Positions 1-41,654 of a stretch of 41,654 bases of DNA are shown here, one piece after another; position 1 is the stretch's first letter; every line of letters starts with the position of its first letter. The translations under genes were made by a program, and so were the position numbers. Location: contig JAUWBF010000025.1 of the NCBI GenBank assembly GCA_030601755.1, forward strand, positions 1-41,654, read 5' to 3'. The DNA is from Verrucomicrobiota bacterium (GTDB lineage: Bacteria; Verrucomicrobiota; Verrucomicrobiia; Opitutales; Opitutaceae). The notes under the pieces are model-generated. The model saw only the letters and a program-made list of their open reading frames with translations. It searched no databases and had not been told where the DNA came from.

Positions 1-282
1 GTCCAGCGACGGATCGAGCCCCGCGTCGCGCAGCAGCTTCTGGTCGGCCAGGAGCACCGCGCGCGCCGCGCGTCCGGCGGGCGAGAGCGTCAACTCCCGG
101 AGCGACTCGTCGTCGACGGTGGTGATCTCGTCGAGCGGTCCTACGACCCGCGCGATCTCGTCGAAGTCACCGGTCAACCCGCGCGGCCAGCACAGCGCGT
201 TGACCTCGCCGGCGAACGGCGTGGAGACCAGTTCGTCAAAACTGCCGACGACGCGGACGTTGGGATGGTGGAGTGTGAACAT
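1..282 (-). CDS. Unidentified protein, 3' end cut by window edge
   Basis: An open frame of 94 codons runs from an ATG at 280-282 to the window edge without a stop, so only the N-terminal part is seen. It begins MFTLHHPNVRVVGSF and continues as an acidic soluble-looking sequence with no signal peptide or membrane segment. I do not recognise the family with confidence; a DUF1826-like protein is a guess I cannot confirm. Its start lies 9 nt after the hsdR stop, so it is probably the last gene seen of the same transcript. Codon use is high-GC like the surroundings, which supports a real gene. Confidence 0.6.
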   Translation of the reverse strand, partial: MFTLHHPNVRVVGSFDELVSTPFAGEVNALCWPRGLTGDFDEIARVVGPLDEITTVDDESLRELTLSPAGRAARAVLLADQKLLRDAGLDPSLD

Positions 283-291
283 AGGCCGGTA

Positions 292-3200
292 TCACCCCGA
301 CGCGCGTGCCTGGACGGTTTGCAGCACGGTCAAAAGGCTGTCGACTTCGGACGGGCTGAACAGGCTCTCGGGACCAAGCGGGGCGAGGTCGGTGAAGGGG
401 GAGTCGTAGAGCAGGGCGGCGGGCATGACGCCATTTGCCGTCAGGTGGTCGACGATCAGATTGACGAATTCGATCTGGCTGGCGGTGAGTGTGCCGCCGG
501 CGGTGAAGGCATTGAGCGATTCCTTGGCCGCTTCGCGATCCAGTCCGACCAACGAGCGGACAAACAGTCCGAGCCCTTCACTCTTGGCTTGGGCGATGAA
601 TTCGGGGTCGCCCAGTCCGCTCTCGGCGAGCATGCGTTCCAGTTCGCCCAGGTCGACTGCGGTCAGCGGCTGGTTGGTGCGCAGGCGCTGGATGACAATG
701 TGGTCCTGATGCGCCCGCAGGAACACCCGCGCCTTGTCCCGAAAACGGGCGAACGTGTCGGCTGGCAAAAACGCCGCCAGCGCCACGTCGTTTCCGACGC
801 CGATCTCGTCCTCGAAATCCGTGTAGACGGGTTTGCGACTGGCCTTGTCGATCAACCGAACGAGTGACCGGAGCCTGCGCCGGACGTTTTCCAGCATCCG
901 GACCGTGGCATCCTGCCACCACTCGTCGGTTTGGATTTCCTGAATCAGGCCCAGCTGGGCGTTCACCATCGGGATGGATGACTTTTCCTCCAGCAAGCCG
1001 GCGATGGTTTTGACCTGTTCGCTCAGACGCTTGAACGCCGGCTCGGCGCGCAGCACCGCGAGCTGCAGGTTGAGCAGGAGCAGGTCGAATCGTTTCGCCT
1101 CCTCGCCGTCGCTTTCAACTTCCGAGGGCAGGCCGGCGACCTCGTCCGCGAGTTCGGCATGCTCCTCGACCTTGAGGTCATCCCATGCTTCGCGGCTGGC
1201 ATATTTCTCAACGACGCGACGCTTGGGGCGGACCACGAAGTTGTCCACGTTCATGGCCGCGACCTCCGCGTGCAAGGCGGCGGCCAGTTCGTCGCGCAAC
1301 GGCTCGGGCTCGGCCACGGCGCCGTCGGATCGATGGTCCAGTTCACCGATCAACTCCAGGCGGACCTTGAACAACCGTTTGCCCAGCGATTCGCCGAGCG
1401 CGCCGTCGGTGCTGTCGGGGTTCTGACTGAAAAACTCCAGGTTCTGGCAGTAGTCGAAAATCTGGAAGAACGCCTTGTGCCGGTCGGGGCCGAACAGATC
1501 GCGACAGAGGCGCGTGCCGCGACCGACCATCTGCCAGAACTTGGTCTTCGAGCGCACGAGTTTGAAGAACACCAGATTCAGCACCTCGGGCACGTCGATG
1601 CCGGTGTCGAGCATGTCCACTGAAATGGCGATGTGCGGGTTGCCGTCCTTCTTTGAAAAATCGTCGATCAGGCTCTGCGCGTATTCCGTTTTGAATGTGA
1701 TGACACGGGCGAACTTTCCGGCGAGATGCGGATAGTTTTTATCGAACCGCTCCTGGATGAAATCCGCGTGCGCCTGATTCTTTGCGAAGATGATCGTTTT
1801 CCCGAGTCGGTCGCCACCGGCCACGGTCAGGCCGCGGGTCATCAGGTGGGCGAGCACCTTGTCCACTGTATCGATGTTGAAGAGCCACTTGTTGACCGCC
1901 TCGGGCTCGACGAAGTCTGGCGTGCCGCCGTCTTCGTCCCACTCCTTCGCGTCCCACTGTTCCTTTTCCTCTTCGGACAGATCGTCGTAGCGAATGCCTT
2001 GGCGCTGAAACTTCAGCGGAACCGACACCGCTTTTGAGGGAACGAGGAACCCGTCGCTCACCGCGTCGGCGAGGTCGTAGGCGTCGGTGGGCACGCCCTT
2101 TTCGAGGTCGAACAAACCGTAGGTGTCGCGGTCGATCTCGTCGCGTGGGGTGGCGGTGAGGCCGACGAGCAGCGAGTCGAAGTAGTCGAAGATCGCCTTG
2201 TATTTCTGGTAAACCGAGCGGTGAGCCTCGTCGATGACGATGAGGTCGAAGTGCCCGACACCGAAACGTCGCTGCCCGTCCTTCGCCTCGTTGATCAACC
2301 CCATCATCGTCGGGTAGGTCGACACGAAGACGCGGCCCTCGGCGTCCTTCTCCGTGACGAGGTTGACCGGCGACGACTCGGGCAGATGGGTTTTGAAGGC
2401 GTTGACCGCCTGATTGACCAGCGCCACGCGGTCGGCGAGGAAGAGCACGCGCTTGGCCCAGTTGCAGCGCATCAGCAGATCGGCCAGCGCGATGACGGTG
2501 CGGGTCTTGCCCGCGCCCGTGGCCATGACGATCAGCGCCTTGCGGTCCTTGTCCTTTTCAAAGGTTTCACCGATGCGCCGGATGGCGCGGGACTGGTAGT
2601 AACGCTCGACGATGGCCTCGTTGATCGGTGCCTCGCCCAGTGGTTTGCGCGAACCTCGCCGCTGGACCATCAACTCCAGCTCGGCCTTTTTATAAAAACC
2701 CTGCACGGGACGGGGCGGGTAGGCGGTGTCGTCCCACAGCCAGTGCTCGTAGCCGTTGGTGTAGAAAATGACGGGGCGCTGGCCGAACTGCTTCTCAAGA
2801 CAGTCGGCATAGAGCTCGGCTTGGCGCTGGCCCACGCGCGGATCGCGCCGCGTGCGCTTGGCCTCGACCACGGCCAGCGGCTTGCCGTCGTCGCCCCAGA
2901 GCACGTAGTCGACATAACCCTTGCCCTTGGTGTTGGGCATGCCGTCGACCTCGTATTCACGATCCCGCGACTGATCTAGCGGCCAGCCGGCTTCCTTGAG
3001 CAGCAGGTCGATGAAGGTGTCGCGCGTCTCGGCCTCCGAGTAGTCGTGCGTGTCGGGAGTGCTGGCGTTGGCCTGCTTGGCGGCGGCGACCTCGGCGCGC
3101 AGCCGGATCAGCTCGGCGTCGAGCGCGGCCTTGTCGGCGAGGAGCGTGGCGAGCTTTTCGTCGCGTGCAGCGAGTTCGTCGGAGAGCTTCTGGAGCTGCT

Positions 3201-3663
3201 CGGCCGATTTCGGCGCCGCGGCGGCAGCGGCCGGACGGGGTAGGGCGGCAGGATCGAAGGCCTGCGATGGGGCGGGCTTGGGGCCGGTGGCGTAGGTGTG
3301 GGCCAGCCAGTGCCCGATGTGAAACAGCTCTTTGAGGGCGGTGAGCGCGTCACTGCCCGGGATCGGACGGTGGTGGTGCACGGCGCGGTTGCCGAGCGTG
3401 ACGATCACGCGGGCCTTGTTGAACACCGCCTCGCCGGCGACCTGCTTGAAGGTGGGCTCGTGGAGCAGGGCGCTTAGATTGTCCTGATAGGGCAGGCGCA
3501 GCTTGGCGTCGAATTTGTAGAGCCAGTGGACCAGCAGCTCCAACGTGCGGCGCGCGTAGAAGCAAGACGCCCGGGGATCATCCGCCGCCAAAGCCTCCGC
3601 GCGGTTGGCGGAGGCAAACACCTCGGGCCATTCGTGTTGGAGGAAGGCGAAGTTCGATTTCAC
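292..3663 (-). CDS. hsdR: Type I restriction enzyme, R (endonuclease/translocase) subunit
   Basis: This is the motor and nuclease subunit of a type I restriction-modification complex; with HsdM and HsdS it translocates DNA and cleaves unmodified sites. The 1,123-residue product has an N-terminal DUF4145-like domain (about 5-125), a charged coiled coil (about 150-200), and a PD-(D/E)xK nuclease with Asp in GYVDYVLW near 250 and EAK near 265. The SF2 helicase core follows: ATGAGKT near 380, DEAH near 475, GLTATP near 505 and QMVGRGTRLCRD near 714. The C-terminal part resembles the EcoEI-type R subunit. The start is GTG; its GTGA overlaps the stop of the AbiEii-like toxin gene, so it is translationally coupled to the toxin instead of to hsdM/hsdS, which lie more than 4 kb upstream. 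All visible catalytic motifs are intact. Confidence 0.95.
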   Translation of the reverse strand: MKSNFAFLQHEWPEVFASANRAEALAADDPRASCFYARRTLELLVHWLYKFDAKLRLPYQDNLSALLHEPTFKQVAGEAVFNKARVIVTLGNRAVHHHRPIPGSDALTALKELFHIGHWLAHTYATGPKPAPSQAFDPAALPRPAAAAAAPKSAEQLQKLSDELAARDEKLATLLADKAALDAELIRLRAEVAAAKQANASTPDTHDYSEAETRDTFIDLLLKEAGWPLDQSRDREYEVDGMPNTKGKGYVDYVLWGDDGKPLAVVEAKRTRRDPRVGQRQAELYADCLEKQFGQRPVIFYTNGYEHWLWDDTAYPPRPVQGFYKKAELELMVQRRGSRKPLGEAPINEAIVERYYQSRAIRRIGETFEKDKDRKALIVMATGAGKTRTVIALADLLMRCNWAKRVLFLADRVALVNQAVNAFKTHLPESSPVNLVTEKDAEGRVFVSTYPTMMGLINEAKDGQRRFGVGHFDLIVIDEAHRSVYQKYKAIFDYFDSLLVGLTATPRDEIDRDTYGLFDLEKGVPTDAYDLADAVSDGFLVPSKAVSVPLKFQRQGIRYDDLSEEEKEQWDAKEWDEDGGTPDFVEPEAVNKWLFNIDTVDKVLAHLMTRGLTVAGGDRLGKTIIFAKNQAHADFIQERFDKNYPHLAGKFARVITFKTEYAQSLIDDFSKKDGNPHIAISVDMLDTGIDVPEVLNLVFFKLVRSKTKFWQMVGRGTRLCRDLFGPDRHKAFFQIFDYCQNLEFFSQNPDSTDGALGESLGKRLFKVRLELIGELDHRSDGAVAEPEPLRDELAAALHAEVAAMNVDNFVVRPKRRVVEKYASREAWDDLKVEEHAELADEVAGLPSEVESDGEEAKRFDLLLLNLQLAVLRAEPAFKRLSEQVKTIAGLLEEKSSIPMVNAQLGLIQEIQTDEWWQDATVRMLENVRRRLRSLVRLIDKASRKPVYTDFEDEIGVGNDVALAAFLPADTFARFRDKARVFLRAHQDHIVIQRLRTNQPLTAVDLGELERMLAESGLGDPEFIAQAKSEGLGLFVRSLVGLDREAAKESLNAFTAGGTLTASQIEFVNLIVDHLTANGVMPAALLYDSPFTDLAPLGPESLFSPSEVDSLLTVLQTVQARASG

Positions 3664-4676
3664 AGGCGGGTCAGTGATTGTTCGATGATTCTTAGCTGTT
3701 CTACAAGCTCATCGAAGTCAGGCGGTTCTTTAAAAAACATCGACCGCATGGCCTGATAATCCGCTTTCCACTCGGGCAGTCGCTCCGGCGAGGGCACCAG
3801 CTGCAGATCCTTCGGCTGCAACCGATCGTAATCGATCCAGTTGTAGTCGAAATAGGCGTGCCGGTGCGCCTTCACACCGGCGAACAGCGCGACGAAATTT
3901 GCCTCGTTCGCGACCCCATGGTTCCAGAGCCGGACCAAATCAAACAGGTGTCGGGCTTGGTGCGGTTTCAGCGCCGCCTTTTCCGGTTTGGCGGTGTGCT
4001 GCTCGTGGATCAGCGATGCCTTCTCCCAAAACGTGCGCTCCGGACGCACGCAGGAAAGCGTCAGACTGGGGTTGCCGGTTTCTTCGGGAAACACCTCGGT
4101 GATGTAGGGGCGGATGCTCCGCTCCGACATGGGCCAGCCGTCGGCGCGCCCGCTGAGCTCCACCTTGACCATGGCCTTGTTGTAGTCGGCGGGAGGCCGC
4201 AGTCCGGTGCCGGGATACTCGAAATGGATGCAGAAGGGATCGCGTGCCTTTTCCAGCGGCTCGACCTCGATGCGATTTGGTTCGGGCAAACCGGCGGCCG
4301 CCGCCTGCAGCGCCGGAACCAGCTGATCGTTGATCGCTTCGCGGCATTCCTCGCGCAGCGCCTTGTGGCGGCGGGTTTTCTCGGACGGGCTTATGCCCGC
4401 TTCGCCCGGGTTTTTTGCGTCGCCGAGCCAGTCGCGCGACATGGCCAGATCGACGTCTTCCGAAAAGCGGTCGATCACGCCCCAGGCTTTCGACAACGAC
4501 GTGCCGCCACGAAAGGTCAGGTTGGGGCCGACGGCCGGATGCTCAAACAGCGTCGCCAGCACCCAGCACACCCAGAAATCCTTCTCCATGTGAAACGGCG
4601 GCAGACCGAGTCGGGCGCCCGCTTCGGTGAAAAGCGCGAGCCGATCTTCGGACGGAAGCTGCGCGACGATGTTCAT
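3660..4676 (-). CDS. AbiEii/AbiGii-family nucleotidyltransferase toxin
   Basis: Toxin of an AbiE-type (type IV) toxin-antitoxin pair. Family members are DNA polymerase beta-like nucleotidyltransferases that arrest growth, giving abortive phage defence. The 338-residue product carries the fold's signature: FRGGTSLSKAW with GG at 57-58, then FSEDVDL with metal-binding Asp74 and Asp76. An RPERTFWEKASLIHEQH stretch in the C-terminal half is also typical of AbiEii proteins as I recall them. I place the start at the ATG at 4674-4676 because it overlaps the antitoxin stop as ATGA; an in-frame start 39 nt earlier would lie inside the antitoxin gene. The stop overlaps the hsdR start as GTGA. Toxin, antitoxin and hsdR therefore look like one translationally linked unit. 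Confidence 0.9.
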   Translation of the reverse strand: MNIVAQLPSEDRLALFTEAGARLGLPPFHMEKDFWVCWVLATLFEHPAVGPNLTFRGGTSLSKAWGVIDRFSEDVDLAMSRDWLGDAKNPGEAGISPSEKTRRHKALREECREAINDQLVPALQAAAAGLPEPNRIEVEPLEKARDPFCIHFEYPGTGLRPPADYNKAMVKVELSGRADGWPMSERSIRPYITEVFPEETGNPSLTLSCVRPERTFWEKASLIHEQHTAKPEKAALKPHQARHLFDLVRLWNHGVANEANFVALFAGVKAHRHAYFDYNWIDYDRLQPKDLQLVPSPERLPEWKADYQAMRSMFFKEPPDFDELVEQLRIIEQSLTRL

Positions 4677-5287
4677 GCTTTCGCGGCGATCTTGCGGAAC
4701 GCTTCGCCGACCCACGCCGGGACCAACGGGATGTCGCGGAGGAGCTGGGCCTTGTCGGCGGCGCTCAACCGTTGGCGCAATTTTTCGATGACCTCATCGT
4801 TCACCTGATCCTTGCGCAAAAAGCGCAGGGCCTGCGACACCGTGCCGGAGACCCGGCCGGCCGTCGCCAGTCGCGCGGGCGTGGTCTGCTTGAGCACGAC
4901 GGGCAGCTTCTTGATCATCACCTGTCTGCTACGGCCGTCGGTGAGGTATTCGATTTTGGCCGGCACCTGCTCGGTGAGGCCCAGCAGATTGGCGGCAAAG
5001 GCACCGGAGGGCAGCAGCTTCTGGGCTCCCTTGCGGGCGAGCGCCTTGGCAACGGCCTCGGGACGGGGTGACAATTCACCGATCAGCCGGTTCTTTTCTG
5101 GGAAGCCATACACGCCGCGATCCACCCGTCGAAGGATGCCTTTTTTGACCAAACGCGACAGGGCCAGGTCAACGGCCGAGCGGCTGCCGAGGTCCAGAAA
5201 CTCAGTCGGGGTGCACACGGAACCCCTGCCTCGGCCATAAATACGGCTAAGCACTGATTTTTCGATGCTTTGTGAGAGAACGACCAT
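4673..5287 (-). CDS. AbiEi-like antitoxin / transcriptional regulator (DUF6088 family)
   Basis: Predicted antitoxin partner of the downstream AbiEii-like toxin. The 204-residue product has an N-terminal winged-helix-like segment (about 5-65, including LDLALSRLVKKGILRRVDRGVYGFP-type residues in which RGVY is the usual AbiEi hallmark), followed by the helical body seen in DUF6088 proteins. AbiEi antitoxins are known to bind inverted repeats in their own promoter and repress it. Here a perfect 9-bp inverted repeat lies 8 nt before the ATG. The stop overlaps the toxin start (ATGA). By inference this protein may regulate the toxin and also hsdR, which is coupled downstream. The DUF6088 name is from memory of the family; the AbiEi-like role is supported by gene order. 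Confidence 0.85.
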   Translation of the reverse strand: MVVLSQSIEKSVLSRIYGRGRGSVCTPTEFLDLGSRSAVDLALSRLVKKGILRRVDRGVYGFPEKNRLIGELSPRPEAVAKALARKGAQKLLPSGAFAANLLGLTEQVPAKIEYLTDGRSRQVMIKKLPVVLKQTTPARLATAGRVSGTVSQALRFLRKDQVNDEVIEKLRQRLSAADKAQLLRDIPLVPAWVGEAFRKIAAKA

Positions 5288-5295
5288 GCCGTTTT

Positions 5296-5325
5296 TGTAA
5301 GAAAAACAGGGTATTATTTCTTACA
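5296..5325 (-). promoter_or_regulatory. Perfect 9-bp inverted repeat, predicted antitoxin operator
   Basis: TGTAAGAAA at 5296-5304 and TTTCTTACA at 5317-5325 are perfect reverse complements separated by 12 nt. The element lies between the predicted -10 and the antitoxin ATG. AbiEi regulators bind repeats of this kind, so autoregulation is the natural inference. Confidence 0.7.
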
Positions 5326-5352
5326 GGATAGTCTGGCGAGCAAGCCTTTAAA
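5325..5352 (-). promoter_or_regulatory. Predicted sigma-70-type promoter of the antitoxin-toxin-hsdR unit
   Basis: Read on the minus strand, TTTAAA (5347-5352) and TATCCT (5325-5330) are spaced 16 nt and each matches the -35/-10 consensus at four of six positions. The -10 abuts the inverted repeat, so a bound repressor would cover the transcription start region. Confidence 0.5.
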
Positions 5353-5372
5353 CTTGACCCTCCCAAGGCTCG

Positions 5373-5404
5373 TCCTCACGAGCTGCGCTCGCAACTCGTG
5401 AGGA
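5373..5404. repeat. Intergenic palindrome between the DUF262 and antitoxin genes
   Basis: TCCTCACGAG (5373-5382) and CTCGTGAGGA (5395-5404) form a perfect 10-bp stem with a 12-nt loop. It lies 33 nt beyond the stop of the DUF262 gene. No T-tract follows on either strand, so it is a weak terminator candidate or a REP-like element. It sits at the border between the hsdM-led and antitoxin-led transcription units. Confidence 0.6.
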
Positions 5405-5436
5405 TAATGCGCCTCGCGTGTAAGATAGAATCGGCC

Positions 5437-7161
5437 TCACAGCCCCGCCTGCTTGGCGATGAAGGCATTCATGCGCTCGGCCAGCGCTTCGCGACGCACG
5501 CGGAGAAACTCGCGGTAGTTGTCGAGCTGGAGGAGAGCCGGGTCGTTGGGCACGAGTTGAGAGTCGAGGGCTTGCTGGCCCTGCTCCTTCACAATCTCGG
5601 CGAGATAAACGGAGGGTTCCTTGTTGCTGATGCGGCGGTTGGTCTGGCCGGTGATGAAGGCCATGTTGGCGATTTCATTGATTTCGCCGGTTTCATAGCG
5701 GCCCTTGAGCAGCGACTTGGGGATGATGTGGTGCCACTGGATGAAGTGCAGGCGCCCTTGATGTGTGAGGGAGAGCCCCAGACCACTGAACCAGTCTTTG
5801 GCACCACCGGCCTTGAGCGCGAGGTAGGCGAGCGAGAACAGCGGGCTGTTGGCGCCGCGATTCGCGAGGTCGGCGGGCTCGATGTGCAGGCGACCGAACT
5901 GGCGCTTGAGCGGCCCCATCAGCGCGGCGATGTCTCCGGTGCGGAAGATGATATTCAGATCCTCGTTGAGCAGAGTCTCGGTCGAGCCGCGCGAGAAGTG
6001 GCCGCGGGCGTTGGCGACGAGCAACCAGTGCAGCAAGGCCTGCTGCTCGGCCTGCGTGAGCTTGTTGTCCTTCACGCGGCTGACGGCGGCCAGGGCGTGG
6101 ATGAACATGGGCGACGAGAGCAACGATTCGTCCTCGATGCCGGCGTTGGCGCGCAGGAAGTTGATCGCGAAGCGAAGGCCCTCCTTGGCCTCCTCCCAGC
6201 CGCGCTCCAATTCGGCGACCGGGATGCGGCCGACGTTGTGAAACAGACACTGCTTGGTGGCGAACACCACGATGGCGCGCACCAACTGGCCGAGGTCGAT
6301 GGTGAACCAGCTTTTTTCGCACTCCTCTTGGAACTCCTCCAACTGCTTGAGCAGATTTTGCCAGCGCGACGTGATCTGGGCCAGCGCGAGGTCGGAGGAG
6401 CGTAGCTTGGCACCAAGGGAGTTCACGCGGACGAAGATCTCGGTGACCTCCTGATAATTCATCTCCCGCTCGAGCACGTGGACGACGTAGCTGTAGTCGC
6501 GGATTTTTCGGAGCCGCTGCAGGCGGTCGGAGTATTTCTGGAGCCGCGGGTCGTCCATCGAGGTGATGCCGACCTTCTTCAAAATATCGAAATCCTTGGA
6601 GGACTTGAATACCTCGCTGACGGAGACCCAGTGCGGCTGCGCCTGGAGCGCGCGGCTCGCGACGACGAAGGTGAAGTTTTTGAACCGCTCGGCCACGGCG
6701 GTCTCACTGTCGCCGTTGTCCTCGGTCTCGTCCGACTCCTCGTCGTCGGGGGTCAACGGCGAGTCCACGTCTTCCTCGACCTCGCTGGCCTCCAAGGGCG
6801 GGCCTTCGCGGTGTTCGAGATTGAAGAGGATTTCGATGGGGCGGACGCGATTGCGGACCTTGATCGGCTCGCCGTTGATGACGGCGGTGAGCGAGGTGAG
6901 GCGCTGCTGGCCGTCGAGGAGAAGTTTGCGGCCGGCGAAAGCGCCGATCTGCTGGGCGACGGCGGTGTCGCGGGTGGGCACGGCCTCGTCGGTCTCCCAC
7001 ATGAGGATCGAGCCGCTGGGGTAGCCGCGATAGAGCGAGTCGAGCAGATCGCGGACGCGGGTGGCGCGCCAGACGTAGTGACGCTGTATTTCCGGTAGGC
7101 GCAGCTCGCCGCGTTTATACATGTCCACGAGCGAACTGATGGGGATGTTCTGTTGTTGCAT
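5437..7161 (-). CDS. DUF262/DUF1524-type (GmrSD-like) putative DNA endonuclease
   Basis: The 574-residue protein joins an N-terminal DUF262 (ParB/Srx-like NTP-binding) domain with a C-terminal His-Me finger nuclease of the DUF1524 type. The DUF262 signature LLLDGQQRLTSL lies near 80-90, preceded by LPEIQRHYVW. The nuclease motif HHIIPKS begins near 476, with the following TGQTNRRISN supplying the usual Asn. Known relatives include GmrSD and BrxU, which cut modified phage DNA in an NTP-stimulated way. The start is taken at MQQQNIPISSL; an 18-codon upstream extension is possible but reads like non-coding sequence. A short ORF ends 5 nt before this start. The position behind hsdS suggests a partner that would attack phage DNA whose modification escapes the type I enzyme; that role is inference. 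Confidence 0.85.
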   Translation of the reverse strand: MQQQNIPISSLVDMYKRGELRLPEIQRHYVWRATRVRDLLDSLYRGYPSGSILMWETDEAVPTRDTAVAQQIGAFAGRKLLLDGQQRLTSLTAVINGEPIKVRNRVRPIEILFNLEHREGPPLEASEVEEDVDSPLTPDDEESDETEDNGDSETAVAERFKNFTFVVASRALQAQPHWVSVSEVFKSSKDFDILKKVGITSMDDPRLQKYSDRLQRLRKIRDYSYVVHVLEREMNYQEVTEIFVRVNSLGAKLRSSDLALAQITSRWQNLLKQLEEFQEECEKSWFTIDLGQLVRAIVVFATKQCLFHNVGRIPVAELERGWEEAKEGLRFAINFLRANAGIEDESLLSSPMFIHALAAVSRVKDNKLTQAEQQALLHWLLVANARGHFSRGSTETLLNEDLNIIFRTGDIAALMGPLKRQFGRLHIEPADLANRGANSPLFSLAYLALKAGGAKDWFSGLGLSLTHQGRLHFIQWHHIIPKSLLKGRYETGEINEIANMAFITGQTNRRISNKEPSVYLAEIVKEQGQQALDSQLVPNDPALLQLDNYREFLRVRREALAERMNAFIAKQAGL

Positions 7162-7166
7162 GGGGA

Positions 7167-7244
7167 TTAAGGCTGCATCGGCGCCATGATCTTCACTCGC
7201 TGAGCCACTTCGCACTGCGCATAACTCTCTTCAAAAGTGCTCAT
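7167..7244 (-). CDS. Possible 25-residue ORF coupling the HNH and DUF262 genes
   Basis: An ATG at 7242-7244 overlaps the HNH gene stop as ATGA and opens a 25-codon frame (begins MSTFEESYAQCEVAQ) ending in TAA at 7167-7169, 5 nt before the DUF262 start. It could be a translated spacer that carries ribosomes to the DUF262 start, a small protein, or chance. No family is recognisable. Confidence 0.3.
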   Translation of the reverse strand: MSTFEESYAQCEVAQRVKIMAPMQP

Positions 7245-7912
7245 GCGCAAAGCCCGTTGTGGTAGTCGATGAACTCCTGCCGAACGGCATGGCCTGTGGC
7301 TTTGCGAAGTTTCGTCGAATCGATCTTGATCGCCAAAAAGTCGAGCTTCACGTGGCAATTCGGGCACACGCAAAGGATGTTGTCCTCCACGTCCGGGCCA
7401 TCGTGCGGCTTTCCGAGCGGCTTCAGGTGATGGCCTTCGGAGTAAAAACGATCTTTGGTTAGTTCCAGACGGCCGGTGCAAATCTGACATGTCTGGCGGT
7501 GAGCGTGTTTCACTTTGCGCGCAACCTTCGTATCACGCACCACCCGGGAGAGCGTCACGCTTACACGCGGAGGCAGCTCGTCGGCCTTCGTGTCGACTGC
7601 TACCAAGGATTGTCCTTCGTCGACCGCAAACTTCACATAGAGACGAAGGGCCGGGATGAGGTTGCGCTGAAGATCGCGGAGGTTGAACTCTCCGCTACCT
7701 CGACCGCCGTGATCGATCGCGCGCCTGACGTCCTCAGCGATGCGTTGCACGTCTTGCTCTGAAGATACGTGATCTGGATCGATCGGGCGGCCAAACGCAC
7801 TGAGGTATCGGTCTAGGAAGTAGGGGTATTCTTTGCAGGTTTGAGGGGCGTAATCCTTCGCTTTCATCCAGCGTGCGAAATCGGGGAACCGGTCGGCGGT
7901 GTGGCTGGACAT
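7241..7912 (-). CDS. HNH endonuclease embedded in the restriction locus
   Basis: The 223-residue protein has a C-terminal HNH nuclease: CQIC near 142-145, GHHLKPLG near 160, a conserved Asn in DNILCVCPNCHVK and the second Cys pair CPNC near 180, giving a zinc-braced beta-beta-alpha-metal site. The N-terminal ~95 residues (FARWMKAKDYAPQTCKEY and following) resemble the SAM-like core-binding domain of tyrosine recombinases by pattern; this is my reading and not a confirmed domain. It starts 5 nt after the hsdS stop, so it is co-transcribed with hsdS. Base composition is visibly more A+T-rich than in hsdM or DUF262, suggesting separate acquisition. A defence nuclease is likely; its target is unknown. 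Confidence 0.85.
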   Translation of the reverse strand: MSSHTADRFPDFARWMKAKDYAPQTCKEYPYFLDRYLSAFGRPIDPDHVSSEQDVQRIAEDVRRAIDHGGRGSGEFNLRDLQRNLIPALRLYVKFAVDEGQSLVAVDTKADELPPRVSVTLSRVVRDTKVARKVKHAHRQTCQICTGRLELTKDRFYSEGHHLKPLGKPHDGPDVEDNILCVCPNCHVKLDFLAIKIDSTKLRKATGHAVRQEFIDYHNGLCA

Positions 7913-7917
7913 AGGCT

Positions 7918-9117
7918 TCAGAGTTCGCCTCGGAAGGCGCGGTGCTGGAGGGTGGCGAAGAGCGCGTCCAACTCCGCCAGCGACGCGCGCTGCGCGGCTT
8001 TGAGTTTCTCCACCACCGTCACTCGCCGGGCGAATTCACGCTGCTGGGCGATGGGGGGGCAGATTGCCTCGAAGACTTCAATCTGTGCCTTGGTGATTGC
8101 TTCGCGGGTCGCACCTGCTCCGCCGATTTTGAGCAAGCGTCGCTTGGTCTGCTCAGCTAAAAGAAACTGCTCCAGGAATACGGCGTTGAGTGTCGGCTTT
8201 GGCCGGATGATGCAGACATGCTGATTCACTCGCGCGGGAAGCACCGACGAAGGAGCACGGCAAACTCGCGCGACGGAAGCCCCGGTGATGTTCAGCAGCA
8301 CGTCGTCTGCCTCGACGACAACGCCAGCTAGCTTCGCGGCCTGTAGGTTGTCGATGAAAGCGAGGTCTTTGAGGGTGAACTCGCCATCGCGAACGTTGAG
8401 ACTTCGGATAAGCGAAATCCCTTCGGTCTTGTATGCCGTCTCGCCGCCTGTCGGCGTCGAACCGCTTCCGATTTTCGTGGTGTGTTCGCCGAGCCGAACC
8501 AGCGGCCAGCGTTTCGGATTGGTGGCGGGGTCGCCGAAGAGGTCGAGGAAGAGGGATTGGGTGAGGGAGTCGAGTTGGGCGAGGGCGGCGCGGCGCTTGG
8601 CCCGCAACGCCTCCGCCCGGTCCAGCACCTCCGCTATCCGCCGCTGCTCCGCCAGCGGCGGCAGGGGGATTGGGTGTGAAGCATAGCTCGACCATTTAAG
8701 ATTCGGGTAGGTCGAAGCTCCAACGATGGTTTTGACGAACGCCTTGGAGGCTCCGCTGTTCAGCACATACCAGACGTAACGCGGGACCACGGTGGATTCG
8801 TCCACCCGAAGGCGTAGCAGGAAGTTTGACGCGACGATTTGACCGGCTCGGTCGGCGCCACAAATCGCAGTCTTCCCCGAAAGTATGTTTGCCTTTGAGC
8901 CACTCGATTTCACGACGAGCAACTCACCTTCCTTGACGAGGAGATTCTTGATTTGGTCGTCGCGGAATCGGCGTTTCTCGAAGTCGCCGTGAAACTGACC
9001 TTCCCCGTTTACGTTGCTGACCTTCACGACGTCGAACGACGGTGCGTCATCCGACGGGTCATCGCCGTAGTCGCAGGGCAAACTCTCTGCGATTGAGCCA
9101 AGGCGAACCGTTTTCAC
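7918..9117 (-). CDS. hsdS: Type I restriction-modification specificity subunit
   Basis: HsdS sets the DNA target of the type I complex through two target-recognition domains. In the 399-residue product, TRD1 spans about 1-150. The central conserved region (LPPLAEQRRIAEVLDRAEAL to LFLDLFGDP, about 150-195) contains the coiled-coil spacer. TRD2 follows to about 350, and the distal repeat (PPIAQQREFARRV to QHRAFRGEL) closes the protein. Both halves are complete. The start is GTG, overlapping the hsdM stop as GTGA. The TRD-coding parts are less GC-biased than hsdM, which fits the known swapping of recognition domains. The target sequence cannot be predicted from this. Confidence 0.95.
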   Translation of the reverse strand: MKTVRLGSIAESLPCDYGDDPSDDAPSFDVVKVSNVNGEGQFHGDFEKRRFRDDQIKNLLVKEGELLVVKSSGSKANILSGKTAICGADRAGQIVASNFLLRLRVDESTVVPRYVWYVLNSGASKAFVKTIVGASTYPNLKWSSYASHPIPLPPLAEQRRIAEVLDRAEALRAKRRAALAQLDSLTQSLFLDLFGDPATNPKRWPLVRLGEHTTKIGSGSTPTGGETAYKTEGISLIRSLNVRDGEFTLKDLAFIDNLQAAKLAGVVVEADDVLLNITGASVARVCRAPSSVLPARVNQHVCIIRPKPTLNAVFLEQFLLAEQTKRRLLKIGGAGATREAITKAQIEVFEAICPPIAQQREFARRVTVVEKLKAAQRASLAELDALFATLQHRAFRGEL

Positions 9118-10691
9118 TTCAGCATCCCCTCCAGCTCCTTCATGCCCTGCTGGATCTCGGCCTCCAGTTTTTCGAGGGCCTTTAAAATTTCGCCGGGTGG
9201 GCGGTGGGCGACTTCGGCGTGGACGACTTCCTTGTAGCGGTTGAGCGAGAGGTCGTAGCCCTGCGCGGCGATGTCGGCCTTGGGCACGCAGAAGCTTTGC
9301 GCGGTGCGCGGACGAGTCGCCTCCGGCGACTCGCGTTTAAGTTGAGAGTTTAAGTTTAAGGGATGGAGCGAACGCCAGCGGGCGAGGAGGTCGGGGAGAT
9401 TGTTTTTGGCGTGGTCGTCGGCGGTGAGGGCGACGCGGGGCACGGGGCCGAATTTCTCCTCGGGGACGAGGTCGGTGCGTTTGTCGTCGAGGCTCTTGCC
9501 GTCGGCGTCCACGTCGTAGAACCAAACGTGGTCGGTGCCGCCGGAGTTGGTCTTGGTGAAGAGGAGGATGGCGGTGGAGACGCCGGCGTAGGGCTTGAAT
9601 ACGCCGCCGGGGAGGGAGATGACGGCGTCGAGTTTCTGCTCCTCGACGAGGATCTGGCGGAGTTGTTTGTGGGCCTTAGACGAACCGAAGAGCACACCGT
9701 CGGGCACGATGACGGCGGCGCGGCCGCCGGGTTTGAGCAGGCGCAGGAAGAGGGCGAGGAAGAGGAGCTCGGTCTTCTTGGTTTTGACGACGGTGAGGAG
9801 GTCCTTGGCGCAGTTTTCGTAGTCGAGGGAGCCGGCGAAGGGGGGATTGGCGAGGATGAGGGTGTATTTTTCCTCTTCGCCGGCGTGGTCCTGGCCGAGG
9901 GAATCGCGGTAGCGGATGTCGGGGTTTTCCACGCCGTGGAGGAGCATGTTCATGCTGCCGATGCGGAGCATGGTGTTGTCGAAGTCGAAGCCGTGGAAGG
10001 CGTCCTCGTGGAAGTGTTTCTTGAGGCGGGCGTCGCGGAGGATCTCGGGGTGGTGGGCGCGGAGGTATTCGCCGGCGGCGACGAGGAAACCGCCAGTGCC
10101 GCAGGCGGGGTCGCAGATGGCGTCGCGTGGGGTGGGCGCGGTGAGCTCGACCATGAGCTGGATGATATGGCGCGGGGTGCGGAACTGGCCGTTCTGCCCG
10201 GCGCTGGCGATCTTCCCGAGCATGTATTCGTAGAGGTCGCCCTTGGTGTCGCGGTCCTCCATCGGCACGGCGTCGATCATGTCCACGACCTTGGCGAGGA
10301 GGGCGGGCGTGGGGATGGTGAAGCGCGCGTCCTTCATGTGGTGCGCGTAGGTGGAGCCGTCGCCGCCGAGGGTGCGCAGGAAGGGGAAGACGTGGTCGCC
10401 GACGACCTCAAACATGGCCTTGGGGTCGCCGAGGTGCTTGAAGCGCGACCAGCGGAGGTCGTCGTAGGGGCGGCCACGGGGGTCTTTGCCCTCGGGGAAG
10501 ACGCGGCGTTCGAGTTTGGGGAGTTTCAGGCGGGCGGCCTTGTTCTCCTCCAGGGTGTGCAGGTCGTCGAGGCGCTTGAGGAAGAGCAGGTAGGTGATCT
10601 GCTCGATGACTTCGAGGGGGTTGGAAATACCGCCGGTCCAGAAGGCATTCCAGAGGGCGTCGACTTTGCTGCGGATTTCGCCGGTTAACAT
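9114..10691 (-). CDS. hsdM: Type I restriction-modification methyltransferase subunit
   Basis: N6-adenine DNA methyltransferase of the type I complex, using S-adenosylmethionine. I start it at the ATG at 10689-10691 (MLTGEIRSKVDALWNAFW), giving 525 residues, the normal size; an in-frame upstream extension is proline-rich and non-homologous in look. It has the N-terminal HsdM helical domain (about 1-130), the SAM-binding motif DPACGTGGFLV near 194, and the catalytic NPPF near 281. It overlaps hsdS by 4 nt (GTGA) and is the first gene of the island in transcription order. A strong terminator on the same strand lies 54 nt upstream, so its own promoter must be in that short gap, although I see no clear one. 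Confidence 0.95.
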   Translation of the reverse strand: MLTGEIRSKVDALWNAFWTGGISNPLEVIEQITYLLFLKRLDDLHTLEENKAARLKLPKLERRVFPEGKDPRGRPYDDLRWSRFKHLGDPKAMFEVVGDHVFPFLRTLGGDGSTYAHHMKDARFTIPTPALLAKVVDMIDAVPMEDRDTKGDLYEYMLGKIASAGQNGQFRTPRHIIQLMVELTAPTPRDAICDPACGTGGFLVAAGEYLRAHHPEILRDARLKKHFHEDAFHGFDFDNTMLRIGSMNMLLHGVENPDIRYRDSLGQDHAGEEEKYTLILANPPFAGSLDYENCAKDLLTVVKTKKTELLFLALFLRLLKPGGRAAVIVPDGVLFGSSKAHKQLRQILVEEQKLDAVISLPGGVFKPYAGVSTAILLFTKTNSGGTDHVWFYDVDADGKSLDDKRTDLVPEEKFGPVPRVALTADDHAKNNLPDLLARWRSLHPLNLNSQLKRESPEATRPRTAQSFCVPKADIAAQGYDLSLNRYKEVVHAEVAHRPPGEILKALEKLEAEIQQGMKELEGMLK

Positions 10692-10744
10692 GGGTGCGCG
10701 TAGCTGACAGGCCGGAACGGCGGGCGGCAAGGCTGCGGACGGGC

Positions 10745-10776
10745 AAAAAAAGCCCGCCGGCGGGTGGCGGGCGGGC
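10745..10776 (-). terminator. Rho-independent terminator upstream of hsdM
   Basis: Read on the minus strand, GCCCGCC and GGCGGGC form a 7-bp stem around an 11-nt loop and are followed directly by seven T. It would stop transcripts coming from the yjdM-like gene and insulate the restriction operon. Confidence 0.7.
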
Positions 10777-10840
10777 AAAGGGGGCGCGGTGCGCAGTCGG
10801 AGCGTGGGGGGGGCGGAGGGAGTCGCGGACGGGCGAGGCG

Positions 10841-10962
10841 AGGGTCCCCGAGCTCACGCTCGGGGCCACGGGGGCGGGGCGAGGCAGGGGGATCGGGTGG
10901 CCCCGGGCGTGAGCCCGGGGATGTTCGCCAAGGGTCCCTGAGCTCACGCTCGGGGCCACGGG
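10841..10962. repeat. Three-hairpin repeat module, copy A
   Basis: Three 20-nt hairpins with 8-bp stems and 4-nt loops: 10846-10865 (CCCCGAGC, loop TCAC), 10901-10920 (CCCCGGGC, loop GTGA, so inverted) and 10936-10955 (CCCTGAGC, loop TCAC, one G-T wobble). Each is flanked by CCAC on the side following the TCAC-strand stem. The same arrangement recurs at 11706-11828. It is a REP/BIME-like dispersed repeat by structure. Confidence 0.8.
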
Positions 10963-10990
10963 AGATGCGGCGCGTGGAGGGGCGGGAAGG

Positions 10991-11308
10991 TCAGGCCTTT
11001 TTGACGAAGCAGGCCTTTAGCATCACGGCGACGCCGTCGACCTTGCAGTCGATCTCATGGTCGCCGTCGACGAGGCGGATGTTCTTGGCCTTGGCGCCGG
11101 CCTTGAGCACCTGCGAGCCGCCGAGCTTGAGGTCTTTGATGAGCGTGATGCTGTCGCCCTCGGTGAGCACGTTGCCGTTGGCGTCTTTCACGACCCGCGC
11201 GGCCTCGGGCTCCGGGTCCTTGGGCCATTCGTGGCCGCAGGTCGCGCACTCCCAGTGGTCGGAGTGCTCGAGGACGTCGTCGAGGGTGCATTCGGGACAG
11301 GTGGGCAT
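10991..11308 (-). CDS. YjdM/PhnA-family zinc-ribbon protein
   Basis: The 105-residue protein starts MPTCPECTLDDVLEH, has a zinc ribbon made by CPEC (4-7) and CATCGHEW (about 21-28), and ends with the small beta-barrel domain of PhnA/YjdM proteins (DANGNVLTEGDSITLIKDLK, then a C-terminal CFVKKA). The family is often labelled alkylphosphonate utilisation protein, but no phosphonate genes are near and the true function is not established. The in-frame upstream extension to 11419 is proline-rich and falls in repeat-bearing DNA, so the ATG at 11306-11308 is preferred. It is monocistronic, with the terminator at 10745-10776 downstream and hairpin modules on both sides. Confidence 0.9.
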   Translation of the reverse strand: MPTCPECTLDDVLEHSDHWECATCGHEWPKDPEPEAARVVKDANGNVLTEGDSITLIKDLKLGGSQVLKAGAKAKNIRLVDGDHEIDCKVDGVAVMLKACFVKKA

Positions 11309-11397
11309 GGCGTGGGAGGGATGAGGGAGGAGGGAAAGGGGGGAGTGAAGGGGACGCAGGGCGGAAGGGAAAGGCGGAAGACGCGCGTCAAAAGGAG

Positions 11398-11614
11398 GGC
11401 GGGCACTCCTGCCCGCCACGTGCGACGCGTCCCGTGCGACGTTTGTTTAACCACAAAGGATACGAAGGCTCACGAAGCCGGAGTCAGCTGTTTGACGATG
11501 CACTGGTTTTTAACCGCAAAAGACGCCAATGGTCGCAAAAAACGGATCGGAAATCTTTCACCATGGCGTTGCCGCGGACCGGGCGTCCAACGGGGCGGGC
11601 AGGAGTGCCCGCCC
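11398..11614. repeat. Pair of inverted hairpins with CTCC/GGAG loops
   Basis: GGCGGGCA-CTCC-TGCCCGCC (11398-11417) and GGGCGGGCA-GGAG-TGCCCGCCC (11593-11614) are the same hairpin in opposite orientations, with perfect 8- and 9-bp stems. They bracket about 175 bp that contains the AACC-type repeats. Confidence 0.65.
11446..11544. repeat. Degenerate AACCACAAAGG / AACCGCAAAAG repeats
   Basis: Two copies of a purine-rich element starting TTAACCACAAAGGATACG (11446 on) and TTAACCGCAAAAGACGC (about 11510 on). I recall similar sequences dispersed in many unrelated bacterial genomes, where they give spurious KDTK-type ORFs. Their origin is unclear. Confidence 0.5.
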
Positions 11615-11656
11615 TCCGCGGGGACCACCCGCCCACGGGACGCGTCGCGCCGGAGG

Positions 11657-11681
11657 GTTTGTCACTTAATAAGTGACAAAC
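11657..11681. promoter_or_regulatory. A+T-rich 11-bp palindrome, operator-like
   Basis: GTTTGTCACTT (11657-11667) and AAGTGACAAAC (11671-11681) are perfect reverse complements around AAT. It stands out from the GC-rich surroundings. It could be a protein-binding site or a bidirectional terminator stem without a T-tract; no nearby start makes a target obvious. Confidence 0.5.
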
Positions 11682-11705
11682 GGGTTGGACGGCTGGGCGG
11701 CGTCG

Positions 11706-11828
11706 AGGGTCCCCGAGCTCACGCTCGGGGCCACGAGGGTGGGGCGAGGCCAGAGGATCGGGTGGCCACGGGCGTGAGCCCGGGGATGTTCGCAAAGGGG
11801 TCCCTGAGCTCACGCTCAGGGCCACGGG
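11706..11828. repeat. Three-hairpin repeat module, copy B
   Basis: Hairpins at 11711-11730 (CCCCGAGC, loop TCAC), 11766-11785 (loop GTGA, inverted, one mismatch) and 11802-11821 (CCCTGAGC, loop TCAC, pairing with GCTCAGGG). Order and orientation equal copy A. The third stem shows a C-G to T-A compensatory pair relative to the first, so structure seems conserved. It begins 26 nt beyond the DUF1501 stop. Confidence 0.8.
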
Positions 11829-11853
11829 GGAAGCGAGGGCACGGGGCTGGACT

Positions 11854-13119
11854 TCAGATGAAGTTCAAGGGCTCGAATTTTTGGCCGAGGACCTTGTCGG
11901 CGGGGCAGTCGAGCCAGCGGTCGAGCACGGTGGCGTAGATTTGCCGGAAGTCGGTGCTGTAGGTGAGGTCCTCTTTTCGGTCGAGGTCGAGCTTGGGGGC
12001 GGTGCCGTGCAGCGTGCCCTTGATGCCGGTGCCCATGACGAAGAGTGGGGCGGCGGTGCCGTGGTCGGTGCCGGAACTTTCGTTCTCGGCGGGGCGGCGG
12101 CCGAACTCGGAGAAGGTCATGGTGAGGACCTGCGGGCCGAGTCCCTTGGCCTCGATGTCCTTTTGAAACGCGGCCATGCCTTCGGAGAGCTGGCGCAGGA
12201 GGTTCTGGTGGTTGTTGACCTGGTTGGCGTGGGTGTCGAAGCCGCCGAGCGAGACGAAGTAGACGCGGGTGGACATGCCGGCGGCGATGAGCGCGGCGAC
12301 GTTTTTGAGCGACTGGGCGAAGCCGCCGCCGGGGTATTGGGCGTCGCCGCGGTATTGGCCGAGAATCTTTTGGACCTTCTGCTCGGTGACCATGGCGTCC
12401 ATGAGCGTGGAGCGGAGAAAACCTTCGTTGCCGTGGTCGTGGTCGTCGTGGCCTTGGCCGGCGAGCTGCTTGAGCAGGGAGAGGGAGTCGCGCCCGCCGC
12501 GTCCGCCGCGGCCGGCGTTGCCGGAGAGGCCGAAGGTGGAGTGGGGTTGCTCGCCGCAGAAGGACTGGGGCACCTCGCCGCTGATGTGCACGGCGAGGGG
12601 GTCGTCGCCGGTGGCGGCATCGGGCCGGCCGGAGCAGGCGTTGTCGAGGTAGCGGCCGATCCAGCCGGTGGCGTCGTTGATGTTGGAATCGCTGGCGGAT
12701 TCCCAGATCTCGGTGGAGCGGAAGTGGCTGCGGTTGGGGTTGGGGTAGCCGACGTTTTGGATGACGCCGAGCTTGCCCTCCTTGAGCATGTCGTTGAGCG
12801 CGGCGCAGCCGGGGTTGAAGCCGAGCTGGTCGTCGATGGGGAGAACGGCGTCCTTTTTCAGGCCGATGGTGGGACGCAGGCGGTGGTAGTCGGCGTCCTC
12901 GTAGGGCACGATCGTATTCAGTCCGTCATTACCGCCGGCGAGCTGGATGAGCACGAGGATGGTGCGGTCCTTCTCGGGGGCGGGCGCGGCGCCGAGGGTG
13001 GATTGCACGAGGAAGGAGGGTGCGAAGCGGCTGAAGGCGAGCAGTCCGATGCCGGCGCCGCCGAGGCGGAAAAACTCGCGGCGGGTGACGGGAAGCCTGG
13101 GGTTGGTCGAGTTGTGCAT
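11854..13119 (-). CDS. DUF1501 protein, Tat-exported
   Basis: The 421-residue product starts MHNSTNPRLPVTRREFFRL; the twin arginine (TRREFF) followed by GGAGIGLLAFSRF is a Tat signal, so it is folded before export. The body shows DUF1501 features: LVLIQLAGGNDGLNTIVPY, GVIQNVGYPNPNRSHFRS, and the C-terminal TFSEFGRRPAENESSGTDHG. DUF1501 is distantly related to the alkaline phosphatase/sulfatase superfamily, but its reaction is unknown. The open frame continues 202 codons upstream, but that part overlaps the DUF1800 gene and is proline/arginine-rich shadow sequence. It starts 20 nt after the DUF1800 stop; the pair is common in Planctomycetes and Verrucomicrobia and is likely an operon. Confidence 0.92.
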   Translation of the reverse strand: MHNSTNPRLPVTRREFFRLGGAGIGLLAFSRFAPSFLVQSTLGAAPAPEKDRTILVLIQLAGGNDGLNTIVPYEDADYHRLRPTIGLKKDAVLPIDDQLGFNPGCAALNDMLKEGKLGVIQNVGYPNPNRSHFRSTEIWESASDSNINDATGWIGRYLDNACSGRPDAATGDDPLAVHISGEVPQSFCGEQPHSTFGLSGNAGRGGRGGRDSLSLLKQLAGQGHDDHDHGNEGFLRSTLMDAMVTEQKVQKILGQYRGDAQYPGGGFAQSLKNVAALIAAGMSTRVYFVSLGGFDTHANQVNNHQNLLRQLSEGMAAFQKDIEAKGLGPQVLTMTFSEFGRRPAENESSGTDHGTAAPLFVMGTGIKGTLHGTAPKLDLDRKEDLTYSTDFRQIYATVLDRWLDCPADKVLGQKFEPLNFI

Positions 13120-13139
13120 GGCGGCGGGGGACGGGTTGG

Positions 13140-14618
13140 TCAGCAGAGTTGGTATTCGGGGGTCTGAAGGACGGCGATGGCGGCCTCGCGGATGCGGCGG
13201 GTGTCGGGGTTGTCGGCGAGGAACTCGCGAAGGGCGCCGCGGAAGGCGTCGTGGGCGGGGGAGGGCAGGAAGTAGGTGACGAAGCGGTCGACCATGCCGT
13301 CGACGCCGAGGGCGGCGAAGGACTCGAGGCGGGCGTCGTCGACGGTGAAGCGGTCGTGGCCCTCGGCGCGGGCGGCATCGAGGGCGACGCGGTCGTCGGC
13401 GTTGATCTTGTCCTCGTTGATGGCGGTAAAGAGGGTTTGCACGAGCTGCCGGCGGGCGGCGAGGGTGGAGGAGTTGATCCAGAGGCGGCCGCCGACCCAG
13501 CCGCGGACGTTGGGCGGGTTGAAGACCTGCTGGCCCATCTGGCGGAGCGGGTTGAGGGTGGTGCGGGGCAGCGGGGTGACGTCGAGCCGGAGGTCCTGCA
13601 GGAGGCCGAGGTGGTAGTGGACGGGGCTCTTGATGTAGTTGGCGCGGTAGGACGGGTGGTGGAAGAGGATGGACGAAAAGTAGCGGTGGCAGAGGTCGCG
13701 GAGGTTGTGGCCGCGTTCGCGCCACCAGGCGGCGAGGGGCTCGAAGTAGTCGGCGTCGGGCACCTGGTCGGTGAGGTAGAAGCGGGTCATCTCGCGCGGC
13801 AGGAAGGTGCCGGCGGCGGGTTGTTTGTAAACGAGGTCGATGACGTCGTCGCCGTTGAAGAAGCCGGTCTGGCCGAAGATGGTTTTCTGGCCTTGATCGA
13901 ACTTGTTGGTGTCGAAGTGAAACTTGTCGCCGCGGAAACGGTAGCCGGTGAAGGCGCGGGCGGCTTCCTTGATGTCGTTCTCGGTGTAGTGGCCTTCGCC
14001 GAGGGTAAAGAGTTCAAGCAGCTCGCGGGCGAAGTTTTCGTTGGGGGCCTTCTTGCCGCTGCGCTGGAGGTCGAGGTAGTTGAGCATCGCGCCGGAGCGC
14101 GAGACGCCCTTGGTGAGGTCGGGCGCGGGGCCGAGCGCGCCTTGGCGGAGGATGTCGGCGTGTTCGTAGATGAGGTTGGCCGAGCGGACTTTTTCCACGG
14201 AGACGACGTAGATGTCGCTGAGGAAAAGGAGCCACTTCTCGAAGGCGGAGTTGGCGGGCGTGGCGGCTTGCTGGAGCCAGCGGAGGACGAGGTCGTTGTT
14301 GGCGTTGCGGGAGAGGTCGCGTTGCTCGCGCTGGATGTTCTGACGGGCTTCGGGACCGTCGGCGGCGCGCACTCGTTGGCGAAACTCGGGGGCGCGGGTG
14401 CGTTCCTCCTCGGTGAGCTTGGGGCGGGGGAAGGGCGGCGGTTCGGCGGGAAAGAGCCGTTCGAGCGTGGCGGGCAGGCCGTCGCGCACGGCGCGGGCGA
14501 CCTCCTCGGGATCGGCGGACCAGCCGGTGCGGCGCAGCAGATGTCGCGCGGTGGCGTCGTTCCAGTGGGAGCGGGGCAGGGGTTGCCAGGCCTGGGCGGA
14601 TGGGAGGGGCGGGGTCAT
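13140..14618 (-). CDS. DUF1800 protein
   Basis: The 492-residue protein belongs to the DUF1800 family: ATARHLLRRTGWSADPEEV near the N-terminus, NENFARELLELFTLGEGHYTE-type motif in the middle (NFARELLELF), RAFTGYRF, and PPNVRGWVGGRLWINSSTLAARRQ late in the sequence. No enzymatic role is established for the family. There is no obvious classical signal peptide at the chosen start (MTPPLPSAQAW). It is transcribed just ahead of the DUF1501 gene, and such pairs are conserved, suggesting that the two act together, possibly at the cell envelope since the partner is Tat-exported. The start at 14616-14618 is the first ATG with gene-like sequence. Confidence 0.92.
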   Translation of the reverse strand: MTPPLPSAQAWQPLPRSHWNDATARHLLRRTGWSADPEEVARAVRDGLPATLERLFPAEPPPFPRPKLTEEERTRAPEFRQRVRAADGPEARQNIQREQRDLSRNANNDLVLRWLQQAATPANSAFEKWLLFLSDIYVVSVEKVRSANLIYEHADILRQGALGPAPDLTKGVSRSGAMLNYLDLQRSGKKAPNENFARELLELFTLGEGHYTENDIKEAARAFTGYRFRGDKFHFDTNKFDQGQKTIFGQTGFFNGDDVIDLVYKQPAAGTFLPREMTRFYLTDQVPDADYFEPLAAWWRERGHNLRDLCHRYFSSILFHHPSYRANYIKSPVHYHLGLLQDLRLDVTPLPRTTLNPLRQMGQQVFNPPNVRGWVGGRLWINSSTLAARRQLVQTLFTAINEDKINADDRVALDAARAEGHDRFTVDDARLESFAALGVDGMVDRFVTYFLPSPAHDAFRGALREFLADNPDTRRIREAAIAVLQTPEYQLC

Positions 14619-14684
14619 CGGCGTCGAGGGTCATCGCATGGGACGACCGGCACGACGGCGAGTTTCAACGCGGGACCAAAAAAG

Positions 14685-15833
14685 TCAAAATCCCAGCGGG
14701 GTGCGGTAGAGCCGCGGCACGCGCTTGGTGACCGAGCAGAGGGTTTCCCACGGAATCGTGTCGGCCCAGCGGCTGAACTCGGTGAGGTCGATCTCGGCGC
14801 CCTGTTGGCGGCCGACCAGCACGGCCTCGTCGCCGACGGCGGCGGCGGGCAGGTCGGTGACGTCGATGATGGTCTGGTCCATGGTCACGCGTCCGAGCAC
14901 GGGGCAACGTTGCCCGCGGATGAGCACCGAGGCGCGGTTGCTGGCGGAGCGCGGAATGCCGTCGCCGTAGCCGGCGGTGAGGATCGCCACCCGCGAGTCG
15001 CGGCTCAGGGTGTGGGTGCCGCCGTAGCTGATGCGCGTGCCGGCGGGCAGGGTTTTGACCAGGCCTACGCGGGTGCGGAAGCTGAACACCGGTTCGGCGT
15101 GCACCTCGGCGAGCAGCGACCCCGGGGAGGGCAGGACGCCGAATTGCAGCAGGCCGACGCGCACGGCGTTGAAGGGGCCGGCCTCCTCGTAGGTCTCGAG
15201 GCCGGCGCTGTTGTCGGCGTGCACGAAGATCGACGCCGGATCGAGTCCGGGCATGCGGTCGAGCGCGTCGAGAAAGCGCCGGCGTTGCAGCGCGGTGAAC
15301 GCGGGGTCGTCGTCCGACGACGAGAAATGCGTGAACACGCCCTCGAGCCGCAGGTGGGCTGCGTCACGGATTTTCTGATACAACGGCACGGCCTGCTCGT
15401 GCCACACGCCCAGCCGGCCCATGCCCGTGTCGATCTTGAGGTGCACGGCGAGAGGGCGGCCGGCGCGTTGCGCGGCGCGGTCGAAGCGCTCGACCTCCTC
15501 CGGCGAGGACACGGTGAGCGCGACCTGATACTCGGCGGCGTGGCGATCCTCGTCGGGCAGGAGCGCGCTGAGCACCAGCACGGGCCACTCGGGGCTCAGT
15601 TCACGCAGCGCGGCGGCTTCGGCGAGGTTGGCCACGGCGAACAGGTCCGCGCCGGCGTGCATCAGGCGGGCGGCGGTCTGCGGCAGGCCGTGCCCGTAGG
15701 CGTCGGCCTTGACCACCGCGACGTAGCGCATGTGCGGCGGCAGCGAGGCGCGGATCAGGCGAAGATTGCGCTCGAGAGCGGCGAGGTCGATCTCGGCCCA
15801 GCAGCGGTGGGGAAGACTGGTGGCGGTCGACAT
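14685..15833 (-). CDS. alr: Alanine racemase
   Basis: Converts L-alanine to D-alanine for peptidoglycan, using pyridoxal phosphate. The 382-residue length is normal. The N-terminal TIM barrel carries the PLP lysine in VVKADAYGHG (Lys42). The second catalytic residue is the Tyr of RISYGGTHT (about Tyr270) in the C-terminal beta domain. KIDTGMGRLG and AILTAGYGDGIPR are family signatures. GLLQFGVLPSP replaces the usual GxxxYGxxP form, a mild variation. It follows tsaB with 3 nt between stop and start, so the two are co-transcribed. Confidence 0.96.
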   Translation of the reverse strand: MSTATSLPHRCWAEIDLAALERNLRLIRASLPPHMRYVAVVKADAYGHGLPQTAARLMHAGADLFAVANLAEAAALRELSPEWPVLVLSALLPDEDRHAAEYQVALTVSSPEEVERFDRAAQRAGRPLAVHLKIDTGMGRLGVWHEQAVPLYQKIRDAAHLRLEGVFTHFSSSDDDPAFTALQRRRFLDALDRMPGLDPASIFVHADNSAGLETYEEAGPFNAVRVGLLQFGVLPSPGSLLAEVHAEPVFSFRTRVGLVKTLPAGTRISYGGTHTLSRDSRVAILTAGYGDGIPRSASNRASVLIRGQRCPVLGRVTMDQTIIDVTDLPAAAVGDEAVLVGRQQGAEIDLTEFSRWADTIPWETLCSVTKRVPRLYRTPLGF

Positions 15834-15836
15834 GGT

Positions 15837-16490
15837 TCAGGCGCGCGGGGCGGGGGCTTGGTGAACCTGCGGCGTCCACGTCGCGTAGGCCGGAGTCTCG
15901 TGCAAAAACGCGTCTGGCGCGTCCACCGCGCGGAAAATCGCCTGGTCCGCCGTCGCCGCGAGCATCGCGCCCACGTCGTAGGGCACGCCGGCGACGTTCG
16001 CGGGCAACTTGCTCCAGCTGCGGAAGCCCGCCGGCATCACCAGCTCGCCGGCCAACTCCGCGGACGGCACGCGGGCGATGGCCGCACCGAGTCGCGCGAC
16101 GTGCCACGAGTCGCGCCGCGCGTCGGCGATGACCGCGACCTCCGGCCGGTTGAGAAAACGCGCGACCACGTCGAGCCCTTGGAACGCGAACATCGGCACC
16201 GGGTTGAGCACGTTCCACGTTCTCAGCGCCACCGCCGCCGTGCGGATGCCCAACACCGACCCAGGACCCTCGCAAAACGCGAAGCCGCGCACGTCCGCGA
16301 TCTTGAGTCCCTCGGCCGCCAACAGGGTCTCGACCGCGCGAAACAGTCCCGAGCCGGCCTCCTCCTCGCGGGTTTCCCAGCTGATCGGCGCGTCGGCCGA
16401 TCGCGCCAATCCGGCGTGGATCACCTGCGAGCAACTGTCGATCAACAGCAGCGGGGCGTGGCGGGAGAGCAGTTGGCGCAACGATTCCAT
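15837..16490 (-). CDS. tsaB: tRNA N6-threonylcarbamoyladenosine synthesis protein TsaB
   Basis: TsaB is the non-catalytic partner of TsaD in adding t6A to position 37 of ANN-decoding tRNAs. The 217-residue protein has the ASKHA-fold N-terminus LLLIDSCSQVIHAGL and the motif FCEGPGSVLGIRTAAV in place of the usual GPGSFTGLR. The C-terminal half is divergent, with a closing ETPAYATWTPQVHQAP. I call it TsaB instead of TsaD because it is short and lacks the metal-binding HxxxH of TsaD. It is the first gene of a tsaB-alr pair and is divergent from tig. Confidence 0.85.
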   Translation of the reverse strand: MESLRQLLSRHAPLLLIDSCSQVIHAGLARSADAPISWETREEEAGSGLFRAVETLLAAEGLKIADVRGFAFCEGPGSVLGIRTAAVALRTWNVLNPVPMFAFQGLDVVARFLNRPEVAVIADARRDSWHVARLGAAIARVPSAELAGELVMPAGFRSWSKLPANVAGVPYDVGAMLAATADQAIFRAVDAPDAFLHETPAYATWTPQVHQAPAPRA

Positions 16491-16555
16491 GTAATGAGGG
16501 CGGGGAGGGCATGAAGCGGGCCGCGCGCCCGCCTTTCAAGCGTCGGAATACGGCA

Positions 16556-16585
16556 TTGACCGATTTGGGCCGCGACCCGTAGGTT
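16556..16585 (+). promoter_or_regulatory. Predicted sigma-70-type promoter of tig
   Basis: TTGACC (16556-16561) and TAGGTT (16580-16585) are spaced 18 nt in the tsaB-tig divergent gap. The -35 matches consensus at five positions, the -10 at three. It lies about 40 nt before the tig GTG. Confidence 0.45.
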
Positions 16586-16626
16586 TTCGGATTCTTTCAA
16601 CAAAAAGCCTCCCTTCCTTTCCAACC

Positions 16627-17949
16627 GTGAACATCGAAATCAAAGACGTCTCCGACACCCGCAAAGAGCTCGTGGTCTCCCTCGACCAGGCCGAAGTCGC
16701 CGCCCAGCACCAGGCCGTGATCGGCGAAATCTCCAAGGTCGCCCGCCTCCCCGGCTTCCGCCCCGGCAAGGCCCCGGCCAACCTCGTCATCAAGCGCTAC
16801 GGCAAGGAGATCGGCGAAGAGTTCAAGCAGAAGGTCGTCACCAAGGCCTACCGCGACGGCCTTGAACAGTCCAAGCTCGACGTCCTCCAGATCACCGGTG
16901 TCGACGAGGGCACCATCGCCGCCGACCAGCCCGCCATCATCACCATCACGGTCGACCTGCGCCCCACCTTCGAGCTGCCCGACTACACCGGTCTCGCCAC
17001 CACCGTCACCTCCGCCGAGCCCACCGACGCCGAGGTCGACGCCGCCATTGAGGAGCTCCGCGGCCAGCGCGCCGAGTTCAACGTCGCCGAGCGCGCCTCG
17101 CAAAAGGGCGACTACGTCAAGCTCTCCTACACCGGCACCGTCGACGGCCAGCCCATCCTTGAGATCGTGCCCGAGAAGCAGATCTACGGCTCCGTTCCCC
17201 AGACCTGGGAAGAGGTCGAGGGCGAGCAGGAAGGCCTGATCCCCGGCCTCGGCAAGCAGCTCGCCGGCCTCTCCAAAGGCGACAAGAAGGACGTCACCGT
17301 GACCTTCCCCGCCGAGTTCGTCGGCGCCCCCGCCCTCGCCGGCAAGACCGCCGTCTACTCCGTCGAGATCCTCGAGATCCGCGAGCGCGTGCTGCCCGCC
17401 CTCGACGAGGCCTTCTTCAAGGCCAACCAGGCCGACGACCTCGCCGGCCTCAAGTCCAAGACCGCCAACAACCTCAAGCTCCGCAAGGAATACCAGAACC
17501 GCCAGGCCCAGCGCCAGCAGGTCGTCGAGGCCCTCACCGGCAAGGTCGAGTTCCCCGTTCCCGAGAGCCTGATCGAGGCCGAGACCCAGTCCGTCCTGCG
17601 CCGCTTCATGCAGGAAAACATGCGCCGCGGCGTCCCCGCCGAGCAGTTCGAGAAGGACAAGCAGGAGCTCTTCGACAACGCCCGCAAGGCCGCCACCACC
17701 CGCGTCAAGACCCAGTTCATCCTCTCGAAGATCGCCGAGAAGGAGTCCCTCAAGGTCGACGAGAAGGACATCGACAGCTTCATCTACCGCGAGGCCATGA
17801 TGACCAACTCCACCCCGGAGAAACTCGTCAAGGAACTCACCAAGGACCGCGAGCGCCTGCGCGCCATCCAGCAGTCGATCATTTTCGACAAGGCCCTTGA
17901 TTTGGTGGTTTCCAAGGCTACGGTTTCGACCGCCGAGGCCACCGCCTGA
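16627..17949 (+). CDS. tig: Trigger factor (ribosome-bound chaperone, peptidyl-prolyl isomerase)
   Basis: Binds the ribosome exit tunnel and shields nascent chains. The 440-residue product has the N-terminal ribosome-binding domain with signature GFRPGKAP (43-50), an FKBP-type isomerase domain (about 155-250, including [12 protein letters not shown]), and a long helical C-terminal chaperone domain. Start is GTG at 16627, giving [15 protein letters not shown], the expected N-terminus. The leader (CCCTTCCTTTCCAACC) has no Shine-Dalgarno sequence. Codons end strongly in C or G, as in a highly expressed gene. It leads the tig-clpP-clpX cluster. Confidence 0.97.
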
Positions 17950-17978
17950 CAGTCCCGTCCGGACCCGGCCCTTCCAAC

Positions 17979-18596
17979 GTGAGCTACTACGTCCCCATCG
18001 TTCTCGAAAACACCGGCCGCGGCGAGCGGTCGATGGACATCTACTCCCGTCTGCTCAAGGACCGGATCATCTTCATCGGCACGCCGATCGATGACCAGGT
18101 CGCCAACCTGGTCATCGCCCAGCTCCTCTTCCTCCAGATGGAGGACCCGAAGAAGGACATCCACCTCTACATCAACTCGCCCGGCGGCGTCGTGACCGGT
18201 GGCATGGCCATCTATGACACGATGAACTTCCTCCAGTGCGACGTCGTCACCTACTGCATCGGCCAGGCCGCCAGCATGGCCACCGTGCTCCTCGCGGCCG
18301 GTGCCAAGGGCAAGCGTTTCGCCCTGCCCAACAGCCGCGTGATGATCCACCAGCCCAGCGGCGGCGCCGGCGGCCAGACGGCCGACATCGCCATCGCAGC
18401 CCGCGAAATCCTCCGCTGGCGCACCACGCTCAGCGAGACCATCGCCCGCCACACCGGCAAGACCCCCGAGCAGGTCGACAAGGATTCCGACCGCGACTAC
18501 TACCTGAGCGCCCACGAGGCCAAGGCCTACGGACTCGTCGACCACGTCGTCGAGTCGACCAACGAGGCGGCCAAGTCCATCGCGACCGCCGCCTGA
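17979..18596 (+). CDS. clpP: ATP-dependent Clp protease proteolytic subunit
   Basis: Serine protease chamber of ClpXP. The 205-residue product carries the complete triad: Ser99 in GQAASMAT, His124 in MIHQP and Asp173 in DRDYYLS, each shifted by two relative to mature E. coli ClpP. The start is GTG at 17979 ([12 protein letters not shown]); no Shine-Dalgarno sequence precedes it (GGCCCTTCCAAC). It begins 29 nt after tig and precedes clpX by 88 nt, the classic arrangement. No second clpP is in the window. Confidence 0.97.
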
Positions 18597-18684
18597 GATC
18601 GTCCGGCGACCCCGGCCCGCCCCGGGAACGCCGGCCCAACAACGCCCTCGACACCTCCGGCCCCCTTCGGAGAAACTTGCAGCC

Positions 18685-19992
<1,308 letters not shown>

Positions 19993-20009
19993 CCGTCGGT
20001 TGAACCGAC

Positions 20010-20031
20010 GCCGCCGACGACGCTCGGCGGC
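20010..20031 (+). terminator. Probable terminator hairpin of tig-clpP-clpX
   Basis: GCCGCCGA and TCGGCGGC form an 8-bp stem with loop CGACGC, 17 nt after the clpX stop. A second stem (CGTCGGTT/AACCGACG, 19994-20010) precedes it. There is no immediate T-tract, although TTTTT occurs 15 nt later, so efficiency is uncertain. Confidence 0.5.
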
Positions 20032-20255
20032 TTGGCGTCGCAAAAATTTTTGCAGCCGGTTTTGCAGGTGAATCCGCCCGGCTGGCGCGATTGTTACGAA
20101 AGCGTGCCGCGTGCAAGCCGCAGGAAAGCCGTCGGTTCCAAATAGGGGACTTTTCGAGGTGAAGGCAGACGATGGCTGAAGCGGTTCTGATGCCTCGCTG
20201 AGGCTGCGTTTCTATCATTTTTTTTCATTTGCCCGCCGCTGTCGGCCTCGCTTGA

Positions 20256-20268
20256 TGAGAATTTCTCA
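20256..20268. promoter_or_regulatory. TGAGAA-T-TTCTCA palindrome before a small gene
   Basis: A perfect 6-bp inverted repeat with one central base lies 38 nt before the ATG of the 143-residue protein gene. It may be an operator; no matching regulator is known from the window. Confidence 0.35.
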
Positions 20269-20306
20269 GGCGATCCCCGGCCTTTACCCTAACTTGCTTT
20301 CACCCC

Positions 20307-20738
20307 ATGTCCGAAAAATCCTTCGAGGCTCGTTTTTGTCGCGAGCACGGTCTGTCACCTGATCGTTACGAAAAGACGGTTTTTAAACGCGCGTTGTATC
20401 CGCATGCGCGCTGGCTCTACGCCCTGATCCGTCTGGTGAGTCCCGATCACTTCGTGGCGGACCTCGATCTCGTGCGCAACGTCGCCAAGCTGACCCGGCT
20501 GCGCGACTTCAACACGGAGGTCCAGGAGTTTGTGCATCATCCTGCCAACACCGGCGCCGCCCGGCGCACCTTCAATCTGCGGGTCTCCACCAAGCGCCTG
20601 CGCCGGCTGGTCAAGGCCGCTTTGCATGGCGACTCCAAGCTGACCGCCGAGGAAATCCAAAGCCTGCCCCCTTTTCCCGTGAACGTGACCGAGCGGCACG
20701 AGGCCGACCACGAGAAGCAGAGCCTTCTGCGGGCGTAA
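20307..20738 (+). CDS. Conserved-looking small basic protein of unknown function
   Basis: A 143-residue, Arg- and Lys-rich protein beginning MSEKSFEARFCREHGLS and ending EADHEKQSLLRA. It has no signal peptide or membrane helix, and I recognise no domain. Coding status is supported by GC-rich third positions and a clear start after CTTTCACCCC, the pyrimidine-rich leader type used by other genes here. The predicted secondary structure looks helical; a run of basic residues (STKRLRRLVKAALHG) could contact nucleic acid, which is only a suggestion. It stands alone between clpX and the sigma-factor gene. Confidence 0.75.
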   Translation: MSEKSFEARFCREHGLSPDRYEKTVFKRALYPHARWLYALIRLVSPDHFVADLDLVRNVAKLTRLRDFNTEVQEFVHHPANTGAARRTFNLRVSTKRLRRLVKAALHGDSKLTAEEIQSLPPFPVNVTERHEADHEKQSLLRA

Positions 20739-20800
20739 GGGGCTGCACTGACGGGCCGGGCGTAAGTTCGATGCCTCACAGTTAAACCGATTCCACCCGA

Positions 20801-20961
20801 GCGCGTTGGGAGCAACGCGCTTCACCAAAACAGCTTGGTCCCTGTAGGCGGGGCTTCATGCCCCGACCTCTTGGACGCTGGCTTGAGTGCGCCAGCGGGT
20901 GCGTTGTCACCGCGCTGCGTCGTCTACTGTGATGGCGGACATTATCGGGGCATGAAGTCCC
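20801..20961. repeat. REP-like hairpins: GGAG loop and paired TTCAT/ATGAA loops
   Basis: GCGCGTTG-GGAG-CAACGCGC (20801-20820) is a perfect hairpin. CGGGGC-TTCAT-GCCCCG (20849-20865) recurs inverted as GGGGC-ATGAA-GTCCC (20947-20961), so the two ends of an ~110-bp stretch are inverted repeats. Confidence 0.6.
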
Positions 20962-21035
20962 TCATGCAGCCCGGCTGCGCAAGACGGGGTTATTTATTGA
21001 GACTGATTCTTGACGGCGCGGAGTGATGAATCCTT

Positions 21036-21056
21036 AAGTGAGAACATGTCTCACTT
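21036..21056. promoter_or_regulatory. 8-bp inverted repeat upstream of ECF sigma gene
   Basis: AAGTGAGA (21036-21043) and TCTCACTT (21049-21056) are perfect reverse complements around ACATG, 72 nt before the sigma-factor start. It is a good operator candidate. It does not resemble the E. coli Fur box. Confidence 0.5.
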
Positions 21057-21128
21057 TGCGCCGCCGCATCCTCGATTTCACGCCGTCCGGCGGGCGCGTG
21101 GGCTCGTGGCGAGGGGAGGGCGGAGGGC

Positions 21129-21683
21129 ATGATCGGCGGCGGCGTCAGCGCGGCGATGCCCGTGAAGTCCGACCCGGAGTCGTCGGTGGTCGGGGTTTAT
21201 GATGGGTTCACGCACCACTACCACGATGTCGCCCGGTATGCGGCCAGCCGCACGCGGGTGGCCGACGAGGTGAAGGACGTGGTGCAGGAGGCCTACCTGC
21301 GGGTTTTCCGACTGACGCATCCGGAGCGGGTGCGTGAGCCGCGGCGGTTTTTGTTTCGCCTCGTGCGCAACCTGATCCTCGACGGCGTCCGCCGTCGCCA
21401 GGTGCGCGAGCGGCACGCCGCCGGCGAGGACGCCTGTGTGGAGTGCCTGCCGGACGACGCGCCGGCTCCCGATCACGCGGCGAGCGAGACCGAGCGTCGC
21501 GCCTTGCTGGCCGCGGCGGTGGCGACGTTGCCGGAGCGGACGCGGGCGATTTTCATTCTGCATTCGCGGGCGGGCATGTCCTACGCGGAGATCGCCGACC
21601 ACATGGCGTTGTCCAAGACCGCGGTGGCCAAGCATCTGGCCAAGGCGGTCGCGGTGGTGACGGAGGCGCTGGCCCGGCCGTGA
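21129..21683 (+). CDS. ECF sigma factor, FecI-like
   Basis: An RNA polymerase sigma factor of the extracytoplasmic-function class, 184 residues. Region 2 is about 25-95 (DEVKDVVQEAYLRVFRL near 46-62, FRLVRNLILDGVRRR). Region 4 is about 125-180 (LPERTRAIFILHS, MSYAEIADHMALSKTAVAKHL). It precedes a FecR-like anti-sigma gene and a TonB-dependent receptor with a signalling domain, the FecI-FecR-FecA layout. It would direct transcription of the uptake genes when the receptor is occupied. The first ATG is preferred because GGAGGGC sits just before it, one of the few Shine-Dalgarno-like sites in the window; an alternative ATG nine codons on is possible. Confidence 0.9.
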   Translation: MIGGGVSAAMPVKSDPESSVVGVYDGFTHHYHDVARYAASRTRVADEVKDVVQEAYLRVFRLTHPERVREPRRFLFRLVRNLILDGVRRRQVRERHAAGEDACVECLPDDAPAPDHAASETERRALLAAAVATLPERTRAIFILHSRAGMSYAEIADHMALSKTAVAKHLAKAVAVVTEALARP

Positions 21684-21855
21684 CGTGAGCGCGGGCACGC
21701 GGCGCGCAGATGGCGCTCGAAAAAAATCGTCGCTCCGGGTGAATGTTTGCCCGTCTCGTCCGTCGTTGAGAATGGGGCGTCGTTTGCCGACGTCTTGTTC
21801 GCTCCGCGGCGGGCGCCGGTTCGCCGGACCTTAACCTTTTCCTTCCGAACAGACC

Positions 21856-22863
21856 ATGACCACCCGTTCCTCCGAGGCAGCCCGTTGGCTGGCGTTGCGC
21901 GCCAATGGCGGCCGTCTGTCCGCGGCGGAGGCGCGCCGCTTCGAGCGTTGGCTGGTCGAGCCGGGCAACCGCGAGGAATACGAGCGCACGGAGCGTCTCT
22001 ATCGCGAGGCCGGCGCGGCGGACCTGTTCTCCGACGAGGAGGTTCGGCAAACGTTGCGCGCCACCGCGGCCGACGCCGCGCACCGGCGGACGTCGCTGGC
22101 GACGTGGCGCGGCTGGGGGCGTCTGCTGGCGGCCAACCGCGGGGCGTTCGCGGCGATGGCGGCGGTGTTGGCGTTGGGCGTGTTTTTATGGTTCGGGAGC
22201 GCACCGGCGCCGGATATCGCCCGCTTCGAGACCGGGCGCGGCGAGCAACGCACGGTGAGTTTGTCCGATGGTTCGGAGGTGACTCTGGACGGCGCGACGC
22301 GGTTCGAGACGGCTTTCACCGCGGACGAACGCCGGTTGCGGGCGTTTGACGGACGGGCGGTTTTCAAGGTCCACGGCGACACCGCGCGACCGTTTGTGAT
22401 CGAGGCCGGCGCGGCGCGCGTCGAGGTCGTCGGCACGGAGTTTCAGGTGGATCGGCGCCGCGAGGGCGTGACGGTGACCGTCGCAGAGGGCGTGGTGAAA
22501 TTTGGCGCGATCGCCGGTGCCGACGGCGAGGCGGCGGTGTTGCTGCGCATGGGGGAGGGCGCGCGGCTTGCGGCGGCGGGCGGCGAGGTGGAGCGGCTGG
22601 CGTTTGCGACGGAGAGTTTTGCGATGTGGCGTGGCGGGCGGATCGTGTTCGCCGCGCGGCCGCTGCAAGAGGTCGTGCGCGAGGCGGGCCGGTATTTCGA
22701 CGGGGACATCATCATCCGCGGCGAGGAGCTGCGCCGATTGCCGGTGTCGGGGTCGTTTCAGACGGACAAGCCGGTCGATTTTCTCGTGTCGCTGGAGCTG
22801 ATCCTGCCGGTGACGGTGGAGCGCATCGGCGAACGCCTGATCGAGATCGGGCCGAAACGCTGA
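21856..22863 (+). CDS. FecR-like anti-sigma factor / signal transducer
   Basis: Inner-membrane regulator that links an outer-membrane receptor to the ECF sigma factor. The 335-residue product has an N-terminal cytoplasmic segment with the FecR_N pattern (WLALRANGGRLSAAEARRFERW, about 11-32), one membrane helix (about 97-113), the FecR periplasmic domain (about 125-215, with ARFETGRGEQRTVSLSDG-type repeats and GTEFQV), and a C-terminal DUF4974-like domain (EAGRYFDGDIIIRGEEL to the end) that usually contacts the receptor STN domain. It lies 172 nt after the sigma gene and 100 nt before the receptor. No Shine-Dalgarno sequence is seen. Confidence 0.9.
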   Translation: MTTRSSEAARWLALRANGGRLSAAEARRFERWLVEPGNREEYERTERLYREAGAADLFSDEEVRQTLRATAADAAHRRTSLATWRGWGRLLAANRGAFAAMAAVLALGVFLWFGSAPAPDIARFETGRGEQRTVSLSDGSEVTLDGATRFETAFTADERRLRAFDGRAVFKVHGDTARPFVIEAGAARVEVVGTEFQVDRRREGVTVTVAEGVVKFGAIAGADGEAAVLLRMGEGARLAAAGGEVERLAFATESFAMWRGGRIVFAARPLQEVVREAGRYFDGDIIIRGEELRRLPVSGSFQTDKPVDFLVSLELILPVTVERIGERLIEIGPKR

Positions 22864-22963
22864 ACTTTTTTCGCGCTCAGGGTGAACGATGCGGCGCGCC
22901 GCCCGTCGTGTTGGGTAGCCGCCGTCATCCGTCATCAAGCCACGGGACGGGGCCATCCCTTCC

Positions 22964-25240
22964 ATGAGAGCACCCACACCGCTTGTCCCCCTCCTGCAAA
23001 TCGCCGCCATCGGCTGGTTTCCTGTCGCGTTGAGCCTGCCCGTCGCGGCCGCCGCGCAGACCGAGGCCGTCGCGCCCCACGCGTTCGAACTGCCCGCGCA
23101 GCCGCTCGCCGACGCACTGCCCAAGGTCGGCGAGATCATCGGGGCCGACATCATCTTCGATGCCCGCGTGGTCGCCGGCAAACAGGCTCCCGCGCTGCGC
23201 GGCTCCTTCGGCGCGAACGAGGCGCTGGACCGGCTGCTGGCCGACTCCGGGCTTGTTCACCAGGCCGGCGAGGGCCGCACCATCGCCATCCTGCCCGCCG
23301 ACGGTGCGACCAACGAAGCCGCCGCCGATTCCCAGGCTGCCGCCAATGACGCGCCGCTCATGCTCGCGCCCGTGGTCGTCACCTCGACCGGCGCTCAACG
23401 CGTCCTCATTGTCACGCAGGAAGACCTCGATACCCGTCAGGCGACCGATCTCGAGGACACGCTTTCCATCGACCCGAGCGTCACCGTCGGCGGCTCCACC
23501 GGCATCGCCCAAAAAATCTACGTGCGCAACCTCGGCGAGGGTCTGCTCAACATCAAGGTCGACGGCGCCACGCAAAGCGGATCGCTGTTCCACCACATCG
23601 GCCGCGTCACCATCGAGCCCGAGCTGCTCAAACAGGTCGAGATCCAGCCCGGCGTGGGCAACGCCGCCGACGGCCCCGGCTCGCTGGGCGGCGCGATCCG
23701 CTTCGTGACCAAGGACCCCTCCGACCTGCTGCTCCCCGGCGAGACCGCCGGCGCGCTCGCGAAATACGGCTACTTCGACAACACCAACGGCCACCGCGGC
23801 AGCCTCACCGGCTTCGGCCGCGCCAACGACACCTGGAGCGGTCTGCTCAGCGTCGTCTCCTCCGATCACGAGGAGATCACCGACGGCGACGGCAACCGCC
23901 TCGCCGGCTCCGACTCGCAACAACAGGTCGTTTTCGGCAAGGTCGTCGGCGAGTTCGCCAACGGCCAGCGCCTGCGCCTCAGCTTCGAGAACCTCGAGGA
24001 AGAGGGCGACAAGCTGCGCCGCCCCGAGTGGGCGCCCGGTCCGGCCAACCCCGCTTTCTACATGGAGGCCGAGCGCCGCACCACCACGCTCGGCTACGGC
24101 ATCCGTCCCGAGATGTCCGACGTGATCGATATCGACTTCACCCTCAGCTACACCGACGCGCAGCTGCTGCAAATCGGCCCCTTCGGCCCGTATGAAGGCG
24201 ACATCGACGGCTGGCAGTTCGATCTGCGCAACACTTCGCGACCCGGTGACCACAAGCTCGTCTATGGTGTCGATCACCGCATAGACCACGTTGAGGCCGG
24301 CCCCCGCGGCGGCCCCGTCGCCGACAGCGAGGACGCCACCGTCACCGGCCTGTTCGCGCAGGGTGAGTTCGCCGCGACCGAGCGGCTTACCATCAACGCC
24401 GGCGCGCGCTACGACATCTACCGCCTCGACGACCGTCTCGATCAAAAGTTCCGTCACGAAGGCTTCAGCCCCAACCTCGGCGCCACCTACGCCTTCACGC
24501 CCGAGTTCAGCGTCAACGCCGGCGTCGCCACCGCCTACCGCGGTCCCGACATCAACGACGCCTTCAAGGTCGACATCGCCAACAACGACCCCGACCTCGA
24601 GGCCGAGAAGGCGGTCAACTACGAGCTGCGCTTCCTCTACCAAAAGCGCGGCCTGCAACTGGAGGCCGGCGGCTACATCCACCGTATCGACGATGTCATT
24701 ACGAACACACTTCCTTGGTCCAACGTCTACGACAACGCCGGCGAGCTGAAGACCGAGGGCGTCTTCGCCCGCGCCTCCTACGACTTCGGCCAGGTGGCCG
24801 TGGGCGTGCAATACAACCACGCCGACACCGAACTCAACGGCCAGACCGCCACCCGTTACCAATACGGCTCGCTCGTCTCGCAGATCGGCGACACCTGGGT
24901 CGTCGACGCCGTCTGGCGTCCGCGACACGACGTCGACCTCGGCTGGAACGCCCGCATCGTGCAGGGCATCGACGACATCGCCGTGCCATTCGCGATCAGC
25001 GGCGTGGCGGGCAGCACCATCGACAAGCCCGGCTACACGGTGCACGACTTCTTCGTGCGCTGGCGTCCGTGGTTCGCCGAGAACCTGAGCCTCAACCTCA
25101 CCGTGAAAAACGTCTTCGACAAATACTACCGCAGTCACGCCAGCATCGAGGACATGACCGCCTTTCCGGGCTTTGGCGGCGTGATCGGCGCGCCCGAGGC
25201 CGGCCGCGACATCCGCGTCTCCGCCAGCTGGCGCTTCTGA
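22964..25240 (+). CDS. TonB-dependent outer-membrane receptor with STN signalling domain
   Basis: A 758-residue active transporter that uses TonB energy. It has a signal peptide (about 1-31, ending VAAAAQT), an STN domain (about 36-110, FELPAQPLADALPKVGE), a plug domain (about 138-250), and a 22-strand-type barrel ending in the canonical C-terminal Phe (RVSASWRF). The presence of STN plus upstream sigma/FecR genes marks it as a transducing receptor of the FecA type. The ligand is unknown; ferric siderophore or heme is likely because a PepSY protein follows. The plug motif YVRNLGEGLLNIKVDG and barrel segment NAGVATAYRGPDINDAF recall hemoglobin/heme-receptor relatives, but I cannot assign the substrate. 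Confidence 0.93.
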   Translation: MRAPTPLVPLLQIAAIGWFPVALSLPVAAAAQTEAVAPHAFELPAQPLADALPKVGEIIGADIIFDARVVAGKQAPALRGSFGANEALDRLLADSGLVHQAGEGRTIAILPADGATNEAAADSQAAANDAPLMLAPVVVTSTGAQRVLIVTQEDLDTRQATDLEDTLSIDPSVTVGGSTGIAQKIYVRNLGEGLLNIKVDGATQSGSLFHHIGRVTIEPELLKQVEIQPGVGNAADGPGSLGGAIRFVTKDPSDLLLPGETAGALAKYGYFDNTNGHRGSLTGFGRANDTWSGLLSVVSSDHEEITDGDGNRLAGSDSQQQVVFGKVVGEFANGQRLRLSFENLEEEGDKLRRPEWAPGPANPAFYMEAERRTTTLGYGIRPEMSDVIDIDFTLSYTDAQLLQIGPFGPYEGDIDGWQFDLRNTSRPGDHKLVYGVDHRIDHVEAGPRGGPVADSEDATVTGLFAQGEFAATERLTINAGARYDIYRLDDRLDQKFRHEGFSPNLGATYAFTPEFSVNAGVATAYRGPDINDAFKVDIANNDPDLEAEKAVNYELRFLYQKRGLQLEAGGYIHRIDDVITNTLPWSNVYDNAGELKTEGVFARASYDFGQVAVGVQYNHADTELNGQTATRYQYGSLVSQIGDTWVVDAVWRPRHDVDLGWNARIVQGIDDIAVPFAISGVAGSTIDKPGYTVHDFFVRWRPWFAENLSLNLTVKNVFDKYYRSHASIEDMTAFPGFGGVIGAPEAGRDIRVSASWRF

Positions 25241-25288
25241 GCCGGCGATGGAATCATACCGGCGAGCTGGCACGGGTGAAAACTCCCA

Positions 25289-25370
25289 GGTGGAACGCGT
25301 TGTCCCCAACGCGTTCGAGACGCGCGTGCTCGCGTCAAACCGGGCGCATTGGGGACAATGCGCCCCACCT
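25289..25370. repeat. BIME-like pair of inverted hairpins
   Basis: AACGCGTTG-TCCC-CAACGCGTT (25294-25315) and GGGCGCATTG-GGGA-CAATGCGCCC (25342-25365) have perfect 9- and 10-bp stems and complementary loops, so they are one element in opposite orientations. The outer edges are AGGTGG and CCACCT. It fills the gap between the receptor and PepSY genes. Confidence 0.75.
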
Positions 25371-25414
25371 TGGCGATCCCGCCGAGGGCGGCGTGGGTTG
25401 CCGGAACTCATCGG

Positions 25415-26581
25415 ATGACCCTGCGCAAGGCGATCTTCTGGACGCACCTGGTGTGCGGCGTGGTGTCGGGCGTGATCGTCGCGATCATGTCCGCCACCGG
25501 CGTCGCCATCGCCTTCGAGGAGGAGTTGCTCGCGTGGAAGGATCGCGAGGTCGCGCACATGGCGCCGCCCGCCGACGCCGACGCGCGACGGCTGACGCTC
25601 GACGAACTCCGCGCGGCGTCGTTGCGTCAGCGGCCGGAGTTCGCCGTCGACCATGCGACGATCTTTCGCGAGCCGGACCACGCGGTCGTGCTGCACGCCG
25701 GCCGCGAGGGGCCGCTCTACGCGAACCCGTTCACCGGCGAGGTGCGCGAATCGCGCGCGCACGGCCTGCACGATGTCATCCACGAAATCGAGGAGTGGCA
25801 CCGCTGGCTGGGCATGGAGGGCGATTGGTTTCCGGTCGGCCGCGCGATCACCGGTGCGTGCAACGTGGCGTTCGTCGGACTCTGCCTCACCGGCCTCTGG
25901 CTGTGGTGGCCGCGGAGCTGGAACGTGCGGACGTTGAAACCGCGTCTCTGGCTCATGCGCGGCTGGCGGGGCAAGGCCCGTGATCGCAACTGGCACGAGG
26001 CGCTCGGGTTTTGGTCGTTGCCGGTGCTGCTGGTGCTCGGCGTGACCGGTGTGGTCATCTCCTACGAGTGGGGTCACCGGCTGGTCTTCACGCTGGCCGG
26101 CGAGCAGGCGCCGGAGTCGCGCAACTTCGGCATGTTCGCGCTGCCGCCGCTCACGATGCCCGAGCCCGCGCCGGGCGCCGAGCCGGTCTCGATGGAACAG
26201 GCGCTCGCGGTCGTCACGGCGCGGTTTCCCGAATGGCGTTCGATCGGCGTCGGTTATCCGGAAGCGGCGAACGATGGCGAGACGCCGGGACCGTTGCACT
26301 TCGACGTGGTTTTGCCGGACTACATGCCTAACCGCGCGTGGGTGCCGGTCGAGTCCGATCCGTTCACCGGCGAGATCCTGCGAGCCGTGTCTTATCACGA
26401 CCGTAGTCCCGGTCTGCGCGCCCGCGTGTGGATGCGTTTCCTGCACACGGGCGGCGGCTTTGGCCTGACCGGCAAGGTGATCGTGACGGTCGCCTCGCTC
26501 GTCGCGCTCGTGTTGGTTTACACGGGTTTTGCGCTGAGCTGGCGACGGCTGCTCAGAAGTGGCCGTAGTCGCCCGGCTTGA
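25415..26581 (+). CDS. PepSY-associated membrane protein, likely iron-uptake related
   Basis: The 388-residue inner-membrane protein belongs to the PepSY TM family (PiuB-like). Four membrane segments are seen: about 10-32 (THLVCGVVSGVIVAIMSATG), about 145-168 (ITGACNVAFVGLCLTGLWLWW), about 197-220 (FWSLPVLLVLGVTGVVIS) and near the C-terminus (VIVTVASLVALVLVYTGFALSW). PepSY regions lie between. His residues of WTHL, EEWHRWLG and NWHEALG are the family's conserved ones. Family members often sit next to TonB receptors and some reduce ferric chelates. I start at MTLRKAIFWTHL; an upstream in-frame start lies in the repeat. Its last 29 nt overlap the convergent M42 peptidase gene. Confidence 0.9.
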   Translation: MTLRKAIFWTHLVCGVVSGVIVAIMSATGVAIAFEEELLAWKDREVAHMAPPADADARRLTLDELRAASLRQRPEFAVDHATIFREPDHAVVLHAGREGPLYANPFTGEVRESRAHGLHDVIHEIEEWHRWLGMEGDWFPVGRAITGACNVAFVGLCLTGLWLWWPRSWNVRTLKPRLWLMRGWRGKARDRNWHEALGFWSLPVLLVLGVTGVVISYEWGHRLVFTLAGEQAPESRNFGMFALPPLTMPEPAPGAEPVSMEQALAVVTARFPEWRSIGVGYPEAANDGETPGPLHFDVVLPDYMPNRAWVPVESDPFTGEILRAVSYHDRSPGLRARVWMRFLHTGGGFGLTGKVIVTVASLVALVLVYTGFALSWRRLLRSGRSRPA

Positions 26582-27668
26582 GGGCGCGGGCGAACTCGAC
26601 GAAGAGCTGCACGCAGCGCTCCACGTCCTCGAGGTCGACGATCTCGCTCGGGGTGTGCATGTAGCGCAGCGGGATGCTCACCAGACCGGTGGCGACGCCG
26701 CCGCGGCCCATCTGGATGGCGCGCGCGTCGGTGCCGGTGGGGCGCGGGTCGGCTTCGAGCTGGTAGGGAATGCCGAGGCGCTTGGCGGCCTTCACGAGTT
26801 GCTCGTAGACCCAGGGGTTGATGTTGGGTCCGCGGCAGATGATCGGGCCGCCGCCGAGCTTGGTCTCGCCGTATTTGCGGTTGTCGCAATCGGGGTGGTC
26901 GGTGGCATGGCCGACGTCGACCGCGAGCGCGAGGTGCGGGTTGACGAGGTGGGCCGAGGTGGTGGCGCCGCGGCAGCCGATCTCCTCCTGGGTGGTGGCG
27001 ACGGCGACGACCTGCGCGGCGGGCTTCTTCTTGAGCGCGGCGAGGCGCACGAGCGTTTCGCCGACGACGTAGGCACCGACCTTGTTGTCGAAGGCGCGGG
27101 CCACGCCGACCGAGCCGTGCAGCAGCTCGAAGCCCTGGTCGTAGGTGGCGGTGTCGCCGATGGCGACGCGGGCGAGGGCGTCTTTTTTCGAGGTGGCGCC
27201 GATGTCGATCCAGATCTCGTGCAGCTCGGGGACCTTCTTGCGATCGGCCTCGTTCATGAGGTGGATGGCGCGCTTGCCGGTGACGCCGAGCACGGGGCCG
27301 TTGGCGGTCTGGATGACGACGCGCCGTCCGGAGATGACGGACTTGTCGTGGCCGCCGATGGTGTCGAAGTAGAGGAAGCCGTCCTTGTTGACGTAGGTGA
27401 TGATGAGGCCGAGCTCGTCCATGTGGCCGGCGAGCATGAGCACGGGGTCGCCCTTCGTATTCAGACTTGCGATACGGTTGCCCATGGCGTCCTTCGCGTA
27501 GGCGTCGGCGGAGGGTTGCACGAACTTGTCGAACACGGCCTGGGCCTGGAACTCGGCGCCCGAGGGCGAGCGGGCCGCGAGCAGTTCGGCGAGGAAGGCG
27601 GGGGCGGCGTAGGGCTTGGCGGCGGCGGTAGTTTTGGCGGCGGATTTCTTGGGCTTCGACTTGGACAT
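26553..27668 (-). CDS. M42-family metallo-aminopeptidase
   Basis: Cytosolic di-zinc aminopeptidase of the glutamyl-aminopeptidase/FrvX type, often a large tetrahedral complex. The 371-residue protein has metal ligands His82 (AGHMDELG), Asp194 (FDNKVGAY), Glu229 with catalytic Glu228 (TTQEEIG), Asp251 (VDVGHATDHP) and His338 (YMHTPSEI). All are present. The N-terminal ~18 residues are Lys/Ala-rich and low complexity, perhaps a tail instead of a signal peptide. The stop lies inside the 3' end of the convergent PepSY gene. The upstream 224 bp hold the terminator of the pdh operon. Confidence 0.93.
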   Translation of the reverse strand: MSKSKPKKSAAKTTAAAKPYAAPAFLAELLAARSPSGAEFQAQAVFDKFVQPSADAYAKDAMGNRIASLNTKGDPVLMLAGHMDELGLIITYVNKDGFLYFDTIGGHDKSVISGRRVVIQTANGPVLGVTGKRAIHLMNEADRKKVPELHEIWIDIGATSKKDALARVAIGDTATYDQGFELLHGSVGVARAFDNKVGAYVVGETLVRLAALKKKPAAQVVAVATTQEEIGCRGATTSAHLVNPHLALAVDVGHATDHPDCDNRKYGETKLGGGPIICRGPNINPWVYEQLVKAAKRLGIPYQLEADPRPTGTDARAIQMGRGGVATGLVSIPLRYMHTPSEIVDLEDVERCVQLFVEFARALKPGDYGHF

Positions 27669-27752
27669 GGGGCCAATGTCGGGTGCGTCGCCGGCGGTCG
27701 CAAACCGGAAGTGCGGATGCCGGTGCGCCGACGTGTAGAGGCTGACCTTGCT

Positions 27753-27785
27753 CGGCCCGCTGGGCGCCGGGCCGCGCGAGCGCGG
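27753..27785. repeat. Overlapping GC-rich palindromes
   Basis: CGGCCCG/CGGGCCG (27753-27774, 8-nt loop) overlaps CCGCGC-GA-GCGCGG (27772-27785). The following GGTCCCT also occurs beside hairpins at 10934, 11800 and 20838, suggesting a shared repeat-family border. Confidence 0.45.
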
Positions 27786-27810
27786 TCCCTACGGTTGGAA
27801 ACGCGCGCGC

Positions 27811-27844
27811 AAAAAAAAAGACCCGGCCTTGCGGGCCGGGTCTT
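27811..27844 (-). terminator. Rho-independent terminator of the pdh operon
   Basis: On the minus strand AAGACCCGGCC and GGCCGGGTCTT pair over 11 bp with a 5-nt loop, followed by a run of T. It lies 49 nt beyond the E2 stop. Confidence 0.9.
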
Positions 27845-27892
27845 GGGAGGGAGGGGGAGGGCGGTGGTCGCCGCTCGTCCGATCAACGTGGA

Positions 27893-29188
27893 TCAGACCA
27901 GCATGAGCGCGGGGCTCTCGAGCACGGCCTTGAGGGCGCCGAGGAACTGCGCGCCGACCGCGCCGTCGACCACGCGGTGGTCGGCGGAGAGGGTGAGCGT
28001 GAGGGTCTGGCCGACGACGATCTGGCCGTTCTTCACCACCGGCTTGGTGACGGTGGAGCCGACGCCGAGGATGGCGGCGTTGGGCGGGTTGATGATCGGG
28101 AGGAACTTCGGGATGCCCATCATGCCGAGGTTGGAGACGCAGAAGGTGCCGCCGGTGAACTCGGCGGGCTGGAGCTTCTTCTCCTTGGCCTTTTTGCCGA
28201 GGCTCTTGGCTTCCTTGCTGATCTCGAAGACGGACTTGTCGTGGGCGTTGAAGACGACCGGGGTGATCAGGCCGTCGGGCAGCGCCACGGCGAAGGAGAC
28301 GTTGGCGGCGGCGTGATACTTGATCTCGGTAGTGTGCCAGGAGGCGTTGACGTCGGGGACCTTGCGGAGGGCCTCGGCGCTGGCCTTGAGGATGAAGTCG
28401 TTGACGGAGAGCTTCACGCCGGCGTCGGCGAGGCCCTTGTTGAGCTGCTCGCGCAGGGCGAGGAGGGGCTCGGCGTCGACTTCGATCTCAAGGTAGAAGT
28501 GCGGGATGGTGGTCTTGGACTCAAGCAGGCGCTTGGCGATGACGCCGCGCATGGTGGAGACGGGCACGCCGCGCTCTTCCTGGATAGGGCCCTTGGCGAC
28601 GGAGCCGGGAGTGAAGCCGGCGCCACCCTTGGCCGAGCCGACCTTGGCGTTGCCGGCCTTGTCGGCGGCCTCGATGTCGGCGCGCACGATGCGGCCGCCG
28701 GGACCGGAGCCCTTGACGAGCGCGGGGTCGATGCCCTTCTCGGCGGCGAGCTTCTTGGCGAGGGGGGAGATCTTGACGCGTTCGCCGGAGGCGCGGGCCG
28801 GCTGCGCGGCGGGGGCCGGAGTGGCGGCGGGAGCGGCGGGCTTGGACTCGGCCTTGGGGGCTTCCTTTTTCTCGGGCTTGGGCTCCTCTTTCTTTTCCTC
28901 GGCGGCGGACGCGGGGGCGGCCTTCTTGGCGGGGGCCTCGACGGTCTCGCCTTCCTTGCCGACGGCACAGAGGGGTTCGCCGATGGCGACCTGCGAGCCG
29001 GCGTCGGCGAAGACCTTGAGGAGGACGCCGTCGAAGAAGCACTCGAGCTCCATGGTCGCCTTGTCGGTCTCGACCTCGGCGAGCATGTCGCCGGCGGCGA
29101 CCTTGTCGCCCTCCTTCTTGAGCCACTTGACGAGCGTGCCCACCGTCATGGTGTCGCTCAGTTTCGGCATTTCGATGATGTTGGCCAT
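27893..29188 (-). CDS. pdhC: Pyruvate dehydrogenase complex E2 (dihydrolipoamide acetyltransferase)
   Basis: Core subunit that passes acetyl groups from lipoamide to CoA. The 431-residue product has one lipoyl domain (1-80; lipoyl Lys43 in VETDKATME), an Ala/Pro/Lys-rich linker (about 85-140), the E3-binding domain (about 142-180, ISPLAKKLAAEKGID and GSGPGGRI), and the catalytic domain with SADHRVVDG (His404, Asp408). A single lipoyl domain is usual for E2 with E1-alpha/beta heterotetramers. It follows E1-beta by 21 nt. No E3 (lpd) gene is in the window. Start is ATG giving MANIIEMPKLSDTM. Confidence 0.96.
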   Translation of the reverse strand: MANIIEMPKLSDTMTVGTLVKWLKKEGDKVAAGDMLAEVETDKATMELECFFDGVLLKVFADAGSQVAIGEPLCAVGKEGETVEAPAKKAAPASAAEEKKEEPKPEKKEAPKAESKPAAPAATPAPAAQPARASGERVKISPLAKKLAAEKGIDPALVKGSGPGGRIVRADIEAADKAGNAKVGSAKGGAGFTPGSVAKGPIQEERGVPVSTMRGVIAKRLLESKTTIPHFYLEIEVDAEPLLALREQLNKGLADAGVKLSVNDFILKASAEALRKVPDVNASWHTTEIKYHAAANVSFAVALPDGLITPVVFNAHDKSVFEISKEAKSLGKKAKEKKLQPAEFTGGTFCVSNLGMMGIPKFLPIINPPNAAILGVGSTVTKPVVKNGQIVVGQTLTLTLSADHRVVDGAVGAQFLGALKAVLESPALMLV

Positions 29189-29209
29189 TTGAGTAAGTCG
29201 GTGTGGAGG

Positions 29210-30190
29210 TTAGGCGAGGGCGGCGAGGGCGGCCTTGACGACGCGGTCGGGGTTGGGGAGCTGCTCGACTTCGACGGGCGGGCTGTAGATGGCGGGCGCG
29301 TCGATGGTGGCGAGGCGGTGGATGGGGCCGTCGAGTTCGTCGAAGGCCTCGCGCTGGATCATGTGCGAGAGCTGCGAGCCGACGGAGGCGAAGGGCTTTT
29401 GTTCCTCGACGATGAGCACGCGGTGGGTCTTGGCGACGGACTTGAGCACGGTGTCGATGTCGAGGGGGCGAATGGTGCGCAGGTCGACGATCTCGACGGA
29501 GACGTCGTGCTCCTTTTCGAGGACCTCGGCGGCCTTGAGGGAGTGGAGGACGCAGCGACCGTAGGTGACGATGGTGAGGTCGGAGCCCTCGCGCTTCACG
29601 TCGGCGACGCCGAGGGGGATGAGGAACTCGGGATCGTCGGAGACCTCGCCCTTCTCGCCGTAGAGGATGGTGTTCTCAAGGAACATGACGGGGTCGTTGT
29701 CGCGGATGGCGGACTTGAGCAGGCCCTTGGCGTCGGCGGGGGTGGAGGGGACGACGACCTTGATGCCGGGGTGGTTGGCAAGGACGTTCTCCGGGGTGTG
29801 GGAGTGGGTGGCGCCGACGTTGGTGCCGCCGTTGGCGGGGCCGCGGATGACGATGGGGCAGGAGATCTGGCCGCCGGACATGTAGCGGACGTTGGCGGCG
29901 TTGTTGAGGATCTGGTCGAAGGCGACCGAGTAGAAGGACCAGAACATGAGCTCCATCACGGGGCGGACGCCGAGCATGGAGGCGCCGACGCCCATGCCGA
30001 TGAAGCCGGCCTCGGAGATGGGGGTGTCGACGACGCGCTTGGGCCCGTATTTTTCGAGCATGCCTTCGGAGACCTTGTAGGCTCCGTTGAACTGGGCGAC
30101 TTCCTCGCCCATGAGGACGACGTTTTCGTCGCGTTCGATTTCCTCGGAGAGGGCGGCGCGGACGGCTTCGCGGTAAGTGAGAACGGCCAT
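29210..30190 (-). CDS. pdhB: Pyruvate dehydrogenase E1 component, beta subunit
   Basis: The 326-residue beta chain of the thiamine-diphosphate enzyme that decarboxylates pyruvate. It starts MAVLTYREAVRAALSEEIERD and has MGEEVAQFNGAYKVSEG, with the conserved Glu contacting the cofactor, DTPISEAGFIGMGVGASM, and the C-terminal transketolase domain (VEIVDLRTIRPLDIDTV, VLIVEEQKPFASVG). It lies between E1-alpha and E2 in one operon, 42 nt after the alpha stop. The leader has no Shine-Dalgarno sequence. Confidence 0.96.
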   Translation of the reverse strand: MAVLTYREAVRAALSEEIERDENVVLMGEEVAQFNGAYKVSEGMLEKYGPKRVVDTPISEAGFIGMGVGASMLGVRPVMELMFWSFYSVAFDQILNNAANVRYMSGGQISCPIVIRGPANGGTNVGATHSHTPENVLANHPGIKVVVPSTPADAKGLLKSAIRDNDPVMFLENTILYGEKGEVSDDPEFLIPLGVADVKREGSDLTIVTYGRCVLHSLKAAEVLEKEHDVSVEIVDLRTIRPLDIDTVLKSVAKTHRVLIVEEQKPFASVGSQLSHMIQREAFDELDGPIHRLATIDAPAIYSPPVEVEQLPNPDRVVKAALAALA

Positions 30191-30232
30191 TGGAAAGGGT
30201 GGTGTAGTTGAAAGTTGGTGACGCGGGGCGGA

Positions 30233-31315
30233 TCAGTCGAAGAAGAGGCGGCCCTTGGAGGCGCGCTTGTCGGCGTTGTCGGCCTCCCAGTAGACGTCGG
30301 TCTGGATATCGTCGGGGGTGGGGAAGGGGCTCGCCTCGGCGAACTCGGCGGCGAGATCGGCCTCGGCGCGGGCCTCGGCGTCGATCTTCTCGATGAGGTC
30401 GTCGGTGAGGACCTTCTCGGACTTGAGCTTTTCCTGGAAGAGGTTGATGGGGTCCTTGGTCTTGCGGTATTCCTCGACCTCCTCGCGGGTGCGATAGGTC
30501 TTGTCGGGGTCGGCGACGGAGTGGCCGCGGTAGCGGTAGGTGTCGATCTCGACGACGGCGGGCTTCGACTCCTCGCGGGCGCGGGTCATGAACTTGTCCA
30601 TGGTGGCGCGGACTTCGTAGAGGTCGTGACCGAAGCAGGTGCCCCAGGCCATGCCGTAGGCCTCGGCGCGTTGGGCGAGGCCCGGGCCGGCGGAGGAGCG
30701 CTCCTGGGAGGTGCCCATGGAGTAGCCGTTGTTCTCGATGACGAAGATGACGGGGAGGTTCCAGAGGGCGGCGAGGTTGTAGGCCTCGTGCACGGCGCCC
30801 TGGTTGACGGCGCCGTCGCCCATGAAGGCGAGCGCGCAGCCCTTGAGGCCCTTGTATTTCAGCGCGTAGGCGAGGCCGGCGCCGAGGGGGATCTGGCCGC
30901 CGACGATGCCGTGGCCGCCCCAGTAGTTTTTGTCGGGGGCGAAGTAGTGCATGGAGCCGCCCTTGCCCTTGGAGCAGCCGGTGGCCTTGCCGTAGAGCTC
31001 GGCCATGAGGGGCTTGGTATCCATGCCGACGGCCATGGCGTGGCCGTGGTCGCGGTAGGCGGTGATGACGTGGTCGTCCTTGCCCATGAGCGAGCAGCTG
31101 CCGACGCAGACGGCTTCCTGGCCGATGTAAAGGTGGAGGAACCCGCCGATCTTCTTGGCCTGGTAGGCGCGCAGGGAGCGTTCCTCAAAGCGACGGATGC
31201 GCACCATCTGGCGGTAGAGCTCGATCTTGGCGTCGGGCGAGAGTTGCGCGTTGATGGGGGCTTTCTCGCTTCCGGAGGAGGCGACGTCGGCGGTGTTGGT
31301 GGATTTTTTGCTCAC
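30233..31315 (-). CDS. pdhA: Pyruvate dehydrogenase E1 component, alpha subunit
   Basis: The 360-residue alpha chain binds thiamine diphosphate. The cofactor motif runs from GDGAVNQGAVHEAYNLAA to ENNGYSMGTS, and the phosphorylation-loop region reads YRYRGHSVADPD. KGGSMHY and GGHGIVGGQIPLGAGLAY are also diagnostic. I place the start at the GTG at 31313-31315 (VSKKSTNTADVASS); a TTG 51 nt upstream would add a less plausible leader, and no ATG is available until well inside the conserved domain. It is the first gene of pdhA-pdhB-pdhC. Confidence 0.94.
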   Translation of the reverse strand: MSKKSTNTADVASSGSEKAPINAQLSPDAKIELYRQMVRIRRFEERSLRAYQAKKIGGFLHLYIGQEAVCVGSCSLMGKDDHVITAYRDHGHAMAVGMDTKPLMAELYGKATGCSKGKGGSMHYFAPDKNYWGGHGIVGGQIPLGAGLAYALKYKGLKGCALAFMGDGAVNQGAVHEAYNLAALWNLPVIFVIENNGYSMGTSQERSSAGPGLAQRAEAYGMAWGTCFGHDLYEVRATMDKFMTRAREESKPAVVEIDTYRYRGHSVADPDKTYRTREEVEEYRKTKDPINLFQEKLKSEKVLTDDLIEKIDAEARAEADLAAEFAEASPFPTPDDIQTDVYWEADNADKRASKGRLFFD

Positions 31316-31428
31316 GGGAAAGGCGTTGAATCGATGAAGGGGTTGGTTTTCTGGCCGCGGGTTCAAGAAATCAAGAGCGATTAGTCGGCGAAGAAGTCGG
31401 CGTTCTCATGATGACCAATCGGTTTTCT

Positions 31429-31956
31429 TCATCCGGTGGTTTGCTCGACGTGGACGATCAGCTCGCGGGTGGGATCGCAGTCGGCGCGCAGGGCCACGAA
31501 GCGGTCGCGGTGTTGATCGAAGATGCGCCACAGGGCCTGCCGGTCGGTGACGGGCAGGGGCAGCGTGTCGATTTCCGCCCGCGAGAAAAATCCGAAGCGG
31601 CCCTCGTCGATGGGCGGGGGCAGTGCGGCGATGGGTTTTCGACAACGAAACAAAAACAGCAACCAATGCGACGAGCCCTCGTAGGCCTTCTCGGCGATCA
31701 TGGCGAAGAGGTGCAGGTCCGCGGTGGTGATCTCGTGCCCGGTTTCCTCGCGGGTTTCGCGCACGGCGCATTCGAAGGGCGATTCGCCGATGTCGCGCTC
31801 GAGCTTGCCGCCGATGGGGCTCCACGTGCCGATGTTGGGAGCCTTGTTGCGGAGGAGCAGCAGGTGTTCGCCCTCGGTGTTTTCAATGAAGACGAGGACG
31901 GCGATCTTGTAGTCGAGGGCGGGCACGTTGGTCGATGAATGCATGGTGTCGCGCAT
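31429..31956 (-). CDS. NUDIX hydrolase
   Basis: A 175-residue hydrolase of nucleoside-diphosphate-linked compounds; substrate unknown. The Nudix box is GGKLERDIGE...RETREETG, in which the REtrEETG half is canonical but two extra residues separate the leading Gly from the first Glu compared with the textbook GX5E spacing. I recall NUDIX families with this spacing, so it need not be inactive. The upstream strand pattern (DYKIAVLVFIENTEGEHLLLL) is typical. It is divergent from the pilus operon and 113 nt upstream of pdhA on the same strand. The first ATG is used; another lies four codons later. Confidence 0.9.
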   Translation of the reverse strand: MRDTMHSSTNVPALDYKIAVLVFIENTEGEHLLLLRNKAPNIGTWSPIGGKLERDIGESPFECAVRETREETGHEITTADLHLFAMIAEKAYEGSSHWLLFLFRCRKPIAALPPPIDEGRFGFFSRAEIDTLPLPVTDRQALWRIFDQHRDRFVALRADCDPTRELIVHVEQTTG

Positions 31957-32010
31957 TGATAAACTTCATGCGCTCCAATCAATCTTTAAGCGTGACGGCA
32001 CGGAAAGCAT

Positions 32011-32027
32011 GCACAATGGTTTTGTGC
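32011..32027 (+). promoter_or_regulatory. Small hairpin in the leader of the pilus operon
   Basis: GCACAA and TTGTGC pair around TGGTT, ending 10 nt before the first ATG of the pilus operon. It could be an operator or a 5'-UTR structure controlling translation. Confidence 0.4.
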
Positions 32028-32037
32028 TTCACCCCCT

Positions 32038-32664
32038 ATGAAACTGCTTACTCCCCTTCGTGTTGGTCTGTCGTTGTTCGTCCTGGGTGCCGGTCTTGCC
32101 CGGCTTAACGCCCAAGCGCCGTCGGCGGAACCGGTGTTGGTCGAAGTCGCCAACGTTCGTTTTGATTCCAATGTTCGCGGTCTCGGTCCCGGCGAAAACT
32201 GGTATGAGGTCGCCATCGAGGTCGACGCCAAGCCGGCCAAGGTGAGCGGCAGTGACCGCCATGTTGATCGCGTTCGCGTAACGCTGAATCTCGGCATCGA
32301 GAACACGGTGGACGCGTCCAAGAACGGCTTCGACTTCTATCGGGCCTCGGCCGAGGCCGTCGCCTTGGAGGGGGGCAAGTCCACCATTCGTTTCTATCTG
32401 CCTCACGAGGTGGTGAAGCGCGACGGCATCCGTGGCGATGCGAAATACTACTCGATCGACCTGGAAGCCGAAGGCAAACAGCAGCCTCCCTCGCGCAAGA
32501 GCTTTTCCAACGCGTTCACCACGCCGGCCTCGCTGCAATCCTTTCAATCGCGCGCCTCGTCCGAGTCCGGTGCCAACGACGGCATCCTGCAGCCGCAATA
32601 CCTGACTCCCTTCGCCTTCGCTTCCGGCAAACCCTCGCCCTCGTTCATCCGAACCGAGCGTTGA
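32038..32664 (+). CDS. Amuc_1102-family pilus-associated protein
   Basis: A 208-residue exported protein with signal peptide (about 1-26, MKLLTPLRVGLSLFVLG to NAQA). The mature part is a single beta-rich domain (VLVEVANVRFDSNVRGLGPGENWYEV-type opening) with no known enzymatic motif. By gene order and size I assign it to the Akkermansia Amuc_1102 family, part of a type IV pilus-like locus; in Akkermansia the order is 1098 to 1102 in the same sequence of neighbours. It is the first gene of the operon here. The leader CACCCCCT lacks a Shine-Dalgarno site. Confidence 0.8.
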   Translation: MKLLTPLRVGLSLFVLGAGLARLNAQAPSAEPVLVEVANVRFDSNVRGLGPGENWYEVAIEVDAKPAKVSGSDRHVDRVRVTLNLGIENTVDASKNGFDFYRASAEAVALEGGKSTIRFYLPHEVVKRDGIRGDAKYYSIDLEAEGKQQPPSRKSFSNAFTTPASLQSFQSRASSESGANDGILQPQYLTPFAFASGKPSPSFIRTER

Positions 32665-32751
32665 TTTTCTTTAGCCGCTTCCTCCAACGGCCCTTCGGCA
32701 AGTTTCTTCTTGCTGGAACTGGGCACATGTGAAATCGACTCCGTCTCCCCT

Positions 32752-34470
32752 ATGTCATCCCCCCGTGTTCTCGCCGTAGATTGTGGCGCCGGCCACGTCG
32801 CATGCGGTTTGCTGCAAAGCGACAAGTCCGGCCGGCTCTCCTTGGAGAAGTTCGCCATTGAAACCTTCAATCCCGACGCCGCCCTCGAAAGCAAGTGGGA
32901 CCAGATGCTCACACAGGCGTTGGGCGATCTGACCCAGAAGGCCAGGCTCGATGGTCCGGTCGTGGTCGGCCTTCCCGGACATCACACGCTCAGCAAGTTC
33001 ATCAAGACCCCCGCGGTCGAGAAGTCCAAGCGTGCGAAAATCTTTCAATTCGAGGCTCAGCAAAACATCCCTTATCCGCTCAACGAAGTAGTTTGGGATC
33101 ATGTCACCGTCGCCGACGATGGCCTCGACCTCGAGGTCATGCTGGGCGCGGCCAAGCTTGATGTCGTCGAGAACGTCTGCTCCGCGGTCGGTGGCGCGGG
33201 CCTGACCGTCCAGCAGGTCTCCTCCTCCAGCATCGCGCTCCTGCGCTGCTTCCGCTACAATTATCCCGAGGTCACCGACAGCGTGCTCGTGGTGGATATC
33301 GGTGCCCGTTCCACGAACCTGCTCTTCGTCGAGAACCAGCGCTTCTTTATCCGCACCATTCCGCTCGCCGGCAACACCATCACCCAGGCCATCGCCGACG
33401 AGATCAAACAGGATTTTGCCCACAGTGAATCGCTGAAGGTTCAGGTGCTTAGCGGCAGCAGCGAGCTGCCCGCCACGTCTCCGGCTCGCGCTGCGGTCGC
33501 CAATGCCGTGCAGTCCTTCGTCGGTCGTCTCCAGCTCGAGATCACCCGCTCCACGGTGAACTACCGTCGTCAGAGCAACGCCGAGCAGCCTGTCGCGGTC
33601 TATCTCAGTGGTGGCGGTTCGCTCATCGACAACGCCGCCTCCCTGCTCAGCGAGCGTCTCAAGATGCCCGTCGAGCGTCTCGACCCCCTGCGCAACGTCT
33701 CCGTTGCCTCCGCGGCGGCCGAGGCCTCCGAGTGCCCGTCGGTGCTCGCCGGCATGATCGGTCTGGCCGTGCCGCCGGCCAAGGGCGAGAACGCCTTCAG
33801 CCTGCTGCCCCCGTCCATCGGTGACAAGCTCGCCTTCCGTCGCCGCCAGCCCCTGCTGGTCGCCGCCGCTGCGCTCGCCGCGCTCGTATTCATCCCGCCG
33901 CTCGTCCAGTCGCAGCGCATGCTGGCCGCCTACAAGGCCGAGGCCCGCGCCTACGAGCAGGCGACCGCGCCCTTCCAGCAAAACCAGGCCCGCCTCGAGC
34001 AAAATCGCGAGCAGATCCAAAAGGCCCGCGAGCAGGTCGAAGCCATTCGCAGCCTCGTGGAGAGCAAGGCCAACTGGATCAATTTCCTCACCGACCTGCA
34101 GGACCGCCTGCACAGCGTCGGCGACGTCTGGCTCGAACAGCTCAAGGTCCAGCGTCCCGAGGCCAAGCCCGCCACCGCGCAAACCGGCGGACTCTTCGGC
34201 GGTGAATCCGCGAATAACGCTTCTTCCGAGGACGGTGCCCAAAAGGCTCCCGAGATCATTCGTCTGCAAGTCAGTGGACGGTTGATGGACTACAACAACC
34301 CCGTTTCCCGCGTCAGTCAGGATTCCTACGAGCGCGTGAAGGCTCTCCTCGAGAGCTTCGTCGGCTCGCGGTTCATCTCGGCCCTCGAGAGCGAGAGTTT
34401 CAACGCCGACCAACCCGGTATCCTTCGGTTCGACTTCGTGCTGGTGGTCGATCCCCAACGCCCCCTCTGA
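32752..34470 (+). CDS. PilM-like ATPase fused to a PilN-like segment (Amuc_1101 family)
   Basis: The 572-residue product begins with an actin-like PilM domain (about 1-350: RVLAVDCGAGHVACG phosphate-1 loop, SVLVVDIGARSTNLLFVE phosphate-2 loop, YLSGGGSLIDNAASLL adenosine loop). A membrane helix (about 367-385, LLVAAAALAALVFIPPLV) follows, then a coiled coil and a PilN-like C-terminal domain (NWINFLTDLQDRL, VWLEQLKVQ). In proteobacteria PilM and PilN are separate proteins joined by the PilN N-terminus in the PilM groove; here they appear as one chain. PilM anchors the inner-membrane alignment complex. The ATG at 32752 is chosen over a TTG 42 nt upstream. Confidence 0.88.
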   Translation: MSSPRVLAVDCGAGHVACGLLQSDKSGRLSLEKFAIETFNPDAALESKWDQMLTQALGDLTQKARLDGPVVVGLPGHHTLSKFIKTPAVEKSKRAKIFQFEAQQNIPYPLNEVVWDHVTVADDGLDLEVMLGAAKLDVVENVCSAVGGAGLTVQQVSSSSIALLRCFRYNYPEVTDSVLVVDIGARSTNLLFVENQRFFIRTIPLAGNTITQAIADEIKQDFAHSESLKVQVLSGSSELPATSPARAAVANAVQSFVGRLQLEITRSTVNYRRQSNAEQPVAVYLSGGGSLIDNAASLLSERLKMPVERLDPLRNVSVASAAAEASECPSVLAGMIGLAVPPAKGENAFSLLPPSIGDKLAFRRRQPLLVAAAALAALVFIPPLVQSQRMLAAYKAEARAYEQATAPFQQNQARLEQNREQIQKAREQVEAIRSLVESKANWINFLTDLQDRLHSVGDVWLEQLKVQRPEAKPATAQTGGLFGGESANNASSEDGAQKAPEIIRLQVSGRLMDYNNPVSRVSQDSYERVKALLESFVGSRFISALESESFNADQPGILRFDFVLVVDPQRPL

Positions 34471-34481
34471 TCCTCTTCCCC

Positions 34482-35501
34482 ATGGCTCGGCTCAAGTCCC
34501 ACCCCGTCTTTACAATCACCGTATCGTTGTTGCTGGCCGTCGCCCTCGGCGCCGCCGTTCTGCTCTATCTCACCCTCGGCAAAGTCTCCACTGCCGAACG
34601 CGAGGTGAAGCAGAAGTCCCAGGCTCTCGACGCTTATACACAGCGCAACCCGTTCCCTTCCGAGGAAAACGTCGCGGCCGCCAAGGCCGATCTGGCGCGT
34701 TCCAAAGAACTCTTGGCTACGATGCAGGCCGCCCTCAAGGGCCGCGGCGAGTTTGCCGAACGCGTGCGCACCTCCCGTCATCCCGACGATTCCACCAAGG
34801 CCTACTTTGATCTGGCCGGCTTCGTGGAGTCCATGCGGACCGCCGCCGAGGCCGCCGAGGTCGCCATTCCCGCCGGCACCCGCTTCGGTTTCCAGACCTA
34901 CGTCAGCACCGGTCCGGATCGTGATCTCATCCCGCAGGTGCACCGCCAGCGCCTGCTCGCCGAGTATCTGTTGACCACACTCTTTGAGGCCAAGCCGCAG
35001 GAACTCGTCAGCCTCCAGCGCAATCGTCCCGTGGCTCCCGGTGCCGCTCCGGTCGCGCAGCCGGTCGCCCAGCGCGGCGCCTCCGGCGGCACCAACGCGA
35101 ACAGCCCCGAGAACGACTTCTTCGCCATCGATCCCCGCATGACCGCGGCCGTCCCCGGTTTTGTGGAGACCACCGGATTCAAGATCAGCTTCATCGGCTA
35201 CTCCGATTCGCTGCGTGATTTCCTCAACGAGATCGCCAAGTTCGAGCTTCCTCTCGTGGTGCGCAGTGTCGAAGTCGAGCCCGTGGTTAACAAGGCTGAA
35301 ACCTCCAACCGCCGTTCGCAGTCTTCGGCCGCCAGCTCCCTGAGCGCCTTGTTCGGCGGCACCACCCCCGCGGCCGGCGCGACTCCCGCCGCGGAAGAGG
35401 CCAAGCCCATCGTGGATCAAGTTCGCTCCAAGTTCACGGTGACCATCGAATACATCAACCTGGTCGAAAAGAGCGCCGACGAGAACCAAGAGAACTCCTG
35501 A
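34482..35501 (+). CDS. Amuc_1100-family (PilO-like) pilus protein
   Basis: A 339-residue membrane-anchored protein. One N-terminal helix (about 7-29, FTITVSLLLAVALGAAVLLYL) is followed by a short coiled coil and a periplasmic domain with a low-complexity Ala/Thr/Pro stretch (about 285-305). Position after the PilM-PilN fusion and topology suggest a PilO-like role in the alignment complex. The Akkermansia homologue Amuc_1100 is known as a surface-exposed, host-signalling protein; nothing here indicates a host role. It starts 11 nt after the PilM-like stop, with leader CTCTTCCCC and no Shine-Dalgarno site. It ends one nt before the next gene's start. Confidence 0.85.
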   Translation: MARLKSHPVFTITVSLLLAVALGAAVLLYLTLGKVSTAEREVKQKSQALDAYTQRNPFPSEENVAAAKADLARSKELLATMQAALKGRGEFAERVRTSRHPDDSTKAYFDLAGFVESMRTAAEAAEVAIPAGTRFGFQTYVSTGPDRDLIPQVHRQRLLAEYLLTTLFEAKPQELVSLQRNRPVAPGAAPVAQPVAQRGASGGTNANSPENDFFAIDPRMTAAVPGFVETTGFKISFIGYSDSLRDFLNEIAKFELPLVVRSVEVEPVVNKAETSNRRSQSSAASSLSALFGGTTPAAGATPAAEEAKPIVDQVRSKFTVTIEYINLVEKSADENQENS

Positions 35502-35502
35502 C

Positions 35503-36423
35503 ATGTCTACCCCAGTTTCCGACAAAATCTTTCTCGGTGCCGGCGGGTTGCTGTTCGCGGGCGCCTGTGCTTGGGCGTTCATGCAGCAGGGCCAGCTGGC
35601 CAAGCTTGATGGCAGCGTGAACGCGCCGTCCTCCGGCCCCGCTTACGCTTCCGAGCCGTTGCCGGCCGCCAACATCTCCGAGGCCCTGCCTTGGCCCGCG
35701 GCCACCTCGATGGCCCGCGGTGAAAAGTGGGTCTACGATGTGTTCACTCCGCCGGTGATCTTCTATAACACCGAAACCAAGCAGTTCACCGTGACCCCGC
35801 CGTCGCGTCCGACGCCGCCTCCCCCGCCCAAGCCCGAGGAGCCTTTCGGCGTCAGCCTCGTCAAGGTCGTGCAGTATCCCTTCCCGATCCAGCTCGTCGG
35901 CTACATCGGCACCGGCGCGGACGCCCGCGGCAACTTCCTCAATGAGCTCACCGGCGAGACCGTCATCGGCGCCGCGGGCAAGAAGATCCCCTCGCTCAAC
36001 ATGGAGATCGTGCAGTTCTCCGCCGAGGTGGTTCGCGAGACCGTGGACGGCCAGCCCGTCGTCTACACCGTCGCCAAGGCCCGCGTCCGTGATCTCAAGA
36101 GCGGCAAGGAAACCGACCTCAGCAGCACCAAGCGTCTGATCGAGGCCGATCCTTCCGTGGTGGTTCAGGTCGACGGCGAGTCTGCTCCCCGCGAACTCGA
36201 GGCCGGCGCCACCTTCACGGTCGGTGATCACACCTATGTGATCGATTCGATCCAGACCGAGCCTCCGGCGGTGACCATCACCAAGTCGGGCGGCACTTTG
36301 GCCGAACCTAAGACTCAGACGCTGACCTCGCAACCGGCTCCGGCCGCCGCGCCTGCGGCACCTGCGGAACCCACCCCCGAGGCTGCGCCCGCGCTCCCGG
36401 AAGGGATTTTTCCCGGTTTCTAA
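35503..36423 (+). CDS. Amuc_1099-family (PilP-like) pilus protein
   Basis: A 306-residue protein with an N-terminal membrane anchor (about 7-26, FLGAGGLLFAGACAWAFM), a Pro-rich linker (about 105-116, RPTPPPPPKPEEP) and a beta-rich domain (VQYPFPIQLVGYIGTG, FTVGDHTYVIDSI) that recalls the PilP domain linking the inner-membrane complex to the secretin. A second Ala/Pro-rich tail ends the protein. The gene lies between the PilO-like and secretin genes, as pilP does in the pilMNOPQ operon. The family label rests on order and appearance. Confidence 0.83.
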   Translation: MSTPVSDKIFLGAGGLLFAGACAWAFMQQGQLAKLDGSVNAPSSGPAYASEPLPAANISEALPWPAATSMARGEKWVYDVFTPPVIFYNTETKQFTVTPPSRPTPPPPPKPEEPFGVSLVKVVQYPFPIQLVGYIGTGADARGNFLNELTGETVIGAAGKKIPSLNMEIVQFSAEVVRETVDGQPVVYTVAKARVRDLKSGKETDLSSTKRLIEADPSVVVQVDGESAPRELEAGATFTVGDHTYVIDSIQTEPPAVTITKSGGTLAEPKTQTLTSQPAPAAAPAAPAEPTPEAAPALPEGIFPGF

Positions 36424-36491
36424 TGTGATGCGTGTTTTTTGAGTCGTTTTTTAATCCGTAAAACCCTTTTGTCCCACCTTTATATCCCCTG

Positions 36492-39269
36492 ATGAATACC
36501 ACCAAGCTCCCCAAATCGCTCCTCGTTTCGCTGGCCGCCCCGGTGCTGCTGGCTGTGGCGGTCCCCGCCATCAACGCGCAGAGCCAGACCGAGACGAAGA
36601 TCCGCTTGATGGCGGACGGCCTCCGTGCCCGTGACGCCGGCGACTTGGCCACGGCCAAGGCCAACTTCGAGCAGCTGCTGGCCCTCGCTCCGAACGACGT
36701 CACCGTTCAGCGTTTGCTGGCCAGCGTGAACGATCAGATGGCCAAGCCGGCCGCGCCCGTCGCGTCCGCTTCTGCGGCCGTTCAGGAGCCCACCGAGGTG
36801 GTTTACAACCCGAACCAACCCGCCACCGTCGAGGCCACTGACGCGGCTGTCGCTGCCGAGGCCTCCGCGCCCGCCGCCGAGGCTTTGCCCACCGCCGAGG
36901 TGCTGGCCCGTGATGAAGCCGCCCGTATCGAGGGCCTGCTCGCCGATGCCAAGGCCCAGCGCGCCGCCGCCAAGCAGATGGCCTCTCAGGGCAACTATGA
37001 CGGTGCGGTCGCCACGCTCGAGGCCGCCCAGCGCACCCTGCCGGCCAACACCCTCACGCAAAAGCAGATCGCGGCCATTCAGGACGATATTCTCGCTCTC
37101 CAGCTCGATAAGTCCCAAGCCCTCTTGAAGGCCGGCCAGATCGATGAATCCCGCGACGCGCTCGAGACCTATCGCAAGAACCCCGCTCACAGCCCCAAGG
37201 CCGCCTCGGCCCAGGAAGAGCGCATCGGCAAGGCCGCTCTCAATCCCCCGTTGCCCGACATCCGCGAGGCTTCTCCGAACCTCGAGGCCAAGCGTGCGGT
37301 TGTCGCCGGTCTGCTTGCCAAGGGCCGCAGCCAATACATCGCCGGCGATCTCGACGGTGCCCAGGAGACCTTCCGCGCACTCGAGACCGAGCAACCGGAC
37401 AATCCCGACGCCAAGTATTTCCTGCGTCGCATTGCCAGCGACCGCGCCGAGGTTGGGAACCTCAATCGTGAGAAGACCCGCGCCCAGCTGCTGCAGGAGG
37501 TCGCCGACGCTTGGCAACGTCCCGGTCTTTACGAGGACCAGAACACGCGCGCTCGCGCCAAGGATCGTGTCGGCGCCGAATTGTTGGCCAAGCTCGAGTC
37601 CATCATCATCCCGAGCGTCAACTTCAACAACCTCGAGCTCAGCCGTGTGGTCAGCACCCTGAGCGCCATCAGCGAGGAGTATGATACCTCTGCCGCCGGC
37701 GCTCGCGGCGTTAACCTCGTGCTGCTTGATCCGGCCAATCGCAATCCGGCCGTCAGCATCACCCTGCGCAACCTCTCCTTGAAGCGCATCCTTGACTTCA
37801 TCGTGACCTCCGTCGGCTACGAATATGAAGTCGAGGCCGACGCCATCGTGGTCCGTCCCAGCAGCGATGCTCCTGGCGCCAACCTTTCCACCGAATTCTT
37901 CGCGGTCACCCGTTCCACGGTTACCCGCATGACCGGCCTCGGCGGCGGCAGCGCCGCTCCCGCGGTCTCCGCCGATCCGTTTGCCCCCGCTCCCGCGGCT
38001 GGTGGCGGTGGTGGTGGCGGTGGTGGAGAAGGTTCAGCCCTGCAGGCCTTCCTGCAGCAGGCCGGTGTCGACTTCACCAACACCCCCGGTTCGAGCCTCG
38101 CCTATGATGGTGCCTCGATCATCGTCACCCAGACCAACCGTAACCTCGAGCGCATCCGCGCGATCCTCAACCGCTACAACGACGTCCGTCAGGTCGAGAT
38201 CGAGGCCAAGTTCATGGAAGTCCAAGAGGGCGCATTGGACGAATTGGGTGTTGTTTGGGGGGTCGCAACCCAAAGTGGAAAACAAGTATACGCTACAGCG
38301 AATCGCAGCCTCGCCCAGGCGTTCGGCACCGCGTCAACCAGCAATCAAGGCACCATATTGCAGGGTGGACTCCCTCCCGAGCCTGTTCCCAACAATCCTC
38401 CCAGTTTCCCGGGCGGCATTGATCTCGGAGGCACTTCAATTGGAGTGCCAACGGATGTTGTGGCTAACGTGGGGCCGCAACCTATTCAGTTTCCCGTTCA
38501 AAACGGAACGGTCGCTGCTATCTTCGGCACAATCGGAGGTCTTGATGTTTCTGCTCAGCTGCGCGCGCTTTCTCAAAAGAGCGGAACTGATTTGCTGAGT
38601 GCCCCGAAAGTAACTGTTCTTTCCGGCAACCCGGCCAACATCGCGGTGGCTCAAGAGCTGCGTTACCCGCAGAGCTACGGTGAAATCCAGAGTCAGGTCA
38701 GCACCGGTAACGGCACCGGTGGCGTCAGCATCACCGCTGGCACGCCGCAGGACTTCACGACCCGCAACGTCGGCGTCGAACTCAACGTCACCCCGACCGT
38801 TGAGGAAGACGATTACTCCATCAGTCTCGACCTGCGTCCGAAGGTTACAGAGTTTGAGGGTTTTGTTGAATACGGTGGCCAAAGCGTCGCCATCTCTGGA
38901 AACACGACGGTCAGCGTGCCGTCAGGCTTCTTCCAGCCTATCTTCTCCACTCGCGAGATCAGCACCAAGGTCACCGTCTGGGATGGTGCCACTCTGGTGA
39001 TGGGTGGTTTGACCCGCGAAGAGGTCAAGAAAATCAGTGACAAGGTTCCGGTCCTCGGTGACATTCCGGTGCTCGGCAAGCTCTTCCAGTCGAAGGGCGA
39101 AACCTCGTCCAAGCGCAACCTGCTGATCTTCGTCACCGCCAACCTCGTCAGCCCCGGTGGTTCGCCCAAGAAGCAGAACCTGCGCGGCGTCGAGGCCAGC
39201 TCGATGTTCCAGAACCCCAGCGTGGTCACCCCCGCCGGTTCCGACTCGCGCGTCCGCGGCAACCAGTAA
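36492..39269 (+). CDS. Type IV pilus-like secretin (Amuc_1098 family, PilQ-like)
   Basis: Outer-membrane pore of 925 residues. A signal peptide (about 1-30) is followed by TPR-like and coiled regions (about 35-330), an N0-like domain (about 408-457, VSITLRNLSLKRILDF), a further N-domain with a run of nine glycines near 506-515, and the secretin domain (about 570-890). Diagnostic motifs are VEIEAKFMEVQEG, LSAPKVTVLSGNPANI and VPVLGDIPVLGKLFQ. The leader TATATCCCCTG lacks a Shine-Dalgarno sequence. Codon use between about 38,225 and 38,625 (residues ~578-711) is clearly less GC-biased than on both sides, suggesting that this part of the pore domain was replaced. A terminator follows the gene. 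Confidence 0.93.
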   Translation: MNTTKLPKSLLVSLAAPVLLAVAVPAINAQSQTETKIRLMADGLRARDAGDLATAKANFEQLLALAPNDVTVQRLLASVNDQMAKPAAPVASASAAVQEPTEVVYNPNQPATVEATDAAVAAEASAPAAEALPTAEVLARDEAARIEGLLADAKAQRAAAKQMASQGNYDGAVATLEAAQRTLPANTLTQKQIAAIQDDILALQLDKSQALLKAGQIDESRDALETYRKNPAHSPKAASAQEERIGKAALNPPLPDIREASPNLEAKRAVVAGLLAKGRSQYIAGDLDGAQETFRALETEQPDNPDAKYFLRRIASDRAEVGNLNREKTRAQLLQEVADAWQRPGLYEDQNTRARAKDRVGAELLAKLESIIIPSVNFNNLELSRVVSTLSAISEEYDTSAAGARGVNLVLLDPANRNPAVSITLRNLSLKRILDFIVTSVGYEYEVEADAIVVRPSSDAPGANLSTEFFAVTRSTVTRMTGLGGGSAAPAVSADPFAPAPAAGGGGGGGGGEGSALQAFLQQAGVDFTNTPGSSLAYDGASIIVTQTNRNLERIRAILNRYNDVRQVEIEAKFMEVQEGALDELGVVWGVATQSGKQVYATANRSLAQAFGTASTSNQGTILQGGLPPEPVPNNPPSFPGGIDLGGTSIGVPTDVVANVGPQPIQFPVQNGTVAAIFGTIGGLDVSAQLRALSQKSGTDLLSAPKVTVLSGNPANIAVAQELRYPQSYGEIQSQVSTGNGTGGVSITAGTPQDFTTRNVGVELNVTPTVEEDDYSISLDLRPKVTEFEGFVEYGGQSVAISGNTTVSVPSGFFQPIFSTREISTKVTVWDGATLVMGGLTREEVKKISDKVPVLGDIPVLGKLFQSKGETSSKRNLLIFVTANLVSPGGSPKKQNLRGVEASSMFQNPSVVTPAGSDSRVRGNQ

Positions 39270-39296
39270 GCTCCGCGTTCCTTCGGTATTCATCTT

Positions 39297-39328
39297 AAGC
39301 CCCGGCCGTCAGGCCGGGGCTTTTGTTT
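39297..39328 (+). terminator. Rho-independent terminator of the pilus operon
   Basis: AAGCCCCGGCC and GGCCGGGGCTT form an 11-bp stem with loop GTCA, followed by TTGTTT, 28 nt after the secretin stop. Confidence 0.9.
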
Positions 39329-39366
39329 GCCTGTGCACGGCTTTGCCCCAGACCTTTTTCCACATC

Positions 39367-40251
39367 ATGTCCAAGTGGCTTCTCATCGACGGTTTTAATC
39401 TCGCCTACCGTTGCTTCTTCGCGATCCCGGAGCTGAACCGCGCCGACGGTTTTCCGACCAACGCCGTGCACGGCTGGGTGAAGTCGATCTGGCGACTGAT
39501 GGATCAGGAACGTCCCGCCGGTGTATTGGTGTTTTTCGACCTGGGTGGCGCTCAGGACCGGCTGGCGCTTTTGCCCGACTACAAGGCCCAGCGCGAGGAG
39601 ATGCCCGAGGCGCTTGAAAAGCAAATCCCTGTGCTGAAGGAACTGACGCGCGCGATGGGCTTGGTCGGCGTCGAGCAGGACGGTGTCGAGAGTGACGACT
39701 TGCTGGCGTCCGAGGCAGTGTCGCTGGCCCGCGCTGGGCATGAGGTGCTGATCGTCAGCTCGGACAAAGACTTCGCCCAGGTCGTCGACGACCGCATCAA
39801 AATCCTCCTGCCGCCGCCGTCGGCCAATCCGAAGCTGGGCTGGCGCACGATGGACGCGGAGGGCGTGATGGTGAAGTTCGGCGTGCCGCCGGCGGCCATC
39901 GCCGACTATCTGGCGCTGGTCGGCGATACATCGGACAATATCCCGGGCCTGTCCGGCGTCGGCCCCAAGACGGCCGTGAAGTGGTTGCTTGAATACGGCT
40001 CGATCGAGGGTCTGATCGCGGCCGCCCAGTCGGTGAAGCCGGAGCGTTTTCGCGAGGTCATTGCCGCGCGGACCGATGATCTGCGGCGCAATCTGAAGCT
40101 CACGACGCTCAATCTGGCTCTGCCGGTTCAGCCGCCCGGCCGGCTGGTCGAGCCGGACGTGAACGCTGTGCTGCGCATCCTCGGCGAGATGGAGATGCGC
40201 GGAGCGCTGGCCGAGGCGCAGAAGCGCTACGCCCAGCCGGAGTTGTTCTGA
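39367..40251 (+). CDS. Free-standing 5'-3' exonuclease (PolA N-domain/ExoIX-like)
   Basis: A 294-residue FEN-type nuclease. Metal-binding motifs are intact: LIDGFNLAYRC near 5-15, VESDDLLASEA near 100, VSSDKDFAQVV near 120, and the helix-hairpin-helix GDTSDNIPGLSGVGPKTAVKWL in the C-terminal half (GVGPKT). It lacks any polymerase part. The role is probably RNA-primer or flap removal. I start at the ATG at 39367 (MSKWLLIDGF); an open extension to 39157 overlaps the secretin gene and the terminator and is rejected. It has its own start region after the terminator and is followed by the STT3-like gene after 21 nt. Confidence 0.92.
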   Translation: MSKWLLIDGFNLAYRCFFAIPELNRADGFPTNAVHGWVKSIWRLMDQERPAGVLVFFDLGGAQDRLALLPDYKAQREEMPEALEKQIPVLKELTRAMGLVGVEQDGVESDDLLASEAVSLARAGHEVLIVSSDKDFAQVVDDRIKILLPPPSANPKLGWRTMDAEGVMVKFGVPPAAIADYLALVGDTSDNIPGLSGVGPKTAVKWLLEYGSIEGLIAAAQSVKPERFREVIAARTDDLRRNLKLTTLNLALPVQPPGRLVEPDVNAVLRILGEMEMRGALAEAQKRYAQPELF

Positions 40252-40272
40252 GCGCTACTGGTGTTTCGCAAC

Positions 40273-41654
40273 ATGTCTTCCGGTAACACCAGATCGCCGA
40301 GCGGCCTCGCAGGGCGGATATGCGCGGCGCTGGTTTGGTGCGCGGTGTTGGGTTTCGTGATCTGGCACGCGTCGGCGATGAACGATTACCTGCAGCGGGT
40401 GACCGCGGAGCGTTTTCCGGGACCGGATGTCGTGTTGCCTCGCGAGCAGATACCGCAGGGCACGGCCTTTGACGCGCAGACGTGGATCCGGCAGGCGGAG
40501 CAACTGGTTTCATCGGATGATGGTTGGCGGTTGCGGCAATCGGTGCATGACAACGCGCCCGAAGGGAGGCCGATTTACTGGAACAGCGGTTGGGCTTGGT
40601 GGCTGGCGGGCGTGGGCAAGCTGTGGAGTAACTTCACGGATGAGCCGTTGGCAAAGGCGATGGAGCGTGCGGCGGTGTGGGCAAACCTGCCTGTCTTGCT
40701 GCTGGTGTTGACCGCCTTGGGGTGGTGCTGCGCGCGGCGTTGGGGCGCTCTGGCCGGCGCGGTTTGCGTGGCGGTGCTGGCGGGGCACCGCGGGTTTTAC
40801 GCATCGTTTTATCCGGGCAACGCGGATCATCACGGCGTCATCGCCGCGAGCGGCGCGGGATTGTTGTTGGGCGTCATGCTGGGCGGACTCGGCTGGCATC
40901 GTGGCGGCGCGAACGGCGGCGGGCGAGGGGCGTGGTTTCCGGCTGATGAGAACGTGGTTAGGCGCATGTTCGCCTGGTCGGCGCTGGCGGGGGCCATCGG
41001 GATGTGGTTCAGCGCGGCGTCGACGATTCCGGTGCTGGTGGCCTTGGCCGTCGCGGTGGTGCTGTGTGGGCGCACTGGCGGGGATGCGCTGTGTTTCAAC
41101 GGGGACGCGTGGCGCTGGTGGGGACGACTGGGCGGCGCTTTGTGTCTGGGATTTTATCTGTTGGAGCAGTTCCCGGATCGGCTGGGCTGGCGCCTGGAGG
41201 TCAACCACCCGGTCTATGCCTTGGCTTGGGCGGGAGGCGCGGAGGTGCTGGCTTGGTTGCTGGAGCGGCGGACCGGCGGTTGGCGTCTACCGATGAGACG
41301 CGAATGGCGACGACTGGGAATCGCAGGACTCGCCGTGTCGGCTCCGTTGGTGGCGCTGATGGTGGGCGGAACGGTGGTTTTTGGGCTGACAGATCCGTTC
41401 ATGGAGTCGGTGCATCGCAACGTGACCGAACTCGAATCAATGGGGCGTCGTATCGCGGTGCTGGGCTGGGAGCACCATGCGAGCTATGTGCTGTTGCAAC
41501 CGATGCTGCTGTTCGCGACGGGAGTGGCGGCCTGGGTTTCGCGGAAGCGACCTGAAGGGGCGTTGCTGCGCGCGGCCGTGCTGACGGCGGTGTTTATGCT
41601 GGCACTGGGATGGTGGCAAAATCGCTGGATGCTTATCGGCGGCGGATCGGTGGC
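40273..41654 (+). CDS. STT3/PglB-like polytopic glycosyltransferase, 3' end beyond window
   Basis: A frame open from ATG 40273 to the window edge (460 codons) encodes a hydrophobic protein with about eight or more predicted membrane segments. The first helix (about 16-34) is followed by an external loop with DDGWRLRQ and DNAPEGRPIYWNSGW, then after more helices YPGNADHHGVIAASG. This order (acidic first loop, P-G-x-W motif, DHH) matches GT-C oligosaccharyltransferases of the STT3/PglB/AglB type, which move glycans from lipid carriers to proteins. The C-terminal domain with WWDYG-like motif is not in view. Assignment is from motifs only. Its place behind the pilus locus makes pilus or envelope protein glycosylation a possible role. 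Confidence 0.75.
   Translation, partial: MSSGNTRSPSGLAGRICAALVWCAVLGFVIWHASAMNDYLQRVTAERFPGPDVVLPREQIPQGTAFDAQTWIRQAEQLVSSDDGWRLRQSVHDNAPEGRPIYWNSGWAWWLAGVGKLWSNFTDEPLAKAMERAAVWANLPVLLLVLTALGWCCARRWGALAGAVCVAVLAGHRGFYASFYPGNADHHGVIAASGAGLLLGVMLGGLGWHRGGANGGGRGAWFPADENVVRRMFAWSALAGAIGMWFSAASTIPVLVALAVAVVLCGRTGGDALCFNGDAWRWWGRLGGALCLGFYLLEQFPDRLGWRLEVNHPVYALAWAGGAEVLAWLLERRTGGWRLPMRREWRRLGIAGLAVSAPLVALMVGGTVVFGLTDPFMESVHRNVTELESMGRRIAVLGWEHHASYVLLQPMLLFATGVAAWVSRKRPEGALLRAAVLTAVFMLALGWWQNRWMLIGGGSV

Follow-up and report, generated by a model that had tools for sequence, protein, structure and literature searches.

The window (the whole stretch of 41 654 nucleotides analysed here, contig JAUWBF010000025.1 of the Verrucomicrobiota assembly GCA_030601755.1) carries on its minus strand the genes of a type I restriction–modification system together with an HNH endonuclease gene, a GmrSD-like gene and a pair of genes resembling those of AbiE toxin–antitoxin systems (Table 1). 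HsdM, HsdS and HsdR all possess the core domains of a type I system, with DUF4145, HSDR_N, ResIII and EcoEI_R_C being recognized in HsdR. The reading frame of hsdM opens at TTG 10778, although its likely start is ATG 10691; for the GmrSD-like gene, the start context makes ATG 7161 the more likely start. The spacings from hsdM through hsdS and the HNH gene to the GmrSD-like gene are −4, 5 and 25 nt, and 149 nt separate the GmrSD-like gene from the antitoxin gene. An earlier note on this DNA placed hsdM and hsdS in a separate cluster, a description to be qualified in view of the common strand and these spacings. The overlaps that it reported were both confirmed in the sequence, each of 4 nt: ATGA between antitoxin and toxin, and GTGA between toxin and hsdR.

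Table 1. Features of the locus, in the order of transcription (positions in the window).
Feature	Position	Strand	Basis or remark
hsdM	9114–10691	−	N6_Mtase and HsdM_N domains; start context
hsdS	7918–9117	−	Methylase_S; PADLOC Specificity_I
HNH endonuclease cargo gene	7241–7912	−	PF01844 HNH
GmrSD-like (DUF262) cargo gene	5437–7215	−	PF03235 GmrSD_N
Strong, single-copy stem-loop 3′ of the GmrSD-like gene	5375–5402	−	U-tract absent
Weak promoter-like pair, TTTAAA-16-TATCCT	5325–5352	−	By eye, 8/12
Predicted antitoxin operator, perfect 9 bp inverted repeat, 12 nt spacer	5296–5325	−	
DUF6088/AbiEi-like antitoxin, predicted wHTH and C-terminal domain	4673–5287	−	Pfam, PADLOC, structure model
AbiEii nucleotidyltransferase toxin	3660–4676	−	PF08843, PADLOC; GGTS and EDVD motifs present
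hsdR, GTG start within the overlap with the toxin stop	292–3663	−	Domain and PADLOC matches

Identity of the antitoxin and toxin

The antitoxin matches PF19570 (DUF6088) and PF13338 (AbiEi_4) in Pfam and AbiEi in PADLOC (1.3e-64), and the toxin matches PF08843 (AbiEii; E = 7e-40) and AbiEii in PADLOC (2.2e-90). The antitoxin gene directly precedes that of the AbiEii (DUF1814/PF08843) nucleotidyltransferase, which is the arrangement of an AbiE-like type IV system. A sequence search of solved structures with both proteins as queries gave no meaningful match. The structure model of the antitoxin (pLDDT 91.9) found Rv2827c (1zel) and AbiEi (6y8q) as its best Foldseek matches, with modest TM values of 0.43–0.51, the entries ranked above them matching the wHTH part only; 6y8q could be aligned with the model over 175 of 204 residues (Z 8.2, r.m.s.d. 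4.1). In the model, the putative antitoxin thus has the AbiEi two-domain fold, an N-terminal wHTH followed by a C-terminal domain. The NCBIfam AbiEi equivalog NF047376 was not reached (21.4 bits against a cut-off of 150), and by sequence the antitoxin is a member of the DUF6088 branch and not of this equivalog.

The predicted operator

The perfect 9 bp inverted repeat noted earlier ahead of the antitoxin gene was confirmed at exactly 5296–5325, with no mismatch in its arms and its centre 23.5 nt before the start codon. With up to three mismatches allowed, it is the single such site in the window (none in 100 shuffles) and on both strands of the 3.55 Mb assembly (152 contigs, 96% complete). A dyad was found upstream of 42 of 65 DUF6088 antitoxin genes, being absent from the other 23, compared with 77 of 1300 shuffles (5.9%) and 5 of 59 control stretches; its centre lay 21–25 nt before the start in 33 of the 65, compared with 4 of the 1300 shuffles, and its arms covary from locus to locus. 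In the HsdR family of the window, the dyad is present in all six hsdR-linked loci for which the antitoxin upstream region was available (the window, L032, L166, L230, L276 and L277), that of L032 having a mismatched arm and failing a stricter perfect-arm test. It is also carried by L044, which belongs to another HsdR subfamily. On this comparison, the palindrome is a member of the predicted operator family of DUF6088 antitoxins. Inverted repeats are the sites by which AbiEi and Rv2827c each repress their own promoter, as described in the accessible parts of PMC3985639 and PMC7319586, and the present antitoxin likely represses its own promoter, with binding predicted at the palindrome.

Promoters and transcription

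The promoter-like pair reported before the antitoxin gene is present but weak: the boxes TTTAAA (5352–5347) and TATCCT (5330–5325), separated by 16 nt, agree by eye with 8 of 12 consensus positions, a σ70-like consensus scan at 9/12 found no minus-strand site at 3000–7500, and the TTTAAA box is not kept in the related genome G085. The scan also bears on an improbable alternative, in which hsdR has its own promoter inside the 3′ part of the toxin gene and the antitoxin exerts no control over it. Promoters of this kind have precedents among type I systems, hsdR having its own in EcoKI-type loci; moreover, the promoters of this phylum may deviate from the Escherichia coli consensus. The negative scan is a weak argument against such a promoter because the antitoxin promoter is missed by the same scan, but the 4 nt overlap also leaves no intergenic space for one. 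The overlap was itself rejected as a sign of a special link between toxin and hsdR, because a 4 nt overlap of hsdR with whichever gene precedes it occurs at 28 of the 97 loci in which that gene was identified; among these 28, the overlapped gene is hsdS in seven, and two are the window and L032. This count excluded HsdR matches below 400 bits, and in 27 further loci no upstream gene was identified.

The stem-loop at 5375–5402 was ruled out as an intrinsic terminator, having no U-tract, and as a repeat element, occurring as a single copy in the assembly. Since the U-tract is lacking, transcripts from hsdM may run through it.

Recurrence of the gene order

A search for a conserved antitoxin–toxin–hsdR order, as suggested at the outset, found that it recurs in relatives, so the objection that the order is not conserved fails; it is nevertheless rare. 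The order was seen in seven of 140 HsdR loci, from six genomes, always on the same strand and directly upstream; these loci are a mixture of several samples, in which no two loci reach 97% identity in HsdR DNA across 400 bases. Restricting the count to loci with 1.1 kb or more upstream gives six of 125, to which L161, with less upstream sequence, is added; of the 120 loci having 1.1 kb or more downstream, none showed a pair on that side of hsdR. The L166 toxin is in two pieces, both located before the hsdR start. The order was seen again in L044, reached from the antitoxin side and outside the 140 loci, with an hsdR truncated at the contig end.

The hsdR-linked toxins do not form one clade (six rows, p-AU 1.3e-69), with four changes of state on the toxin tree, where gain and loss are indistinguishable. 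Open pieces shorter than 240 aa (toxin) or 150 aa (antitoxin) were left out of the trees, which removed the interrupted L166 toxin, and L090 was omitted from the second toxin tree owing to its long branch. The scatter seems most simply read as repeated arrival. A chance juxtaposition without any functional link would be in keeping with most of the antitoxin–toxin pairs fetched, which are not beside a window-like hsdR: in the phylum sample of 60 antitoxin loci only one, that of G085, has such an HsdR directly after the pair, so the pair usually lives without it. However, the linked toxins come from separate branches and are each time on the same strand and directly upstream, and we consider chance very unlikely.

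Between the window and G085, the homologous block begins at 5348, which is 22 bp before the operator, and extends through hsdR; in G085 the HNH–GmrSD cargo is replaced, with a 40 bp remnant of the gmrSD start being kept.

The slot before hsdR

In other loci, the slot between hsdS and hsdR holds HepT and MntA (L177, L235 and L245), a lone MNT gene (L128), YefM–YoeB (L225), HipA with an HTH gene (L187), Fic (L169, L172 and L215), UPF0175 (L241), Mrr (L221) or GmrSD (L170 and L171); the Pfam scans of upstream genes covered 30 proteins hand-chosen among the 63 upstream genes left without a label and the genes next to them, and so give no rate. In addition, hsdS lies directly upstream of hsdR in 28 of the 97 loci, and the upstream genes of the window share its strand with short gaps. 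The pair could therefore be one of many defence cargoes in this slot, serving as a back-up for abortive infection or to stabilize the locus; read-through from the hsdM promoter would then be the main source of hsdR transcripts, and any control by the antitoxin would be incidental. This reading is a serious possibility, although we lean away from it: the 149 nt gap contains a conserved palindrome, the apparent loss of gmrSD in G085 ended just short of the operator, and in L044 the predicted operator comes straight after hsdS.

Comparison with known systems

The closest parallels are drawn here from the accessible parts of the cited papers. The RRDM defence island of enteropathogenic E. coli, published in 2025, comprises RptR, hsdM, hsdS, DarTG2 and hsdR (PMC12255303). 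It shares with the window a toxin–antitoxin pair between hsdS and hsdR and a DNA-binding repressor encoded in the locus, here a candidate. However, RptR is a separate 79 aa protein encoded upstream of hsdM and acts on the island promoter (PMC12255303), whereas in the window the candidate repressor is the antitoxin itself, the operator follows hsdS and the cargo, and hsdM–hsdS would lie outside the controlled unit. No rptR-like gene lies directly upstream of hsdM, with open reading frames of at least 80 aa listed; one is excluded there because the roughly 60 nt from a terminator-like site (10772–10752) to the hsdM ATG are too short. The term 'new regulatory design' was hence too strong, given DarTG2 between hsdS and hsdR under RptR (PMC12255303). 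A toxin–antitoxin pair before hsdR is of a known kind, and the AbiE-like version with its own predicted operator is a new variant; among the matches listed, which covered literature outside subscription, none showed an AbiE pair in this position.

As in AbiE type IV systems, the antitoxin precedes the toxin, has a predicted wHTH and C-terminal domain, and follows promoter inverted repeats (PMC3985639, PMC7319586), but the palindrome is 9-12-9, compared with the 23-3-23 sites of Streptococcus agalactiae (PMC3985639), the antitoxin is in the DUF6088 branch, and a third gene, hsdR, ends the unit. Type II systems with C proteins similarly encode a small DNA-binding regulator with the restriction gene, acting on an operator (PMC3874152). 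Through their additional role as activators, C proteins are able to hold back the endonuclease (PMC3874152); a pure autorepressor would not do so. In the window, by contrast, a type I enzyme is involved, and the regulator would double as an antitoxin. Toxin genes such as PrrC, RloC and HEPN toxins also lie within restriction–modification operons and have repeatedly been displaced by other toxins (PMC3506569, PMC3710099); as far as the accessible text of PMC3506569 goes, immunity loci seem to be without typical antitoxins, whereas the window has a complete antitoxin gene.

Proposed mechanism

In the reading that we propose, with a probability of about 0.5, an AbiE-like pair would occupy the slot before hsdR of a composite type I locus, and operator, antitoxin, toxin and hsdR would be transcribed as one unit from the antitoxin promoter. 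The winged helix of the antitoxin would bind the palindrome and repress this promoter, and translation of toxin and HsdR would be coupled through the 4 nt overlap. From a shared promoter, repression and coupling it would follow that the HsdR dose tracks the antitoxin level at least partly, being low and buffered at steady state, and that toxin and HsdR rise together when the antitoxin falls, perhaps during infection. That the antitoxin sets HsdR levels is plausible and not firmer, because read-through from hsdM or an internal promoter may operate. The earlier proposal that restriction is delayed until methylation is established does not follow from such autorepression: on entry the autorepressor would be absent, so that synthesis of toxin and HsdR would begin immediately, in an initial burst, and a delay would need an activator, as the C proteins of type II systems are.

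Control of EcoKI HsdR has been described at the protein level, via ClpXP (PMC12255303, accessible part). If the antitoxin does set HsdR, restriction strength would be tied to its level, restriction and the release of toxin would be connected by a single DNA-binding protein, and the recurring toxin–antitoxin pairs before hsdR would have a common rationale other than being cargo. A broader and speculative extension, which we rate as rather unlikely, is that autorepressing antitoxins, AbiE-like in this locus and HipBA or others in different loci, came on many occasions to serve as built-in regulators of type I restriction, with nuclease and toxin rising on antitoxin loss and restriction and abortive infection forming one switch.

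Other observations

Phage records gave nine antitoxin matches, with identities below 60%. At the limits used, 317 plasmid records had a toxin match and 39 an HsdR match, no pair being found beside HsdR in the four neighbourhoods inspected from these 39. Among gaps comparable to that containing the stem-loop, those of G085 (L032) and L276, like the stretch nearer the operator in L230, show no stronger folding than shuffles; folding is stronger in the L166 gap (equalled by 7 of 200 shuffles) and in the L230 stretch after hsdS (2 of 200).

Gene organization and proposed control of hsdR

On the minus strand, the genes are arranged in the order hsdM, hsdS, an HNH gene, a GmrSD-like gene, a DUF6088/AbiEi-like antitoxin, an AbiEii toxin and hsdR (families from Pfam and PADLOC), with intergenic distances of -4, 5, 25, 149, -4 and -4 nt, the 149 nt separating the GmrSD-like gene from the antitoxin. 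The window toxin retains the nucleotidyltransferase signatures GGTS and EDVD, and HsdR retains GAGKT and DEAH. The antitoxin most likely represses an operator-promoter before its own gene, the transcript of which would end with hsdR, so that HsdR would be at least partly under the antitoxin. Full control by the antitoxin would be undermined if the same-strand genes upstream were read through into hsdR, as could occur because the stem-loop after the GmrSD-like gene lacks a U-tract, or if hsdR were served by an internal promoter, as may be the case.

A delay of restriction until methylation is established, as suggested in the earlier note, would oppose the logic of negative autoregulation, because the repressor would be absent on entry and both toxin and HsdR would begin high. 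Loss of the antitoxin would raise HsdR, as the model would predict; the toxin would rise along with it, and the outcome would therefore be restriction joined to abortive infection.

Features of the window and of compared loci
Feature	Coordinates	Sequence or basis
hsdR	292-3663	
HsdR N-terminus, with a DUF4145 domain	3331-3600	
Toxin gene	3660-4676	
Antitoxin gene	4673-5287	
Palindrome	5296-5325	TGTAAGAAA-N12-TTTCTTACA
Stem-loop after the GmrSD-like gene	5375-5402	no U-tract
Terminator-like hairpin before hsdM	10752-10772	seven T
Duplicated stretch before hsdM	10840-10955	around GTGGCCCCGAGCGTGAGCTC
Remnant of the gmrSD start in G085	L032:8446-8485	40 bp
Interrupted toxin frame	L166:1089-2108	two in-frame stops
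HTH-HipA-hsdR	L062:12773-17588	two 4-nt overlaps

Predicted operator and antitoxin

The palindrome before the antitoxin gene, the sole such site at up to three mismatches in the 3.55 Mb assembly, is predicted to be an operator of the antitoxin family. Within the phylum, 67 of the 387 genomes carry a relative of the antitoxin (E <= 0.001), and 60 loci were taken for comparison. Of 63 antitoxin loci, 33 had an inverted repeat located -75 to +15 bp from the start whose arms matched perfectly over 8 bp or more across a spacer of 6-16 nt; the corresponding figures were 1.9% for 2520 shuffles and two of 60 for control stretches. When mismatches were tolerated, a dyad with at least nine paired positions occurred in 42 of 65 loci, and in 33 of the 65 its position was constant, 21-25 nt 5' of the start (shuffles, 77/1300 for any dyad and 4/1300 at 21-25 nt; control stretches, 5/59); it was absent in 23 of 65, and the rule is not universal. 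The arm sequences vary from locus to locus yet pair within each (TGTAAGAAA, TGTCAGAAA, TTCACAAA, TGTTATAAA and more). The promoter pair proposed earlier, TTTAAA-16-TATCCT, matches just 8/12 positions on visual comparison and was missed by a consensus scan. By eye, many unlinked loci have a TTG ahead of the left arm at the spacing of a -35 element; the window lacks it, as do most of the loci linked to hsdR, so the window's own antitoxin promoter may be weak.

The antitoxin appears capable of DNA binding. The best two Foldseek matches of its model (pLDDT 91.9) were Rv2827c (1zel; E 3.5e-4) and Streptococcus agalactiae AbiEi (6y8q; E 8.3e-4), with modest TM-scores among their chains (0.43-0.51). 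VIA-align gave Z 8.2, rmsd 4.1 and 175 residues against 6y8q, near the level where common arrangements appear, and the 17 rows ranked over 6y8q matched only about residues 1-71, a winged helix. Both of these relatives, AbiEi and Rv2827c, repress their own promoters via inverted repeats (PMC3985639, PMC7319586), the toxin being without effect on repression in PMC3985639.

Recurrence of the gene order

The HsdR-side searches comprised whole genomes (62 of 387 at E <= 1e-40; 26 of 384 at E <= 1e-150), a scan of named GTDB contigs and four plasmid neighbourhoods. In this pooled sample, which includes the best 80 of at least 593 GTDB pattern matches, the pair was present in 7 of 140 HsdR loci (6 of 125 counting only those with at least 1.1 kb upstream). 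The toxin/hsdR junction is GTGA in the window and in genomes G085 (L032) and G250 (L161), ATGA in L166 (Opitutaceae) and in both loci of G630 (L276, L277), and a short gap in L230 (Verrucomicrobiia). The pair lies upstream of hsdR on the same strand in every linked locus and, among the 120 loci that extend 1.1 kb or more beyond hsdR, was found downstream in none; the window stops 291 nt past hsdR. In an eighth case, L044, the HsdR that goes with the unit belongs to a different subfamily (HSDR_N, SWI2/SNF2) and is truncated by the contig end; the toxin/hsdR overlap is 11 nt, and the palindrome lies directly 3' of hsdS. The gene order that the earlier note proposed to search for is conserved in relatives, though rare. 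From the antitoxin side, a window-like HsdR was immediately adjacent in 1 of 60 loci; EcoEI-type HsdR genes lie farther downstream on the same strand in L045 and L063, and other type I genes are in the vicinity in L049, L051, L053 and L062.

Several linked loci appear damaged, and some breaks may be sequencing errors, since L166, L161, L276 and L277 are from draft genomes. The toxin frame of L166 is interrupted, and its antitoxin, palindrome and hsdR look intact; if the break is real, the antitoxin survived the loss of its toxin and still stands in front of hsdR. The middle of hsdR is lost in L161, and hsdR was found as pieces in L276 and L277.

Six linked toxins do not form one clade (p-AU 1.3e-69; four changes of state, gain and loss not being distinguished), and a single clade was likewise rejected in a run with four of the linked rows (p-AU 5.6e-5; three changes of state). 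These comparisons indicate that the order is rare and was not inherited once, repeated arrival of the pair before hsdR being the simpler reading. All cases of known kinship fall within the window's phylum, probably Verrucomicrobiota.

Alignment of the window with G085 starts at position 5348, 22 bp above the operator, and extends at 77% to the end of hsdR; hsdM aligns at 90% and the latter half of hsdS at 85%. Between hsdS and this block, the window carries HNH-GmrSD and G085 an AAA/TOPRIM-like gene (named by eye). The start of gmrSD is kept in G085 just before the block, so that a deletion in G085 probably removed gmrSD as far as the operator edge. Operator, antitoxin, toxin and hsdR behave as a single block.

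The site before hsdR

A toxin-antitoxin pair before hsdR is already known, and the slot is general. Among a chosen set of 30 proteins, the genes directly 5' of hsdR elsewhere included HepT+MntA, an MNT gene, YefM-YoeB, HipA with an HTH gene, Fic, UPF0175, Mrr and PLD-like; GmrSD also takes this place in other HsdR loci. Among the 97 loci with an identified upstream gene, hsdS itself directly precedes hsdR in 28; counted separately, loci in which hsdR and the preceding gene share 4 nt also number 28. In the Escherichia coli island described in PMC12255303, DarTG2 lies between hsdS and hsdR, and the repressor RptR is a separate protein; the hsdM transcript rises in infection, and the site is called a potential recombination hotspot. 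Among the papers listed in literature searches, no report appeared of an antitoxin as candidate governor of hsdR, of its operator family or of its repeated recruitment. In L062 a HindI-like hsdR is preceded by HTH-HipA, a different toxin-antitoxin type whose antitoxin is a DNA-binding protein.

DUF4145, found at the N-terminus of the window's HsdR, is placed among HEPN families in a table of PMC3710099, and GNRAVHHH (residues 91-98) could be its R-x4-6-H motif; HsdR may itself carry a toxin-like RNase domain. Some 60 nt separate the terminator-like hairpin from the hsdM start, so the hsdM promoter is probably within the short gap after it. The stretch around GTGGCCCCGAGCGTGAGCTC is present upstream of hsdM in two near-identical copies, similar peptides occur in ORFs near 11.5-11.8 kb, and it looks like an interspersed repeat.
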